This document shows, piece after piece, positions 1-64,000 of a stretch of DNA of 64,000 nucleotides (position 1 is its first letter; every line of letters starts with the position of its first letter). Made by a program: the position numbers and the translations under genes. The stretch comes from Melioribacteraceae bacterium (GTDB lineage Bacteria > Bacteroidota > Ignavibacteria > Ignavibacteriales > Melioribacteraceae), in assembly GCA_030584085.1 (NCBI GenBank), contig CP129490.1, positions 2,761,511 to 2,825,510 of the forward strand, in the 5' to 3' direction. Below the pieces are notes generated by a model. It had not been told where the DNA came from. It was given only the letters and a program-made list of their open reading frames with translations, and ran no database searches.

Positions 1-11
1 TATTGTAAGCC

Positions 12-710
12 TTATTCCAAGATCTGTTTTATTTCATCAAATGATCTGACTTCATGGGTAGGTTTTATATTGAAATGATTTTCTTTTTTGGTAGGATTAA
101 ACCAGCATGTATCAACTTGGTGATTATAACCAAGCTGAATATCCGTCTCAATATTATCGCCGATGATCAATGCAGATTTGTTTTCGAAACCAATTCTAGA
201 TTTTGCATAATCGAAATATTCTTTACGAGGTTTGGCAAATCCAACTTCTTCCGAGATTATTATGTGTTCAAAATATTTACTAACACCGGAAAGCTTAATT
301 CTAGAGAGTTGATTTCGTTTAATACCGTTGGTAACAACTGAAGGTTGATACTTATTATCAATTAAGAATTCCAAAAAATCAATTGCTCCATCCAAAAGAA
401 AAGTTGATTCACTTAAAAAATCTATGAATCTTTCACTTAAAATATGGGGATCAACAACTTTATCCGGGAAATTGACTTCTGTAAATTCTTTGAAGCGTCC
501 GACTTTTACATCGTCAATTTTAATCTCATCTTTCTGAAATGCAGTCCAATATTTTCTGTTTATTAAGCTATAGCTTTTATAAATATCTTCATTAAACTTA
601 CCGAAAAACTCACTGCACAAACTTTGCAGCGAGTAATATTCGGTTTTTGCATAATCAAAAAGTGTATCGTCTAAATCGAGGAGAATCCATTTATATTTTC
701 TATTAATCAT
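12..710 (-). CDS. HAD-superfamily hydrolase, YjjG-like nucleotidase
   Basis: A 232-residue soluble phosphatase of the haloacid dehalogenase superfamily. Motif I is DLDDT at residues 12-16 (the first Asp is the nucleophile), motif II is VVTNG near 125-129, the conserved Lys of motif III is at about 160 (AKPRKEYFD), and motif IV is GDNIETD at 184-190. The helical cap between motifs I and II and the overall length fit the YjjG group, which removes phosphate from non-canonical pyrimidine nucleotides; that substrate is inferred from resemblance. It lies 24 bases downstream of the helicase gene on the same strand, so they are probably co-transcribed. The fold is certain, the substrate is not. Confidence 0.8.
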   Translation of the reverse strand: MINRKYKWILLDLDDTLFDYAKTEYYSLQSLCSEFFGKFNEDIYKSYSLINRKYWTAFQKDEIKIDDVKVGRFKEFTEVNFPDKVVDPHILSERFIDFLSESTFLLDGAIDFLEFLIDNKYQPSVVTNGIKRNQLSRIKLSGVSKYFEHIIISEEVGFAKPRKEYFDYAKSRIGFENKSALIIGDNIETDIQLGYNHQVDTCWFNPTKKENHFNIKPTHEVRSFDEIKQILE

Positions 711-734
711 AATCAGTAAGATAAGAAACTATGA

Positions 735-2468
735 TTAATTTTTTCTTCTACTTCTATTTGGTCTTTTATTTTTATCAAATCTATCCGAGCGTCTTTTGTT
801 ATCGCGTTTTCCTTTGAATGAATCTCTTCTATCACCGGATCTGCTTCCTTCGGATTTTTTACTTGCGGCAACTTCTACGTTTATCTCTCTGCCTTTGACT
901 TTTTGCTTGCTGAATCCTTTTAGAATTTCATTTTCGTAATTTCCATCCGCTTCAAAAAATGAAAAATTCTTAAGTATTTCTATCGAACCAATGTCTATTG
1001 ATTTAACTCCGGAATAATCTTTTATCATACCGATAATAGATGTTGGTTTAATATCATCACGAGATCCGACATTAATAAAAAAGCGAGTATAATTGTTTGC
1101 TTTATTTATAGTATCTTTTTCACGTCTACCTTTTTCATTAGGAGAACTGAGCTCAGGTAAATTTTTATAGTAATCTAAAAATCTGTTGAATTCAATTGAA
1201 ACAAATCTTTGTATCAACTCTGTCCGATCCATCCATTCCAATTTCTTGTAAATGGAAGGAAGAAACCCTTCAACGTTTGTGTGATCCACTTCAACTTTTT
1301 CTACTCTATCGATTAAGTGAAATAATTGTTTCTCGCAAATTTCTTTTCCCGAAGGGATCTGAAGTGTTTGAAATTTCTTATTCAACTTTTCTTCTATCAA
1401 TCTGATTTTGTGTTTCTCTTTTAGGTTTGCTATAATTATTGAAGTACCACTCTTCCCTGCTCTACCCGTTCTTCCGCTTCGATGTGTATAAATTTCTAAT
1501 TCATCAGGTAAATTATAATTAATTATGTGTGTTAGATTATCGACATCTAAACCGCGTGCAGCAACATCAGTAGCAACAAGCAGAGTTGTGTGTTTAATTC
1601 TAAACTTGCTCATAACAACTTCACGCTGCTGTTGTGAAAGATCACCGTGAAGTGCTTCTGCGTTATATCCGTCTTGAATTAATTTTTCCGCTACTTCTTT
1701 CGTTTCTTGTCTGGTTCTACAAAAAACTATTCCATAAATATCCGGATGGTAATCAACTATTCTTTTCAAAGCTAAATATCTATCTCTGGCTTGAACGAAA
1801 TAACTAATATGCTGAACATTTTCCGCACCGGTATTTTTCTTACCAATTGTTATCTCAATTGGTTTGTTCATGTACTTATTGGCAATTTTTAGTAATTGAT
1901 CCGGCATAGTTGCCGAGAACATATATGTATTGCGCTGTTTTGGAGTTGCTTCAAGAATTGCTTCAAGATCTTCTTTGAATCCCATATTCAACATTTCATC
2001 AGCTTCATCGAGAACAACAGCTTTAACATCGGTAAGATTGATCACATTTCTTCTGATTAAATCATATAATCTACCGGGAGTCGCAGATACAATCTGTGCT
2101 CCGCGTTTGAGTTTATCAATTTGTCTTTCCATACTAGAACCGCCAAAGACTGCGGCTATACTTATTTTATTATTATTAACCGAGTAATCACTCAAATCGT
2201 CGGCGATTTGTAAACATAGTTCTCTGGTTGGACTAATTATCAAATACTGAACATTTCTTTTTCGTGTATCTGTTTTATGAATTATCGGTAATCCAAAAGC
2301 GGCAGTTTTACCCGTGCCGGTTTGGGCTAATGCGATGATATCTTTGGGTTTTTCATTCAGCATAACCGGAATTACTTCTGTTTGAATCGGCATTGGATTA
2401 ACAAAACCTAATTCTTCAACGGCATTAACTAATGTTGAATCAATACCGAGATCTTTAAATGAAACCAT
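735..2468 (-). CDS. deaD: DEAD-box ATP-dependent RNA helicase (DeaD/CsdA type)
   Basis: ATP-dependent RNA helicase of 577 residues, expected to act in ribosome assembly or mRNA turnover, often in the cold. The N-terminus has the Q motif (PMPIQTEVIP), Walker A AQTGTGKT near residue 50, PTRELCLQ, VLDEADEML and SAT, followed by the C-terminal RecA domain with HRSGRTGRAG near residue 340. After it comes a DbpA-type RNA-binding domain (about 430-540) and a very basic, Arg/Lys/Ser-rich tail. The frame is open further upstream, but the start at 2468 is preferred because AAGGA precedes it and the protein then begins MVSFKDLG, as in homologues. The 216 bases upstream hold no gene and are probably its promoter and leader. 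Confidence 0.93.
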   Translation of the reverse strand: MVSFKDLGIDSTLVNAVEELGFVNPMPIQTEVIPVMLNEKPKDIIALAQTGTGKTAAFGLPIIHKTDTRKRNVQYLIISPTRELCLQIADDLSDYSVNNNKISIAAVFGGSSMERQIDKLKRGAQIVSATPGRLYDLIRRNVINLTDVKAVVLDEADEMLNMGFKEDLEAILEATPKQRNTYMFSATMPDQLLKIANKYMNKPIEITIGKKNTGAENVQHISYFVQARDRYLALKRIVDYHPDIYGIVFCRTRQETKEVAEKLIQDGYNAEALHGDLSQQQREVVMSKFRIKHTTLLVATDVAARGLDVDNLTHIINYNLPDELEIYTHRSGRTGRAGKSGTSIIIANLKEKHKIRLIEEKLNKKFQTLQIPSGKEICEKQLFHLIDRVEKVEVDHTNVEGFLPSIYKKLEWMDRTELIQRFVSIEFNRFLDYYKNLPELSSPNEKGRREKDTINKANNYTRFFINVGSRDDIKPTSIIGMIKDYSGVKSIDIGSIEILKNFSFFEADGNYENEILKGFSKQKVKGREINVEVAASKKSEGSRSGDRRDSFKGKRDNKRRSDRFDKNKRPNRSRRKN

Positions 2469-2684
2469 TTTCTTCCTTCTCAATAAATTTTTTGAATTGA
2501 ATGCATACAAAATTTTTCGGGTGATTTTAATTTAGTAAGATTCAACAGGCTGGGATAAATCGGCGAAATCAGGCAAGTCTAACATTTACTAACGACACAA
2601 CTAAAAGTTAAAAAATCATCCGGCACATATTAGCATTTTTTAACGCTTCAAAGATACATAAAATAAATTGATTAATAGCATTAA

Positions 2685-3173
2685 TTATTTTGGTTTATAT
2701 AAGCGCTTCAACAAGATTATTTGACCGGTATGATAAACGTTATGCATCATGGCACCCATAAGCAGATCAGCGAATGTCCATTTGCTGCTTTTGGGAACAC
2801 GAGTATCTAATTTTTTAGAATCAAATTTTTGAATTGCCTCGATTAGTAAATTATGTTCTGAAGTTAACAGTTTTTTATCTTCGACCCATTCATTTTCACC
2901 GGCATTTGTTTTTATATTCGGCCAATTCGAGGGACTTCTTGGAAATTTTCCAGATTCTCCTTCGATTAATTTGTTTCGAATAGCATAATTCCAATAAGCA
3001 ATATGCAAGGCTAACTCCCATATTGAATGACGTTTCTTATCAGGTTTCCAAAGCGCCTGTTTTGAATTAACACCTTTGAGACTTCCGACTGCAGTCGGAC
3101 CGCCATACCACAATCCCTTGCCGGAAGGAGGATTAAGTGTTTGCAGAATATATTCAATTCTCGAATCTTTCAT
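2685..3173 (-). CDS. DinB-family (four-helix metal-binding) protein
   Basis: 162-residue protein of the DinB/YfiT-like four-helix-bundle superfamily. The expected His pattern is present: a His-containing helix near residue 49 (HSIWELALHIAYW) and a C-terminal HNVYHTGQI motif, which in the family hold a divalent metal. Family members include thiol-dependent transferases, but many have no known reaction. It is the last gene of a five-gene minus-strand run, 16 bases after the esterase gene. The function in this cell cannot be read from the sequence. Confidence 0.75.
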   Translation of the reverse strand: MKDSRIEYILQTLNPPSGKGLWYGGPTAVGSLKGVNSKQALWKPDKKRHSIWELALHIAYWNYAIRNKLIEGESGKFPRSPSNWPNIKTNAGENEWVEDKKLLTSEHNLLIEAIQKFDSKKLDTRVPKSSKWTFADLLMGAMMHNVYHTGQIILLKRLYKPK

Positions 3174-3189
3174 TTTTGGTTCCGTTACG

Positions 3190-4068
3190 TTAATTAGCAG
3201 CTTCGTAGGGTAGATTTCCGTAACCGAGTTCTCTTAAAAAATTATCGATTTCGGAATATGCTTCATTCTTAATTTTTTGATCCGGATTAGGCCAGCCTCT
3301 ATCCGATTGTGTTGACGGTGTAAACATATGTCCGACTCCATCATAAATAAAAAGTTTACAAACATTTCCGGATTCAACCATTTTTTGAGTAAACAACTCA
3401 ATCCCACTTAAAGGAGTAACTGTATCATTTCTTCCATGAACAATTATAGTAGGCGGCAAATTCGGTTTTACATGATGAGCAGGTGAAATGTCTCGTGGTT
3501 CCGCTTTGTTTAACAACAATTGTTTTATCCAACTATCATTTGTTAATTCTAATGCAGGTGAGACCAACAAAATAGCGTTTGGTATAGAGCGGATTTCATT
3601 TGAATCGTTATTAAAAATTGCGGTTGAGGCAGCGAGATGACCTCCGGCAGACCAACCGTAAACAGCAACTTTGGATGTATCAAGCATTAATTTGTCAGCT
3701 ATTGTCCTTATCCAATGAACCGCGTCTTTTGCATCTTCCATTGCTTCTAAAGGAGTTATATTTTCTTTATTCGATAATCGATATTGAACGGCGACAGAAA
3801 TCATTCCTTGTTGAACAAAGTGATGAGTCCTACTAAAAGCCCACTTAGCCGATCCTTCCGACCAACCTCCGCCATGAAATACTAACACTGCAGAAAATTT
3901 TTTATTTATTGGTTCGATTTCGGGTATAAATACATAAGCTTTAAGTTGCGTTGTATCTATTGATTTATATACATACTCAACCGGAGTTAGTACGTTAATA
4001 TCTGTTTGTGAAATACAATTTAAAAACAGCAGACTAAACAGAAGAAAAAGTTGAAATATTTTTTTCAT
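3190..4068 (-). CDS. Exported alpha/beta-hydrolase (esterase/lipase), putative lipoprotein
   Basis: Carboxylic-ester hydrolase of the alpha/beta fold, 292 residues. It has the oxyanion motif HGGGW at 65-69 and a nucleophile elbow GWSAGG with Ser at 140; the probable acid is Asp215 (HGRND) and the base His247 (GVGHMF). This arrangement matches hormone-sensitive-lipase and BD-FAE-type esterases. The N-terminus is a hydrophobic signal with Cys18 after LFLN, a plausible though imperfect lipobox, so it is probably an envelope lipoprotein. It lies 11 bases after the preceding lipoprotein gene. The real substrate is unknown. Confidence 0.82.
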   Translation of the reverse strand: MKKIFQLFLLFSLLFLNCISQTDINVLTPVEYVYKSIDTTQLKAYVFIPEIEPINKKFSAVLVFHGGGWSEGSAKWAFSRTHHFVQQGMISVAVQYRLSNKENITPLEAMEDAKDAVHWIRTIADKLMLDTSKVAVYGWSAGGHLAASTAIFNNDSNEIRSIPNAILLVSPALELTNDSWIKQLLLNKAEPRDISPAHHVKPNLPPTIIVHGRNDTVTPLSGIELFTQKMVESGNVCKLFIYDGVGHMFTPSTQSDRGWPNPDQKIKNEAYSEIDNFLRELGYGNLPYEAAN

Positions 4069-4079
4069 TTTTGCTTATC

Positions 4080-4859
4080 CTAATGTTCAAAAAAGTAATA
4101 TCGTGCAAACATTTTTGAAGTATCGCTTACACAGTTTTGCCATTTGGAGATATCAAAATCGTAAGGAATAAAATTGTGACTAACCATATCAGGATTATTT
4201 TCCGTAAGTTTTATTACAAGATCAGCTTTATCTTCAATTAACAATGCGCCGCATTCATATTGAAAAAATTTATACCAAAGAGTATCAACCTTGATATCAT
4301 CTCTTATCAAACTGATGGATAGTGAATCAAGTTTACGATGAATTTTAGAAACACGATTTGGTGTTTCGTCATACTGAACTGTCCAACTTCTGTCTTCGTT
4401 AAAGTAGTTTGGATCTATTCTGTAATAATATCCATTATTTTTCGGTTCAATAGGAAATTCATCAATGTAAAAGTATTCATATGGATATTTGTGTCTCTCT
4501 AATCCAACAGGTTCAAATAAACGCAGAGTGTCTTCTACACTTACCAAAAGGATTTTAGTATTATATCCTTTAGTGCAGAACTCTAAATAATATTCTTGTT
4601 CGTAAACATCAAAGATAGAAAATCGTCCCGCGTCATCAGTTAAAGCTGAGTCTAAGAAATCTGATTCAGCCATAATTTCTTTTACGTAAATTTTTACATT
4701 GGATAAACTTTCACCTGAAGTTTTATCAATAACTGTTCCGGTTATGACACCGGATTTGGTCGGATCAGAATCTCCAACATATTCACTCGGATTCTCTCCA
4801 CAACTCGTGAATGTAAAAAGAATTGTTACCACAAATAGAAAATAAATTGTTTTGCTCAT
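4080..4859 (-). CDS. Lipoprotein with carboxypeptidase-regulatory-like domain
   Basis: 259-residue envelope protein. The signal peptide ends in a lipobox with Cys20 (FTSC), followed by a short Asp/Ser/Pro-rich linker. Residues about 37-110 form a CarboxypepD_reg-like beta-sandwich that starts GVITGTVIDKTSGESL, a module common in surface proteins of the Bacteroidota group. The C-terminal half is rich in Tyr, Asp and Trp and was not recognised. It sits in the five-gene run between the DUF1801 gene and the esterase. The role is unknown; a surface-exposed binding lipoprotein is the simplest reading. Confidence 0.6.
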   Translation of the reverse strand: MSKTIYFLFVVTILFTFTSCGENPSEYVGDSDPTKSGVITGTVIDKTSGESLSNVKIYVKEIMAESDFLDSALTDDAGRFSIFDVYEQEYYLEFCTKGYNTKILLVSVEDTLRLFEPVGLERHKYPYEYFYIDEFPIEPKNNGYYYRIDPNYFNEDRSWTVQYDETPNRVSKIHRKLDSLSISLIRDDIKVDTLWYKFFQYECGALLIEDKADLVIKLTENNPDMVSHNFIPYDFDISKWQNCVSDTSKMFARYYFFEH

Positions 4860-4869
4860 TTTATTGTTA

Positions 4870-5289
4870 TTATTTATTGGACTTCATCTTTTTTACCGAA
4901 AGCTTTATCAGTTTTTTTAAAACTGTCATATCAACATCTTCTAATTTATTAATATACAAACAAGAAACACCTGTTTTAAATTTACCCAATTTGGAAAGCA
5001 ATTCTTCATACTCCTTGAATCCTGACATGATATAAAGAGATAAACTTGCTTTCCGGGGTGAGAATCCCGTAACAAACCAATCACCCTCTCTTCCGCTAGA
5101 ATATTTGTAATGATAATTGCCAAAACCGACAATACTTGTTCCCCATATTTTAGGTTCTTCTTTCGTTATCTTTTTCATCAAATCTAAAACCACAAAAGAA
5201 TCTTCTCGCCGCTTGGGATTCTCTATTGTATTTATGAAGGCTTCGACACTTTGATTATTCTTTCTTGTTTTAATAACAACTTTTGCCAT
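4870..5289 (-). CDS. DUF1801 (YdhG-like) domain protein
   Basis: 139-residue cytoplasmic protein of the DUF1801/YdhG family. It begins with a helix (VEAFINTIENPKRREDSF), then has the typical central WGTSIVGFGNYHYKY segment and SLYIMSG, and ends with a helix and basic tail. No biochemical role is established for most members. Its neighbours, an SRPBCC protein upstream and DinB downstream, often accompany such genes in small-enzyme clusters. The gap to the upstream SRPBCC gene is only five bases. Confidence 0.72.
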   Translation of the reverse strand: MAKVVIKTRKNNQSVEAFINTIENPKRREDSFVVLDLMKKITKEEPKIWGTSIVGFGNYHYKYSSGREGDWFVTGFSPRKASLSLYIMSGFKEYEELLSKLGKFKTGVSCLYINKLEDVDMTVLKKLIKLSVKKMKSNK

Positions 5290-5294
5290 CTTAG

Positions 5295-5729
5295 TTATCC
5301 TTCGTTTTCTGCAAATTTTTTAAATGCTTCAAGATATTTTCTTGATTGTTTCTTAAAAGCACTGGACATTAGGTTCATAATTTTCATGAACCCTCTGAAA
5401 TAAAATTCATTATCACTTTCGTATAGCGTATTATTTTCATCTATTTTTTTAAAACGCGTAGTTTGCTTGTTAACAACTCCTTTCGCTTCAAAAGTAGCCG
5501 TAAACTCTTCAGGTAAGTTACTTATATGCAAAGTTTCTATCATCTCAATCTCTTTTCCGTTCATATCAAAAAACAACTTAGTTTTTGAACCTGGCTTTCC
5601 CTTTTCACCTGCAATTAGTTCTAACTTCTTTAAACCCGGCATCCATTTAAAGAGATTTTCTTGTGTTATAAACAGTTTTACAACTTCATCTATTGGTTTC
5701 TGGATATTTACTTCTAGTTGATATTTCAT
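5295..5729 (-). CDS. SRPBCC (START/polyketide-cyclase fold) protein
   Basis: 144-residue protein with the SRPBCC helix-grip fold: an N-terminal beta strand (YQLEVNIQKPIDEV), a short helix, a WMPGLKKLE strand, and a long C-terminal helix (SAFKKQSRKYLEAFKKFAE). These proteins bind hydrophobic ligands, and several act as hydrolases or carriers. The start at 5729 (ATG) is chosen over the longer TTG start because a GGGGGT ribosome-binding-like sequence lies immediately upstream. It is the first gene of the minus-strand run, facing the desaturase gene across a 159-base spacer. Confidence 0.7.
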   Translation of the reverse strand: MKYQLEVNIQKPIDEVVKLFITQENLFKWMPGLKKLELIAGEKGKPGSKTKLFFDMNGKEIEMIETLHISNLPEEFTATFEAKGVVNKQTTRFKKIDENNTLYESDNEFYFRGFMKIMNLMSSAFKKQSRKYLEAFKKFAENEG

Positions 5730-5888
5730 TAATACCCCCAAGTTTATAGTTAAGACAACTTAATTGATTGAGTGATTTTTTACAAATCTTTTACACATCA
5801 TAGTAAAGGGCTGTTAGATTTTATAAATATAATAAGCTATTTTGTCTTTTAATAATGTTAAATAGTTATTTCGCTGAAAAGGAAAGTT

Positions 5889-6881
5889 ATGACGATTATT
5901 AAACCGCAGCAAAATGAATCAACCGAAACTGAATCAAAAGCTGAAGTGCTCGCGTTACTGGAAGAAAATGTTAAAGTATGGATGGAAACTCATCTAAAGA
6001 AGAGAAAGCTTTGGTTCTCAAGTGATTATCTTCCGGCCGATGAAAAAAATTCTGAAGATGATGAAAAAGCATTACTAAAACTTCGGGAAAGAGTTAGAGG
6101 AATTAAAGACTCTGCCCGTGTCGCTTTAGGATTGAATTTAATTACTGAAGAAGGTCTTCCGCATTTTCACAGATTACTTTCTAAATACCTTGGTGATGAT
6201 AGTTTTTGGTCTAAGTGGAATAATATGTGGACTGCTGAAGAGGACAGACATGGCGGTGTGTTGAGAGATTATGCACGCGACAGCAGGTTATTCAATTTTT
6301 CAAAACTTGAGCAGATGCAATATGTTTATCAAGAAAAGGGATTTGAACCTGATTGGGACAAAGATCCGTATCGTGTTTTTGTATATACTACTTTACAAGA
6401 AAGAGCTACCCAAATTTCACACAAAAATACCGGCGAGCATGTTGGTGAACAAGAACCGTTAATCAACGGGATACTCAATAGTATTGCTGCAGACGAAGCA
6501 AAACATTATACATTTTACCGAAACGTATTTAAGTCAATTCTAGAAATTGATCCTAACAGAGCATTAGAATCCGCAGCGAATATTTTACCCGCAATTGATA
6601 TGCCCGGAATTTCAATGCCTAATTTCAGAGAAATGGCTGACGTAATTAGAAGAGCCGGAATTTATGGCCCTCGCGATTATAAAAAAATTGTAGAAGAAGC
6701 TATTGCATTCTGGAATATCGAAGTTCTGGAAGGATTAAATGATCTAGGCCGAAAAGCACAAGATAAAATAATGATGATTCCTAAAAGATTAGAAAAAGTT
6801 GCCGAGTATATTGAGAAACGAACAGAGAAAAAATCTTTCTCATTTGATTTAGTTTACGATCGTATTTTTGTGATGGAATAA
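5889..6881 (+). CDS. Acyl-[acyl-carrier-protein] desaturase (soluble diiron)
   Basis: Soluble diiron fatty-acyl-ACP desaturase of 330 residues, which introduces a cis double bond into acyl-ACP and adjusts membrane fluidity. The diiron ligands of the plastid stearoyl-ACP desaturase family are in place: Glu88 (ITEEGLP), Glu118 and His121 (EEDRH), Glu171 (LQERAT), Glu203 and His206 (DEAKH). AAAGGAAAG precedes the start. The reaction needs oxygen and reduced ferredoxin, so the organism meets oxygen at least at times. It is alone on its strand, between the SRPBCC run and the deaminase. Regiospecificity cannot be inferred. Confidence 0.9.
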   Translation: MTIIKPQQNESTETESKAEVLALLEENVKVWMETHLKKRKLWFSSDYLPADEKNSEDDEKALLKLRERVRGIKDSARVALGLNLITEEGLPHFHRLLSKYLGDDSFWSKWNNMWTAEEDRHGGVLRDYARDSRLFNFSKLEQMQYVYQEKGFEPDWDKDPYRVFVYTTLQERATQISHKNTGEHVGEQEPLINGILNSIAADEAKHYTFYRNVFKSILEIDPNRALESAANILPAIDMPGISMPNFREMADVIRRAGIYGPRDYKKIVEEAIAFWNIEVLEGLNDLGRKAQDKIMMIPKRLEKVAEYIEKRTEKKSFSFDLVYDRIFVME

Positions 6882-6888
6882 AATCCGT

Positions 6889-7440
6889 CTAGTAAAGAAT
6901 TCCTTCATTATCCTTATAAAGTTGAAGAACTTCTCGAGATTTTTCATTATGTATATTTGGTTCTACAGTTATTCCGCGTTGTTTAAATTCTTCAATCCAA
7001 TTCGGATGGAGCGGACCTTCGTCAAATCCAACTATTTTTTCCACATCATCTTTGTTAGCACCGTAAGCTAATTTAGTAACACCTGACCAAAGCACCGCGC
7101 CATTGCACATAACACAAGGCTGTGCACTCGAAATCAATTCATACTCCGTGTCATCTAATCTGAATCTTTTTAATTTTTCTTCAGCATTAATTATCGCAAC
7201 AACCTCGGCATGAGCAACTGAACAATTATTTTCAACAACAACATTTAGACCAACAGAAACAAGTTCATTAGTTTTCTGATTAAATATAGCTGCAGCAAAT
7301 GGGCCGCCGGTTTTCATTGTTATATTCTTAATCGCTAAATCAAGAACAAAATTCATTTTATCATCTATTGAATTAAGAACAACATTTTTATCAATTTCAT
7401 TTACCCAATTTGGAAGTGCTATAGTTTTTGATGTAGTCAT
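6889..7440 (-). CDS. Nucleoside/guanine deaminase (CDA fold)
   Basis: 183-residue zinc deaminase of the cytidine-deaminase-like fold. Zinc ligands are His77 with catalytic Glu79 (HAEVVAI) and Cys109/Cys112 (PCVMCNGAV). The GGPFAAAI segment near 45 and the C-terminal YKDNEGILY resemble GuaD-type guanine deaminases rather than the tRNA deaminase TadA, which is shorter and lacks this tail. It probably converts guanine to xanthine in purine salvage. It is transcribed toward the desaturase gene and ends seven bases from it. Confidence 0.8.
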   Translation of the reverse strand: MTTSKTIALPNWVNEIDKNVVLNSIDDKMNFVLDLAIKNITMKTGGPFAAAIFNQKTNELVSVGLNVVVENNCSVAHAEVVAIINAEEKLKRFRLDDTEYELISSAQPCVMCNGAVLWSGVTKLAYGANKDDVEKIVGFDEGPLHPNWIEEFKQRGITVEPNIHNEKSREVLQLYKDNEGILY

Positions 7441-7586
7441 TTACCTGCCTGTAAAATTTTTTATTCATTAAAAATTGATTGTATTTACAAATGTTCAAAA
7501 AAATGCGATAAATTTCTAATTATTGTTTACGTTTGCTAGATCATCTAGAATGTTTCTTTTATCATAAATTAAATTTGATTGAAGAC

Positions 7587-8426
7587 ATGACTGAAAGAAC
7601 CATCAAATCTGTAACTGACTCTTTAGAAGCTGATAATAGAATGCTTCCCTATCTCCCTTATCTATTGCAAGATTTGTGGAGTATGGGTTGTTCGTTAGAT
7701 CAAATTATATCTGTTGTCGGAACTTTGATGTTCCCTTCCGAAAATGTTAATGCACTTGATCTTGGTTGTGGTAAGGGAGCAGTTGCAATTAATATTGCAT
7801 TTAAATATGGTTTTAATGTTACAGGTATAGATGCAATGCAAGAATTTCTTGATGAGGCTAATTTAAAAGCGTCCGAGTACAACGTATCTCATCTCTGCTC
7901 ATTCATTAACGAAGACATTTATGATTTTATTAAAGTTAATCGAGACTATGATTTGGTAGTATTTGCCTCACTCGGTGGAATATTGGGAAGCACAACAGAA
8001 ACAGTCGGGAAATTGAGAACACAAGTTAAACCCGGCGGATATATTATAGTTGACGACGCTTACTTAAAATCCGAATCAATTCCAAAAAGAAAAGGTTACG
8101 AATATTGTCTTTCTTATAGTGAAACTAAAAATGCATTAACTGCTTTTGGAGATGTAATAGTTCAACAAATCAACACGACCGGAGTGAACGAAAAGATCAA
8201 TCAAGAGTACTTAACATTAATAAAAAATCATGCTACTGAATTAATAACAATGAATCCGGAATTAGAAAAATTTGTTACTGCTTATGTTGATAATCAAGCC
8301 GTGGAATGTAGTTTTATTAATAACTATTTAGAGGGTGCGTTATGGATAGTACAGAAAAGGGAAATCCATTATCTTAATAAAATCATTTTTTTTGTGATTG
8401 TTCTATTTCTCGTAGAAAGTTTATAA
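7587..8426 (+). CDS. SAM-dependent methyltransferase, class I
   Basis: Rossmann-fold methyltransferase of 279 residues. Motif I is ALDLGCGKGAVAINIA (about residues 54-69), followed by VTGIDAMQEFLDEA with the acidic residue that binds the SAM ribose, and LVVFASLGGI as motif IV. The substrate is unknown. The start is placed at the ATG at 7587; an upstream TTG (7533) would add 18 residues without homology. The C-terminal 20 or so residues are hydrophobic and overlap the 3' end of the convergent T9SS gene by 58 bases, so the last part may be a recent read-through extension. Confidence 0.75.
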   Translation: MTERTIKSVTDSLEADNRMLPYLPYLLQDLWSMGCSLDQIISVVGTLMFPSENVNALDLGCGKGAVAINIAFKYGFNVTGIDAMQEFLDEANLKASEYNVSHLCSFINEDIYDFIKVNRDYDLVVFASLGGILGSTTETVGKLRTQVKPGGYIIVDDAYLKSESIPKRKGYEYCLSYSETKNALTAFGDVIVQQINTTGVNEKINQEYLTLIKNHATELITMNPELEKFVTAYVDNQAVECSFINNYLEGALWIVQKREIHYLNKIIFFVIVLFLVESL

Positions 8427-10210
8427 AAATAAACACCGCTGCTTAAACTGCTTGCATTAAATTTCATTGAATGCTTACCGGTAGCATATTTTTCATCCAA
8501 CAACACTTTAACTAATTCCCCATTCGAATCAAAAATCTCTAATTTTACAGCACTCATTTGATCAAGGTGAAATTCAATTAGTGTCTCCGGGTTGAATGGA
8601 TTCGGATAATTCTGAAATAGGTTTACCTCAGTGGGGATAGCATCATTACCTACTCCCACAGTTACTAATGAGACTGAAACTTTTGCACTATTGTTAGAAA
8701 TATTTCCGGAGGCATCAACTGCATAAACTGCATAATAAAGATAATCAGTTTCCCCAACAGGGATTGAACTATCAATATATACTGAATCATCAACCTCAGA
8801 ATAAATATTCAGCGTGTCAATTATAAAATTTTCCGAGAATGATCTATAAATGTAATAGTTTGTTACATCTGATGAATTACTATGCTTCCAATTTAACTCT
8901 ATGTTATTTGAAAAGAGTATTCCATTCAATGAAGAGGGCGGTTCGGGACTAATATTATCCACTGAGTAACCGGATGCAACATTTGATGAGTAATACTTTG
9001 CATTTTGAGTTACCGCATCAATTTGAAAGTACACTAAATTCTTTCCACTTTTATTTGAATCGGCAATGGTACTTAATTCAACGACATATGTATCCTGTCC
9101 CGACGGTTTGATTCGCTCGGTCATTACTTTTTTATTTTGAATTATTTTGTAAACATTATAATCTGTTATTACTTCAGAATTATTTAGACCATCCAAATCG
9201 CTTCTTTCAAATTCAAGAAGAACATAACCGCCATTATCATAAGGGCGGTCGATTACAGATATAATTGTAGGCGGAAAATTATTTGCAACAATACCATCGC
9301 TCCATGTTAGACCGCCGTCTGTCGTTTTAATAATATTATCCTCGCTATCGATTGCCCATCCATAAGAAGAGTCAATAAAATGAATAGATTGAACTTCAAT
9401 TCCTTTGTAATATTTAGTTGAAAAGGATGAGCCTCCATTATTACTGTACATGATGCCCTTTTCGCCACACAATAAAATTTTATCTTTGTTTATTACAAAG
9501 TAACCGTGAATGTTTCTTAAACTTGCTGCGGGAATTTTATTCCACGAATTGCCTCCATCTGTTGTTTTATAAGAGTATTGGCGACCAACGGCATACCCAA
9601 TTAAGGAATCAACAAAAGTGACTCCAGCATTATTCCCATAACAAACACCACCTAAATCACTAATAAATGTCCAGTCACTACTTGCTCCATTTTGTTTATA
9701 TTTATAAACCGAGCCATCTTCCTTTACTAACCATCCCTTATTTGCTTGGATAAAACTAGTTCCCAATACATCTAACCAATTATGATCCATTGTAGTTTCA
9801 GTCCAATTTTCTCCACTATCTGTTGTAATGAAAACTCCGCGATCGGCAGATATTATACCATAATTACTGTTTTTAAATTGAATTCCTTTAACATAAACCG
9901 AAGACTCAACCAAAGGCTTAGTTTCCCAGCTAGCACCTCCATCTTCAGAGAAACGTATTCCATTATTTTGATAACCAACAAATAACTCTTGAGCAGATAA
10001 CATGGAGAGACCTTTCATATTAGTCCCCTCAAGAATGGCATCCCATGTATCACCACCGTCTTCAGTTATTGAAAGTACATATTTATTTATTAATTGATTG
10101 CGAAATATTTTCATTCCGTTGAGTTCATCATAAAAATAAATTTCACCATAGGATTGTGCAAATAGCGAATTGGAGAGTAATAACGCAATTAGTACTCTAA
10201 TTAAATACAT
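8369..10210 (-). CDS. Secreted T9SS-cargo protein with BNR/Ycf48-like beta-propeller
   Basis: 613-residue exported protein. The signal peptide MYLIRVLIALLLSNSLFAQ is followed by about seven repeats with the Asp-box pattern (S/T-x-D-x-G-x-(T/S)-W), such as TEDGGDTWD, SEDGGASWE, TTDSGENWT, TTDGGNSWN and TTDGGLTWS, spanning about residues 25-290. These form a Ycf48/sialidase-like propeller. A fibronectin-III-like region follows (about 390-520), and the last 80 residues are a T9SS sorting domain with YPNPFNPETLIEF and a C-terminal KKMILLR. The start at 10210 gives a clean signal peptide. It is probably a cell-surface or secreted binding protein; ligand unknown. Confidence 0.82.
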   Translation of the reverse strand: MYLIRVLIALLLSNSLFAQSYGEIYFYDELNGMKIFRNQLINKYVLSITEDGGDTWDAILEGTNMKGLSMLSAQELFVGYQNNGIRFSEDGGASWETKPLVESSVYVKGIQFKNSNYGIISADRGVFITTDSGENWTETTMDHNWLDVLGTSFIQANKGWLVKEDGSVYKYKQNGASSDWTFISDLGGVCYGNNAGVTFVDSLIGYAVGRQYSYKTTDGGNSWNKIPAASLRNIHGYFVINKDKILLCGEKGIMYSNNGGSSFSTKYYKGIEVQSIHFIDSSYGWAIDSEDNIIKTTDGGLTWSDGIVANNFPPTIISVIDRPYDNGGYVLLEFERSDLDGLNNSEVITDYNVYKIIQNKKVMTERIKPSGQDTYVVELSTIADSNKSGKNLVYFQIDAVTQNAKYYSSNVASGYSVDNISPEPPSSLNGILFSNNIELNWKHSNSSDVTNYYIYRSFSENFIIDTLNIYSEVDDSVYIDSSIPVGETDYLYYAVYAVDASGNISNNSAKVSVSLVTVGVGNDAIPTEVNLFQNYPNPFNPETLIEFHLDQMSAVKLEIFDSNGELVKVLLDEKYATGKHSMKFNASSLSSGVYFYKLSTRNRTITKKMILLR

Positions 10211-10344
10211 GGAACTACTTTCTTTCAATTGATTAATAGTATTCTTAGAACTAAAAATAGGCTCAACATCTTATTTAATCAAGAATATTATTTATTGGTT
10301 ACAAATTTGGAATGAACTCAAAACGTATGTGTTTTTAAAATAAA

Positions 10345-10369
10345 AAACCCGTCAGTAAATGACGGGTTT
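10345..10369 (-). terminator. Rho-independent terminator of the cold-shock gene
   Basis: Perfect 10-bp stem AAACCCGTCA / TGACGGGTTT with loop GTAAA. On the minus strand it is followed by a T-rich run (TTTTTTATTTT). It lies 24 bases past the cold-shock protein stop codon. Confidence 0.9.
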
Positions 10370-10392
10370 CTAAAGAAAAGTTTTACAAGAAC

Positions 10393-10602
10393 TTAAGCTT
10401 TTGTTACATCTTGAGCTTGCAAACCTTTTTGGCCTTGTGCAACTGTAAATTCAACTTTTTGACCTTCGTCTAAAGATTTGTATCCATCACCTTGAATTGA
10501 TTGAAAATGTACAAATACATCTTCACCATTTTCACGAGTAATGAAACCGTAACCTTTAGAGTTGTTGAACCATTTTACAGTTCCTTTTTCGCGCTCTGCC
10601 AT
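10393..10602 (-). CDS. cspA: Cold-shock protein, CspA family
   Basis: 69-residue single OB-fold nucleic-acid chaperone. Both RNA-binding motifs are clear: KGYGFI (RNP1) and VFVHF (RNP2), with GTVKWFN at the start. It binds single-stranded RNA and prevents secondary structure. The leader of about 135 bases between tRNA-Asn and the start codon is long for so small a gene, as is usual for cold-shock genes regulated at the RNA level. Any thermosensor there is inference. The strong terminator follows directly. Confidence 0.96.
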
Positions 10603-10715
10603 TTAACATCCCGCTGTTTTGTTAAAAATAAATTATTTATTACTTCGAACAGAGCGCCTACAACTAAAAATCTCACTACAAATTTTTACATCTGTATTGC
10701 TCAAGTTCTACTTAA

Positions 10716-10735
10716 AAGAAACCTTTCAGTTTCTT
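10716..10735 (-). terminator. Short hairpin after tRNA-Asn
   Basis: Seven-bp stem AAGAAAC / GTTTCTT with a six-base loop, starting three bases after the tRNA 3' end on the minus strand and followed by TTAAG. It is a weak intrinsic terminator or processing signal that partly separates tRNA-Asn from the cold-shock gene. Confidence 0.45.
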
Positions 10736-10737
10736 CG

Positions 10738-10809
<72 letters not shown>

Positions 10810-11059
10810 ATAAATTGAGCACTAAAAATATGGTTAAATTCATTTTTTGTCAAGAATTTATTGCAATCAATCTTAAACCTTTTCATATCTTGAAATACAT
10901 TCCAATTATTGAGAAAATTTTCCTTAATTCTGATTTTGTTAATTTACACGTAGAATTAAAAGTTTGTTTTAAGAATATAAGCCTAGAATATTTTTCTTAA
11001 TTCCTTTGCTAGTTAGGCACATTAATTGTAGATAGGTCAAATTAAACATTGAGGTAAAA

Positions 11060-11470
11060 ATGGAAATTACACATATAGAGCATATCGGTATTGCTGTTAA
11101 AAATATGGATGAAGCTATAAAATATTATGAAAATGTACTTGGATTAAAATGTTATGCTATTGAAGAAGTAACCGATCAAAAAGTAAAAACAGCTTTTTTT
11201 ATGGTGGGACAAACAAAGATCGAATTACTTGAATCAACTGATCCTGAGGGACCAATAGGAAAATTTATTGATAGACGTGGAGAAGGTATTCATCATATCG
11301 CATTTAATGTACCTGGTTTGGAAAATGCACTTTCTGAAATAAATGAACAGGGAATTCAGCTAATTGACAAACAACCACGTAAAGGTGCGGAAGAAATGAA
11401 CATAGCATTTCTTCACCCAAAATCTACCTTTGGAGTTTTGACAGAATTCTGTGAAAAAGCAGAAAATTAA
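11060..11470 (+). CDS. mce: Methylmalonyl-CoA epimerase
   Basis: 136-residue VOC-fold metalloenzyme that interconverts (R)- and (S)-methylmalonyl-CoA. It starts [20 protein letters not shown] with the first metal His and has further conserved His and Glu in GIHHIAFNV and the C-terminal LTEFCE. GAGG precedes the start. It is the first gene of a five-gene operon with the carboxyltransferase and Na+-pump subunits. The epimerase supplies the isomer used by the decarboxylase or, in reverse, by a mutase encoded elsewhere. Confidence 0.93.
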
Positions 11471-11493
11471 AAGAGAATTTAAACGGAGACAAA

Positions 11494-13053
11494 ATGCCTA
11501 TTCAAGATAAGATTCAAGAGTTGATGGATATGCGTGCGAAAGCACGTTTAGGCGGTGGTGAAAAAAGAATCGCTTCACAACATCAAAAAGGTAAATATAC
11601 AGCGCGTGAAAGAATTGATATGCTTTTGGATGAAGGAAGTTTTGAAGAATTTGATATGTTCGTTTCACATCGTACAGTTGATTTCGGTTTAGACAAACAA
11701 AGTTATCTTTCTGATGGTGTTGTTACAGGCTACGGTACTATTGACGGAAGACTAGTTTATGTTTTTTCGCAAGACTTTACAGTATTTGGCGGATCCCTCT
11801 CAGAAATGTATGCCCAGAAAATTTGTAAAGTAATGGATAAGGCAATGAAAGTTGGTGCTCCGGTAATTGGTATAAACGATAGTGGTGGTGCTCGTATTCA
11901 AGAAGGTGTTAAAAGTCTCGGTGGCTATGCTGATATCTTCCAAAGAAATATTTTAGCATCCGGGTTGATTCCACAGATATCTGCAATCTTTGGTCCCTGT
12001 GCCGGTGGTGCTGTTTATTCGCCTGCCTTAACAGATTTTACTATCATGTCCAAAGGAACAAGTTACATGTTTGTAACAGGTCCAAAAGTTGTTAAAACAG
12101 TTACCGGGGAAGAAGTAAGTGAAGAAGATTTAGGAGGTGCAAGTGTACACGGTACAAAATCGGGTGTTGCGCATTTTGTAGCTGATGATGAGAATGAAGG
12201 AATTCTATTAATAAGAAAATTACTCAGTTACTTGCCTCAAAATAATTTAGAGGAACCTCCTCTTGCCGCATGTGACGATCCGATTGACAGACTTGATGAT
12301 ACATTAAACGAAATTATTCCAGAAAGTCCGAACAAACCTTATGATGTAAAAGACGTAATTCACTCTGTTGTTGACTATAATGAATTTTTGGAAGTTCAAA
12401 GAAGATATGCACCAAACATTGTCACCGGTTTCGCAAGATTTAATGGAATGTCCGTTGGTATCGTTGCCAATCAACCTAGTTATTTAGCCGGTGTGTTAGA
12501 TATAAATGCTTCACGAAAAGCCGCAAGATTTGTAAGATTCTGTGACTCATTTAATATCCCAATTGTAACATTAGTTGATGTTCCAGGATTCTTACCAGGT
12601 ACTGCTCAAGAATATGGCGGAATTATTTTACATGGTGCAAAACTTCTATTTGCCTACGGAGAAGCAACCGTTCCGAAAGTGACTATAATATTAAGAAAAG
12701 CTTACGGCGGTGCTTACGACGTTATGAGTTCCAAGCATTTACGTGGTGATATAAACTATTCTTGGCCGGCGGCTGAAATAGCGGTCATGGGTCCCAAAGG
12801 TGCCATTGAAGTTTTACATGCGAAAGAGTTAAAAGAGATTAAAGACGAGCATGAAAGAGCCGTTTTTATTGCCGAAAAAGAAGAAGAATATAAAAACAAA
12901 TTTGCAAATCCATATGTTGCAGCTAAATATGGTTATATAGATGATGTTATTGAACCACGGAATACAAGATTTCGTATTATCCGTGCATTACAAATGTTGA
13001 GTACCAAGAAAGATCAAAATCCACCAAAGAAACATTCAAATATGCCTTTATAA
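11494..13053 (+). CDS. mmdA: Methylmalonyl-CoA decarboxylase / propionyl-CoA carboxylase carboxyltransferase subunit
   Basis: 519-residue biotin-dependent carboxyltransferase with two crotonase-like halves. It has the N-terminal [21 protein letters not shown] segment, the first oxyanion region GGARIQEGV, and the second-half [17 protein letters not shown] and [10 protein letters not shown] motifs. It moves the carboxyl group between methylmalonyl-CoA and biotin. The same protein type serves as PccB and MmdA; the immediate downstream genes for pump subunits gamma, biotin carrier and beta favour the decarboxylase. The gap from mce is 23 bases. Confidence 0.92.
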
Positions 13054-13062
13054 GAGAAATCG

Positions 13063-13509
13063 ATGAATGAAATAGTACAACAATCAGATACTTTACAAGC
13101 AATTAAAGATAGTGTAGCATCTACAGTGAATTCTGTCTCAGGTGAGTTACCCGATCTTCATTTTACATTGGAAAATATTACGCAAGATAGTTTAATAATT
13201 ACTGTACTAGGATATACAATTGTTTTTCTATCTCTTTTATTCTTGTTTGTAGTCTTCCTGAACATAACAAAAATTATAAATTACAACGTTCGGAAGAAAC
13301 TAAAAGAGTCGGGAAAGTTAACTGAAGAAAATAATGAAGTATCAATATCCGGAGAAGTAACAGCCGCTATTTCGATGGCGTTAGTTCTTCATTTTAGAGA
13401 AGTTCATGATTTTGAAAGTACAATAATCACCATCAAAAAAGTACAACGTCCGTATTCACCTTGGAGTTCAAAAATATACGGTTTAAGACAGTACCCGGGC
13501 AAAAGATAA
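13063..13509 (+). CDS. Na+-pumping decarboxylase gamma subunit (OadG-like)
   Basis: 148-residue small membrane subunit. One strong transmembrane helix lies around residues 46-70 (ILGYT-like start, FLSLLFLFVVFLNI), after an N-terminal amphipathic segment and before a basic cytoplasmic part. The second half (VSISGEVTAAISMALVLHF) is the conserved OadG/MmdD-type segment before a proline-rich end. In such complexes it anchors the carboxyltransferase to the beta subunit. The gene starts nine bases after mmdA. Confidence 0.8.
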   Translation: MNEIVQQSDTLQAIKDSVASTVNSVSGELPDLHFTLENITQDSLIITVLGYTIVFLSLLFLFVVFLNITKIINYNVRKKLKESGKLTEENNEVSISGEVTAAISMALVLHFREVHDFESTIITIKKVQRPYSPWSSKIYGLRQYPGKR

Positions 13510-13521
13510 ACAGGAAATAAT

Positions 13522-13959
13522 ATGAAAAAATTTAAGTTCACTCTTCGCGGAAACAAGTACGATGTCGAATTACACAGCATTGAAGATAATATTGCTATAG
13601 TTGAAGTAAACGGTTCGAAGTATGAAGTCGAGATAGAGCAAGAAATTAAAACGACAAAAACTCCAAAGTTAATACGCGAAGTAGCCATCCCTTCGTCCGA
13701 AAGCGATAGAGCCAAAACAAGTAAACCTTCTGAAAAAAAGGGAGCAGGAAATATAAAAGCTCCGCTTCCGGGAACAATCTTACAAATATTTGTGAAGGAA
13801 GGCGATATAGTCAAAAGCGGCGATAGGCTTCTGATTATGGAAGCGATGAAAATGGAGAATAATATTTCTTCGGATAAGGAAGGGAAAATAACTGCCGTTA
13901 AAGTTAAAACCGGGGATTCCGTACTTGAAGGTGACGTACTAGTTGAGATTGGGAGTTAA
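13522..13959 (+). CDS. Biotin carboxyl carrier subunit
   Basis: 145-residue biotinyl-domain protein. The C-terminal 70 residues form the carrier domain with the biotin-attachment motif EAMKME, Lys110 being the biotinylated residue, and KAPLPGTILQIFVKEGD at its start. The N-terminal half has beta strands, and the linker at 60-75 is charged and Ser/Pro-rich. It swings the carboxyl group from the transferase to the membrane subunit. Its TAA overlaps the ATG of the beta subunit by one base, indicating coupled translation. Confidence 0.92.
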   Translation: MKKFKFTLRGNKYDVELHSIEDNIAIVEVNGSKYEVEIEQEIKTTKTPKLIREVAIPSSESDRAKTSKPSEKKGAGNIKAPLPGTILQIFVKEGDIVKSGDRLLIMEAMKMENNISSDKEGKITAVKVKTGDSVLEGDVLVEIGS

Positions 13960-15128
13960 TGATGGAAATCTTGAAAGATTTAGTTGACGGATTTAGTGTT
14001 TTTGTTCAGTATACAGGTTTTGCGAATTTAACGATTGGGCATTTACTTATGCTTATTGTTGGATCATGTTTTATTTACCTCGGAATTGCTAAGGAGTATG
14101 AACCGTTACTTCTTGTCCCAATCGGTTTTGGTATCCTAGTTGGAAATATTCCCTTTCTTGAAAGTGCCGGTCTTTCTTTAGGTATTTATGAAGAAGGCAG
14201 TGTTCTCAATTATTTATACTTTGGTGTACTTAAAGGAATCTATCCCCCGTTAATCTTCTTAGGTATTGGGGCGATGACCGATTTTTCAACATTAATTTCA
14301 AATCCTAAACTAATGCTACTCGGAGCTGCGGCTCAGGTTGGAATTTTTCTTACTTTTATCACTGCTCTTGCCCTAGGATTTACACCACAACAAGCAGCTT
14401 CAATTGGTATTATTGGTGGAGCAGACGGACCAACTGCGATTTTTCTATCCTCTAAATTAGCTCCCGAATTAATAGGTGCAATTGCAATAGCTGCATATTC
14501 ATACATGGCATTAGTACCTGTAATACAACCACCAATAATAAAATTACTTACAACCAAAGAAGAACGCCGAATTAAAATGAAACCACCTCGTTCCGTTGGT
14601 AAAACCGAACGTATTCTTTTCCCTATCGTTGGGCTATTACTAACCACATTTATTTCCCCAGGTGGCTTGCCGCTTTTAGGTATGCTGTTCTTTGGCAACC
14701 TGCTCAAAGAATCCGGTGTTACAAAAAGATTAGCCGAAACCGCTTCAAGACCACTGATTGATATTGTTACAATTCTGCTCGGATTGACTGTCGGGGCTTC
14801 AACTCAAGCAACAACTTTTTTAACACCGCAATCTATTTTAATTTTCGTACTTGGCGCCGTTTCTTTTATGATCGCCACTGCCGGAGGTGTTCTCTTTGCA
14901 AAAGTTATGAATATATTTTTAAAAGGTGATAACAGACTAAATCCAATGATTGGTGCCGCCGGGGTTTCAGCAGTACCTGATAGTGCTCGCGTTGTTCAAC
15001 ATTTAGGATTAAAAGAAGACAAAACAAATTATCTGCTTATGCATGCGATGGCACCAAATGTTTCCGGTGTAATTGGTTCAGCTGTCGCGGCCGGTATTCT
15101 ATTAAGTTTTCTGATGCAAATTATCTGA
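13959..15128 (+). CDS. Na+-translocating decarboxylase beta subunit (OadB/MmdB/GcdB)
   Basis: 389-residue polytopic membrane protein that decarboxylates carboxybiotin and exports Na+. Conserved family segments are visible: GIGAMTDFSTLI, GIIGGADGPTAIF with the Asp implicated in ion transfer, and NPMIGAAGVSAVPDSARVVQ in the C-terminal half. About nine to eleven membrane helices are expected. Start ambiguity is trivial (ATGATG). It closes the operon. With the upstream genes it forms a complete methylmalonyl-CoA decarboxylase pump that links propionate or succinate metabolism to a sodium gradient. Confidence 0.94.
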   Translation: MMEILKDLVDGFSVFVQYTGFANLTIGHLLMLIVGSCFIYLGIAKEYEPLLLVPIGFGILVGNIPFLESAGLSLGIYEEGSVLNYLYFGVLKGIYPPLIFLGIGAMTDFSTLISNPKLMLLGAAAQVGIFLTFITALALGFTPQQAASIGIIGGADGPTAIFLSSKLAPELIGAIAIAAYSYMALVPVIQPPIIKLLTTKEERRIKMKPPRSVGKTERILFPIVGLLLTTFISPGGLPLLGMLFFGNLLKESGVTKRLAETASRPLIDIVTILLGLTVGASTQATTFLTPQSILIFVLGAVSFMIATAGGVLFAKVMNIFLKGDNRLNPMIGAAGVSAVPDSARVVQHLGLKEDKTNYLLMHAMAPNVSGVIGSAVAAGILLSFLMQII

Positions 15129-15199
15129 CATTTTTTTGCATTAATTTTTATAAAGATAATCTTATCTTTGTTATTTCACTATTCCTAACTGGGGGTTAA

Positions 15200-17854
15200 A
15201 TGAAGAAGTTACTTACCTTTTTCACTTTCATTTTTGTATCTACTATTGCCTTCTCACAAGCAGATTCAAAATTTATTTGTGCTCATTCCAAAATTGCAGC
15301 TTATGAGAAAAGTAACAAGTTAAATCAAATCCAATATCCCGGCGATCAAAATATTGATGTAACTTACTACAAGCTGGATCTAAATATTACTTATGATGAA
15401 AGCAAAACTGATGTCGTCTATCTTGAAGGAGTTGTTACAATTTCCGCTAAAGCAATAGGCAATATCAATTCTGCTTTCTTCGATCTAAGAAATCACTTCA
15501 CAATTAATGAAATAAAAGTTAACGGGAATCCTACCTCGGCATACGTTAAGGATAATAATAAAATTACTCTAAATTTCGATTCAGCAGTTAATGATGGTAA
15601 TGAGTTTACGGTTGAAGTAACTTACGAAGGTGTTCCCGGCTCATCAGGCATGGGTAGTTTTGAATACGATACAAATTATGATGTGATCTGGACATTAAGT
15701 GAACCATACGGCGCACCGGATTGGTGGATTTGTAAAGATAGTCCCGCCGACAAACCAGATTCGGCAGATATTTGGATAACTTGCAGAAATGATTTTATTC
15801 CGGCTTCTAACGGTACTTTAGAAGATATAATAGATAATGGAAATGGAACACATACTTATAAGTATCATGAATCATATCCGATTGCCCATTATCTGATTTC
15901 GCTTGCGATTGCTCCTTATGAAACTTTTCAAGAGTACTGGAACTACTCCCCAACTGATTCTATGTTAGTTATTAGTTATAATTTTCCGCAAAATCACACA
16001 CAATCAAGAATCAACAGTTTAAAAGAAACCATTAATATGTTAGATGTTTTTTCAGACATGTATGGAATGTATCCTTTTGTTGATGAAAAATACGGTCATG
16101 CTGAATGTTTATTTGGCGGTGCAATGGAACATCAAACTATGACTTCGATGGGTTCATTCGCATACAATACTGCGACAATTGCCCACGAACTAGCACATCA
16201 TTGGTTTGGTGACATGATAACTTGTGCCGATTGGCAAAATATTTGGTTGAATGAAGGATTTGCAACTTATAGCGAATCTCTTTATTGGGAAGCCGCATAT
16301 GGTCATGATGCTTTTATGGATGATGTCCAATCCAATATGCGTTCCGCAAAATTTGCAACAGGATCAATATACGTGCAAAACATCAATAGCATAAACGAAA
16401 TTTTCAGCGGTGTAAGAAGTTACGCGAAAGGTTCGATTGTTTTACATATGCTTAGAGGTGTAATTGGTGACGAAGCTTTCTTCCAAACAATGTACAACTA
16501 TGCTCATGATGAACAGGTAAGACATGCATCAGCAGTCACAGAGGATTTCCAACGTGTTGCTGAAGCCACCTCCGGTATGAATTTGGACTGGTTCTTTCAA
16601 CAATGGATTTATGGCGAAGGTTATCCAAAATATAAATTTGGCTGGACTAGTGATCAGACGGCCGGATTATTTTCTGTATCGGGAATAATTGAACAAACTC
16701 AATCAGTGGGTCCAACTTTTAAGATGCCAATTGAATTAGTTGTTGAATATACAGACGGCTCCGAAGAATCATTCATTGTCTGGGATTCAACCGCATCACA
16801 AAATTTTGAATTTTCTGTTTTAAAAGAGCCATTTGCGGTTTCATTTGATCCGAACTATTGGATATTAAGAGATGTAACAGAGTTAATGATTGATCCACCG
16901 CTAGATAAAGGTATTCTTTTAGTAAACGGTTTAACATGGAATGATGACGTAAATAACTCGTATGAACAAAAATCTTTTTGGGGAAACCTGCCGATTTCAT
17001 TTTGGGATTTACAACAGCAGCCATCAGGTGGTTATCCCTCCGCACTTCCGGTGCCAGAGGGAAATGGAGATTTAACTATGTCAACAGTTCGCAGATACTC
17101 AACAATAATTTGGGTTTCGAGCGGCAGCGATGCAAACAAATTTGATAAACAATTGATGAACGACTATTTAAATGCCGGAGGTAATTTATTGTTGATCACC
17201 CCTTCTGGCAAATCTTTTATTGATGATAATTTATTAGAGTATTTAGGAATCACTTGGCATACTTCTGCGCTTACTACATTAAAAGATTTTCAAAGTGTCG
17301 AACCCGGTTTAAGTAATATTACTGTTACTGCAAATCAAACATTTATTAATGTATTTAATACGCAGTTAAATTCTGTATCATCAACTTTACTCTATCAATC
17401 AACAGAGGGATTTGATGAGCCAAGAGGTGTCGGAGTGATTTCTAGTCCAGAAGATCTAGGGAAATTTGCATTGCTGGCATGTAAGCCACTCAATTTTGAT
17501 TATACAGAACTTTCAAGCAATTTAGAATATATAATAGTCAATTTAATTGGCGAACCTCTTACTTCAGTAGAAGATAAAGAGTCGGTTGTAAATGTTTTTG
17601 AGTTGAAATCTGTGTATCCAAATCCATTCAATCCGACTACAACTATTGAATTCGCTTTACCTTCAAACGAACATGTGAACATCTCCGTTTATAATATTAT
17701 TGGACAGAAAGTTGATGAAATAATTAATGATAATTTTGAAAGCGGCATCCACAAATTCAATTGGAATGCATCACATTTAGCTTCCGGAATTTATTTAATA
17801 AAATTTGATGGCGGTAAATTTCACGCAGTTCAAAAAGCAGTTTTAATGAAATAA
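15200..17854 (+). CDS. Secreted M1-family aminopeptidase with T9SS sorting domain
   Basis: 884-residue zinc metallopeptidase. Signal peptide MKKLLTFFTFIFVSTIAFSQ. The M1 core has GGAMEHQT (a His variant of GAMEN, the exopeptidase motif) and HELAHHWFGD, with zinc ligands His329, His333 and Glu352 (NEGFATY) and catalytic Glu330. After the peptidase domain comes a long middle segment, then a T9SS sorting domain in the last 75 residues (YPNPFNPTTTIEF). It probably trims extracellular peptides at the cell surface. TATCTTTG at 15163-15170 resembles the Bacteroidota -7 promoter element, but a well-spaced -33 partner is lacking. Confidence 0.9.
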   Translation: MKKLLTFFTFIFVSTIAFSQADSKFICAHSKIAAYEKSNKLNQIQYPGDQNIDVTYYKLDLNITYDESKTDVVYLEGVVTISAKAIGNINSAFFDLRNHFTINEIKVNGNPTSAYVKDNNKITLNFDSAVNDGNEFTVEVTYEGVPGSSGMGSFEYDTNYDVIWTLSEPYGAPDWWICKDSPADKPDSADIWITCRNDFIPASNGTLEDIIDNGNGTHTYKYHESYPIAHYLISLAIAPYETFQEYWNYSPTDSMLVISYNFPQNHTQSRINSLKETINMLDVFSDMYGMYPFVDEKYGHAECLFGGAMEHQTMTSMGSFAYNTATIAHELAHHWFGDMITCADWQNIWLNEGFATYSESLYWEAAYGHDAFMDDVQSNMRSAKFATGSIYVQNINSINEIFSGVRSYAKGSIVLHMLRGVIGDEAFFQTMYNYAHDEQVRHASAVTEDFQRVAEATSGMNLDWFFQQWIYGEGYPKYKFGWTSDQTAGLFSVSGIIEQTQSVGPTFKMPIELVVEYTDGSEESFIVWDSTASQNFEFSVLKEPFAVSFDPNYWILRDVTELMIDPPLDKGILLVNGLTWNDDVNNSYEQKSFWGNLPISFWDLQQQPSGGYPSALPVPEGNGDLTMSTVRRYSTIIWVSSGSDANKFDKQLMNDYLNAGGNLLLITPSGKSFIDDNLLEYLGITWHTSALTTLKDFQSVEPGLSNITVTANQTFINVFNTQLNSVSSTLLYQSTEGFDEPRGVGVISSPEDLGKFALLACKPLNFDYTELSSNLEYIIVNLIGEPLTSVEDKESVVNVFELKSVYPNPFNPTTTIEFALPSNEHVNISVYNIIGQKVDEIINDNFESGIHKFNWNASHLASGIYLIKFDGGKFHAVQKAVLMK

Positions 17855-17860
17855 ATTTTG

Positions 17861-17896
17861 GATAGGGGATGTTCATCGAATATCCCCTATCTTTTT
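17861..17896 (+). terminator. Rho-independent terminator after M1 peptidase gene
   Basis: Perfect 10-bp stem GATAGGGGAT / ATCCCCTATC with an 11-base loop, followed by TTTTT, starting seven bases after the stop codon. The remaining bases to 18097 are AT-rich with no other structure seen. Confidence 0.92.
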
Positions 17897-18097
17897 CAAA
17901 TCATTCTAATTTATAGTACTACCACAAAATAATCACACCCTCGTCCTCCAAATAATTCAAATCGAGAAATCCAAACAAATGTTAGATTATATAAAATACT
18001 ACGAAAAATATTCGATAATATTTAAATAATAATTTTTGTTTCACTCAATCTTCATTTTTTCTTAAGTTGCATAATCCAGAAATTATAAGAAACAAAG

Positions 18098-20197
18098 ATG
18101 AAAAATTTATCAACTATAGTATTTTTATCATTTATTCTAACAACAATCTTAGCAGGTGAAAATTTGTTTGTCCAAGAGAAATCTACAATACTTGAAAACG
18201 TTAAAGAACAACGTGAAGCTGAACTAAACTCATATTACTCCAATAAACAGTTAGGTTCATTTATTATTGACGGCAAAACTTATTTTAGATTATTTACTCC
18301 AAATGCGGTCGAAGTTGAGCTGGTAACTTTTAAAAATGTTGAAGACAGCGTTGGTCAAACTCATAAAATGAAGCGCGATAAAGATGCGGTTTGGGAAATA
18401 ATTTTGGAAGGTGATTTACACGGACTTTATTATGGTTTCAAAGTCTATCATAAAGAGGACGAAATAGGAAATCCCGAACAAGTTTTATGTATCGATCCTT
18501 ATGCGAAAGCTGTTACAACATTTAATACTTACATGAATCCAAGAAAATCTATTGTATATAATAGAGATTATGAATGGGAAGGTGATGAATGGATTCAACA
18601 AGATTGGCGAGATTTAATTATTTATGAAATGCATGTTCGTGATATGTCAATACACTCTACAGCAGGAGCAGCAAATCCCGGAACCTATAAAGGTCTTACC
18701 GAAAAAGGAATACGAGGTGGATTAGATTATATTAAAAAACTTGGTGTAAACACTGTTGAGTTACTTCCCGCACAAGAGTTTGGGAATATGGAAATCCCTT
18801 TCGAAGATTCACTCGATGGCCGATTTAATACATGGAATCCTTATGAACGAAACCATTGGGGATATATGACTGCGGCATACTTTGCTCCGGAGGCATATTA
18901 CGCCGAAGATTGGAAAGAATTCAAAACCAATACTTGGATGGGAAAGGAAGCAAAACAAGTAAATGCATTTAAAGATATGGTAAAAGCATTTCATCGAGAT
19001 GGCATTGCTGTTATGCTGGATGTAGTTTACAATCATCTCTCAGAATATGAACTTGGCAACCTGAAACAAATTGATAAAGAATATTACTTCAGACTTGATG
19101 ATAACGGAAATTTTATTGCAGAAAGTTATTGCGGCAACGATTTAAAAACCGAGCGGCCGATGGTCCGTAAATTAATTATCGATTCAATTTTGTACTGGAT
19201 GAAAGAATATCATATAGATGGGTTTCGATTTGACCTTGGGAAACTAATCGATTGGCAAACAATCGAAGACATTATTCACGAGGCAAAAAAGGTAAACCCA
19301 CAAGTAGTGTTTGTCTGTGAACCTTGGGGCGGCGGATACGATCCGCAAGGATTCTCAATGCGCGGTTGGGGTGCCTGGAATGATCAAATCAGAAATGGAA
19401 TTAAAGGTGAAAACCCGGTAAATGGTTTAGGTTGGATTTTTGGCGAGTGGTATGGAAATAACTCACCTCAACGAGTTAAAAGCTATGTAAACGGAACATT
19501 AGTAAAAGATTCTTTGGGATTGTTTCAAAAGAAAGAACACTCTGTTAATTATTTAGAATCACATGATGGATATACTTTAGGGGATTTTATTAGAATAGGA
19601 TTACGAAATGTAAAGCCTGACGAAATCATTAGAGATGTTGATAAACATGTAAAACTAACTCTTCTTGAACAAAAGTTAAATAAACTTGGTGCATTATTCC
19701 TTATGACTTCGCAAGGAATAACAATGATACACTCCGGACAAGAATTTGCTAGATCTAAAGTTATTCCGATAGATATTGAAGTTGAAGATTCGCATAAAGG
19801 TCAAATTGATCATAACACTTACAACAAAGATAATGATGTAAACTACATCAATTATGATCACGTTGATATTAATTATGGCTTATTCGATTATTACCGTGGA
19901 TTGATCGAATTAAGAAAAACTTATTCTGCATTCCGACACGCTGATTATGAAAATATAAATTTTATTGAAAATAAAAGAACACCGTTTTCATTCGCTTATA
20001 CTGTATCGCATGAAACTGATGAATTTCTTGTTTTATTTAATGCCGATAGAAAAATCAAAACAGAATATTCTCTACCGGAAGGCAAATGGGAAGTACTTGT
20101 GAATTCAAAATACGCCGGGACGAAAGTGTTAGAAACAGTTGATGGAATTTATAAAGTAGAAGTGAGTTCCGGTGCTGTGTTAAAGAAAGTAAATTAA
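18098..20197 (+). CDS. Exported GH13 glycoside hydrolase (pullulanase/isoamylase type)
   Basis: 699-residue alpha-amylase-family enzyme, probably debranching alpha-1,6 links in glycogen-like glucans. The signal peptide is MKNLSTIVFLSFILTTILAG. Residues about 40-140 form a CBM48-like N-terminal domain, followed by IYEMHVRDMS and the catalytic barrel: nucleophile Asp379 (FRFD), acid/base Glu408 (VCEPWGGG) and Asp490 (ESHDG). NHWGYMTAAYFAPE is the debranching-enzyme region. A small beta domain ends the protein. There is no T9SS sorting domain, so it is probably periplasmic. Its last bases overlap the convergent kinase gene by four bases. Confidence 0.87.
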   Translation: MKNLSTIVFLSFILTTILAGENLFVQEKSTILENVKEQREAELNSYYSNKQLGSFIIDGKTYFRLFTPNAVEVELVTFKNVEDSVGQTHKMKRDKDAVWEIILEGDLHGLYYGFKVYHKEDEIGNPEQVLCIDPYAKAVTTFNTYMNPRKSIVYNRDYEWEGDEWIQQDWRDLIIYEMHVRDMSIHSTAGAANPGTYKGLTEKGIRGGLDYIKKLGVNTVELLPAQEFGNMEIPFEDSLDGRFNTWNPYERNHWGYMTAAYFAPEAYYAEDWKEFKTNTWMGKEAKQVNAFKDMVKAFHRDGIAVMLDVVYNHLSEYELGNLKQIDKEYYFRLDDNGNFIAESYCGNDLKTERPMVRKLIIDSILYWMKEYHIDGFRFDLGKLIDWQTIEDIIHEAKKVNPQVVFVCEPWGGGYDPQGFSMRGWGAWNDQIRNGIKGENPVNGLGWIFGEWYGNNSPQRVKSYVNGTLVKDSLGLFQKKEHSVNYLESHDGYTLGDFIRIGLRNVKPDEIIRDVDKHVKLTLLEQKLNKLGALFLMTSQGITMIHSGQEFARSKVIPIDIEVEDSHKGQIDHNTYNKDNDVNYINYDHVDINYGLFDYYRGLIELRKTYSAFRHADYENINFIENKRTPFSFAYTVSHETDEFLVLFNADRKIKTEYSLPEGKWEVLVNSKYAGTKVLETVDGIYKVEVSSGAVLKKVN

Positions 20198-20217
20198 CTA
20201 TAGATAGCTTTCTTTAA
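20180..20217. terminator. Bidirectional inverted repeat over two convergent stop codons
   Basis: Perfect 10-bp arms TTAAAGAAAG (20180-20189) and CTTTCTTTAA (20208-20217) around an 18-base loop that holds the stop codons of both convergent genes. The AT-rich arms can act as a terminator in either direction, but no long T-run follows, so this is moderate evidence. Confidence 0.5.
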
Positions 20218-23200
20218 AGATATTTCCAAAGCCTCTTTAAATGATTTCAAGTTTACGGGTTTTTGGAATACAAACTCAACACCCTGTTCCGCATATTCTT
20301 CCGATATCGCAAGAGTGATGTCGCTTGAAAGTACAATTACCGGTGGCTTAAATTTTACATCAAGAATTTTTATCTGTTTTACCAATTCATAACCGCTCAT
20401 TTCCGGCATATAGTGATCAGTAATTACAATTGCCGGGGGTGATTCAATGATGGATTTCAAAGCTTCCTCACCATTCGACGCCTCAATGATTGTATAACTT
20501 GGCAGAAAGTTTCGAATTAATTTTGAATATAATAATCGATCGGTTCTAGTATCATCGACAAGTAAAATATTCATTGATGATACCGGGATGGTAAATATAA
20601 ATTCAGTACCATCGCCCAATATAGATTTAACAGAAATTTCACCGCCATGTTTTTCAATAATTTCTTTGACTAAAGATAAACCCAAACCACTTCCCTTTTC
20701 GCCCGATGTCCCAGGTGTAGTAAATTTTGAATCAACATTAAACAACTTATCGATATCAGATTCTTTTATACCAACTCCGTTATCTTTAACATGAAATTGA
20801 AAAGCTCTTTTTTCAACAACCGGTTCGGCAGATATAGAAATATTTCCGCCGTCGTTCGTAAACTTAATTGCGTTCGAAATCAAATTATTGAACACCTGCA
20901 GTAAAAGTGTTGAATCAGCATGAACGAATACATCTTCTTCAACATTTAAATTCACTTCTATTTTCTTTTGGAGTGCGGTACCGGATAACATGTTAAAAGA
21001 TTTTTTAACAACTTCTCTAACATTAATTCTTTCCGGTTCAAATTTAATTCTTCCTGTTTGAATTCGTGTCCAATCCAATAAAGAGTTTACAAGCGAGAGC
21101 ATACTTTTTGATGAATCTTGAATCAGCTTTATATAATTTCTTTGTTTTTCTTCTGAAACATTTTGTTCACCAAGTAAATAATCCGTAAACCCGATTATTG
21201 AACTGAACGGAGTTCTCAAATCATGCGAAATTATCGAAAGAAATCTATCTTTTGCTTCATTCAATTTTTTTAGATTCTCAGCAGAATTTTTTAGTTCTTC
21301 CTCGGCTTTCTTTTTATAAGATATATCGCTCACTAAACCATAAATACGATGGATTCTACCTTTATCTTTTCGGATAATATTAATTTTATTTTCAATCCAA
21401 ACAATGCTTCCTGAATTGCTAATAATTCTATATTCGAATGCTTCAGAAGTTCTTCCGGGATCAGAGTATAATCTGTTTATTTTTGTTAGAATAGATTCTG
21501 CATCATCAGGATGAATTATTTTCATCCATAACTTCTCATCAGTTAAAAATTCATCAACAGTAAATCCGGTAATATCTTTAATCGCCTGTGTATATAAAAC
21601 TACCTTTAACTTGCCATCTTTTTCTTCAGCAGTCCATAAACTTTCTTCAATATTTTCTGTAATACTTCTATAACGTTCTTCACTTGCTCTCAATTCTTCA
21701 CGGCTTGATTTTTCAACTGTGACATCTCGCAAAACCGAAACTAAGAACATGCTTTCGTCAACACCGTACTTTGCAATGGAATTTGCCACAGGAAGTTTAC
21801 TTCCATCCTTTTTAATTAAATCAAATTCCATACGAGAAGATTCGGCGGCTCCGGTTTCAATTTCAACAAAATTTTCTTGGATTTCTTCTCTTACCGTTGG
21901 ATCGATTAGTTTATAAAAATTACTTCCAACCAAATCTTCTTCCGAATTATAACCTAACATGCTTGAGAATGAGTTATTCACAAGAATTATTGTACCGTTA
22001 ACAGTTACCGCAATACCATCTTGAGATGCTTCAAAAACCGTTTTGATTAACAGTAAATCCTTTTCAGCTTGCTTTTTTTGAGTAATATCAGTTAGTACAG
22101 CTATATAATACTTTGGCTTGTTTTCTAAATCGTGTACCGAAGCAAAGCTGGCAAGAACAAATATTACCTCGCCGTTACTTTTTACCAGCGGCAACTCTCT
22201 GGCTTGCATCGAATCGAGATTTTTCGGAGAAATTGTAAATTCATTTTCTTGGAGATACTCAATATCAACCAAATCTGAAAAATACTTATTTGAGAGTTCT
22301 TCATCGGAGTAACCAAAAGTTTTAACAAAATATGGATTTACGTATTGAATTCTTCCATTAAGATCAATTGTGCAAATGTATTCGTGTGAATTTGTGACTA
22401 TGTTACGAAATCTTTCTTCGGATTGCCGAAGTTCTTTTTCTAGATTATATCTTTCTGTAACACTCGAGCATAAAATGACTATGGATTGTTTATCTCCTTC
22501 TCCGGTTATGCCCATTCTTACATCGTAAAACTCCTTATTATCTTCACCCTTATCTACGGTAAGTTCACCTTCCCAATGTTTTTTTTCTAATAGTTCATCA
22601 CGTAATATTTGGAAGTAATCTCCATTTAATGATGGGAAAATTATATCTATAAATTTCCCGAAGACTTGACTCTTTGTATAGTTAAACGTTTTCTCAGAGG
22701 ATTCATTCCAAAATCTAATTTCACCTTTGAAATTAATTCCAATCACTGCATCAACAATTGACGAAGTGATTGCTTGATATCGACGTAATTCATTTAGTTC
22801 ACTTTCAAAAGCTATTTTTTCTTCGAGTTCTTTTGTTACATCTTTAATAAGAACAAGTGTTGTAGTGTTGTTGCCGGAGATTGGAATGACCTTAACATTG
22901 ACAAAATTATTATCATAAAGTTTACTTAAGGGAAGGTTAATCTCTTTTTTCTCTACAATATTTTGTTTTGCTTTTTCATAAAGATTGTCTAATGCTTTTT
23001 CACAATCTTTTTCAAATAATTCTCTAACAAATTTTATTTCCTTTTTTATTTTTATGCGGTGTGATGAAGAATTATAAATTACTTCACCTCTCATGTTCGT
23101 AATAAAAATTATATCGGCAATCGGAGAGAGAGTTTCTAGTAATGATTGATAATCATATTTTTGCTCCTCAGGTGATGAAATTGATTTGATATCTTCAATA

Positions 23201-23544
23201 ATTATAACTCCGCCTTTGAATTTGTTTTCTTCAAAGATCGGAACACCTTTAACAATTATTTTAATCGCACTGCCATTTGTTGCTCTGGTTTTGGATAATT
23301 CAACTTCAAATCCATCTCCCTTAATTAAATTTTGAAATTGTTTTGCAAGTGAGCCAAGACCAATTTTCTGTTCATTTAAAATTGATTTACCATATAATTC
23401 ATCTTTGGTAAAAGCTGTTGAAATTCCGAAAGAAAAAAAGCTTTCATTCAAAAAAGTTATTCTTAGTTCTTCATCAAAGATTAATATTCCGATAGGAGCA
23501 GAATCTAAAAAAGTGTTTAACAAGATTTCAGAAGTTGTTTTCAT
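20194..23544 (-). CDS. Cytoplasmic hybrid sensor histidine kinase, multi-PAS with receiver domain
   Basis: 1116-residue signalling protein without a transmembrane helix. About six PAS-type sensor domains fill residues 5-760; several end in the typical D-(I/V)-T/S pattern (VLTDITQKKQAE, LRDVTVEKSSRE, VSDISYKKKAEE). HisKA follows with phospho-acceptor His774 (SHDLRTP), then the ATPase domain (NAIKFTNDGG, DNGVGI, GSGLGLSLV), and a C-terminal receiver with phospho-acceptor Asp1043 (VITDHYMPEMSG) and Lys in FQKPVN. It probably integrates intracellular redox or ligand signals and passes phosphate to an unlinked phosphotransfer protein. No partner regulator lies nearby. Confidence 0.93.
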   Translation of the reverse strand: MKTTSEILLNTFLDSAPIGILIFDEELRITFLNESFFSFGISTAFTKDELYGKSILNEQKIGLGSLAKQFQNLIKGDGFEVELSKTRATNGSAIKIIVKGVPIFEENKFKGGVIIIEDIKSISSPEEQKYDYQSLLETLSPIADIIFITNMRGEVIYNSSSHRIKIKKEIKFVRELFEKDCEKALDNLYEKAKQNIVEKKEINLPLSKLYDNNFVNVKVIPISGNNTTTLVLIKDVTKELEEKIAFESELNELRRYQAITSSIVDAVIGINFKGEIRFWNESSEKTFNYTKSQVFGKFIDIIFPSLNGDYFQILRDELLEKKHWEGELTVDKGEDNKEFYDVRMGITGEGDKQSIVILCSSVTERYNLEKELRQSEERFRNIVTNSHEYICTIDLNGRIQYVNPYFVKTFGYSDEELSNKYFSDLVDIEYLQENEFTISPKNLDSMQARELPLVKSNGEVIFVLASFASVHDLENKPKYYIAVLTDITQKKQAEKDLLLIKTVFEASQDGIAVTVNGTIILVNNSFSSMLGYNSEEDLVGSNFYKLIDPTVREEIQENFVEIETGAAESSRMEFDLIKKDGSKLPVANSIAKYGVDESMFLVSVLRDVTVEKSSREELRASEERYRSITENIEESLWTAEEKDGKLKVVLYTQAIKDITGFTVDEFLTDEKLWMKIIHPDDAESILTKINRLYSDPGRTSEAFEYRIISNSGSIVWIENKINIIRKDKGRIHRIYGLVSDISYKKKAEEELKNSAENLKKLNEAKDRFLSIISHDLRTPFSSIIGFTDYLLGEQNVSEEKQRNYIKLIQDSSKSMLSLVNSLLDWTRIQTGRIKFEPERINVREVVKKSFNMLSGTALQKKIEVNLNVEEDVFVHADSTLLLQVFNNLISNAIKFTNDGGNISISAEPVVEKRAFQFHVKDNGVGIKESDIDKLFNVDSKFTTPGTSGEKGSGLGLSLVKEIIEKHGGEISVKSILGDGTEFIFTIPVSSMNILLVDDTRTDRLLYSKLIRNFLPSYTIIEASNGEEALKSIIESPPAIVITDHYMPEMSGYELVKQIKILDVKFKPPVIVLSSDITLAISEEYAEQGVEFVFQKPVNLKSFKEALEISLKKAIYS

Positions 23545-23627
23545 TAATCCGATTATTGATTGGAATACTACTATCGAATATAGGAAATAAGTATGTTTAA
23601 TTAAATATTGGCTGGATTAATATATCA

Positions 23628-23650
23628 GGGGATGTGTTTTAAACATCCCC
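23628..23650 (-). terminator. Hairpin downstream of pckA
   Basis: Perfect 8-bp stem GGGGATGT / ACATCCCC with a seven-base loop, starting seven bases after the pckA stop on the minus strand. The following sequence (TGATATATTAATCC) is AT-rich but lacks a clean T-run. Confidence 0.65.
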
Positions 23651-23657
23651 AAATAAT

Positions 23658-25262
23658 TTAACTTCTGTAAGTCGGTCCGGATTTCTTAACATTATCATTT
23701 ACGTATTCTTCAAAATCCTTAAAGTTTTCATGGAACATATCAGCTAATTTTTTAGCTGATTTATCGTAGGCATCTTTATCTTCCCATGTGTTTCGTGGGT
23801 TTAAAACTTCTTTCGGAACATGCGGAATTTCATCCGGAACTTGCAAACCGAAAATTGGATCCGGATTTGTTTTTACATTATCCAGCTCACCGTTGAGAGC
23901 CGCAGTTAACATAGCACGTGTATATTTAATTTTCATTCTGCTGCCGACACCATACGGGCCGCCGCTCCAACCGGTATTTATTAACCAGCAAGCCGAGTTA
24001 TGTTTCTCAATTTTTTCACCCAACAATTTTGAATAAACCGATGGATGCAGAGGCATAAATGGAGCACCAAAACATGTGCTGAATGTTGCTTTGGGTTCTG
24101 TTACACCTTTTTCAGTTCCTGCAACTTTTGCAGTGTAACCTGATAAAAAATGATACATCGCTTGATCTGTAGAAAGTTTTGCGATTGGCGGTAGAACTCC
24201 AAACGCATCGGCAGTTAACATAATTATATGTTGAGGATGACCCGCCATTCCGCTTTCAACAATATTATTGATGTGAGTAATTGGATATGCTGCTCGAGTA
24301 TTTTCAGTTAAGGAACCGTCATCTAAATCCAATTTTCTTGAATCAGTATCAAACGCTACGTTTTCTAATATTGTACCGAACATTCTTGTTGTTTCATAAA
24401 TATCCGGTTCGGCTTCTTTTGAAAGATTTATTACTTTAGCATAACAACCGCCTTCGTAATTAAATACGCCGGTATCGCTCCACCCATGCTCATCATCGCC
24501 GATTAATTTTCTTTCCGGATCAGCGGATAAAGTTGTCTTGCCCGTTCCCGATAACCCAAACAAAAGAGCAACATCATCATTTTTACCAACGTTAGCTGAA
24601 CAGTGCATTGACATTACATTTCGTAATGGATTGAGATAATTCAATATTGTAAACACAGATTTTTTAATTTCACCGGCATACGGAGTGCCGCCGATAAGTA
24701 CAATCCGTTTTTCGAAATTCACAATTACGAACACATTTGAATTAGTTCCGTCGTCACCTGGTTCAGCATGCAAACTAGGCATTTGAATAATTGTAAACTC
24801 GGTTTTTAAGTTTTCGAGTTCTTTTTTGTCCTCAATTCTGACAAACATGTTGCGAGCAAAAAGACTGTGCCACGCAGATTCGGTAATAATTCTTATCGGC
24901 ACTTTATATTTTGGATCCGTTCCAGCATAACAATCTTGAACATAAATATCTTTGTTCTGTATATATGCAATCATTTTCTTATAAAGCCCGTTAAATTTGT
25001 CTTCATCAATCGGGCGATTTACTTTTCCCCACCAAATATTTTTATCGCTCGTCTTTTCCTTAACAATAAATTTATCGTTAGGACTTCTACCGGTATATTG
25101 ACCGGTTCTAACAACCAAGGGTCCTAAATGAGATAACATTCCTTCTCTTCTGCAAATTGCTCTTTCATACAACGAAGGAGTTGACATATTGTAATAAATA
25201 CCGAGAATATTTTTGATTCCTAATTCTTGTAATTCTTCAAGAATTCTTACTTTGGTTTTCAT
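23658..25262 (-). CDS. pckA: Phosphoenolpyruvate carboxykinase (ATP)
   Basis: 534-residue enzyme that converts oxaloacetate plus ATP to PEP, CO2 and ADP, the first committed step of gluconeogenesis. It has RTGQYTGRSPNDKF in the N-terminal domain, the kinase-1a P-loop GLSGTGKTTLS, the metal-binding GDDEHGWSD, and NTRAAYPI. Length and motifs fit the ATP-dependent bacterial form, not the GTP form. It stands alone with its own hairpin terminator. Fructose bisphosphatase at 32538-33554 serves the same pathway. Confidence 0.97.
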   Translation of the reverse strand: MKTKVRILEELQELGIKNILGIYYNMSTPSLYERAICRREGMLSHLGPLVVRTGQYTGRSPNDKFIVKEKTSDKNIWWGKVNRPIDEDKFNGLYKKMIAYIQNKDIYVQDCYAGTDPKYKVPIRIITESAWHSLFARNMFVRIEDKKELENLKTEFTIIQMPSLHAEPGDDGTNSNVFVIVNFEKRIVLIGGTPYAGEIKKSVFTILNYLNPLRNVMSMHCSANVGKNDDVALLFGLSGTGKTTLSADPERKLIGDDEHGWSDTGVFNYEGGCYAKVINLSKEAEPDIYETTRMFGTILENVAFDTDSRKLDLDDGSLTENTRAAYPITHINNIVESGMAGHPQHIIMLTADAFGVLPPIAKLSTDQAMYHFLSGYTAKVAGTEKGVTEPKATFSTCFGAPFMPLHPSVYSKLLGEKIEKHNSACWLINTGWSGGPYGVGSRMKIKYTRAMLTAALNGELDNVKTNPDPIFGLQVPDEIPHVPKEVLNPRNTWEDKDAYDKSAKKLADMFHENFKDFEEYVNDNVKKSGPTYRS

Positions 25263-25396
25263 TATTCCTCATAAATTTTTAGAAAAAGTTTATAAAAATT
25301 TAAACAAAAGCGTTCGCTTTGCCAAATTATTACTGATCGATTTAGAATGATTTTAATTCTGTTTCTAATTATTTTGATTCATATTATTATTTAAAA

Positions 25397-25426
25397 TTGA
25401 TTGAATATCAATTAATCTTAGCTTTG
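25397..25426 (+). promoter_or_regulatory. Candidate Bacteroidota-type promoter
   Basis: TTG (25397-25399), 19 bases, then TAGCTTTG (25419-25426). This fits the TTG-N19-TAnnTTTG consensus used by the primary sigma factor of Bacteroidota-type bacteria. It would give a leader of about 125 bases for the five-repeat gene at 25559. Sequence match only. Confidence 0.4.
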
Positions 25427-25467
25427 TATGCCGTTAAATATAAAATCAGCTTCCCTCACAATTTTTT

Positions 25468-25490
25468 TTTACATGTGCTCTCCATGTAAA
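25468..25490. repeat. Inverted repeat in the leader of the five-repeat gene
   Basis: Perfect 8-bp arms TTTACATG / CATGTAAA with a seven-base spacer, 68 bases upstream of the start codon. It could be a protein-binding operator or an RNA hairpin. The poly-T before it points away from a plus-strand terminator. Confidence 0.35.
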
Positions 25491-25558
25491 GTTTAATTAA
25501 TATTATTAACGAAAACTGTATTAACTTATATTACAATATAATTTAGGGAGGTAGCTTA

Positions 25559-27976
25559 ATGAAAAAAATCTACTTAATTCTATTTCTTTTTCTTGTCGGT
25601 TCCGTATCAGCTCAATGGTACAATTTACAATGGCCACCGACTGCCGAAATTAATGAGGGTGGTTCATTTAATGTGTATGCACAAATTTGGATTGACGGAG
25701 TAACAGCTTCAGCAGGTCAGTCAGATGGACTTCAAGCTTGGATTGGTGTAAGTAGTACAAATACCGACCCGTCAACATGGGCGGAGGACTCATGGTACCC
25801 AGCAACATTTAATGGTGATGCAGGAAATAACGATGAATTCACAGCTTCAATAGGTAGTGATTTATCAGGTGGAACATATTACTATGCCAGCAGATTTTTA
25901 TATGAACCGCCGGTTGATGTGAGAAGTTTAAATCCGTTGAATGCTGCAGTTTATTGGTATGGAGGAACCGGAGGTCCATGGAATAACGACAGTGGAGTTC
26001 TGACGGTAAATGCATTACCGACTATCGGTTGGGCAAATCTGCAATGGCCTCCTAATGCTGCGATTCTGGAAGGTGATTCTGTTTCAGTTTATGCACAAGT
26101 TTGGATGGACGGTGTAACTAGCGGAGCAGGTCAAGGATCTAATATTTATTCATGGATTGGCGTTAGTACCACAAATGATAATCCGGCAACCTGGGATGAA
26201 TCAGTTTGGGTTGAAGCTGATTATCTCGGTGACGTTGGCAACAACGATGAATACACAGCGGCAATCGGCAGTTCGCTTTCCGAAGGAACCTATTATTATG
26301 CAAGCAGATTTTTGTATCAAGTACCTGACGTATCAAAAAGCTCTAATGAAATTACAAACGGACTAAATTATTATTATGGTGGTTATAACGGAGGAGCCTG
26401 GGATAGCTTAAATAATGTTTCAGGTGTCTTAACAGTTTCATCAGTTCCTGATACTGTAATTGATTGGGCAAATTTGCAATGGCCTCCTCAAGTTAATCTT
26501 GTAAATGAATTAGAGTTTACTGTGTATGGACAGGTTTATGAATCCGGAGTGACTGACGGTGAAGGACAAGGTGCAGGAATTGAAGTTTGGTTCGGGCTTA
26601 ACTTGAAAAATACTGATCCAAGTACATGGGATGCGTCAGCTTGGACAAACGGAATTTTCAATGTTGACGTGGGAAATAACGACGAATACATGGCTACATT
26701 AAGCATTGGTGAATTGTTAAAAGAAATTGAAATATTACCATTTTCATTTTACTATGCAGCACGATACAGATTAAATAACGGTGACTATTACTATGGAGCA
26801 TTCCAAGGCGGAGCTTGGGATGGTGTTAATAATGTAAACGGTGAAGGACTATTTAGCTTACCTGATATTTCATCTATCGGATGGTGCAATTTACAATGGC
26901 CGCCGTTAATGTCATTTGTTGAAGGTGAAAGCGGGACTGTCTATGCTCAGCTATGGATTGATGGAGTTACTTCCGTGCCTGGTGCAACCGAAGGAATACC
27001 GGCTTACATTGGTGTTCACACAGAAAATGTTCATCCGGCTCAATGGCCTGTTGAAGCATGGATTCCAGCAATTTTTAATGATGATGTAGGTAATAACGAT
27101 GAATTTATGGCTGAAATTGGAGCTAATCTTACACCCGGAACTTATTATTATGCAAGTCGTTTTGTTCCCGGTGGTGTAAAATCATTTTACGGTGGATATA
27201 ATGCCGGCGGAGGTGGTTTCTGGGATGGTGTTAATAATGTCTCCGGTGTGTTAACAATTAATCCAATCGGTGGGCCGACCGTTGATTGGTGTAATTTGCA
27301 ATGGCCTCCTGACGGAAATATTCAGGAAGGAAATGAATTTATAGTTTACGCTCAAACATGGATTCAGGATGTAACAAGCATACCCGGAGCAACACCGGGC
27401 TTATCGGCTTGGATTGGAGTAAGCACAGAAAATTCAGACCCATCTACTTGGAATGAAAATGTTTGGAAGTCAGCAGCATTTAATGTTGATGCCGGAAATA
27501 ATGATGAATTTATGGCAGATATTGGTTCTTCACTTTCAGGCGGAACATACTATTATGCAAGTCGTTTCCAAATTGAAGATGGAAGTTTTTCATATGGCGG
27601 TTATAATGTAGGTGGTGGTGGATTCTGGGACGGTACAAACAATGTTTCCGGAACTTTAGTTGTTGATCCTTCAACTTCTGTTGATGAAGATAAAATTCCG
27701 ACCGAATATGCACTGAGTCAAAATTTTCCGAATCCGTTTAATCCGACTACGACTATTAGTTTTAGTCTTCCATTCCGAAGTAATGTTGTGTTGAAAATTT
27801 ACAATATTATGGGTGAAGAGATCGCGAATCTTGCAAACAACACATTTGAAGCCGGCGTTCATTCATTAAATTGGGATGCCGCAAATTATGTATCCGGTTT
27901 ATATATCTTAAGAATTGAAGCCGCATCAAACGAAAAGAATTTTGTCGATATGAAAAAGATGATGCTGGTTAAGTAA
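25559..27976 (+). CDS. Secreted T9SS protein with five tandem NLQWPP beta-domains
   Basis: 805-residue exported protein. Signal peptide MKKIYLILFLFLVGSVSAQ, then five repeats of about 137-145 residues beginning NLQWPP near residues 22, 159, 304, 442 and 578. Each repeat has VYAQ-W-DGVT, a W(I/F)G segment, N-DPSTW, GNNDE(F/Y), G-YYYA-R(F/Y) and WDG-NNV. Repeat 3 is the most divergent and carries a short insert. A T9SS sorting domain (NFPNPFNPTTTISF) ends the protein. GGGAGGT precedes the ATG. Such domains also occur singly beside secreted enzymes in related bacteria, but their ligand is not known to me; a carbohydrate-binding or surface-layer role is a guess. Confidence 0.85.
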   Translation: MKKIYLILFLFLVGSVSAQWYNLQWPPTAEINEGGSFNVYAQIWIDGVTASAGQSDGLQAWIGVSSTNTDPSTWAEDSWYPATFNGDAGNNDEFTASIGSDLSGGTYYYASRFLYEPPVDVRSLNPLNAAVYWYGGTGGPWNNDSGVLTVNALPTIGWANLQWPPNAAILEGDSVSVYAQVWMDGVTSGAGQGSNIYSWIGVSTTNDNPATWDESVWVEADYLGDVGNNDEYTAAIGSSLSEGTYYYASRFLYQVPDVSKSSNEITNGLNYYYGGYNGGAWDSLNNVSGVLTVSSVPDTVIDWANLQWPPQVNLVNELEFTVYGQVYESGVTDGEGQGAGIEVWFGLNLKNTDPSTWDASAWTNGIFNVDVGNNDEYMATLSIGELLKEIEILPFSFYYAARYRLNNGDYYYGAFQGGAWDGVNNVNGEGLFSLPDISSIGWCNLQWPPLMSFVEGESGTVYAQLWIDGVTSVPGATEGIPAYIGVHTENVHPAQWPVEAWIPAIFNDDVGNNDEFMAEIGANLTPGTYYYASRFVPGGVKSFYGGYNAGGGGFWDGVNNVSGVLTINPIGGPTVDWCNLQWPPDGNIQEGNEFIVYAQTWIQDVTSIPGATPGLSAWIGVSTENSDPSTWNENVWKSAAFNVDAGNNDEFMADIGSSLSGGTYYYASRFQIEDGSFSYGGYNVGGGGFWDGTNNVSGTLVVDPSTSVDEDKIPTEYALSQNFPNPFNPTTTISFSLPFRSNVVLKIYNIMGEEIANLANNTFEAGVHSLNWDAANYVSGLYILRIEAASNEKNFVDMKKMMLVK

Positions 27977-27993
27977 TGATTTTTAGATTTACC

Positions 27994-28029
27994 AAAAACC
28001 CAACTTCTCAAAAGAAGTTGGGTTTTTTT
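27994..28029. terminator. Strong terminator after the five-repeat gene
   Basis: Stem of at least 12 bp, AACCCAACTTCT / AGAAGTTGGGTT, loop CAAA, extended by A:T pairs and followed by TTTTTTT. It lies 18 bases past the stop codon and can act in both directions. The same arms recur at 29780-29813. Confidence 0.93.
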
Positions 28030-28208
28030 ATATCCATTCCCTCAACGAAATTTTCAATATATTTTCTATCGAAAGCAATCCTCTAGTACATTCACGATTA
28101 TCAATGAAATGAAATTAAAAAACATAATTGCTAAATTTGAATTATTAAATTCACTTAGATTAATTTTACTTTCTTGGCGGAGTATTATAAGTACTATCAA
28201 ACTGAAAA

Positions 28209-29591
28209 ATGAAAACTATGTTTAACATAAAAACACATTCGGCATTAATCTACTTTTCCCTTTTGACTTTTGCATTTATCCTTTGTCCTTTGTCCTTTAT
28301 ACTTGTTTCCTGTAACACAACCGAACCTCCGCCGGATAACGATAAACCAAAACCAACTTTATCTCTTTCACTTGATGATACATCACCTACTGAAGTTTGG
28401 CTTAATCTTACAACAACGGACTTAGAACTACCCAATGAGATTATTCTATTTAGAGACGGAGATACATCACAAATAATAGCACTTACCGAAAGTGAAATAA
28501 CTTTGTATGAAGACTCGCTTCTTCCATCTCAGAGTTATACTTACAATGTATCCAGCGAAAAAAATCAAGTAACCAGTAATGAAGTTACAGCGGTAACAAT
28601 GGATACAACAAGCCACAATTTTACTTGGGAGGTATTTGAGTTTGGTGAACACGGAAACAGCATATTGAGAGATGTAGCAATTATAGACGAGAGCAACATT
28701 TGGGCTGTAGGAGCAATTTACCTAAAAGACTCAACCGGGGCGAATGATTCGAAAGTTTATAACGCAGTCCACTGGAACGGTAAAGTATGGCAACCATTGA
28801 GAATTGTGGAAGAAGGATTTCTACTTGCTCCAGAGTATAGTATTTATGCAATAGCGGAAGATGATATTTGGATAGGCGGTTCAATACCTCAACACTGGAA
28901 TGGGAAGACTTGGACTTTCTGGGGAGGAGACAAAGGTTATGAAGGAGGGTTCTATATTAACAAAATTTGGGCTAAAAGTTCAAATGAGGTATATCTTGTT
29001 GGCGGCAATGGAAATATCCGTTATTACAACGGCACGTCATGGCGAAAGATAGAGAATCCCGTAGGGACAGGTGGGACGGATGTTGATTTGCGGGATGTTT
29101 GGGGTCAAGGGGATATAGTCTGGATTAGTGGTTATGAAGAGACCGGTGAAACTGTTTTAATCAAGATTGAAAATGTACTTGCAGAAATAGTCTTCTCCGA
29201 AAATGTAATTAACAATCCTTCTCAATTTAACGGAACGATACGAAGTCTTTGGACTAACACAGAAACACATCTTTATTTACTCAGTTCAACAAACCTATAC
29301 CGATACAGTAATGGTATCAATGACGAAATAACATCATTAGTCGAATTTGGAGAAAGTAGAGCTTGGTTTGAGCGGCTGAGGGGAAATGATGTGAATGATC
29401 TTATTATCGCCGGATATAAATCATCGATTCAACATTATAACGGAAATACATGGAAGGAGTATCCGGAGTTACAAGATGAGTTTAAGATAACATTCGGGTT
29501 GGATTACAAAGATAATATTGTGGTAGTAGTAGGAGAAGATTACAGAAGCGGATTCTTTTCTAAAGGATTTATTTCGATTGGAAAAAATTAA
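28209..29591 (+). CDS. Lipoprotein with beta-propeller-like repeats
   Basis: 460-residue envelope protein. The long signal peptide ends in the lipobox LVSC (Cys35), followed by a Pro/Asp-rich spacer and a fibronectin-III-like domain (about 48-140). The rest is a set of short repeats of the form D(I/V)W-(V/I)G...HWNGK-W, e.g. NIWAVGAI, DIWIGGSI, EVYLVGGN, VWISGYE, DLIIAGYK, with YNG-(T/S)W between them. This suggests a beta-propeller of a type often multiplied in Ignavibacteria genomes. The function is unknown. The gene stands between two copies of the same terminator, next to fragments of other genes, so it may be an insertion at this site. Confidence 0.68.
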   Translation: MKTMFNIKTHSALIYFSLLTFAFILCPLSFILVSCNTTEPPPDNDKPKPTLSLSLDDTSPTEVWLNLTTTDLELPNEIILFRDGDTSQIIALTESEITLYEDSLLPSQSYTYNVSSEKNQVTSNEVTAVTMDTTSHNFTWEVFEFGEHGNSILRDVAIIDESNIWAVGAIYLKDSTGANDSKVYNAVHWNGKVWQPLRIVEEGFLLAPEYSIYAIAEDDIWIGGSIPQHWNGKTWTFWGGDKGYEGGFYINKIWAKSSNEVYLVGGNGNIRYYNGTSWRKIENPVGTGGTDVDLRDVWGQGDIVWISGYEETGETVLIKIENVLAEIVFSENVINNPSQFNGTIRSLWTNTETHLYLLSSTNLYRYSNGINDEITSLVEFGESRAWFERLRGNDVNDLIIAGYKSSIQHYNGNTWKEYPELQDEFKITFGLDYKDNIVVVVGEDYRSGFFSKGFISIGKN

Positions 29592-29660
29592 AAAGGTATT
29601 AGAAATGTTAACTCCACCGGAAAGCACAATCCCTCGATAGAAAAAATTGCTGCGAATTAT

Positions 29661-29726
29661 TCACAGAATCGAAACAATCTCATCTGTAATTTTTGCAGTC
29701 GCGCCAATGTTTTTCTTAACATAATC
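29661..29726 (-). pseudogene. kdtA 3'-end fragment (last 21 codons plus stop)
   Basis: Read on the minus strand this encodes DYVKKNIGATAKITDEIVSIL followed by TGA, matching the end of the intact kdtA at 29821-29886. By hand comparison 56 of 66 bases agree. Eight of the ten differences are synonymous, and the two changes (E to K, V to I) are conservative. The upstream part of the gene is missing. The pattern suggests descent from a functional, diverged kdtA rather than decay of a recent copy. Confidence 0.85.
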
Positions 29727-29742
29727 GGGGAAAAATAGATTT

Positions 29743-29763
29743 AAGATGATGTTAATCAAGTAA
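29743..29763 (+). pseudogene. T9SS gene 3'-end fragment (KMMLIK stop)
   Basis: Codons AAG ATG ATG TTA ATC AAG TAA match the last residues KMMLVK of the five-repeat gene (27956-27976). The following 40 bases also match its downstream region, including the terminator. It abuts the kdtA fragment within about 17 bases. The rest of the T9SS gene is absent. Confidence 0.75.
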
Positions 29764-29779
29764 TAATTCTAGGTTTACC

Positions 29780-29813
29780 AAAAACCCAACTTCTTTGAGA
29801 AGTTGGGTTTTTT
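29780..29813. terminator. Terminator of kdtA, near copy of the one at 27994
   Basis: Stem AAACCCAACTTCT / AGAAGTTGGGTTT with loop TTG, flanked by T-rich sequence in both directions. It lies eight bases past the kdtA stop on the minus strand. The arms are identical to those at 27994-28029 while the loop differs. Confidence 0.92.
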
Positions 29814-29820
29814 AATACAT

Positions 29821-31101
29821 TCACAAAACGGAAACAATTTCATCCGTAATTTTTGCGGTTGCACCGATGTTTTCCTTAACATAATCGGATGCTATTTGTC
29901 CGAGTTTTGATCTGTAAGTATCATCGGTAATTAATTTACTGAGGATTCTATAAGCTTCTTTTTTATTGTGCACAACTCTGGCGCTTCCCTCTTCAATCAA
30001 TGATAATGCTTCCTGGCTGTTATAAATTTTTGGACCGAAAAGTACCGGCAAACCATAAACGGACGGCTCTAATACATTATGGACATTCTGCTTAAATCCG
30101 CCGCCGACAAATGCTAAGTCGGCATAGTAGTACAAACTAAGTAGAATACCAATTGAATCAATTAGAATGACTCTTTGATTATTATAAATATTCATATGCG
30201 AGAATCTTATTGAACCGATTGATTTATTAACTTGGTGTTCTAACTTTTCGAGATGATTTATTGTTGGTTCGTGCGGTGCAATTATCAAAATTAAATTTTT
30301 ATGTTTACTCATTAATTTAAACAACGCGGGAAGAACAACTTCTTCATCGGATTCCCATGCACTGCCTAATACAACAACTTTCTTACCATCAAAGAAATTC
30401 TCTTTGAATAATTTTTTTTCTTTTGCCTGCAAACTTTTTTGATAAACACGGTCATATCTTGTGTCGCCGACAGTTTTAACTTTACTGCTGTCTAAATTGA
30501 ATTGAAGAAAGTTATTTCTGTCTTCATCGGAAACTGTTAATATTTTATCTATTTCCTTATATATATGATGATGAAAAATCTTAGCGACTCCATACTTTCT
30601 CGGAGAGTTGTAACGCATTGTTGCATCGACTAATAATGTTGGAATTTTTTTATCACTTAATTCAAAAATCATATTCGGCCAAATATCGTAACGCATGAAA
30701 ACGGCGACATCAATTTTTAGAACATCCAGAAATTCTTTGCATTTTTTCCGAGAATCAAGTGGTATGTATGTTACAATATCTGCAAAAGAATAATTTATTG
30801 AATTCTGATAACCCGATGGTGAAAAAAAAGAAACAACTATAATTACTTCTTCTCTTTTTCTTAGCTCTTCGATAATTGGTTTTGCCTGTTCGAATTCTCC
30901 CATCGAAGATGAATGAAACCATATTCGCTTTTTCGATTTATCTAGTTTTTTAACTTGGGATTTTAATTTTTCTGCTAAATTCTTTCGATCTCTTATTCCT
31001 CTTCTAATTTTATTATTGAATAATGACGCGACGTAAATCGCCGCAATGAAAAGTGGAAGTAATAAATAGTCGTAAAAGAATCGAAGTAATTTGATCATCA
31101 T
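29821..31101 (-). CDS. kdtA: 3-deoxy-D-manno-octulosonic acid (KDO) transferase
   Basis: 426-residue GT30 glycosyltransferase (WaaA) that adds KDO from CMP-KDO to lipid A at the inner membrane. The N-terminal membrane anchor is at about 8-27. WFHSSSMGEFEQAKP contains the catalytic Glu, followed by VSFFSPSGYQ, VLGSAWESDEEV, and the C-terminal NVLEPSVYGLPVLFGP. It overlaps the upstream glycosyltransferase gene by four bases (ATGA), so the two are translationally coupled. The last 21 codons have a homologous fragment nearby at 29661-29726. Confidence 0.93.
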   Translation of the reverse strand: MMIKLLRFFYDYLLLPLFIAAIYVASLFNNKIRRGIRDRKNLAEKLKSQVKKLDKSKKRIWFHSSSMGEFEQAKPIIEELRKREEVIIVVSFFSPSGYQNSINYSFADIVTYIPLDSRKKCKEFLDVLKIDVAVFMRYDIWPNMIFELSDKKIPTLLVDATMRYNSPRKYGVAKIFHHHIYKEIDKILTVSDEDRNNFLQFNLDSSKVKTVGDTRYDRVYQKSLQAKEKKLFKENFFDGKKVVVLGSAWESDEEVVLPALFKLMSKHKNLILIIAPHEPTINHLEKLEHQVNKSIGSIRFSHMNIYNNQRVILIDSIGILLSLYYYADLAFVGGGFKQNVHNVLEPSVYGLPVLFGPKIYNSQEALSLIEEGSARVVHNKKEAYRILSKLITDDTYRSKLGQIASDYVKENIGATAKITDEIVSVL

Positions 31102-32057
31102 AATGAAATAAATTTTTCAATTTTATTGTGAACTAATTCCGGAGTCAATTCCAACATACATTTAAAATGTGACTTCGGACATTTGTCTTTACCAATATGC
31201 GAACATGGTCTGCATTTTAATTCCTCGTTTTCAATGACTAATGAATTTTCCGAATAAGGCGCGAAACCGAATTCTTTAACAGTTGATCCGAATATTGCAA
31301 TCACCGGAACATCAACAGAAACTGCGGTATGCATCAACCCGGAATCATTGCAGACAATTAATTTGCATTCTTTCATATCGCGAGCAATTTGAATTAAATC
31401 ATTTTCTGTTGATAAATCAATCGCGCCGGGAATTTCTTGCTTAAGATTATGACAAATTTCTTTATCATCACTTCCGCCGAAAAGTAAAATTGTATAGCCT
31501 TTCGCACTTAATAGTTTACCAAGTTCATTGAAATATTCAATCGGCCACATTTTAGTGAAATGTTTTGATCCCGGTGCAAAGCCAATATATTTTCCGGGTT
31601 TTACACTTGAGATAACTTCCTCAGGAACAAACAAAGATGGTTTTTGAAAATTGAAATCTAATCCGGGAATACTTTCAAAATACATTTGCGGAATTGATTT
31701 AACTTTTTTGAAAAGATTCCATTTAAAATTAACGAGTAAAAATTTATTCAGAGTTGGTTTCTTAAAACGATAAACTTTTGCAGATAATTTTGAACTAATT
31801 TTTCTGCTTCTAAAATTATTTTGTAGATCAATTACCAAGTTATATTTATTTTTTTGTAATGACTTAAGAAGTAGATCAATATTTTTTGATTTATCAAATT
31901 CATAAATGTGGTTAAGAATTGGATTAGTTTTTACCGCATAAAGAAATTGTGGTTTTACAAGAAAATCAATTTGCGTGTTTGGAAACTTCTGCTGCAGTGC
32001 CGAAATAACCGGAGTAGTAAGAAGTACATCGCCAAGCGAGCTTAATCGGATAATCAA
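31098..32057 (-). CDS. GT9-family glycosyltransferase (heptosyltransferase-like)
   Basis: 319-residue GT-B enzyme of family 9, which transfers heptose to the LPS inner core. It starts with IIRLSSLGDVLLTTPV and has FAPGSKHFTKMWP and a C-terminal CNDSGLMHTAVSVDVPVIAIFG that binds the sugar nucleotide. Cysteines near the end (CRPCSHIGKDKCPKSHFKC) are common in this group. The start is TTG at 32057; no in-frame ATG exists before an upstream stop, and the family normally begins K-I-L-I-I-R, so one or two extra residues are possible. Cotranscribed with kdtA. Confidence 0.87.
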   Translation of the reverse strand: MIIRLSSLGDVLLTTPVISALQQKFPNTQIDFLVKPQFLYAVKTNPILNHIYEFDKSKNIDLLLKSLQKNKYNLVIDLQNNFRSRKISSKLSAKVYRFKKPTLNKFLLVNFKWNLFKKVKSIPQMYFESIPGLDFNFQKPSLFVPEEVISSVKPGKYIGFAPGSKHFTKMWPIEYFNELGKLLSAKGYTILLFGGSDDKEICHNLKQEIPGAIDLSTENDLIQIARDMKECKLIVCNDSGLMHTAVSVDVPVIAIFGSTVKEFGFAPYSENSLVIENEELKCRPCSHIGKDKCPKSHFKCMLELTPELVHNKIEKFISL

Positions 32058-32225
32058 TATTTTTTTATAGTTTGTCAGCTAATAACCTAAATTGATGAAG
32101 GAGAACAATAATATCAATCATTGCTTCCAAATTTACTTTAAATAAAATTGTGATTCGACAAATATAATTTGTAGAAAAAATTCAACTTAGTTATTTTAAT
32201 ACACTATAAATTGAAAAGGTGAAAA

Positions 32226-32486
32226 ATGACAACTCTTCCTCCTCCTTCAACAAACTTCTTTCCCACAGATTCGCTAGAAAAAAAAGTTTACAACATTGTA
32301 GAAAAGTATTCCGAATTTATCCCGATTCCAAACGACCGAAACAGACTTGGTTTTAATCTATATAAATTTATGACCGGCGAAGGTGATGCACCGGAAATTT
32401 GTGTGAAAAATGCTAAGTTAAAATTGGTTGGAATTACACATCAAGAACTTGCTTCAAAACTAAATGAAGATTTAAAACAGATTTAG
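32226..32486 (+). CDS. Small protein of unknown function
   Basis: 86-residue soluble protein with no recognised domain. The N-terminus is Thr/Pro-rich (TTLPPPSTNFFP), the middle has a helix (LEKKVYNIVEKYSEF), and the end has LKLVGITHQELASKLNEDLK. AAGGTG precedes the ATG. It is alone on the plus strand between GT9 and fbp with its own shared terminator, which supports it as a real gene. Its codon use is like that of its neighbours. Confidence 0.65.
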   Translation: MTTLPPPSTNFFPTDSLEKKVYNIVEKYSEFIPIPNDRNRLGFNLYKFMTGEGDAPEICVKNAKLKLVGITHQELASKLNEDLKQI

Positions 32487-32496
32487 CTGTAAACAA

Positions 32497-32534
32497 TTTC
32501 CCGGGATTTTAATTAATCATAAATCCCGGGGAAA
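32497..32534. terminator. Bidirectional terminator between the small gene and fbp
   Basis: Perfect 10-bp core CCCGGGATTT (32500-32509) / AAATCCCGGG (32521-32530), with TTT and AAA outside it, separated by one bulged G. It is flanked by A/T runs on both sides and serves two convergent genes. Confidence 0.88.
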
Positions 32535-32537
32535 ATT

Positions 32538-33554
32538 TTAATCGCCTTCTTCTTCTATAAACTTTTCTACCAGTTCAACATCTTCTCTGCTACCAATATA
32601 AATCGGCACTCTTTGATGAAGTTCTGTAGGTTTCATTTCAAGAATTCGATTACCTTTTCCGTCGGTTGCTTTACCGCCTGCTGCTTCAACTATAAATGCC
32701 ATTGGGTTGCATTCATAAACCAATCGAAGTTTACCATTCGGATTTCGCTTATCTGCCGGGTACATATACACTCCGCCATATAAAAGATTGCGATGAATAT
32801 CAGAAACCATTGATCCTATGTAGCGCGCTTTGTAGGGTTTTTCGTGATTATCTTGTGCCTGAAGATGTTTAATATATTTTTTTAATCCTGGATGCCAGTA
32901 TTTATAGTTACCTTCATTAATGCTATAGATAGCACCTCTTGATTTCGTTTCAATATTTTCATGTGAAAGTAAGAATTCACCAAATGCAGGATCAAGTGTA
33001 AATCCGTGAACACCATGTCCCGCAGTGTAAACAAATATAGTACTCGAGCCATAAACAATATATCCGGCTGCAACTTGATTATCACCTTTCTGCAAACAAT
33101 CTTCCAATGTACCGGGACCCTCTTCACTTGGATCAATTCTTTTGTAGATCGAGAATATTGTTCCGATACTTACATTCGCATCAATGTTTGATGAACCATC
33201 AAGCGGATCAAATAGAATTACGTACTTACCAATTTTGTGTTTTTCCGGAATGTGAATGATATCGGTTTCTTCCTCGGATGCCATAACGCAAAAATGTCCG
33301 GTGTGATCAAGAGCTCTAATTAATGTATCATGCGCAAACATATCAAGCTTTTTAACTTGTTCGCCATGAACGTTTTCATCTCCGGTAAATCCAAGAATAT
33401 CAGCCAGCCCGGCTTTGTTTACTTCAAGTGAAATTACTTTTGCCGCTAAACCGATTTGGTTAAGAATAGCCGAAAGTTCGCCAGTTGCCCCGGGATGAAG
33501 TTTTTCTCCTTCATCAATGTGCCTGGGCAAAGTCATGAAACGAGTTTTTGCCAT
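32538..33554 (-). CDS. fbp: Fructose-1,6-bisphosphatase, class I
   Basis: 338-residue sugar phosphatase that converts fructose 1,6-bisphosphate to fructose 6-phosphate in gluconeogenesis. The class I signature FDPLDGSSNIDANVSIGTIF is present with its metal-binding Asp residues, along with ASEEETD before it and GGKATDGKGNRILE near the end. It starts 15 bases after the ABC transporter gene on the same strand. With pckA in this window it gives two irreversible steps of gluconeogenesis. Confidence 0.97.
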   Translation of the reverse strand: MAKTRFMTLPRHIDEGEKLHPGATGELSAILNQIGLAAKVISLEVNKAGLADILGFTGDENVHGEQVKKLDMFAHDTLIRALDHTGHFCVMASEEETDIIHIPEKHKIGKYVILFDPLDGSSNIDANVSIGTIFSIYKRIDPSEEGPGTLEDCLQKGDNQVAAGYIVYGSSTIFVYTAGHGVHGFTLDPAFGEFLLSHENIETKSRGAIYSINEGNYKYWHPGLKKYIKHLQAQDNHEKPYKARYIGSMVSDIHRNLLYGGVYMYPADKRNPNGKLRLVYECNPMAFIVEAAGGKATDGKGNRILEMKPTELHQRVPIYIGSREDVELVEKFIEEEGD

Positions 33555-33569
33555 TATTTCCTCCCTGTA

Positions 33570-35354
33570 TTAAGAAGTTTTTACAACTTCCTGATCTTTG
33601 TATTGCAGCTGGTACAATTTATAATATATACCTTGTTTTGCGAGTAAGTCTTGGTGGGTTCCTATCTCTCTAATTTCGCCTTTGTGCATGACAATAATTT
33701 TATCAGCGTTTTGTATCGTTGATAATCTATGTGCTACAACTATTGATGTTCTTCCGACTAATAATTTTTCAATCGCTTGTTGAATTAATATTTCCGATTC
33801 GGTATCAATGCTTGAAGTTGCTTCATCTAAAATAAGAACTTGCGGATTATAAGCCAAAGCTCTTGCAAAAGAAATTAATTGCTTTTGTCCCACACTTAAT
33901 GTTGCGCCTTTTTCTTTGACCTCTTCGTTGTATTTGTTGGGAAGCTTTTCTATAAACTTATCCGCACCGACAAATTTAGCGGCTGCAATTACTTGTTCAT
34001 CTGTTACATTAGGCGAACCTAAACTTATATTAGATTTGATCGTCCCGGAAAAAAGATAAACATCTTGCAATACTATTGAAATAAATTTTCTCAAATCGCG
34101 TTTATCTAATTCGGAAATATTAACTCCGTCAATTAATATTTCACCTTTTTGTATATCATAAAAACGAGTGAGAATATTTATGATACTTGTTTTGCCCGCA
34201 CCCGTGTGACCAACTAATGCAATTGTTTCACCGGGATTGATTTTTAACGAAATGTCTCGTAAAACATATTCGTCCGAGTTATAAGAAAACCAGACTTTCT
34301 TGAATTCAATTTCACCTTTAACATTATTTAACTCTTTAGGATGATCGGGATTTTTAACAAATGTTTCGTTATCAAGTAACTTAAATATTCTTTCCGATGA
34401 AGCCATTGCGGTTTGCATAATATTATATTTTTCCGAAAGATCACGGATTGGACGGAAAAACATTTCGGTGTATTGAATAAAAGCGAATAACACACCTATG
34501 GTCATCGCATTTTGAACAACTTGTCCGCCGCCGTACCAAATGATTAAAGCGATTGCTAGTGAACTTAATATTTCCACAACCGGATAGAAAACCGCATAAT
34601 AAAAAATTGAATCAATATTAGCTTTACGATGATCGGCATTAATATTAGAAAACTTTTTAAGTTCATCTTTCTCTTTGGAAAAGATTTGGACAATACTCAT
34701 TCCGGTAACATGTTCTTGCATGTAAGAATTAAGTCTAGCTAGGTGAAATCTTACATCTCTGTAAGCATCTCTAACTTTTCTTCTAAACAAGAAAGTCCCA
34801 TAAATTAAAATAGGAAGAACCGACAATGTTACAAGCGAAAGATCCCACGACATGAAGAACATAAAAATTAAAATCCAAAAGATGATAAAGATATCACTGA
34901 ACACCATTACAATTCCTGATGAGAAAAGTTCATTCAACGCTTCAACATCGTTTGTTGTTCTTGTAACTAATCTCCCGATCGGAGTTTTGTCAAAGAATCT
35001 TAATGCTAACTTTTGAATATGTGAAAAGATTTTAACCCGAAGATCAAAAATTATTTTTTGACCCATCAATTGAGTATAGTAAGTCAAAAAATATTGGATG
35101 ACCGATTGAATTAATAACGCACCGATCAATATTGCCGATATAAGTAGTAAACCATTATAATCGCTCTCAACTATATAGTCATCGACAGCAATTTTTGTTA
35201 AATACGGACGAACCGGGCCGAGTGCGGCAACTACAATGTTTAATATAATTGCTATAACAACATACTTTTTATAAGGTTTAACGTAACCCAAAAGTCGTCG
35301 CATTAATTTGGAATCGTATGCTTTACCTAATATTTCGTCGCCGGTTTCAATCAT
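33570..35354 (-). CDS. ABC exporter half-transporter, catalytic-Glu subunit
   Basis: 594-residue MsbA-type half transporter: six membrane helices in residues 20-310, then a nucleotide-binding domain with Walker A GHTGAGKTS, signature LSVGQKQL and Walker B VLILDEATSSID. The catalytic Glu is present, but the signature is non-canonical (LSVGQ instead of LSGGQ). Its partner has the reverse pattern, so the two should form an asymmetric heterodimer of the BmrCD/TM287-288 type. The upstream gene ends four bases away. The substrate (lipid, drug or peptide) is unknown. Confidence 0.92.
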   Translation of the reverse strand: MIETGDEILGKAYDSKLMRRLLGYVKPYKKYVVIAIILNIVVAALGPVRPYLTKIAVDDYIVESDYNGLLLISAILIGALLIQSVIQYFLTYYTQLMGQKIIFDLRVKIFSHIQKLALRFFDKTPIGRLVTRTTNDVEALNELFSSGIVMVFSDIFIIFWILIFMFFMSWDLSLVTLSVLPILIYGTFLFRRKVRDAYRDVRFHLARLNSYMQEHVTGMSIVQIFSKEKDELKKFSNINADHRKANIDSIFYYAVFYPVVEILSSLAIALIIWYGGGQVVQNAMTIGVLFAFIQYTEMFFRPIRDLSEKYNIMQTAMASSERIFKLLDNETFVKNPDHPKELNNVKGEIEFKKVWFSYNSDEYVLRDISLKINPGETIALVGHTGAGKTSIINILTRFYDIQKGEILIDGVNISELDKRDLRKFISIVLQDVYLFSGTIKSNISLGSPNVTDEQVIAAAKFVGADKFIEKLPNKYNEEVKEKGATLSVGQKQLISFARALAYNPQVLILDEATSSIDTESEILIQQAIEKLLVGRTSIVVAHRLSTIQNADKIIVMHKGEIREIGTHQDLLAKQGIYYKLYQLQYKDQEVVKTS

Positions 35355-35357
35355 TAA

Positions 35358-37106
35358 TTATGATAATTCCTTTAGTTCTTCTTCCAATAATTGTTTGAAA
35401 TGTAAATCAGCATAAATACCGCCGAGTGAAACGAGTTTCTCATGATTTCCTTGTTCCTGAATTCTTCCGTTTTGTAACACTAAAATCTTATCTGCATCTT
35501 TAACCGTGGAAATTCTATGACTGACTATTATACTGGTTCTATCTTTCATATATTCTTTTAACTGCTTTAAAATCTCTTCTTCGGTATTTGTATCGACCGA
35601 AGAAAATGAATCGTCAAGTATGAGTATTTTAGGATCGATAGCTAATGCTCTTGCCAGACATGATCTTTGTTTTTGTCCGCCGGATAAAGTAATTCCTCTT
35701 TCACCGAGCATTGTTTCATAACCTTTAGGAAATCCTTCAACATCTTTATCAAGTTGAGATATTTTTGCAACATGATTAACAATTTCATCATTTCCGTTTT
35801 TTGTACCGTAAAGAATATTATTTTTCAATGTATCCGAGAAAAGGAATGTTTCCTGCGGAACCAAACCAACATTTTGCCTTAATATCTTTAGTGGAATTTC
35901 CTTTATCTTATAACCGTCTATTAGAACATCACCGTTTGTTGCATCAAATAATCTTGGTATCAAATTAAGCAAAGTTGTTTTTCCTGAACCGGTTTTACCG
36001 ATTATCGCAATTGTCTCTCCCGGCTCGATTGAAAAACTTATATTATCCAAAACATCCGGCAAATCATTTTTATATCTGAATGAAACATTTTTAAATTCAA
36101 TTCTGCCTTTAATTGAGTTTATAATTGTTCGTGTCGCTTTTGAGTCTTGAATTTCCAATTCTTCATGCAGAATTTTGATTAATCGCTTCATACTTGCAGA
36201 AGCTTGTTGAATGATATTCAAAATCCAGCCGAAAGCAATCATAGGCCAAATTAACATTCCGAGGAAAATTACAAATGCGGAAATATCACCGAGAGTTAGA
36301 GCGTTTTCTATGACCATTCCACCGCCGGCCCAAACAACAATGATTACTGAAAGTCCCGCAATTGTATAAAGTATTGGCTGGAACAAAGCTTGAATTTTAA
36401 CTTTGTCCATTGTCTTGTTGAGATAATCTTCGCTCTGTTCTGTAAAATTTTTAATCTCTCCGTCTTCTCTTACATAGGATTTAATTACCCTAATTCCGGC
36501 AAAATTTTCTTGAGCTCTTGTTGTTAAATCCGAAAAGCTTTCTTGTATAAGCGTAAACTTTTTATGAATCTTTTTACTCAATTGATAAACAAAGTAAGAT
36601 AAAAACGGAAGCGGTATTAAAGTATAAAAAGTTAAGAGAGGACTTATTGTAATCATTATTGCAATGATTATTATAAACTTCGAGACTGTATCAATGGAAT
36701 ACATAACTGCCGGACCAACATACATTCTCACAGCGCTGATATCGTTAGTAGCATGCGCCATTATATTTCCGGTGGAGTTATTTTGGAAATATCTATGGGA
36801 TAATTTTTGAATGTGAGCCCAAAAATCTTGACGTAAATCGTACTCAATTTCTCTAGATACAACAATGATTGTTTGTCTAATTAAAAATCGGAAAACGCCT
36901 GCAATAACTGCCGCGATAAATATGAGTAATCCATATTCGAATAATTTATCGAACTTAACATCCTGCTGAATTCCGTCAATTCCCTCTCTCAAAAATATTG
37001 GAATGAAAACTTGCGCGATGTTCGAGATGAGTATAAAGAGAACACCAAGAGCAAGTTTCTTTTTGTAACGAAGGAAGTATTTATTTAAATAAGATAAACT
37101 ATCCAT
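35358..37106 (-). CDS. ABC exporter half-transporter, degenerate-site subunit
   Basis: 582-residue half transporter with six membrane helices (about 15-300). The nucleotide-binding domain has Walker A GKTGSGKTT, a canonical signature LSGGQKQR, and Walker B ILILDDSFSSVD, where Asp replaces the catalytic Glu. In heterodimeric exporters the site that combines this Walker B with the partner's weak signature does not hydrolyse ATP. Together with the gene at 33570-35354 the motifs match that design. It is preceded by serS. Confidence 0.92.
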   Translation of the reverse strand: MDSLSYLNKYFLRYKKKLALGVLFILISNIAQVFIPIFLREGIDGIQQDVKFDKLFEYGLLIFIAAVIAGVFRFLIRQTIIVVSREIEYDLRQDFWAHIQKLSHRYFQNNSTGNIMAHATNDISAVRMYVGPAVMYSIDTVSKFIIIIAIMITISPLLTFYTLIPLPFLSYFVYQLSKKIHKKFTLIQESFSDLTTRAQENFAGIRVIKSYVREDGEIKNFTEQSEDYLNKTMDKVKIQALFQPILYTIAGLSVIIVVWAGGGMVIENALTLGDISAFVIFLGMLIWPMIAFGWILNIIQQASASMKRLIKILHEELEIQDSKATRTIINSIKGRIEFKNVSFRYKNDLPDVLDNISFSIEPGETIAIIGKTGSGKTTLLNLIPRLFDATNGDVLIDGYKIKEIPLKILRQNVGLVPQETFLFSDTLKNNILYGTKNGNDEIVNHVAKISQLDKDVEGFPKGYETMLGERGITLSGGQKQRSCLARALAIDPKILILDDSFSSVDTNTEEEILKQLKEYMKDRTSIIVSHRISTVKDADKILVLQNGRIQEQGNHEKLVSLGGIYADLHFKQLLEEELKELS

Positions 37107-37146
37107 ATATTGAATTTACCGAGCTGCTATATCCTAAATTAATTTA

Positions 37147-38424
37147 CTAATCTATTACTTTAAAGCCGGTATACTTTTGAAGAACTTCAGGTACAATAAT
37201 TTTTCCTTCAGGAGTTTGATAGTTCTCTAAAATTGAAACCATCAATCTGCTTGTTGCCAATCCCGAACCGTTTAATGTATGAAGAAATTCTACTTTTTTG
37301 TTTTCGGATTTTCTAAAACGAATGTTTGCCCTGCGAGCTTGAAAATCCTCAAAGTTACTGCATGATGAAGCTTCCAACCATTTATTTTCGGCAGGTGACC
37401 AAGTTTCAATATCATAACATTTTGCTGCTGCAAAACTTAAATCTCCCGAACATAACATTAAAATTCTATAAGGAATTTTTAATGCTTTTAAAATATCTTC
37501 GGCATCATTCGTGATCTTTTCCAATTCATCGTAGGATGTTTCCGGTTTAACAAGTTTCACCATTTCTACTTTATTGAATTGGTGAACTCTTAAAAATCCT
37601 TTTGATTCTTTTCCGTAAGAACCGGCTTCTCTTCTAAAGCATGCTGTATATCCAACATAGTTTATTGGTAATTGGTTCTCTTCCAAAATTTCACTTCTGT
37701 GCATATTGGTAATTGGAACTTCTGCGGTTGGAATTGTGAAAAGATCATCCTTCTCGGCATAGTACATATCCTCTTCCAATTTAGGAAGCTGTCCGGTGCC
37801 GAACATTGATTCACGATTTACCAAAAGTGGAGGAATAATTTCGGTATATCCGTGTTCATTAATATGAAGATCAAGCATGTAATTTATTAATGCTCTTTCT
37901 AACTGAGCACCTTTTCCAACATAAACCGGGAATCCGGAACCGGTTATTTTTGCTCCTCTTTCGAAATCAAGGATTTTTAATTTTTTGCCAAGCTCTATAT
38001 GGTCTAAAACTTTTCCTTCTGTTTTAAAAGAGAAGCCTTCCGGTGACCATTGTCTGACTTCAACATTTTCTTCTGCGGATTTACCAACCGGAACTGAGTT
38101 GTGCGGCAAGTTCGGCAACCAGATCAGCAATTTGTGTAAATTTTCTTCAACTTCTGCTAACTGGGTATCAAGATCAGAAATCATATCACCGACTCGCTTC
38201 ATCTCTGCGATTTGTGCGGATGCATCACCACCGGATTTTTTTATTTGTCCGATTTGCTGTGATGCAGAATTTCTTTGAGCTTTCAAATCCTCTACTTGTG
38301 CAATGTAGCTTCTTCTTTTTTCATCGAGTTCCAGCACTTGATCGATAGTATCCTTTTCATTTTTATTTTTAATTCCAGCTTTCACTACTTCCGGATTTTC
38401 TCTAATAAACTTGATATCTAACAT
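37147..38424 (-). CDS. serS: Seryl-tRNA synthetase
   Basis: 425-residue class II synthetase that charges tRNA-Ser. The N-terminal coiled-coil arm (about 27-100, [17 protein letters not shown]) grips the tRNA. Motif 2 is [20 protein letters not shown] and motif 3 [25 protein letters not shown] is the serine-binding region. It is upstream of the ABC exporter genes with a 40-base spacer. Full length for the family. Confidence 0.97.
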
Positions 38425-38442
38425 TCTAAACTATCTCCTGAT

Positions 38443-38527
38443 TTCTCCGTGGTTCTCCGTGTTTTCTCAGTGGTTCTCTGTGTAACTTAACACACTATCC
38501 ACCACAAAGTTCGCAAAGGGTCACAAA
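38443..38527. repeat. Short degenerate tandem repeats, CTCCGTGGTT and CACAAAG types
   Basis: Between leuS and serS. 38443-38483 contains four copies of a 9-11-base unit (CTCCGTGGTT, CTCCGTG, CTCAGTGGTT, CTCTGTG). 38500-38527 contains three copies of C(A/G)CAAAG with 2-3-base spacers. The two halves are roughly complementary in type, as though one element family lay in opposite orientations. A related array lies at 43624-43653. Confidence 0.6.
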
Positions 38528-38529
38528 GA

Positions 38530-41007
38530 TTACTTAACAACTATGTTATAAATTTTATTTTTTACGTAGATCTCTTTTACAATAGTTTTGCCGGTTGTGT
38601 GATGCGTTACTTTTTCTTCGGCAAATACTTTTTCTTTAATGAAGTCTTGTTCGCTATCAACCGGAACATCAATCGCGGCTCTAAGTTTTCCGTTAACTTG
38701 AACTGCAATCGTAACTTTATCAACAACTAACGCATCTTGATCAACTTCAAACCAAATATTTTCTTCGAAAATTGATTTTTCGTTTCCTAGTAAATTCCAG
38801 CATTCCTCACCAAGATGCGGAGCTAACGGAGCTAACATTACCGATAATCTTTCTAATGAGTAAGTCTGCAAATCGTTTGAACAATTACTTAAATGTTTGC
38901 TCAACTCATTTGTTAATTCCATTAGAACAGCAACAGCAGTATTGAATCTCAGATTATCAACTTCATCAGAAAATTTATTGAGTGATTGATTTACTTTTTG
39001 ATAAACTGATTTTTCATCTTCATTCAGTTCACTCATATTATATTTCTCTTTTGACGGATGAGATTTAGAAAATCCTGTTCTTTCGGTAATTAATTGATAA
39101 ACTTTTTGAACAAATCTATCAACTCCGACAATTCCTTTATCACTCCAATCGCCGCCAAGATCATAAGGACCCATAAACATCAAATACATTCGGAATACAT
39201 CCGATCCATAATTTTCAATAAATGAGTTTGGATTAACAACGTTTCCTTTTGACTTCGACATCTTTGCGCCGTTATTTGTAATTGTTCCTTGATGTCGCAG
39301 TTTTGCAAAAGGTTCATCGGTTTTCACCAATCCAATATCGCGCAAAAATTTGTGAACGAACCGGGCATAAAGTAAATGCATAGTTGAATGTTCGGCACCA
39401 CCGACATACATATCAACCGGTTCCCATTTCTTTGCTAATTCAGGATCGAACATTCCCCCAGAAAAATTTGGATTTAAGTAACGCAAATAGTACCATGATG
39501 AATCAACAAAAGTATCCATGGTATCAACATCTCGTTTTGCAGCATCACCACACTTCGGACAAGTTGTATTTACAAAGTCTTCATTTTTTGCAAGAGGTGA
39601 ACCGCCGTCAGGTTTAAACTCAACATCATAAGGAAGTTCTACTGGAAGTTTTTCTTCCGGAATAGGAACCTCGCCACAATTATCACAATAAACAATAGGA
39701 ATCGGAGTTCCCCAGTAACGTTGACGGGAAATCAGCCAATCACGTAATTTATAATTTATTTTAGCTCTGCCGTTTCCTTCTCTTTCAAGTTCATCAGTAA
39801 TTTGCTTTTTACCGTCAATTGAATTTCTACCCGTAAATTTACCTGAATTGACCATCATGCCGGATTCTGTGTAAGCTTCCGTTAATTCATCATCTTCATT
39901 AGTATCGGGTTTTAAAATCACTTTTCTTATCGGTAGATTAAATTTCTTTGCAAATTCAAAATCTCTTTCATCATGTCCTGGAACTGCCATAACACATCCG
40001 GTTCCGTAGCTTGCAAGTACATAATCGGCAACCCAAATCGGAATTTTTTCATCATTAATTGGATTGATAGCAAAAGCTCCGGTAGGCACCCCGGTTTTTT
40101 CTTTTACTGTCGAAGTTCTTTCAATATCTGACAAACTCTGAATTGATTTTATGTATTCATTAACTTTTTCTTTGTAATCTTCTGTTGTAATTTTTTCTAC
40201 AAGTTCATTTTCAGGTGCAAGCACAACATAAGTTACACCGAATAACGTATCCGGACGAGTCGTAAAAACGCTAAGATTTTGTTCGTGTCCTTCAATTTTA
40301 AAATCAATTTCGGTTCCGGTACTTTTTCCAATCCAATTCGTTTGCATCAACTTTGTTTTTTCGGGCCAATCAATTTTATTTAGACCGGAAAGTAATTCAT
40401 CGGCATAATCAGTTATCTTAAAAAACCATTGAGTAAGATTCTTTTTTTCAACTTCTGTTCCGCATCGCTCGCAAGTTCCGTCTTGTTGAACTTGTTCGTT
40501 TGCCAAAACGGTATTGCATGAAGGACACCAATTAACAGGCGCATTTTTTCTATACGCTAATCCCTTATTATAAAGCTGCAAGAACAACCATTGATTCCAT
40601 TTATAATATTCCGGGACACAAGTCATCAGTTCCGCATCCCAATCGTACATGCAGCCCATAGTTTTTAACTGTTCTCGTATATCTTTAATATTTTCTAAAG
40701 TTGAATCTTGAGGATGTACGCCTGTTTTAATTGCATAATTTTCTGCTGGAAGTCCGAATGCATCATAACCCATTGGTTCAAAAACATTGTAACCTTGCAA
40801 TTTTTTGAAGCGAGCCCAAGAATCTGTGGGTCCGTAATTATACCAGTGACCAATGTGAAGTTTTGATCCGGACGGGTATATAAACATAACAAGTGTGTAG
40901 AGTTTCTTTTGATTGTTGGAGAGATCAGTCTTATAAACTTTCTTATCTTCCCAATATTTTTGCCACTTAGCTTCGGTTTCAGTAAAAGGATAACGCATAG
41001 AATCCAT
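38530..41007 (-). CDS. leuS: Leucyl-tRNA synthetase
   Basis: 825-residue class I synthetase. The HIGH-type motif is KLHIGHW and the KMSKS motif MSKSKG. Zinc-type cysteines lie in CPSCNTVLANEQ and CERCGTEV, and the CP1 editing domain has TTRPDTLFGVTY. The frame is open to 41268, but the extra 87 residues have no homology and overlap the divergent peptidase gene; the start at 41007 (or ATG at 40998) gives MRYPFTETEAKWQKYW, as in homologues. The gene is single, followed by repeat-rich spacer and serS. Confidence 0.96.
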   Translation of the reverse strand: MDSMRYPFTETEAKWQKYWEDKKVYKTDLSNNQKKLYTLVMFIYPSGSKLHIGHWYNYGPTDSWARFKKLQGYNVFEPMGYDAFGLPAENYAIKTGVHPQDSTLENIKDIREQLKTMGCMYDWDAELMTCVPEYYKWNQWLFLQLYNKGLAYRKNAPVNWCPSCNTVLANEQVQQDGTCERCGTEVEKKNLTQWFFKITDYADELLSGLNKIDWPEKTKLMQTNWIGKSTGTEIDFKIEGHEQNLSVFTTRPDTLFGVTYVVLAPENELVEKITTEDYKEKVNEYIKSIQSLSDIERTSTVKEKTGVPTGAFAINPINDEKIPIWVADYVLASYGTGCVMAVPGHDERDFEFAKKFNLPIRKVILKPDTNEDDELTEAYTESGMMVNSGKFTGRNSIDGKKQITDELEREGNGRAKINYKLRDWLISRQRYWGTPIPIVYCDNCGEVPIPEEKLPVELPYDVEFKPDGGSPLAKNEDFVNTTCPKCGDAAKRDVDTMDTFVDSSWYYLRYLNPNFSGGMFDPELAKKWEPVDMYVGGAEHSTMHLLYARFVHKFLRDIGLVKTDEPFAKLRHQGTITNNGAKMSKSKGNVVNPNSFIENYGSDVFRMYLMFMGPYDLGGDWSDKGIVGVDRFVQKVYQLITERTGFSKSHPSKEKYNMSELNEDEKSVYQKVNQSLNKFSDEVDNLRFNTAVAVLMELTNELSKHLSNCSNDLQTYSLERLSVMLAPLAPHLGEECWNLLGNEKSIFEENIWFEVDQDALVVDKVTIAVQVNGKLRAAIDVPVDSEQDFIKEKVFAEEKVTHHTTGKTIVKEIYVKNKIYNIVVK

Positions 41008-41189
41008 ATGTTTATTTAAAAGAAACTGAAAATTATCAAATAAAGGGGGGTTTAGCAAGGAATGTGGGATGCAATAGATAAAGTCGAATTGAAAATTGAG
41101 CTTGAAATCAAAGAAATCTCGAAGTGAATTGTAATTATATTGTCCTTCAAGTATCTTTAAGATCAAAACTTTCCGAAAATTCGAGGTAA

Positions 41190-43232
41190 ATGATGCAAAA
41201 ACTATTTTTATTTCTACTGATCTCTTTGTTCTCAATTTTACAATTATCGGCACAAGAAAAACGTGCAATCACAATTGATGATTTATGGGCAATGAAAAGA
41301 ATCGGTTCGTTTGATGTTTCTCCCGATAACAAAACAATCGCCTTCGATCAAACAATTTATAGTTTTGAATCAAACAAAGGCAATACCGATATTTACTTAA
41401 TTGATGTAGATGGAAATAATTTACGTCCATTCAAAGTAACTGAAGTCAACGAATCCTCTCCAAAATTTGCTCCAAATGGAAAACTAACTTTTCAAAGAGC
41501 AGGACAAATTTGGATTGCAAATCATGACGGAACAGAAGAAGAGCAATTAACTGATATATATACAGGCGCTTCCGGAATAGTTTGGTCAAATGACGGCTCT
41601 AAATTTTTGTTTATTTCTTCAGTTTGGCCGGAGTGCGAAACTCAAGACTGCAACAAACAAAAAGACGAAGAACGAGCAAATCGTGGTTATGATGCCGACA
41701 TTTTTGATGAACTTTTTTATCGACATTGGAATGATTGGAGAGGACCAAAACGTTCGCATTTATTCTTAATGGACTTGGCTAAGAATGAATATTATGATTT
41801 AACACAAGGTATCACAACAGACATTCCAACAATTGCATTAGGCAGTAGCCAAGATTATGCAATTTCTCCCGATGGTAAAGAAGCCGCATTTGTTATGAAC
41901 AACTCCGGCAAGCAAGCTTGGAATACTAATAACGATGTATTTATAGTTTCACTTGAAAATTTGGGAAAAGGTAAATCACCTGAATATAAAAAGATTTCAG
42001 TAAGTGAAGGAAACGATAATCAACCAGTTTATTCGCCTGATGGTAAATACCTTGCATTTCGTTCCATGGCTCGAGCCGGATTTGAAGCCGACAAACAATC
42101 TTTGGTTCTATATAACCGCGAAACCGGTGAACTAAAAAATATTAGCGAAAACAAAGATATCTCATTCGGACAAATTGTTTGGTCGAAAGATTCAAAGCAA
42201 ATTTACTTCGATGCATCAAATGAAGTCAATAACTCAATATATTCAATTGATATAGCAACCGGCAATGTTTCGTCTATTTATGAGAAGCATGTAAATTCTA
42301 ATCTTGTTCTAACAAATACCGGTGAAACTATATATTTCAAACAACAGAGAAACAATCAACCACATGAAATTTTCTCAATCAATAAAGATGGAAGCAACTT
42401 AGAAAAAATAACCTCAGCAAATGCTGAACTTCTCTCGCAAATTGAGTTTGGTGAGTTTAATACTTTCTGGAGCGAAGGTGCTGAAGGTGCAAAAGTTCAA
42501 TCGATCATTGTGACACCTCCATTTTTTAATCCTAATAAAAAATATCCAATGATATTTTTAATTCACGGTGGACCGCAAGGTGCATGGACTGACGATTTCC
42601 ATTACAGATGGAATACTCAAATGTTTGCGTCAAGAGGATATGTAGTAGTTGCACCAAACCCAAGAGGAAGTGTAGGTTACGGTCAACAATTCACCGATGA
42701 AATTTCTCAAGATTGGGGAGGAAAGGTTTATACCGATTTAATGAATGCTTATGATTATGCAATTGCAAATTATAATTTTATCGATCCCCAAAATACATTC
42801 GCAGCAGGTGCATCTTACGGTGGTTATATGATTGCTTGGGTTAACGGACATACCGATAGATTTAATGCGCTTGTTTGTCATGACGGAGTATTTAATTTAG
42901 AAAGTATGTGGGGTTCAACAGAAGAACTTTGGTTCCCCGAATGGGAATTTGGTGGAACTCCATGGCAAAATCGTGAGCTTTATCAGAAATGGTCACCGCA
43001 TATGTATGCCGAAAATATGAAAACACCGACATTAATTGTTCATGGCGCTTTGGATTTCCGTGTACCAGAAACACAAGCAATGGAATTCTTTTCAACTTTG
43101 CAGCGATTGGAAGTGGAAAGTAAATTTTTATATTATCCTGATGAATATCATTTTGTAGTAAAACCAAGAAACGCCAGACTATGGTGGAATACACTTTATG
43201 ATTGGTTTGAAAAATATAAAAAGGAGAATTGA
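41190..43232 (+). CDS. Secreted S9-family prolyl-oligopeptidase-type peptidase
   Basis: 680-residue exported serine peptidase of the dipeptidyl/acylaminoacyl peptidase group. The signal peptide ends at LQLSAQ. A WD40/PD40-like seven-bladed propeller fills about residues 30-400 (SPDNKTIAFDQ, SPDGKEAAFV, SPDGKYLAFR), followed by an alpha/beta-hydrolase domain with nucleophile Ser in GASYGGYM, Asp in HGALDFRVP and His in DEYHFV. It probably degrades peptides in the periplasm. It heads a four-gene plus-strand operon with YkvA-like, lipocalin and NUDIX genes. Confidence 0.9.
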   Translation: MMQKLFLFLLISLFSILQLSAQEKRAITIDDLWAMKRIGSFDVSPDNKTIAFDQTIYSFESNKGNTDIYLIDVDGNNLRPFKVTEVNESSPKFAPNGKLTFQRAGQIWIANHDGTEEEQLTDIYTGASGIVWSNDGSKFLFISSVWPECETQDCNKQKDEERANRGYDADIFDELFYRHWNDWRGPKRSHLFLMDLAKNEYYDLTQGITTDIPTIALGSSQDYAISPDGKEAAFVMNNSGKQAWNTNNDVFIVSLENLGKGKSPEYKKISVSEGNDNQPVYSPDGKYLAFRSMARAGFEADKQSLVLYNRETGELKNISENKDISFGQIVWSKDSKQIYFDASNEVNNSIYSIDIATGNVSSIYEKHVNSNLVLTNTGETIYFKQQRNNQPHEIFSINKDGSNLEKITSANAELLSQIEFGEFNTFWSEGAEGAKVQSIIVTPPFFNPNKKYPMIFLIHGGPQGAWTDDFHYRWNTQMFASRGYVVVAPNPRGSVGYGQQFTDEISQDWGGKVYTDLMNAYDYAIANYNFIDPQNTFAAGASYGGYMIAWVNGHTDRFNALVCHDGVFNLESMWGSTEELWFPEWEFGGTPWQNRELYQKWSPHMYAENMKTPTLIVHGALDFRVPETQAMEFFSTLQRLEVESKFLYYPDEYHFVVKPRNARLWWNTLYDWFEKYKKEN

Positions 43233-43234
43233 AG

Positions 43235-43615
43235 ATGAACGATAAAGATGACATGTTCGATCTTGATGATCTATCAGAAGAAGAAATTGAAAAGGAATTT
43301 ACTGGTAAGTACAATAACGCGATAAAAGTTGATCTCGGGAAACAATATGTTGAAGAGAATCTTTGGGAAAAGATCGAAAGAATTGGCAAGAAAATTTCGT
43401 TCGCGAAAGATATCAAAGCGCTTTTTAAGTATATGGTTGATCCATCGATTGCTTGGTATCGTAAATCGATCGTAGTCGGTGCATTGATTTATTTTATCAG
43501 TCCGATTGATTCGATTCCCGACATTGCTCCATTAATCGGTTACCTTGATGATCTCGGTGTTATTACTGCAGTACTCAAGTATATGGGAAGTGAACTTATT
43601 CCTTTTTATGACTAG
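43235..43615 (+). CDS. YkvA/DUF1232 family membrane protein
   Basis: 126-residue protein of the YkvA/DUF1232 family. The N-terminal half is charged and acidic; the conserved core is WYRKSIVVGALIYFISPIDS followed by IPDIAPLIGYLDDLGV, a short membrane-associated hairpin. The role is unknown, though members occur with envelope-stress genes. The start at 43235 (ATG) is preferred over TTG 43229 because AAGGAG (43221-43226) is then eight bases away. The peptidase stop codon lies between this SD sequence and the start, so translation is probably coupled. Confidence 0.85.
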   Translation: MNDKDDMFDLDDLSEEEIEKEFTGKYNNAIKVDLGKQYVEENLWEKIERIGKKISFAKDIKALFKYMVDPSIAWYRKSIVVGALIYFISPIDSIPDIAPLIGYLDDLGVITAVLKYMGSELIPFYD

Positions 43616-43623
43616 AGTTTATT

Positions 43624-43653
43624 CACCACAAAGAACACGAAGGTGCCATGAAG
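43624..43653 (+). repeat. CACAAAG-type intergenic tandem repeat
   Basis: Three units CACAAAG, CACGAAG, CATGAAG with 2-4-base spacers, in the 48-base gap between the YkvA-like and lipocalin genes. It resembles 38500-38527 and is probably the same repeat family. Confidence 0.5.
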
Positions 43654-43663
43654 TAGGTACTTT

Positions 43664-44200
43664 ATGAAAAATTTTAGAATTCTATTGTTAATATCTTTTA
43701 TAAGTATTTTCATTTTCAATTGCGGTGGCAATTATGCACCGCTTGAAACTGTTGAGTATGTTGATATTCAAAAGTATCTCGGAAAGTGGTACGAAATTGC
43801 TTTGCTTCCAAACAGATTTGAGGAAGGTTGCCATTGCACAACTGCCGAATATTCACTGATCGATTCGGAAACTCTTCGAGTAACAAATACTTGTAATGAG
43901 GATAGCGCAGATGGAGAAATTGATCAAGTAAACGGGAAAGCATTTGTTGTAGAAGGAAGCAACAATGCTAAACTAAAAGTCCAATTTTTCTGGCCGTTCA
44001 AAGGAGATTATTGGATACTGGAATTAGATGATGATTATCAATATGCTTTAGTCGGTTCACCAAGTAGAGAATATTTATGGATTCTATCACGAACTCCATT
44101 GTTGGACGAAAAAATAATTCAACAATTAAAAGAAGTAGCAGATCGCAAAGGATTTGATTCCAGCAAAATGATCGTTACCGATCAATCCTGTTATCAATAA
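43664..44200 (+). CDS. blc: Lipocalin-family lipoprotein (Blc-like)
   Basis: 178-residue outer-membrane lipocalin. Lipobox FNC with Cys20 (IFNCGG), then the lipocalin signature GKWYEIALLPNRFE near 42-55, and an eight-strand barrel with YWILELDDDYQYALVGSP and YLWILSRTP. Blc-type lipocalins bind fatty acids or lysophospholipids and are induced by envelope stress. It is in the operon behind a peptidase and a YkvA-like protein. The cysteines CHCTTAEY and CNEDS may form a disulfide. Confidence 0.88.
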   Translation: MKNFRILLLISFISIFIFNCGGNYAPLETVEYVDIQKYLGKWYEIALLPNRFEEGCHCTTAEYSLIDSETLRVTNTCNEDSADGEIDQVNGKAFVVEGSNNAKLKVQFFWPFKGDYWILELDDDYQYALVGSPSREYLWILSRTPLLDEKIIQQLKEVADRKGFDSSKMIVTDQSCYQ

Positions 44201-44213
44201 ACGAGAAAAGTTT

Positions 44214-44747
44214 ATGAGCAAATTCAGATTACTCAAAAGTGACATATTATTTAAAGGAAAAGTATTTGATTTAAAGGTCGATGAAATTGAATACGATTCA
44301 ACCGGAAATACAGGTAGACGAGAAGTTGCTATTCATCCGGGCGGTGCAGTTGTTGTTGCAGTGACAAATCAAAACAAAATTATAATGGTAAGACAATTCC
44401 GTTATCCGTTTCAAGAATGGATTTTGGAATTACCGGCCGGAAAGTTAGATAACAACGAAGAACCACAACTCTGTGCCGAGCGCGAGCTTACCGAAGAAAC
44501 CGGATATTCTGCCGGTAAAATTTCTAAACTTGGACACATTTATACAACACCGGGTTTTTGTAATGAAATACTTCACATTTATCTTGCGGAAAATCTAACT
44601 GCGGGTGAACATGCACGCGAAGAAGGCGAAGAAGGAATGGAAATATTCGAGTTTACTATTGACGAGATAAAACAAAAAATTGCAAGTGGCGAAATTGTAG
44701 ATGCTAAAACAATAAGCGGAATTATGATGTACTTGAATAAATCCTAA
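44214..44747 (+). CDS. nudF: NUDIX hydrolase, ADP-ribose pyrophosphatase type
   Basis: 177-residue NUDIX enzyme that likely cleaves ADP-ribose to AMP and ribose 5-phosphate. The NUDIX box reads GKLDNNEEPQ...RELTEETGY, with all the required Glu/Arg residues, preceded by WILELPAG and followed by YTTPGFCNE, typical of the NudF group. An N-terminal beta region provides dimer contacts. It ends the plus-strand operon. Its stop codon lies inside the left arm of an intergenic inverted repeat. Confidence 0.9.
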   Translation: MSKFRLLKSDILFKGKVFDLKVDEIEYDSTGNTGRREVAIHPGGAVVVAVTNQNKIIMVRQFRYPFQEWILELPAGKLDNNEEPQLCAERELTEETGYSAGKISKLGHIYTTPGFCNEILHIYLAENLTAGEHAREEGEEGMEIFEFTIDEIKQKIASGEIVDAKTISGIMMYLNKS

Positions 44748-44892
44748 ATTCTAAGCTCTAAATCCTAAACAAATTCAAAACACAAAATACAAAGCAATAA
44801 ACCGAACATATCCATTCAGTTTCTTTTAGAATTTCGCGATTCGAATTTAAGATTTGTTTAGAGATTAGGTTTTAGGATTTCGGATTTGAGAT
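44741..44892. repeat. Long imperfect inverted repeat rich in CTAAATCC
   Basis: The left arm (about 44741-44794) is built of ATCCTAAATTCTAAGC-like units followed by AAACAAATTC. The right arm (44842-44892) is its reverse complement with several mismatches (GATTTGTTTAGAGATTAGG). The middle of about 50 bases is unlike either arm. It covers the whole spacer between two convergent genes and runs over the stop codon of one. It may be a non-autonomous or REP-like element, and may also terminate transcription. Confidence 0.6.
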
Positions 44893-44893
44893 T

Positions 44894-45706
44894 TTATATA
44901 AGTTCTTCCAAATCAACTTTAGTAAGATGTTCAATATGTCGTCCTAAAAAAGTGTCGGCAATAGTTTTAAACTTTGCAGGTAAATCACTTACATAAAAAT
45001 CACGTTTTCCTATTTGATGTGATTCATTTCTTAGACCTCGACCGAATAAATAGTTTTCTACAACGGAAGCTGCAGCAACACCGGAATCAATAAGCGTAAC
45101 CTTATCCCCCATTACTTCTTGAATTACATTAGACAGAAGTGGATAGTGTGTACAACCCAAAATCAACGTATCAATTTTTTGTTTTTTTAATTCATCAAGA
45201 TATTCTTTAACTATTAGTTTTGTAGCGGGATGATTAACCATTCCTTCTTCTGCTAAAGGGACAAATAATGGACAAGCTTTTTCATAAATTTTCAATTTTT
45301 TGTCAAGCTTCTTCAGAGCAGCTGAATATGCTTTATTATTTATAGTAGCATAAGTTCCGATTACTCCGACTTTACCATTCGTTGTGTTTTCAATTGCCGA
45401 CTTAGCGCCCGGTTCAATCATACCTACAATTGGTATCTCAAAATTTTCTCTTAATTTATTCAATGCAACTGATGATACCGTATTGCAAGCAACTACTATC
45501 ATCTTAACATTTTTCTTTAATAAAAATTTTGTGTCTTGAATTGCATATTCTATCACAGTCTCATTTGATTTATTACCGTACGGCACACGTGCAGTATCAC
45601 CGAAATAAATCATATTCTCGTTTGGAATAAATTGATCCATCTGCTTTACAACCGTTAACCCGCCGATACCGGAATCAAATATTCCAACCGGATTTGTTTT
45701 ATTCAT
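44894..45706 (-). CDS. murI: Glutamate racemase
   Basis: 270-residue cofactor-independent racemase that makes D-glutamate for peptidoglycan. The N-terminal DSGIGGLTV, the first catalytic Cys in VVACNTVSS and the second in LILGCTHYPLL are all present. ATG at 45706 is chosen because the longer TTG-initiated form adds only three residues. It lies 17 bases after glnD on the same strand and ends at the inverted-repeat element. Confidence 0.96.
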   Translation of the reverse strand: MNKTNPVGIFDSGIGGLTVVKQMDQFIPNENMIYFGDTARVPYGNKSNETVIEYAIQDTKFLLKKNVKMIVVACNTVSSVALNKLRENFEIPIVGMIEPGAKSAIENTTNGKVGVIGTYATINNKAYSAALKKLDKKLKIYEKACPLFVPLAEEGMVNHPATKLIVKEYLDELKKQKIDTLILGCTHYPLLSNVIQEVMGDKVTLIDSGVAAASVVENYLFGRGLRNESHQIGKRDFYVSDLPAKFKTIADTFLGRHIEHLTKVDLEELI

Positions 45707-45723
45707 AAAGTTCAAAATTGCAC

Positions 45724-48285
45724 CTATATCATTTGTTCGATTGCTTCGGTTAATTCTTTTTTTATTAGTTCAAAATTATTTGGTGATATTTTTCTACCGG
45801 TTTGAGTTAACACATAAAATGAATCAACAACATCATCGCCTTTAGTTGAAATTTTTGCAAAGTAAATACTGATCCCAAGTTCAAAAAACTTGCGTGTTAT
45901 TTGGTAAAGAAGTCCTAATCTATCCGGCGAAAATATATCAATGATTGTATATTTTTGGTGTTTCTCAAAGTTGATCTTTATAGTACCTTTTCTACTAAAG
46001 AACTTGTCTTCTAAGCGCCACCATTTTGATTTAACTCTCTTGAACTCTTTATTGATAGAAAGCTGATTATTGATTGAAGCAATTATGTCTTCCCTAATTT
46101 TATCGTACTTTTCTTTATCAACTTTTTTATTTGTCCTAAAATCACTCACATTAAAATTATCTATTATCAGTCCGTCTTTTCTAGTGAAGATACGTGCGTC
46201 GTGAATATTTAAATCATTGATTGAAAGTGCACCGCATAACCTTGCAAGAACGGATTCATTATCTTCTGTAATGACCGTAATATTTGTAAACTCTTTTTCT
46301 TCTTTGAAGAATACAGAAGTATCTTCACCGTTGGCGATTTCTTCAACGTGAGCATTAATTTCTTCTTCTGAGAATTGTTGTAGGTATGTCAAATCGTCAA
46401 ATGCTTCTAAATGTTGCCGTATATTTTCGCCGGCTTCTTTAACTCTTTCATTGATTACTTCAAGTGTATCTGCATAAATTAATTGTTCCCCGGTTACTCT
46501 GTCTTCCAGCATCATTTTGGTTTTTCTATAGAGTTCAAATAGAAGATCACTTTTCCACTGCGTCCAGACAACCGGACTTACAGCCGATAGATCTGCAAAG
46601 GTTAGTAAATACAACATCTCAAGCGCTTCAACTGATGGAACATTAGCGGCAAATTGATCTAAAGTAATCGGATCATTGAGATTTCTTCTAAATGCAACTT
46701 GCTCCATTGTTAAATGATGTCTCACTAAAAATCTTACTAGATTTATTTCTTCCTGCTCATAACCTAACCTTTCCATAATTGATGAAGCAATTTCGGCACC
46801 GATTATTTCATGTCCGGATACACTAATAGGTTTAGCAATATCATGAAACAAAACACCAAGGTAGAGTAAATCTCTTCTATCAATTTCATAAAAGATTTTA
46901 CCCATTCTTGAATTTTCTTCTTTCAATTTTTCAAGATTACTTAAAGCAATAATTGTATGTTCATCAGCGGTATAGCAATGATAAACTCCGGGTTGGAAAA
47001 ATCCGACTAGCTCCTTGAACTCGGTTAAGAATGCAGAAATCACACCGAGCTCGTTCATCATACTTATTGTCTTTCCGACATTTTTCGGTAATCTTAGCAA
47101 CTCTCTAAAAAAAGTAGAAGACACATTTTCCGGTTTAAGTTCTTCTTGAGAGATCACGGAAAGATCAATTATCTTTGAGCGAAGATTTTCATCAAAGACT
47201 GCATCCTTTATAGCTCTGTAATAAAATACTCTGAGTACTTTTGCGAGATCAATTTCTGCATTAGGATTTGTCAATGAAATTTTATTTTCTTTCATTACAA
47301 AATCATCATCAAGTTCTATCGCTAAATAATCTGAGATAGGTTTTGAAATTTCTTCTTCAAATCTTAATATCATTGTTTTTGCAAATCTTTTCAGAATACT
47401 TGCGGCATAAAAATAATCTTTCATAAACTCATGCCAACCGTCATGCGAATATTCTAAGCGGTTTGCAATTTTCTCTTGAGCTGAAAACTCTAATCTATCC
47501 GATTTTGATGGTGAAATAAGATGAAGATGATTTCTTACATTCAGAATAAATTTATAACTGTGAATAATACGTGCGGCAGATTTTATGTTAACGGTTTTAT
47601 TCTTTTTAATAACATCAACAAATGCTTCTGTTTGAGTTATTTCATTTTGGTTAGAAAAAATGATACCGTTTTTAAGTGCATACATCCATTCTACAGCTTG
47701 AAGATCGCGTAACCCGCCGGCAGTAAATTTTATATTTGGTTCTAAAACTTTTGAGGATTCCCCGTACTTTGCATGGCGAAGATTTGTGTCGGCAAAAAAT
47801 TCTAATAGAAGATTTTTTTTATCTTCAGGCTTCAGCGAAGTTGTAATCAGATTATTCCAATCATTGTAAACACCATCATCACCGCAAATTATTCTAGTTT
47901 CAAAAAACTGCGTAAACGAATGAAGATCATCTGTTAAAAATCTCATTATATCGCTAAAATCGCGTACAGTATGTGAAACCTCTAGTCCACAATCCCACAA
48001 ATCGGTGATACATTCGTTAATAATTTCTTCATTACCTATTACATCTCGGCAAATAAACATTAAGTCAATATCCGAATGCGGCGAAAGTTCTCTTCTACTA
48101 AAGCTTCCCGCTGAAGCAACAGCAAAATCAATTTTTTTATTAAACAGAATTCTGCGTATAAAATCTTCTACAAGTAAACTATACTGCATACAAAACTTGA
48201 AAGAATCTTTCAGTAATGATTGATCATTAAATAACGATTGTTTTTCTTCGTTAAATAATTTTTTTATTTGAAGTTTCTCAATCAT
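45724..48285 (-). CDS. glnD: GlnD-type [protein-PII] uridylyltransferase / uridylyl-removing enzyme
   Basis: 853-residue bifunctional nitrogen sensor. The nucleotidyltransferase domain has GSFSRRELSPHSDIDLMFI with the GS and DxD metal motifs; the GlnD linker and HD domain follow (LLYLGVLFHDIAKPI near 465-480), and two ACT domains at about 675-750 and 785-850 bind glutamine. HD-domain residues typical of GlnD are partly changed (ISVSGHEI instead of GRGGDHS). No glnB or glnK is next to it. Full length for the family. Confidence 0.88.
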   Translation of the reverse strand: MIEKLQIKKLFNEEKQSLFNDQSLLKDSFKFCMQYSLLVEDFIRRILFNKKIDFAVASAGSFSRRELSPHSDIDLMFICRDVIGNEEIINECITDLWDCGLEVSHTVRDFSDIMRFLTDDLHSFTQFFETRIICGDDGVYNDWNNLITTSLKPEDKKNLLLEFFADTNLRHAKYGESSKVLEPNIKFTAGGLRDLQAVEWMYALKNGIIFSNQNEITQTEAFVDVIKKNKTVNIKSAARIIHSYKFILNVRNHLHLISPSKSDRLEFSAQEKIANRLEYSHDGWHEFMKDYFYAASILKRFAKTMILRFEEEISKPISDYLAIELDDDFVMKENKISLTNPNAEIDLAKVLRVFYYRAIKDAVFDENLRSKIIDLSVISQEELKPENVSSTFFRELLRLPKNVGKTISMMNELGVISAFLTEFKELVGFFQPGVYHCYTADEHTIIALSNLEKLKEENSRMGKIFYEIDRRDLLYLGVLFHDIAKPISVSGHEIIGAEIASSIMERLGYEQEEINLVRFLVRHHLTMEQVAFRRNLNDPITLDQFAANVPSVEALEMLYLLTFADLSAVSPVVWTQWKSDLLFELYRKTKMMLEDRVTGEQLIYADTLEVINERVKEAGENIRQHLEAFDDLTYLQQFSEEEINAHVEEIANGEDTSVFFKEEKEFTNITVITEDNESVLARLCGALSINDLNIHDARIFTRKDGLIIDNFNVSDFRTNKKVDKEKYDKIREDIIASINNQLSINKEFKRVKSKWWRLEDKFFSRKGTIKINFEKHQKYTIIDIFSPDRLGLLYQITRKFFELGISIYFAKISTKGDDVVDSFYVLTQTGRKISPNNFELIKKELTEAIEQMI

Positions 48286-48370
48286 AAGTAATTCATTCTA
48301 ATAAGTTTTGTTTTAAACCCAATGATCATTAACAACAGTGTTAATTCAAAAACGAAACTGCAATATATAA

Positions 48371-48403
48371 AGATTCCCGCAATCTTAAAGTTTGCGGGAA
48401 TCT
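48371..48403 (-). terminator. Terminator after the tyrosine phenol-lyase-type gene
   Basis: Perfect 12-bp stem AGATTCCCGCAA / TTGCGGGAATCT with a nine-base loop. On the minus strand it is followed by TTATATATT. It lies 31 bases beyond the stop codon of the gene at 48434. Confidence 0.85.
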
Positions 48404-48433
48404 GAATTTACTTACCTAACTAAACAGCACTTT

Positions 48434-49825
48434 TTATTTTAGTTTTTCGAATCTGCCTTGGAAGAAACGCAAATAAGCAGGTTCATAAACCATCTTCAAA
48501 CCTTTTATTTTTTTACGGTCTTCAAAAACAGATGCGATTGATTCAACCGCAACATCAATATGCGCTTGAGTATAAACTCTTCTTGGGAAAGTCATACGTA
48601 CAAGTTCTAATTTCGGATAACGGTGTTTGCCGGTTTTAGGATCACGACCGGATGACACTACACCACGTTCCATTCCTCTTACTCCTGAATCAATAAATAT
48701 TTCGGCAGCTAATGTTTGCGCTGGAAATTCATCTTGCGAAATATGACTCAATATTTTTTTTGCATCCAAAAATATTGCGTGTCCGCCTATAGGTTTTACA
48801 TATGGGATTTTGTACCTATCAAGTTGATGTCCAAAATATTCAACTTGTCCAACTCTAGCACGAATGTTATCGAAATCAACCATTTCTTCGATACCGCGAG
48901 CCATAGCTTCCATATCTCTTCCGGCTAATCCACCATAGGTGTGTAATCCTTCATAAACTACTACCATATTTCTTGCTTCTTCATAAATCTTTTTATTCTT
49001 TGTTGCAAGGAATCCACCGATATTAACCATCAAATCTTTTTTGGCACTCACCCACAATCCTTCAAAATATGAACACATTTCTTTTAGAATTTGGGCGACT
49101 GTTTTATCTTGATAACCCTTTTCTCTTAACTTAATGAAGTAAGCGTTTTCAGTTGCACGTGTTGCATCAAACCACAATCTGATTTTATGTTTTTTAGCGT
49201 ACTCATAAACTTCTTTGAGATTCTTCATTGAAAATGGTTGTCCGCCCGCCATGTTTACCGGCCCGGCCATGCTTATATAAGCAATATTTTTTGCTCCAAC
49301 TTCTTTAACAAGTTTATCGAGTTTCTTTAAATCAATGTTACCTTTGAACGGATGTTCACTATATGGATTATGAGCTTCATCAATAATTACATCGACAAAA
49401 GTAGCACCTGCTAATTCTTGATGTAATCTTGTTGTAGTGAAGTACATATTACCCGGAACGTATTGTCCGGGAGTAATCATAATTTTAGATAACATATGTT
49501 CAGCGGCACGACCTTGATGTGTCGGAACAAAGTAAGGATGACCGTAATACTTCTTCACGTTATCCCACAAGTAGTAGAAATTTTTGCTTCCGGCATACGC
49601 CTCATCACCAATCATCATTCCGGCCCATTGATAATCACTCATAGCATTAGTACCGCTATCAGTTAATAGATCAATGTAAACATCTTCGGATTTCAATAAG
49701 AATGTGTTGTAACCTGCTTCCTTAGCTGCTTTTTCTCTATGTTCACGAGTTGTCATTTTTATTGGTTCAACAACCTTGATTTTAAACGGTTCAGCCCAAC
49801 TTTTTTTAATTACTTTTTCAGCCAT
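48434..49825 (-). CDS. tpl: Tyrosine phenol-lyase-type beta-eliminating lyase
   Basis: 463-residue PLP enzyme of the tyrosine phenol-lyase/tryptophanase family. LLTDSGTNAMSD, GDEAYAGS, PTHQGR, NMYFTTTR, FDATR (Asp220, Arg223) and SAKKD (the PLP Lys is one of Lys262/263) are conserved. Met385 and Arg387 in VRGMERG align with the substrate-side Met and Arg that mark tyrosine phenol-lyase; tryptophanase has V-E-I there. It would split tyrosine to phenol, pyruvate and ammonia. The start at 49825 follows GGAGAA, and an upstream TTG-type start is unnecessary. No transporter or regulator is adjacent. Confidence 0.85.
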   Translation of the reverse strand: MAEKVIKKSWAEPFKIKVVEPIKMTTREHREKAAKEAGYNTFLLKSEDVYIDLLTDSGTNAMSDYQWAGMMIGDEAYAGSKNFYYLWDNVKKYYGHPYFVPTHQGRAAEHMLSKIMITPGQYVPGNMYFTTTRLHQELAGATFVDVIIDEAHNPYSEHPFKGNIDLKKLDKLVKEVGAKNIAYISMAGPVNMAGGQPFSMKNLKEVYEYAKKHKIRLWFDATRATENAYFIKLREKGYQDKTVAQILKEMCSYFEGLWVSAKKDLMVNIGGFLATKNKKIYEEARNMVVVYEGLHTYGGLAGRDMEAMARGIEEMVDFDNIRARVGQVEYFGHQLDRYKIPYVKPIGGHAIFLDAKKILSHISQDEFPAQTLAAEIFIDSGVRGMERGVVSSGRDPKTGKHRYPKLELVRMTFPRRVYTQAHIDVAVESIASVFEDRKKIKGLKMVYEPAYLRFFQGRFEKLK

Positions 49826-50038
49826 TTTATTCTCCAATTTTATATACACTATTAAAAAATATATTCGAAATATTGATAGGTTATTAGTGGGCTGAGGTCA
49901 TTGCGAGATGTTGATAAATCAAAATGGTATGGATTCTATCATACGATAAGTATAAGTTTTGCTGGAGTGCTTGAGGACATTCACTCAGCATTCGTAAGAT
50001 TTGCGTTTTTTGTCTTAAATGTATTTGAGAAACTTTTT

Positions 50039-50395
50039 TCATTCTTCTTTTAAATACTCTACTTCAATTACTGAAGAAATACCGCCACGTGTATTGAACT
50101 CTGCAATTACTTTCATATATCTTGGTTTGCAAACTCCAACCAGTTCATCTAGTATTTGATTTGTTACCGCTTCAAAATAAATTCCGTCATTACGAAAAGA
50201 TTGCAAATAAAATTTATAGGACTTTAGCTCTATACAGAGTTCATCCGGAATGTATTCTAAAATTATTGTTGCAAAATCGGGCTGACCGGTTTTGGGACAA
50301 ACAGATGTAAACTCCGGTGCTGTATGTTCAATTATATAGTCTCTTTCCTTCTTAGGATTTTCGAATGTTTCTATTAGTTTTTGTTTTTTGTTCAT
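50039..50395 (-). CDS. queF: preQ0 reductase (NADPH-dependent 7-cyano-7-deazaguanine reductase)
   Basis: 118-residue T-fold enzyme that reduces preQ0 to preQ1 for queuosine. The catalytic Cys33 in [11 protein letters not shown], the Asp40 proton relay and the [14 protein letters not shown] motif are all there. It is the short, unimodular type. It lies ten bases after queC on the same strand. QueD and QueE, which feed QueC, are not in the window. Confidence 0.95.
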
Positions 50396-50405
50396 TTATA
50401 TACCT

Positions 50406-51098
50406 TTAATCTATATAGCTTGGTCTTTTAAAATATGGTACTGGATCTTCCTTCCCAATTTTTTGGAATCCTCTTAATCTTAATGCACAGCTATCACATT
50501 CGCCGCATGCTTCATCTTCATTTTTGTAACAAGACCATGTGAGATGAAGAGGTGCATTTAGTTCCATTCCCTTTTGGATAATTTCCGATTTGTTCATTTC
50601 TATAATTGGAGTTTTAATATCAATTTTAGTTGATGGTTTAGTTCCGTCATCAACAACTTTTTGAAATGCCGAGAAAAAATCCGGTCTGCAATCCGGATAA
50701 CCCGAAGAATCTTCGGAAACTGCGCCCATAAAAATAGCGCTGGCACCTATTACCTCAGCCCAACTTACACAAGCGGTTAAAATATTTGCATTTCTGAATG
50801 GCACGTATGTCGTTGGTACATCTTTATTTGCTAAATCAGCAGCATTCACTTGAATATTTTTATCAGTCAAAGAAGAACCGCCGATTTTTACCAAATGAGT
50901 AAAATCTATAACAAGCTTTTTGCTAACATCATAAAATTCGGCAATATCATGGAAAGCTTTTAACTCTCTTGATTCAGTCCGCTGTCCATAATTTATATGT
51001 GCAAAAGCTAGTTCGTAATCTTTATTTGCAATAGCAGCAGTAACACAGCTATCTAAACCGCCGCTTACCGCAACTACCGCTATAGGCTTATTACTCAT
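50406..51098 (-). CDS. queC: 7-cyano-7-deazaguanine synthase
   Basis: 230-residue ATP-dependent enzyme that makes preQ0 from carboxy-deazaguanine and ammonia. The PP-loop is AVSGGLDSC near residues 9-17. The zinc-binding cysteines lie in SCYKNEDEACGECDSCALR at the C-terminal end. It is transcribed with queF. No preQ1 riboswitch was seen upstream, although this was judged by eye only. Confidence 0.95.
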   Translation of the reverse strand: MSNKPIAVVAVSGGLDSCVTAAIANKDYELAFAHINYGQRTESRELKAFHDIAEFYDVSKKLVIDFTHLVKIGGSSLTDKNIQVNAADLANKDVPTTYVPFRNANILTACVSWAEVIGASAIFMGAVSEDSSGYPDCRPDFFSAFQKVVDDGTKPSTKIDIKTPIIEMNKSEIIQKGMELNAPLHLTWSCYKNEDEACGECDSCALRLRGFQKIGKEDPVPYFKRPSYID

Positions 51099-51218
51099 TG
51101 TATCCGTTCAAAATTTTTAAGAAATAAAAGATACTAAAATCCCTTGAGATATTGAATAATACAACATTAGAAAGCTATTGGAAAGAATACATTTTGAAAC
51201 TTTTTGTCAAATTTTTTG

Positions 51219-51246
51219 TTGACAATCATACCTTTAATTTTATTTT
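51219..51246 (+). promoter_or_regulatory. Candidate promoter of the Sua5/YciO gene
   Basis: TTGACA (51219-51224), 16 bases, then TATTTT (51241-51246), which also reads as a near TAnnTTG element. It lies 41 bases before the start codon, which has AAAGGAG at 51276-51282. Sequence match only. Confidence 0.5.
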
Positions 51247-51287
51247 GCATATCTGTTTTCACACCTCAATAAACGAAAGGAGCCAGT

Positions 51288-51899
51288 ATGGAATATTATG
51301 AATTGCATCCGGAAACACCTCAATTGAGGTATATTAATAAAGCCGTTGAAGTCTTACGAAATGGAGGTGTGATTATTTATCCAACGGATACTGTATATGG
51401 TTTTGGCTGCGATATTTTTAATCACGAGGCAGTTAAAAGAATTTATGATATAAAACTAGATGCCGGTACGAAATTATTCAGTTTTATCTGCCCGGATTTA
51501 AAGGATATTTCCAAGTATGCTAAAGTTTCGGATTATGCTTACAAGATGATGAAAAAATGTATTCCGGGTCCTTATACCTTTGTTCTTCCCGCTGCAAAAG
51601 AGGTTCCTAAAAAATTGTGGACAAAACGCCGTACAGTGGGAATTCGTGTTCCGGATCATGAAATTGCAATTACATTGGCAAAGGAATTGGGCAACCCGAT
51701 TTTAAGCACTAGTGTAACTACACGTAAAGGTGAATTACTTTTTGAACCTGATGAGATAAGGACTATCTTCAATCCTCATGTAGATTTTATGCTTTCCGCG
51801 GGAGCGTTAAATGGTCAACCTTCTAGTGTAATTGATTTAAGCGGAGAATCCCCCGAGATATTACGTGAAGGAGCCGGTGATATCTCAATGTTTGTATAA
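51288..51899 (+). CDS. Sua5/YciO/YrdC-family L-threonylcarbamoyladenylate synthase-like protein
   Basis: 203-residue YrdC-fold protein. GGVIIYPTDTVYGFGCD, CIPGPYTFVLPA, RTVGIRVPDH and TSVTTRKGE are the family signatures for binding ATP, threonine and bicarbonate. Such proteins make threonylcarbamoyl-AMP for the t6A37 modification of tRNA. The sequence resembles the YciO branch, whose role is less certain, more than TsaC. It is preceded by a clear SD sequence. It ends at a pair of inverted hairpins. Confidence 0.85.
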   Translation: MEYYELHPETPQLRYINKAVEVLRNGGVIIYPTDTVYGFGCDIFNHEAVKRIYDIKLDAGTKLFSFICPDLKDISKYAKVSDYAYKMMKKCIPGPYTFVLPAAKEVPKKLWTKRRTVGIRVPDHEIAITLAKELGNPILSTSVTTRKGELLFEPDEIRTIFNPHVDFMLSAGALNGQPSSVIDLSGESPEILREGAGDISMFV

Positions 51900-51906
51900 T
51901 TTTGCA

Positions 51907-51975
51907 GAGCGACGATCCTTCGTCGCTCACCCTTAATTTTTAAAAACTAAAAGTAAGCGATCAGGATGGTCGCTT
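51907..51975. repeat. REP-like pair of inverted hairpins (BIME-like)
   Basis: Hairpin 1 (51907-51928) is GAGCGACGA/TCGTCGCTC, loop TCCT, 9 bp perfect. Hairpin 2 (51955-51975) is AAGCGATC/GGTCGCTT, 8 pairs with one G-T. Hairpin 2 read on the other strand matches hairpin 1 (AGCGAC-ATCCT-TCGCT), so the two are inverted copies. They occupy the spacer between convergent genes and touch the SDR stop codon. Confidence 0.7.
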
Positions 51976-52772
51976 TACATTTTACGAATTCTTACAATAG
52001 TTTCTTCTCTATGCGCTATCATGGCAGTTGCCTGTGCCGATGGCATTACAATAATTTCATTTATGTTAACATGTTTTGGTCTTGTTGCAATAAAAATTAA
52101 TGTTTCTGCAATATCATCTCCGTGTAATGGAACCAATCCTTTATAAACATTTTTTGCTCGTTCTTTATCTCCATAAAATCTCACATTACTAAACTCTGTT
52201 TCAACCATACCCGGATCAACAGTACTCACTTTAATATTATGTTCAAGTGTTTCCATTCGTAGTGATTCAGTGATTGCGTTAACAGCATGTTTTGTTGCAC
52301 AATATACACTTCCTCCGGGATAAGCTTGATGTCCCGCTATCGACCCAATATTTATAACATGACCTCGTTTTCGCTCAACCATTCCTTTGACTACTTCTTT
52401 TGTAACAATCAAAAGACCCTTAACATTTGTGTCAATCATTTCATCCCAAGCTTCGGGATTATCTTCAAATAATTTATTCAATCCACGTCCAAGACCGGCA
52501 TTATTGACAAGAATGTCAATCATTTTCCATTTATCATTCAACCCGGAAATTGTATCAACGACTTCATTTCTTTTTGTGACATCAAGTTCTATTGGAAGAA
52601 CTTTTACAGAATATTTTTCCTCAATATCATTTTTCATTTTAGTTAATCTGTCTATTCTTCTTGCGGTTAGAATCAAATTAGCACCCTCTCTAGCAAATGC
52701 ATAAGCACATGCTTCACCAATTCCGGCTGATGCACCGGTAATCAATACAATCTTATTTTTCAAGGAAACCAT
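51975..52772 (-). CDS. Short-chain dehydrogenase/reductase (YdfG-like)
   Basis: 265-residue Rossmann-fold oxidoreductase. The NAD(P)-binding TGASAGIG is at about 13-20, NNAG near 90, and the catalytic Tyr-Lys pair in YCATKHA. ARRIDRL after beta-2 suggests NADP preference. The sequence resembles YdfG-type 3-hydroxy acid dehydrogenases. It is 11 bases downstream of the membrane-protein gene. The substrate is not known. Confidence 0.88.
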   Translation of the reverse strand: MVSLKNKIVLITGASAGIGEACAYAFAREGANLILTARRIDRLTKMKNDIEEKYSVKVLPIELDVTKRNEVVDTISGLNDKWKMIDILVNNAGLGRGLNKLFEDNPEAWDEMIDTNVKGLLIVTKEVVKGMVERKRGHVINIGSIAGHQAYPGGSVYCATKHAVNAITESLRMETLEHNIKVSTVDPGMVETEFSNVRFYGDKERAKNVYKGLVPLHGDDIAETLIFIATRPKHVNINEIIVMPSAQATAMIAHREETIVRIRKM

Positions 52773-52783
52773 TATTACTCCTT

Positions 52784-53308
52784 CTAGTAATTAATATATT
52801 TCTGAATTCTTTTTGTCGATATATTTAGATAAAACACGAATAAAAAGATAACAGCAAAAGCAAAAATAAATCTTTCGATTTCATCATATCCAAGGTAAAG
52901 AGTTAAGGCAATCCAATCATTTTGAATATTCGGACTTAATATCAAAATTACTGCGCTATAGAATATATGAATCAGGAGATATCCTATTTGACTTAGAATA
53001 AAGATGACTAGAAAAAATCTGCCTTTCCCATGAGGGATTTTCCTCATAGTTGCAGTAGCAACCTCTACAGAGAGAACCAGATAAATGTAAGGGGCAAAAT
53101 ACAGTAACAATAACTCCGGCATCAATCTATCCGGGAGGGGTTCAAAATAATATTGAAAAGATGGAAAAATGAATGAAAATTCGGAATTTCCCCCTCCAAA
53201 TATTGCAACAATGAACATTTGAAACAGTTCTTTAAATAAAGCTATTTGAATAGCCGAGAAAAAAACTGCCCAGATTATACCTTGACCATTTTTAAATTTT
53301 AAATCCAT
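52784..53308 (-). CDS. Four-helix membrane protein of unknown function
   Basis: 174-residue integral membrane protein with about four hydrophobic helices (around residues 10-35, 65-87, 95-125 and 143-165) and a basic tail. No family was recognised. ATG at 53308 is preferred to an upstream TTG start. It is upstream of the SDR gene on the same strand. Confidence 0.6.
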   Translation of the reverse strand: MDLKFKNGQGIIWAVFFSAIQIALFKELFQMFIVAIFGGGNSEFSFIFPSFQYYFEPLPDRLMPELLLLYFAPYIYLVLSVEVATATMRKIPHGKGRFFLVIFILSQIGYLLIHIFYSAVILILSPNIQNDWIALTLYLGYDEIERFIFAFAVIFLFVFYLNISTKRIQKYINY

Positions 53309-53479
53309 TTGGTACAATTAAAATTCTTCATAAATTTAGACGTGCACAAAAAATTCTTTGAAATTATTTAAGTCTAAGAAAAACTTAACAATTTGTTAAC
53401 TTCAAGATAATCCGATAATTGTGTAAGATTCATATCTATGTTTATAAAAATACTAAATTTTTACAGAGAATAACCCACC

Positions 53480-55759
53480 ATGGATCTATATCTAATAATT
53501 GTAATCGTACTTTTTGTTTTAGCCGTTTCCGATTTAGTTGTCGGTGTAAGTAATGATGCGGTAAACTTTCTAAATTCCGCAATCGGTTCGCGCGTTGCAC
53601 CCAGACATATAATTTTAATAATTGCGAGTCTTGGAATCTTAGTTGGAACTACCTTTTCAAGTGGAATAATGGAAGTTGCCCGTAAGGGAATTTTTAATCC
53701 TGAAATGTTTCTGTTCTCCGATATAATGGTCGTGTTCCTAGCCGTGATGATTACTGATGTTTTATTGCTGGATTTATTTAACACATTTAGTCTTCCTACA
53801 TCAACAACCGTATCTATTGTGTTTGAATTACTTGGCGCTTCGGTTGCAGTTGCGTCAATAAAAGTAATTCAATTAGATGGTGGAATAGACCAAATGATTG
53901 CATTCATTAATACGAGTAAAGCATTAGCAATCATTTCAGGTATTCTTCTTTCTGTGGTAATTTCATTTACGGTTGGTGCATTAATTCAATACCTAATTCG
54001 CTTGTTGTTTACTTTTAATTATTCAAAAAAACTAAAAGTATTCGGAGGACTTTGGGGCGGATTTGCACTAAGCTTTATACTCTATTTTATTCTTGTTAAG
54101 GGAGCTAAAGGTTCGTCTTTTTTAAACGCAGAACAGTCTAAGTGGATTCTTGATCATAGTTTTCAAATAATTTCGATCAGTTTCGTTACATTCGGTATTA
54201 TCTTCCAATTTCTCGCGATGTTTACTAAGGTAAATATTTTCAAACCCATTGTTCTGGTAGGAACTTTTGCACTTGCATTAGCATTTGCCGCGAACGATCT
54301 TGTTAATTTTATCGGTGTTCCTCTCGCCGGATTCAGTTCTTATTTAATTGCCCAGGCAAGTGCCGATCCTTCTTCATTATTAATGGAAGCACTTAGAGAA
54401 CCGGTAACCACAGAGACTGTTCTTCTATTAGCCGCTGGAATAATTATGGTGGTAACACTGTGGTTTTCTAAAAAAGCTCAGTCAGTTACTAAGACAGAAG
54501 TAAATCTAGGAAGACAATTTGAGGGATTTGAGAGATTTGAGTCATCACTTTTATCTCGTGTAATTGTTAGAATGGGTCTTTCTCTTGGTGACGGGATTAA
54601 AAAGATGTTACCCCAATCTCTATTAAAAATGATTAATAGAAGAATGGATAAGAGTAAATATTTCGAAGAAAAATCCAAAGACGGAGAAGTTCCATCGTTT
54701 GATTTACTGCGAGCCTCGGTAAACTTAATGGTAGCAAGTGTTCTGATTTCATTTGCGACTTCACTTAAGTTACCTCTTTCAACAACATATGTTACTTTCA
54801 TGGTTGCTATGGGTACTTCTTTCTCCGATAAGTCATGGGGAAGAGAAAGCGCAGTTTATAGAATAAATGGTGTTCTTACTGTTATTGGTGGGTGGTTCTT
54901 CACTGCATTTATGGCTTTTACCGCTTCGGCATTATTTGCTACTGCAATTTATTTTGGTGGGATGATAGTAACTGCAATAATGCTAGGTATCGCAGCATAT
55001 ATAATTTTTAGAACGCATATTTTACACAAGTTGCGCTCAGCCGAAGAAGATGAGAATGAGAAATCCTTAGCTGAAGAAGATAAAACCGGCGAGGATGCAA
55101 TTATCAAATGTGTTACGAAGACTCAAAAATATCTAGATGCGGTTGGTAAAACTGTAGCAAACTCTTTTGATGGACTTGCTGCCGGTGATAGGGATAAACT
55201 TAAGAAAACAAAAAAAGAAGCCAAGAAAATTAGGAAATTAGCTGATTCGATAACTTCAAATATTTTTAAAACTATTCAAATATTGGAAGAACATGAAATA
55301 AATGAAAACCATAGATTTGGGAAAATCATTGCATCTATTCAAGAGATTTCTAATAATGTTACTTCGCTGGTCGGAAGAAGTTTCGGACATATTGATAACA
55401 ACCATAATAAGCCGGTTAAAGAACAGCTTACTGAACTATTCGAAATAGAAAAATTACTTTCACAACAAATTGATGTGACTATAACCTCTTTAAGTATTGA
55501 TAAGGAATTTAATTCCGAGAAGATTGAAGAATCAATTAAAGAACTCAAGAAAAGTTTGAAGAAATTTGATAAAAATCAATTCAGCAGAATTAAGAAAAAA
55601 GCTACCAGCACAAGAAGCAGCATGTTGTTCATAAGTTTACTTGGAGATGCCGAAAATATTTCTGAGCAAATAAATACTTTGGCAATTATGTGTAATGATA
55701 CCACGAAACCGTTGATTAAAGATGGCGTCAAAGAAAAACCCGATGTAAAAAAAGCTTAA
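53480..55759 (+). CDS. pitA: PiT-family phosphate transporter with C-terminal cytoplasmic helical domain
   Basis: 759-residue inorganic phosphate permease. The N-terminal repeat has the PiT signature SNDAVNFLNSAIGSR, repeated as ANDLVNFIGVPLAG in the second half. About ten to twelve membrane helices lie between residues 1 and 515. The remaining 240 residues are charged, helical and PhoU-like (DRDKLKKTKKEAKKIRKLAD), longer than the classic 400-500-residue PiT proteins. The tail may regulate transport by phosphate status. A strong terminator follows inside the convergent gene. Confidence 0.88.
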   Translation: MDLYLIIVIVLFVLAVSDLVVGVSNDAVNFLNSAIGSRVAPRHIILIIASLGILVGTTFSSGIMEVARKGIFNPEMFLFSDIMVVFLAVMITDVLLLDLFNTFSLPTSTTVSIVFELLGASVAVASIKVIQLDGGIDQMIAFINTSKALAIISGILLSVVISFTVGALIQYLIRLLFTFNYSKKLKVFGGLWGGFALSFILYFILVKGAKGSSFLNAEQSKWILDHSFQIISISFVTFGIIFQFLAMFTKVNIFKPIVLVGTFALALAFAANDLVNFIGVPLAGFSSYLIAQASADPSSLLMEALREPVTTETVLLLAAGIIMVVTLWFSKKAQSVTKTEVNLGRQFEGFERFESSLLSRVIVRMGLSLGDGIKKMLPQSLLKMINRRMDKSKYFEEKSKDGEVPSFDLLRASVNLMVASVLISFATSLKLPLSTTYVTFMVAMGTSFSDKSWGRESAVYRINGVLTVIGGWFFTAFMAFTASALFATAIYFGGMIVTAIMLGIAAYIIFRTHILHKLRSAEEDENEKSLAEEDKTGEDAIIKCVTKTQKYLDAVGKTVANSFDGLAAGDRDKLKKTKKEAKKIRKLADSITSNIFKTIQILEEHEINENHRFGKIIASIQEISNNVTSLVGRSFGHIDNNHNKPVKEQLTELFEIEKLLSQQIDVTITSLSIDKEFNSEKIEESIKELKKSLKKFDKNQFSRIKKKATSTRSSMLFISLLGDAENISEQINTLAIMCNDTTKPLIKDGVKEKPDVKKA

Positions 55760-55772
55760 GAATTTACCAAAA

Positions 55773-56201
55773 TCATTTTAGAAAATTAAGATATGATTCA
55801 CTAAAAAGAGTTAGTAATATTACTAGCTCTTTTTTATTTATTTTTTTTATCGCTTTATTTATGGAAAGCCATTGCCGTTCCCTAGTATTTTTCTCATCCC
55901 AATTTTTATGTACTTTTTCTACTTGAAGAAGATACACTTTTACTCGACATTTCCCTCCCCACTTTTTATAAGTATATTCATCAAATAATTTATCGATCAG
56001 ATTACCTGAAACACCGGCTTCTTCTAATGCTTCTTTTACAGCTGATTGTTGAGGAGAAAGACCAATTTCAATTATACCTTTAGGAATGATCCAGTTTTTC
56101 TTAATGCGGCTTGTAACTAAAAGCACTTCAAGCTTACCGCTCTTGAATCTAAATGGGATAACTGCTGACTGATTGTAATACCAACTTGGTTTAGTTTTCA
56201 T
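55773..56201 (-). CDS. NUDIX hydrolase
   Basis: 142-residue NUDIX enzyme of the diphosphoinositol/dinucleotide type. The NUDIX box reads GIIEIGLSPQQSAVKEALEE plus AG, preceded by WIIPKG. Its substrate is probably a nucleotide-linked diphosphate, but cannot be specified. The terminator of the convergent PiT gene lies within its 3' coding sequence. It is single on its strand. Confidence 0.83.
   Translation of the reverse strand: MKTKPSWYYNQSAVIPFRFKSGKLEVLLVTSRIKKNWIIPKGIIEIGLSPQQSAVKEALEEAGVSGNLIDKLFDEYTYKKWGGKCRVKVYLLQVEKVHKNWDEKNTRERQWLSINKAIKKINKKELVILLTLFSESYLNFLK
55803..55834 (+). terminator. Terminator of the PiT gene, inside the convergent NUDIX gene
   Basis: Near-perfect palindrome: arms AAAAAGAGTTAGTAAT (55803-55818) and ATTACTAGCTCTTTTT (55819-55834), with one T-G pair, and then a long T-rich tract. 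It starts 43 bases after the PiT stop codon. It lies wholly in NUDIX coding sequence. Confidence 0.8.
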
Positions 56202-56313
56202 AATAATTTTTTATTTAAGAAAAAGTATAAGAGAAATTACATTGTAAAAATATTAATCTGTCGATACAAGTAATTAAGTAAATTTCATTTTATTTTAATA
56301 AGGGGAATCTGGA

Positions 56314-56919
56314 GTGTGCGTGCAAAATATCGATTTCAACTTAGTTGAGAGATATGTTAAGGATATTTTTAATATTAACTATGATGATAAATATACTTAC
56401 CATGATCTAACACATACTAAATCTGTTGTAGAATTTGTTATCAAAATTGCAATCGCAGAAAATATTAATCGCGATGAATTAGATCTAATTAAAATTGCGG
56501 CTTGGTTTCACGATACCGGCTACCTCTTTAACCCTCAGAATCATGAAGAAAAAAGTTGTGAAATTGCAGAGTCTTTTTTACAAAAAAATCATTTTACAAA
56601 ATCTGAAATTGACAAAATAAAAAAGATCATAATGGCGACTAAAGTTCCGCATAATCCAGCATCACATTTAGAAAAGATAATTTGTGATGCCGATTTACAT
56701 CATCTTGGCGAAAATGATTTTTATAAGCGAAATGATCTTTTTAGATTGGAACTTGAAAAAACATCAGGAACAATATTTACTGAAAACGAGTGGATTTTAA
56801 GTACATTGGAATTTCTTAAGGAGCATAAATTTTTTACACAATTTGCAATCAATAATTTTGATCCTCAAAAAAGAAATTATATAAAAGAACTTAGACAAAT
56901 GTTGCAAGAGTTATCTTGA
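56314..56919 (+). CDS. HD-domain phosphohydrolase
   Basis: 201-residue HD-superfamily protein. The metal-binding pattern is YHDLTHTKSVVEF, then AAWFHDTGYLF (the HD doublet) and a later CDADLHHLG with the fourth Asp. It hydrolyses some nucleotide or phosphate ester. The start is GTG; 56314 (AGGGG eight bases upstream) and 56320 (GGAG five bases upstream) are both possible. It precedes sixA by 36 bases. Confidence 0.8.
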   Translation: MCVQNIDFNLVERYVKDIFNINYDDKYTYHDLTHTKSVVEFVIKIAIAENINRDELDLIKIAAWFHDTGYLFNPQNHEEKSCEIAESFLQKNHFTKSEIDKIKKIIMATKVPHNPASHLEKIICDADLHHLGENDFYKRNDLFRLELEKTSGTIFTENEWILSTLEFLKEHKFFTQFAINNFDPQKRNYIKELRQMLQELS

Positions 56920-56955
56920 ATTATTATTTGTACAAACTGAGAAGATGATCTATAT

Positions 56956-57453
56956 ATGAAAAAAATATATTTAGTTAGACATGCGAAATCAAGTTGGAAA
57001 GATCCATTGTTGGATGATGTTGAACGTCCTTTAAATAATCGTGGAAAACGTGACGCACCATTTATGGGTAATATCTTAAAACAACTAGAGATTATACCGG
57101 ATAAAGTAATAACGAGTCCGGCAAAACGCGCCAAGAAAACAGCAAAGATGATCTGCAGAGAAATCAACTATCCATCTGCTGAGATAAGAACTTCTAGAAT
57201 TCTTTATGAACACAGCATTGATGAGGTCATCGAGTTATTACAAAACACTGATGATGATATTAATTCGATAATGCTTGTCGGACATAATCCAACATTAACA
57301 TCGCTTAATAATTATTTGTCCGATATTAGGATAGATAATATTCCTACCTGTGGTATTGTATTTCTCGAATTTAGAACTGATGTTTGGAAAGATGTAGGTA
57401 TTGAAACCGGCAAACTTGTAAAGTTCGAATATCCCAAAAAGTATTTAATCTAA
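56956..57453 (+). CDS. sixA: Phosphohistidine phosphatase, SixA type
   Basis: 165-residue histidine phosphatase. It starts KKIYLVRHAKSSW with catalytic His9, has TSPAKRAKKTAKMI, and the second His in VGHNPTL. SixA removes phosphate from histidines of phosphotransfer proteins in two-component and PTS systems. It is probably cotranscribed with the HD gene. The hybrid kinase at 20194 is one conceivable partner but lies far away. Confidence 0.88.
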   Translation: MKKIYLVRHAKSSWKDPLLDDVERPLNNRGKRDAPFMGNILKQLEIIPDKVITSPAKRAKKTAKMICREINYPSAEIRTSRILYEHSIDEVIELLQNTDDDINSIMLVGHNPTLTSLNNYLSDIRIDNIPTCGIVFLEFRTDVWKDVGIETGKLVKFEYPKKYLI

Positions 57454-57464
57454 TTATCAATTAG

Positions 57465-60074
57465 CTAGAAAGCCATTTGAGTATCGAAATAAAAATTATG
57501 TTCATCATTTGATCTGCCATAGCTCAAGGTAAACACCAAATCTCTTTCAAGAAAGCTTGTCCACAAACCACCGCCAAAAGACGGATGCCATTTTGTTGAA
57601 GTTTGAGTGCTTGTAAAAACACGTCCAACTTCTGCAAAAAGATGAATTCCCACTTCACCTTTAACAATAATTTTATTATCCATCAATTTAGTACGCAGTT
57701 CACTTTGAAAAGAAACAGCTGCATCACCGGAAAATCTTTCTCTTGTAAAACCGCGCAAGTTATCATCTCCGCCAAGAAAAATTGCATTGAAGAAAGGATA
57801 TCTTCCCCAATTTTTTCCTCCGCTCGCTCTCAAAGCAATAGTAGATAATATTGGATAATTAAATGTGAGATATTTTCTTATGTCATATTTTAGTTGAAAA
57901 AACTCGTCGTTTAGTTCAAAAGATTCGGTAAAGTATTTACCGGAAATATTTACGTAGTCACCAACCGTGGTATAATAAATATTGTCTCGCGAATCGATTT
58001 GAAAAATTAGGTTTGCACCAAATGATTGTAATTCCCCGGTTCCGTAATCGTCAAAACGGAAGGAATTTATTAAAGTAGGTGTCAGCAGATTTGTTTTTGT
58101 GTATTCATAAAAAACACCGGCTTTAATATCAGAGTGTTGATTGAGATTAATCTTTAATTGCGGATTGATTAAGAAAAGCTCTTGGTTAAGCTTATAGTAA
58201 TTTGATCGAAATAGATCAGAGTTGTATTCATTATTATTTCCAAAACCAAAATAATTAGTAAAACTTAGTTCGTTCATTTTAATATCAATAACAAAATCCG
58301 TTTTACCTACTACATCTATAAACTCGCCGAAATATTCTAAGTTAAATCTCTTTAAAGCAAAGCCATATAAAAAAGAAATCCGTTGTAAATATTCATAAGG
58401 AATTTTTCTGAAGTTATAACTGTAGAGACTAATATTACCACCAAGAATAACTCCCTCAAAAGTTGAATAACCGGCATCCGGAAGTAGCACAACTCGACTT
58501 CCAAAATCACTTTGCGATTCAAGATTTTTATGAATGTTCATTTCTTCATATCGCCAAAATGTTTCATCTATAGAAGTGCTACTTCCGGCAATAAATGAAT
58601 TTTTACCTTCTGAATCATAGAACAAAGTTTTTGTTTCTTCATCTTTCAATGGTGTTATCGATAAAAAATATCCATTAACTTTTGAGTTATCTGCAAATAC
58701 ATCATTGCCTTCTCCTCCAATTATTCTAATAGGTAAACCACAATCAACCTCACCGGTAACAAGACAATTGTCGTCGCCATCGAGCATAAAAATTCTTATT
58801 TCATCAGTAATTTCATTACTAAATATTTTCTTGAAAATTAGATTAACCGCCGGTAGTTGCCCTGAAAAATCATCACCAAAAATAGAAACAGAAGTTGTAG
58901 AGTCACTTAATCTTTCGACTAAAACATAATCATCTTTTTGCGAACCGTATATAATCGCAACCTTATTTATTACTTCATAATAATCTTCAGATGCTGACTT
59001 AAGTTTATCACGGCGAATTTTCAGCAGGTTAATTATCTCTGATTTCTCTTCAACAAAATTCTCTCCCATTACTGAATTAACTGAGTTAGTAATTACAAAA
59101 TCGCTGAGAGATTCTTGTATAAAGGTTGTTAATGAATCCCATTTTTGTTTGCTTATCTGTGTTAGTAATCTCTTATCTAAATGTATTTCCGGATCATAAT
59201 GCGGGTCAATTGAAGATATATTCTTGCCGAAGCTTTTTACTTGAGGGACAAGAAATTCAACACCCATTGTTCCCAACCCGTCAAATTTTGAAATTGTTGT
59301 AATTCGATCCGAGCTTATAGGGTGCCAAACAGATTTATAATTATCTTGTCTCAACTGCCATTGCCAGCCCATTGTGCTTCTATTCCAATTACCTAAGAGT
59401 AAATCTATCAATCTGATCTTAAAAAACTCTATAGCATTTACCGCGCTTAATGGATCTGCTTCAATTTTATTCAAAACCTCAAGGGTAGAAACTAAATTTG
59501 TTGATGGATTTTCGTTTGCTTTAAAATTTTCTTCTAAAATTCCGGGTTCATTAAAAAACTTAAAATCGATTTGACTTTGTAGTTTTCCTTCGGATAAAAT
59601 CACTAAACGAGGATTTGTTTGATATACATTAACCGCTTTTAATAAATTTGATGATATAATTTTCGCAAACGGATTTATACCACTTAATTGATCATTCAAA
59701 AAATTATCAGCATAAATTTTTTCCAAGCCCTCCGGTAAAACATCAGAAGAAATATCCTCCAGCAATGAGAATTTATATCCTTTATGATCATTTGAAATTA
59801 AACTTAAATAGCTTTTGCCGGATTCAGTAGTATCAACTTTTATTTTAAGAAAATGATCATAAATATTTACGATGGGAATATCGATTGTATCGGTCCAAAA
59901 TGACCGCCAATTATCACCAAATAAAAATCTATGCATCGACCCGGCTTGATAATCGGCGTTTAGCGAAGTAGAATATTTCTTTAGTGAATCCGGTTGAGAG
60001 TAAATTGTAGCCGTAAGTATGAGTAAAAGTATAATAAAAAGAAAAAGTTGGATAAAGTATTTTTCTTTTTTCAT
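57465..60074 (-). CDS. Omp85-like outer-membrane barrel protein with N-terminal domain
   Basis: 869-residue outer-membrane protein. An N-terminal signal-type helix (about 8-28) is followed by a large periplasmic or surface domain containing RLIDLLLGNWNRSTMGWQWQ, a segment seen in Bacteroidota proteins where a phosphoesterase or similar domain is joined to a surface-antigen barrel. The last 350 residues are beta-barrel, with the Omp85 signature GGDDNLRGFTRERF and a C-terminal Phe. It is probably a protein or lipid transporter. Three-gene operon with the hydrolase and C39-like genes upstream. Confidence 0.72.
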   Translation of the reverse strand: MKKEKYFIQLFLFIILLLILTATIYSQPDSLKKYSTSLNADYQAGSMHRFLFGDNWRSFWTDTIDIPIVNIYDHFLKIKVDTTESGKSYLSLISNDHKGYKFSLLEDISSDVLPEGLEKIYADNFLNDQLSGINPFAKIISSNLLKAVNVYQTNPRLVILSEGKLQSQIDFKFFNEPGILEENFKANENPSTNLVSTLEVLNKIEADPLSAVNAIEFFKIRLIDLLLGNWNRSTMGWQWQLRQDNYKSVWHPISSDRITTISKFDGLGTMGVEFLVPQVKSFGKNISSIDPHYDPEIHLDKRLLTQISKQKWDSLTTFIQESLSDFVITNSVNSVMGENFVEEKSEIINLLKIRRDKLKSASEDYYEVINKVAIIYGSQKDDYVLVERLSDSTTSVSIFGDDFSGQLPAVNLIFKKIFSNEITDEIRIFMLDGDDNCLVTGEVDCGLPIRIIGGEGNDVFADNSKVNGYFLSITPLKDEETKTLFYDSEGKNSFIAGSSTSIDETFWRYEEMNIHKNLESQSDFGSRVVLLPDAGYSTFEGVILGGNISLYSYNFRKIPYEYLQRISFLYGFALKRFNLEYFGEFIDVVGKTDFVIDIKMNELSFTNYFGFGNNNEYNSDLFRSNYYKLNQELFLINPQLKINLNQHSDIKAGVFYEYTKTNLLTPTLINSFRFDDYGTGELQSFGANLIFQIDSRDNIYYTTVGDYVNISGKYFTESFELNDEFFQLKYDIRKYLTFNYPILSTIALRASGGKNWGRYPFFNAIFLGGDDNLRGFTRERFSGDAAVSFQSELRTKLMDNKIIVKGEVGIHLFAEVGRVFTSTQTSTKWHPSFGGGLWTSFLERDLVFTLSYGRSNDEHNFYFDTQMAF

Positions 60075-60082
60075 TGAGGCGT

Positions 60083-60640
60083 TTATTTAACTAACTTAGA
60101 AACGGATTTAAATTCATCGGTACCACATACATTAAGAAGTTCGAATAGAATAGATTCTGTTGTTGTAACTTCTGCACCGTTTGATCGCATCCTATCTAAA
60201 GCAATTTTATAATCAGTTTCTTTTCTTGAAGAAACAGCATCCGCTGCAATATCAACTTGAAAATCATTTGATAACAAATCCAAAACAGTTTGCTGCACGC
60301 AAACATGTGATTCAATTCCACAGACAATAATTTGTGAAAAACTTCTCTTCTTAAATTCATCGAATAAATCGCCAGCACCACTACAGCTAAAACTCATTTT
60401 TTGAATCGCATTATTTTTTAATTCATTTTTTAATTGTGAAGCGGTTTCACCTAATCCTTTTGGATATTGTTCTGTATAATAAATTGGTACATTTAAAATT
60501 TTACAACCGCGAATCAATTTTAATGTATTCTCAATTACTAACTCATGCTGCTGCATAACACCGAGAATTCTTTCCTGAATATCTATAATTAATAGTGCTG
60601 ATTTTGTTCTGTCTAAAATTTTAGTATTCCGTTTCATCAA
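60083..60640 (-). CDS. Isochorismatase-family cysteine hydrolase
   Basis: 185-residue cysteine hydrolase (YcaC/nicotinamidase fold). The catalytic Asp20 in ALLIIDIQERI and the Cys in CGIESHVCVQQTVLDLL define the triad region; a Lys in the ELKNELKNN area may be the third residue. Substrates in the family include nicotinamide, isochorismate and ureido acids. The metal motif of nicotinamidases is not visible, so nicotinamide is unlikely. It is the middle gene of the operon. Confidence 0.8.
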   Translation of the reverse strand: MMKRNTKILDRTKSALLIIDIQERILGVMQQHELVIENTLKLIRGCKILNVPIYYTEQYPKGLGETASQLKNELKNNAIQKMSFSCSGAGDLFDEFKKRSFSQIIVCGIESHVCVQQTVLDLLSNDFQVDIAADAVSSRKETDYKIALDRMRSNGAEVTTTESILFELLNVCGTDEFKSVSKLVK

Positions 60641-60656
60641 TTGTCCTGATTATTTA

Positions 60657-61493
60657 TTAATAAATTGGATCCATGCCGTATTTACCGCAAGCATAAATCA
60701 TAAGCAAAGATGTTACATCAATCAAAGCATGTTTTTCTTCATCAATTGGAATGATTAAATCATATATATCGGCGATGAAATCCATATTTTCTAAAATATT
60801 GCTTAACTCTTTATAAGTCGGCATACCATGCCAATTTGCAACTTGTGTTACTAAGTTTTCTTTGTTCCTTCTTAAAAATTCTGAAAAAGAAATTGCATTG
60901 ATAGTAAGCTTTGTTCTTGGTCTTGTTATGCTAATAAGATCATTAAAATATTGATCCCATTTTAATGAAAGCGAAACATATTTTTTTGACATCAGTTGTT
61001 TCGCGGTTGCCGGTGTAAATTGTGCGCGTGTATAAGTTTTGAAGTTTGGAATAATTGCATAAGCATCATAACTAATAACACCATTATCCTTATCTTTGAA
61101 TCGCCAATAACGCAACAACTGTTCCGAATTTCTAATTACAATTACTTTATCTTGTTCACTATCAACAACAACATACTGGCCCCTTCCGTGATGAACCACG
61201 GTACACCAGTGTTCCCAGTTCTTGACACAAAGTAAACATGGTCTTCCTTTTGAAAGTTCGACATTAAGTGCTTTTCGCGCATCGTTTGGATTGCTGGATT
61301 GAATGTACTTCATCCTAACATTAAATTTTTTGGCTGCTTTCTCCAAACCAATTTCATCAGTGCCTGCCCACCAAGTACTTCCGGAAATTTGAGCGATTTG
61401 GTTTTCATGTTTGAAAATTCCAAGCATTACAAGGGCATATTTTAAAGCGAAAGGACCGCAGCGGTAACTATCGGGTTGAGGATAAAAACTCAT
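60657..61493 (-). CDS. C39-like papain-fold peptidase
   Basis: 278-residue protein with an N-terminal C39-type domain. Gln6 and catalytic Cys12 (QPDSYRCGPFA), His95 (WEHWCTVV) and Asp111 (VVVDSEQD) give the expected oxyanion Gln plus triad. The C-terminal half is helical and unrecognised, with a Trp/Tyr-rich middle. There is no signal peptide, so it is cytoplasmic. It faces the ATP-grasp gene at 61598 across a 104-base spacer that holds no other gene. Confidence 0.72.
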   Translation of the reverse strand: MSFYPQPDSYRCGPFALKYALVMLGIFKHENQIAQISGSTWWAGTDEIGLEKAAKKFNVRMKYIQSSNPNDARKALNVELSKGRPCLLCVKNWEHWCTVVHHGRGQYVVVDSEQDKVIVIRNSEQLLRYWRFKDKDNGVISYDAYAIIPNFKTYTRAQFTPATAKQLMSKKYVSLSLKWDQYFNDLISITRPRTKLTINAISFSEFLRRNKENLVTQVANWHGMPTYKELSNILENMDFIADIYDLIIPIDEEKHALIDVTSLLMIYACGKYGMDPIY

Positions 61494-61597
61494 AGATATT
61501 TTTATTTATTATGATTAGTAACAAGATGCTAAAATAACAAAACTTTTGTAAACCACTACAAATTTCTTTACTTTTTGAAAAATAAACGGAGAAATTT

Positions 61598-62641
61598 TTG
61601 AAAGTTGCTGTTATTTACAATGAAGAATATCCGGAACTAGATAGCGAGTATGCCACAGAGCTCCATAAGAAATTAGATTTTGAACCCTACTTCGAAATAA
61701 CGGAAAGTGACCCTATAAAAGAATATGCCGAGATTGCAGAAGATCTCAAGAAGGAAGGATTAGATGCATATATTCTGAATTTGCGCGATAATATTGATCA
61801 CTTTTTTAATGATTTGAATAAGAACAAACCCGATGTAGTTTTCAATTTTGTAGAAATTTATAAAGACCGTGCTGATCTAGAAATGTATTTTGCCGGTTTA
61901 TTAGAATTACTTAGAATTCCCTATACCGGAGCTCCACCGCTTGCTTTGGGAACATGCCAGAATAAAATGTTAACAAAAAAAATTCTTCGCTCAGTTGGAC
62001 TACGGACGGCAAATTATACCTACATTACAAAGCGACAAAAAATTTACCGACTCAACCTCAAATATCCCTTAATTACAAAACCGGCTTTTGAAGATGCCAG
62101 TGTTGGAATTGATGTTACTGCTGTTGTTACCAATCATAAGCAGCTTAAAGCGAGGATAGAATATATTCTTAATGAATTTCAGCAACCGGTATTAGTTGAA
62201 GAATATATTGACGGACGCGAGTTGAACGTCGCGATTCTCGGTGATAAGAAACCGAGAGTTTTGCCAATAAGCGAAATAGATTTTTCGGAAATGCCGGATC
62301 ATCTTTACAATATTGTAAGTTATCAAGCAAAGTGGGATCCGCTTCATGAAGCATATCATAAAACTATTCCAATTTGTCCGGCTCCACTAACAAAAAAAGT
62401 AGAAGCTGAAGCTAAAGAAATTGCGTTAAAATGTTTTAAAACTATGGGATGTCGCGATTACTGCCGTGTTGATATGCGACTTAATAATAAAAATAAACTG
62501 TATGTTTTAGAAGTAAATCCAAATCCTGATTTGACCGCAGATGCAGGATTTATGCGCTCGGCAAAATATGCCGGGATCTCATATAGAAAAGCATTAAAAA
62601 GAATAGTTATGCTTGCTGCGAAGAGAGGCGGAGTACTTTAA
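61598..62641 (+). CDS. ATP-grasp ligase, D-Ala-D-Ala ligase-like
   Basis: 347-residue ATP-grasp enzyme. The ATP-binding LITKPAFEDASVGI and EEYIDGRELNVAILG, and the metal-binding RVDMRLNNKNKLYVLEVNPN match D-Ala-D-Ala ligase, but the substrate end reads NPDLT rather than the NTLPGMT-type loop, so another amino acid or peptide may be joined. The start is TTG, supported by GGAG six bases upstream. It stands opposite the C39-like peptidase gene and is followed by the convergent toxin remnant, which it overlaps by four bases. Confidence 0.82.
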   Translation: MKVAVIYNEEYPELDSEYATELHKKLDFEPYFEITESDPIKEYAEIAEDLKKEGLDAYILNLRDNIDHFFNDLNKNKPDVVFNFVEIYKDRADLEMYFAGLLELLRIPYTGAPPLALGTCQNKMLTKKILRSVGLRTANYTYITKRQKIYRLNLKYPLITKPAFEDASVGIDVTAVVTNHKQLKARIEYILNEFQQPVLVEEYIDGRELNVAILGDKKPRVLPISEIDFSEMPDHLYNIVSYQAKWDPLHEAYHKTIPICPAPLTKKVEAEAKEIALKCFKTMGCRDYCRVDMRLNNKNKLYVLEVNPNPDLTADAGFMRSAKYAGISYRKALKRIVMLAAKRGGVL

Positions 62642-62898
62642 TTGTAGACATCTTTTCGATGACCTATTTTCAAAACTAAAATTAAAATTTCTTCAACTGA
62701 CACTTTATACACCACTCTATATTCACCAATTCTAAAAAACCAAAAACCTTTGTATTGACCTTTTAAGGGTTTGCCCAACTCTTTTGGATTTAGAGCTAAT
62801 TCATTTTCAATTTTGTTAAGAATTCTTAGACGATAGGTTTTATCAATCGATTTTCAATCCCTCTCAACACTTGCTTTATAAAGTATTTTATAAACCAA
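62638..62898 (-). pseudogene. relE: RelE/ParE-type toxin gene with in-frame TGA at codon 15
   Basis: Read on the minus strand from TTG 62898 it encodes VYKILYKASVERD, then TGA at 62856-62854, then KSIDKTYRLRILNK...GQYKGFWFFRIGEYRVVYKV and ends KIGHRKDVYN. This is a full RelE-family sequence of 86 residues apart from the stop codon, which sits where relatives have Leu. The TTG overlaps the antitoxin stop, the usual toxin-antitoxin arrangement. It is probably a single-base loss of function. Confidence 0.82.
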
Positions 62899-63106
62899 GA
62901 TGCTTTCTCATTTCTTGCGATGTAATTATTTCATCAGAAGCGTCTTCAAACCGATCTTTTGCAACTTGATAATCATAGTATTCACTGAAATAATTTTTTA
63001 GAGCTTCCACAACATAGAAAGTCTCTGTTTTGTTTGTTTTCTTAGCAGTTTTTTCCAGCAATAAAGAAATCTCGTCCTGAATTCTGAATGCTTTTACTTT
63101 TCCCAT
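62888..63106 (-). CDS. Ribbon-helix-helix antitoxin
   Basis: 72-residue antitoxin. The N-terminal beta strand (VKAFRIQDEISLLLE) and helix (TETFYVVEALKNYFS) form a ribbon-helix-helix DNA-binding fold, followed by an acidic, flexible tail (DRFEDASDEIIT) that would bind the toxin. GAGG precedes the ATG. A perfect palindrome lies just upstream. It overlaps the toxin gene by 11 bases and would repress the operon. Confidence 0.82.
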   Translation of the reverse strand: MGKVKAFRIQDEISLLLEKTAKKTNKTETFYVVEALKNYFSEYYDYQVAKDRFEDASDEIITSQEMRKHLGL

Positions 63107-63118
63107 ATTTATACCTCG

Positions 63119-63141
63119 TTATATGTGTAATACACATATAA
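63119..63141. promoter_or_regulatory. Palindromic operator of the toxin-antitoxin locus
   Basis: TTATATGTGT-AAT-ACACATATAA, a perfect 10-bp inverted repeat with a three-base centre, 12 bases upstream of the antitoxin ATG. The size and symmetry suit binding by a pair of ribbon-helix-helix dimers. Confidence 0.7.
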
Positions 63142-63350
63142 TATATTTGACAACTCATTCAAACCATAGGCTCCTTTCTGCAAATATGAAGTCAATATCG
63201 AATCCATTTGCGAAATATTTCTCTTTTTATTATGTTTCAATAGAGAATTTTTTCGCAATAAAAATTCTTCTCCGTTTTCAAGCAATTTGTAAGAAAAGGG
63301 AGAATAAATCATGAGTCACTTCCTTATGTGAAGGAATAATCTAACACTAA

Positions 63351-63423
63351 GGGATGGAGACAAATAGCTTACTCACTTCTTTATTCCGAAGCACTCCATC
63401 TCATAAAGATGGAGAAAATTTTG
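63351..63423 (+). promoter_or_regulatory. Switch-like RNA leader with mutually exclusive hairpins
   Basis: CTCCATCTC at 63394-63402 can pair with GGGATGGAG at 63351-63359 (nine pairs, one G-U). Alternatively its first eight bases can pair with AGATGGAG at 63407-63414 (perfect, loop CATAA). The second pairing hides the GGAG that serves TTG at 63421 and the ATG at 63409. A small hairpin TTCCTT/AAGGAA lies just upstream at 63320-63336. The pairings are visible; any ligand is unknown. Confidence 0.5.
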
Positions 63424-63669
63424 GATACCAAATTTCACACACTAACAATTACAATTTACAATCGGGATGAAGTTTACGATCGCGTCGGTGAATTGCTGCA
63501 TTCATTTGCCGATAAGATTTCACTGCGTGTTGGATACCCGGTGCCAGATCAAAACATCTCAATAATATTTATAATTATCAAGGCAACTACCGATGAAATT
63601 GGAGCGTTAAGTGGAAAGCTCGGACAAATATCATCTGTAAAAGTAAAAAGCACAACATTGAAGATTTAG
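63421..63669 (+). CDS. TM1266-like putative regulator (ACT-like)
   Basis: Small protein of 82 residues from TTG 63421, or 86 from ATG 63409. The first is preferred because GGAG lies six bases upstream, while the ATG has no SD and sits in a hairpin stem. The sequence pattern (TITIYNRDEVYDRV, VGYPVPDQNISIIFIII, TTDEIGALSGKLG, VKVKST) is that of the TM1266 family, an ACT-like fold often found near [FeFe]-hydrogenase maturation genes. No hydrogenase gene is in this window. It is 10 bases before the receptor gene. Confidence 0.72.
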   Translation: MDTKFHTLTITIYNRDEVYDRVGELLHSFADKISLRVGYPVPDQNISIIFIIIKATTDEIGALSGKLGQISSVKVKSTTLKI

Positions 63670-63679
63670 AACGGAGTTT

Positions 63680-64000
63680 ATGATGAAAAAATTATTAGCA
63701 TTTATTTTAATTATATCCTTTCCAATTTTATCACTAATAGCACAAACCGGAACCATCAAAGGAATTGTAAGCGATAAAGAAACAGACCAACTTCTTATTG
63801 GGGCAAATTTGATTGTCAATCATACTAGTTATAACGGAACAACAAATAAGTTAGGTGAATTCTTAATTGAAGGAATTCCTACAGGTAAATATAATTTGAC
63901 AATTTCTTTTGTCGGTTATCAGACTTTAATTAATGAAATTAATGTAGAACAGAATGAAACTTTAGTTTTAAATGTAAAATTAAGTTCCACTCCTATTCAT
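63680..64000 (+). CDS. TonB-dependent receptor, N-terminal part (cut by window end)
   Basis: 107 residues of an incomplete gene. A signal peptide (MMKKLLAFILIISFPILSLIAQ) is followed by a carboxypeptidase-regulatory-like beta-sandwich (GTIKGIVSDKETDQLLIGAN, FLIEGIPTGKYNLTISFVGYQ), the usual start of SusC- or FhuA-type receptors in Bacteroidota-type bacteria. The barrel lies beyond the window. GGAG precedes both candidate starts (63680 and 63683). Likely substrate uptake; the substrate cannot be deduced. Confidence 0.72.
   Translation, partial: MMKKLLAFILIISFPILSLIAQTGTIKGIVSDKETDQLLIGANLIVNHTSYNGTTNKLGEFLIEGIPTGKYNLTISFVGYQTLINEINVEQNETLVLNVKLSSTPIH

Follow-up and report, generated by a model that had tools for sequence, protein, structure and literature searches.

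Homology-facilitated illegitimate recombination is an established process, described in Acinetobacter, Streptococcus, Pseudomonas stutzeri, and E. coli, that makes structures of the kind reported here (PMC3240628). The same process has been invoked for the displaced effector-immunity remnants in the T6SS clusters of Vibrio cholerae (PMC5361080), while a related displacement through circular intermediates has been proposed for rhs genes (PMC2935791). In addition, the abstract of a study of Porphyromonas gingivalis describes surface proteins that undergo allelic exchange and rearrangement of their domains (PMC5266723). Here, we analyzed a 64,000-nt stretch of contig CP129490.1 of Melioribacteraceae bacterium (GCA_030584085.1), hereafter the window, and searched the 3.74-Mb genome from which it derives. 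The window holds a recombination scar, which probably consists of two alleles of one intergenic interval joined in tandem by recombination between related strains.

Results

The scar lies between a putative pckA (phosphoenolpyruvate carboxykinase; 23658-25262, minus strand), named from its own sequence and its conserved neighbor position, and an intact kdtA (29821-31101, minus strand). In 12 distinct relatives, G002 among them, pckA comes directly after kdtA in the same orientation, the two being 19-265 bp apart; in the window, the interval measures 4.56 kb and holds a T9SS cargo gene and a lipoprotein gene. The gap is ∼90 bp in the same-genus genome G002, which lacks the T9SS cargo gene at this place, and relative to G002 this gene is an insertion between pckA and kdtA; no remnants of the ancestral G002 spacer were detected in the window. 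A further same-genus genome, G001, was uninformative, with no kdtA or pckA match at the locus. In NAT134, from another genus, an unrelated and independent 5.6-kb insertion occupies the same place (L128, 9290-14765). The interval takes up insertions, yet two cases do not amount to a strong hot spot. The NAT134 insertion includes a 1048-aa T9SS gene pointing toward kdtA as well as, judging from its sequence, an apparent DNA methyltransferase and a possible restriction-related partner.

The T9SS cargo gene of the window (25559-27976, plus strand) encodes an 805-aa protein that contains repeats and, at its C terminus, a sorting domain (Por_Secre_tail, PF18962, E 5e-8; TIGR04183), and is followed by terminator 1 (27994-28027, plus strand; 15-bp stem, loop CAAA) and by the lipoprotein gene (28209-29591, plus strand). 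The AlphaFold model of the lipoprotein is confident (pLDDT 87.6) and comprises a signal peptide, a probable Ig/Fn3-like domain (residues ∼45-130), assigned by reading the strand pattern in the model, and a beta-propeller (∼131-460), for which the nearest solved folds in the PDB are YCF48 propellers (TM 0.52 by query length and 0.76 by target length). The protein had no family match in Pfam or NCBIfam. Between the lipoprotein gene and the intact kdtA there follow a kdtA 3'-end fragment of 22 codons including the stop (29659-29728, minus strand), which represents a third allele of this gene end; a non-homologous join (29729-29742); a T9SS-gene 3'-end fragment (29743-29763, plus strand; KMMLIK and stop); and terminator 2 (29780-29812, plus strand), which has the same 15-bp stem as terminator 1 and the loop TTG.

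These pieces form two repeat pairs, the positions and order of which had been described correctly in the earlier note. The kdtA 3'-end copy (29659-29728) is 86% identical to the end of the intact gene (29819-29888) over 70 nt; the alignment scores 90, whereas shuffled sequences reached at most 26 (z 28). The other pair (27956-28029 and 29743-29813) comprises the T9SS-gene end and its terminator, the second copy having (i) the last 21 nt of the gene, (ii) the intergenic sequence, and (iii) the terminator; here, even with the hairpin left out, the remaining portion scores 36, compared with at most 26 for shuffles (z 8.5). The stem of the hairpin by itself is dispersed in the genome; TTTACC together with the hairpin occurs at just two sites across the 3.74 Mb, both at this locus, and the repeat is therefore more than a common terminator. 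At the join, the kdtA end meets the T9SS end, two non-homologous sequences, and from the joined sequence alone no clear microhomology is readable there.

SURF_28 (L114/G058), the sole close relative compared, is a MAG, with a kdtA protein that shares 97% identity with that of the window. Its contig C116 matches window positions 18199-28441 at 98.4%, a stretch that takes in pckA, the T9SS gene, the terminator, and the lipoprotein start, and it ends within the lipoprotein gene; its contig C10 begins in the lipoprotein gene and runs through the remainder into kdtA. As the two contigs have an exact 30-nt end overlap, we infer that they are neighbors. In the joined sequence, one open lipoprotein gene (440 codons) precedes the only kdtA end, and both the T9SS-end fragment and the second terminator are absent. 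The lipoprotein-kdtA spacers of the two strains have no detectable homology. The absence of the scar from the SURF_28 locus supports the earlier proposal that the junction of a related strain had been joined in; together with the short pckA-kdtA gaps of the 12 relatives, it also shows that the layout is not common to all relatives, and it was a common layout that had been named as contrary to that proposal. The lipoprotein gene had further been thought to have come in at the same site, but SURF_28 already carries the same gene, and nothing shows that it arrived with the scar. Over 42 kb (18200-60150), tracts of ∼100% identity to SURF_28 alternate with tracts of 90-97%, the largest departure being at this locus, and this alternation would be a sign of frequent homologous recombination, as in recombining populations.

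Several smaller features were recorded at the locus. The terminator stem (CCCAACTTCT...AGAAGTTGGG) is present at genome positions 735370, 1207458, 2404583, 2859433, 3036265, and 3369925, as well as in SURF_28; it is common to both strains and follows unrelated genes at the sites looked at. The loop TTG of terminator 2 is the reverse complement of the loop CAA of SURF_28 terminator 1 (L176, about 9800-9830), relative to which the hairpin of terminator 2 looks inverted. A 14-nt inverted repeat (13/14) flanks the lipoprotein gene (28059-28072 and 29634-29647); none of 500 shuffles was as good, its right-side copy was not seen in SURF_28, and it is likely due to chance. An extended blast match had suggested that terminator 1 is followed by a third remnant of the kdtA end (28030-28100), which was rejected as chance, since 52 of 500 shuffles reached its score.

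The block exchanged between the window and SURF_28 strains runs from about 28600 to 30239 and takes in the propeller domain, the spacer, the scar, and the 3' third of kdtA, which are not ordinary orthologs in the two strains. Both of its edges lie in homologous sequence, one within kdtA (30239) and the other within the lipoprotein gene (about 28600), and the scar sits inside it. The last 418 nt of the intact kdtA (29821-30239) differ from SURF_28 by 13.9%, compared with 5.6% beyond, to 32057, a step that none of 1000 permutations equaled. In the lipoprotein gene, identity to SURF_28 is 98% at 28449, 85% at 28569, and 47% at 28689, while fourfold sites are identical at 51 of 55 positions before 28600 and at 12 of 37 after (P 9e-10). 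In nucleotide coordinates, residue 131 falls at 28599, near this break in identity, and the difference is therefore essentially the propeller domain. The gene is orthologous up to the boundary between the Ig/Fn3-like domain and the beta-propeller and only paralog-like past it; between these related strains, the 5' part of the gene at this locus stays constant and the 3' part is exchanged, and the propeller domain thus differs through exchange, rather than through the arrival of a whole gene. No leftover propeller sequence was seen at 29591-29660, past which there are only gene-end fragments. Either strain may be the recipient. The earlier note had rightly seen an exchange at this site, but the region reaches beyond the 27944-29886 given there; likewise, the site is one of swapping, as that note had held for cargo genes, but the lipoprotein gene is shared with the close relative, where its beta-propeller domain is a different one.

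The kdtA fragment is short and the counts are accordingly small: over 66 coding nt, it differs from the native allele at 10 positions and from the SURF_28 allele at 10, while the native and SURF_28 alleles differ at 13. The fragment is as far from the two intact alleles as those are from each other, in agreement with the earlier view that its source was under protein selection, and its distance to the native copy is no smaller than its distance to the allele of the other strain. The fragment has two changes of its own, each of them synonymous, and at a further three third positions all three alleles differ. The earlier count for fragment and native allele (10 differences in 22 codons, 8 of them synonymous and 2 conservative) was right, but as an excess of synonymous changes it is weak by itself, since synonymous changes accumulate in the intact copy as well (P ∼0.12 if the changes are shared between the copies, half arising in the functional copy). 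It is the polarized three-allele comparison with SURF_28 that carries the case against an old duplication. Since the fragment has no nonsynonymous change of its own, the join looks recent compared with the divergence of the alleles, and the fragment behaves like an allele that was still functional until recently; a tandem duplication of long ago, as formerly suggested, should have left nonsynonymous decay.

The genome holds four further full-length or near full-length relatives of the lipoprotein, one reported as two matches. The window copy and the paralog at 418 kb are ∼88% identical over 28600-29080, as against 62% immediately before this stretch and 44% beyond it, and fourfold sites show the same step (31/53 vs 11/37, P 0.01); over 28600-29080, the start of the window propeller is 53-66% identical to the SURF_28 allele of the same locus. 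This pattern suggests exchange among paralogs. We tentatively raise the possibility of a shuffling system, in which the dispersed lipoprotein genes might swap propellers at the domain boundary with paralogs and with other strains, the pckA-kdtA interval being one exchange site and the scar recording one exchange. Genome self-comparison found no scars beside the other lipoprotein paralogs, and a literature search on T9SS lipoproteins in Melioribacter returned nothing relevant. The closest paralog (G000, 418 kb; L040, 1-2853) is immediately preceded by a T9SS gene ending KKMMLIK and followed by a convergent gene, an arrangement as in the window. Four lipoprotein paralogs share, in their DNA (72-76%), ∼110 bp 5' of the start codon and the signal-peptide region (window 28100-28330; L041 2308-2988; L042 1390-1602; L043 2495-2675), perhaps a shared promoter or leader, and a possible hairpin (GCCTCAAGC/GCTTGAGC) is present in three of these four paralogs.

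Discussion

As to how the alleles were joined, and in what order, we infer the following. Allele A would have comprised the T9SS gene, terminator, lipoprotein gene, and kdtA end, and allele B the T9SS gene, terminator, and kdtA, without the lipoprotein gene; the resident allele may have been either. A DNA fragment from a related strain could have paired by homology at one end, either inside kdtA (on the right) or in the T9SS or lipoprotein genes (on the left), while its other end was joined without homology, linking the last 68 nt of allele A kdtA to the last ∼30 nt of the allele B T9SS gene. The old kdtA 3' end would thereby be left as a fragment, and the terminators and T9SS ends would become duplicates, while kdtA would be kept intact because allele B supplies a complete 3' end. 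A single non-homologous join of A and B would thus explain the order of all the pieces, and the beta-propeller swap in the same block is consistent with repeated homologous exchange at the site. A free-standing allele B, with the T9SS gene directly before kdtA and no lipoprotein gene, was not found among the genomes examined.

A tandem duplicate carrying an insert would show the pieces in exactly this order, and it could have arisen if the T9SS-end/terminator/kdtA-end junction had been duplicated long ago in this lineage, with the lipoprotein gene later inserted into the first copy and the fragments left to decay. We consider this fairly unlikely, given that about three quarters of the fragment's own changes would then be expected to be nonsynonymous and none is, and that the lipoprotein gene is already at the site in the scar-free relative; joining of alleles is favored because SURF_28 is without the scar and the fragment is equally distant from both intact alleles. 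The join need not have occurred in the lineage of the window, if an older scar was lost in SURF_28 via recombination between the two kdtA ends, or if the block was received ready-made. While the entire 28600-30239 differs between the strains, such that either could be the recipient, positive evidence for this course is lacking and one extra event is needed, which makes it unlikely; the nature of the scar is unchanged in either case.

Two alleles in tandem would also be seen in a chimeric contig, in which two coexisting strain haplotypes had been merged. This is very unlikely, as the join links unrelated sequences without a long shared word, where graph assemblers seldom switch, and the genome is one 3.74-Mb contig with 99% completeness and 0.08% contamination. 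Target genes often have their 3' end duplicated by integrative elements, and the weak inverted repeat around the lipoprotein gene might likewise bring to mind a mobile cassette that integrated site-specifically at the kdtA 3' end, with the displaced end as an attachment-site copy. That explanation is barely credible: the T9SS and lipoprotein genes are the only ones of gene size in 25263-29820, with no recombinase-sized gene; the T9SS end and terminator are duplicated as well; the kdtA copy is 14% diverged; SURF_28 carries the lipoprotein gene with a single kdtA end; and gene-end duplicates are absent beside the other lipoprotein copies.

The tandem joining of two alleles, which we prefer, calls for a mechanism already known, and the locus is a well-resolved new instance and clear case of this process. 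It illustrates, in poorly studied T9SS bacteria, how ordinary recombination may swap surface-protein domains from strain to strain and what remnant this can leave, and gene-end fragments next to duplicated terminators could serve as a cheap signature of exchange sites in single genomes.

As in the described cases of homology-facilitated illegitimate recombination, one side of the scar blends into homologous sequence, the other is a non-homologous join, and both versions stand side by side; unlike in those cases, the process is read here from the anatomy of the locus only. In common with the Vibrio cholerae T6SS remnants, a new module would have entered by one-sided homology, with an older 3' piece shifted and kept, although the piece kept here is a housekeeping gene end plus a T9SS cargo gene end, with no evident function. 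Rhs C-terminal displacement is similar in that a secreted or surface protein gene keeps its 5' part constant while its 3' part is exchanged, and remnants lie downstream, but there is no string of orphan tips at our locus, and the exchanged part is a lipoprotein beta-propeller, not an Rhs tip. Porphyromonas gingivalis belongs to a different bacterial group, and the abstract of the study concerned describes no flanking scar; the likeness, as far as that abstract goes, is in the strain-to-strain swapping of surface-protein domains within a recombining population.
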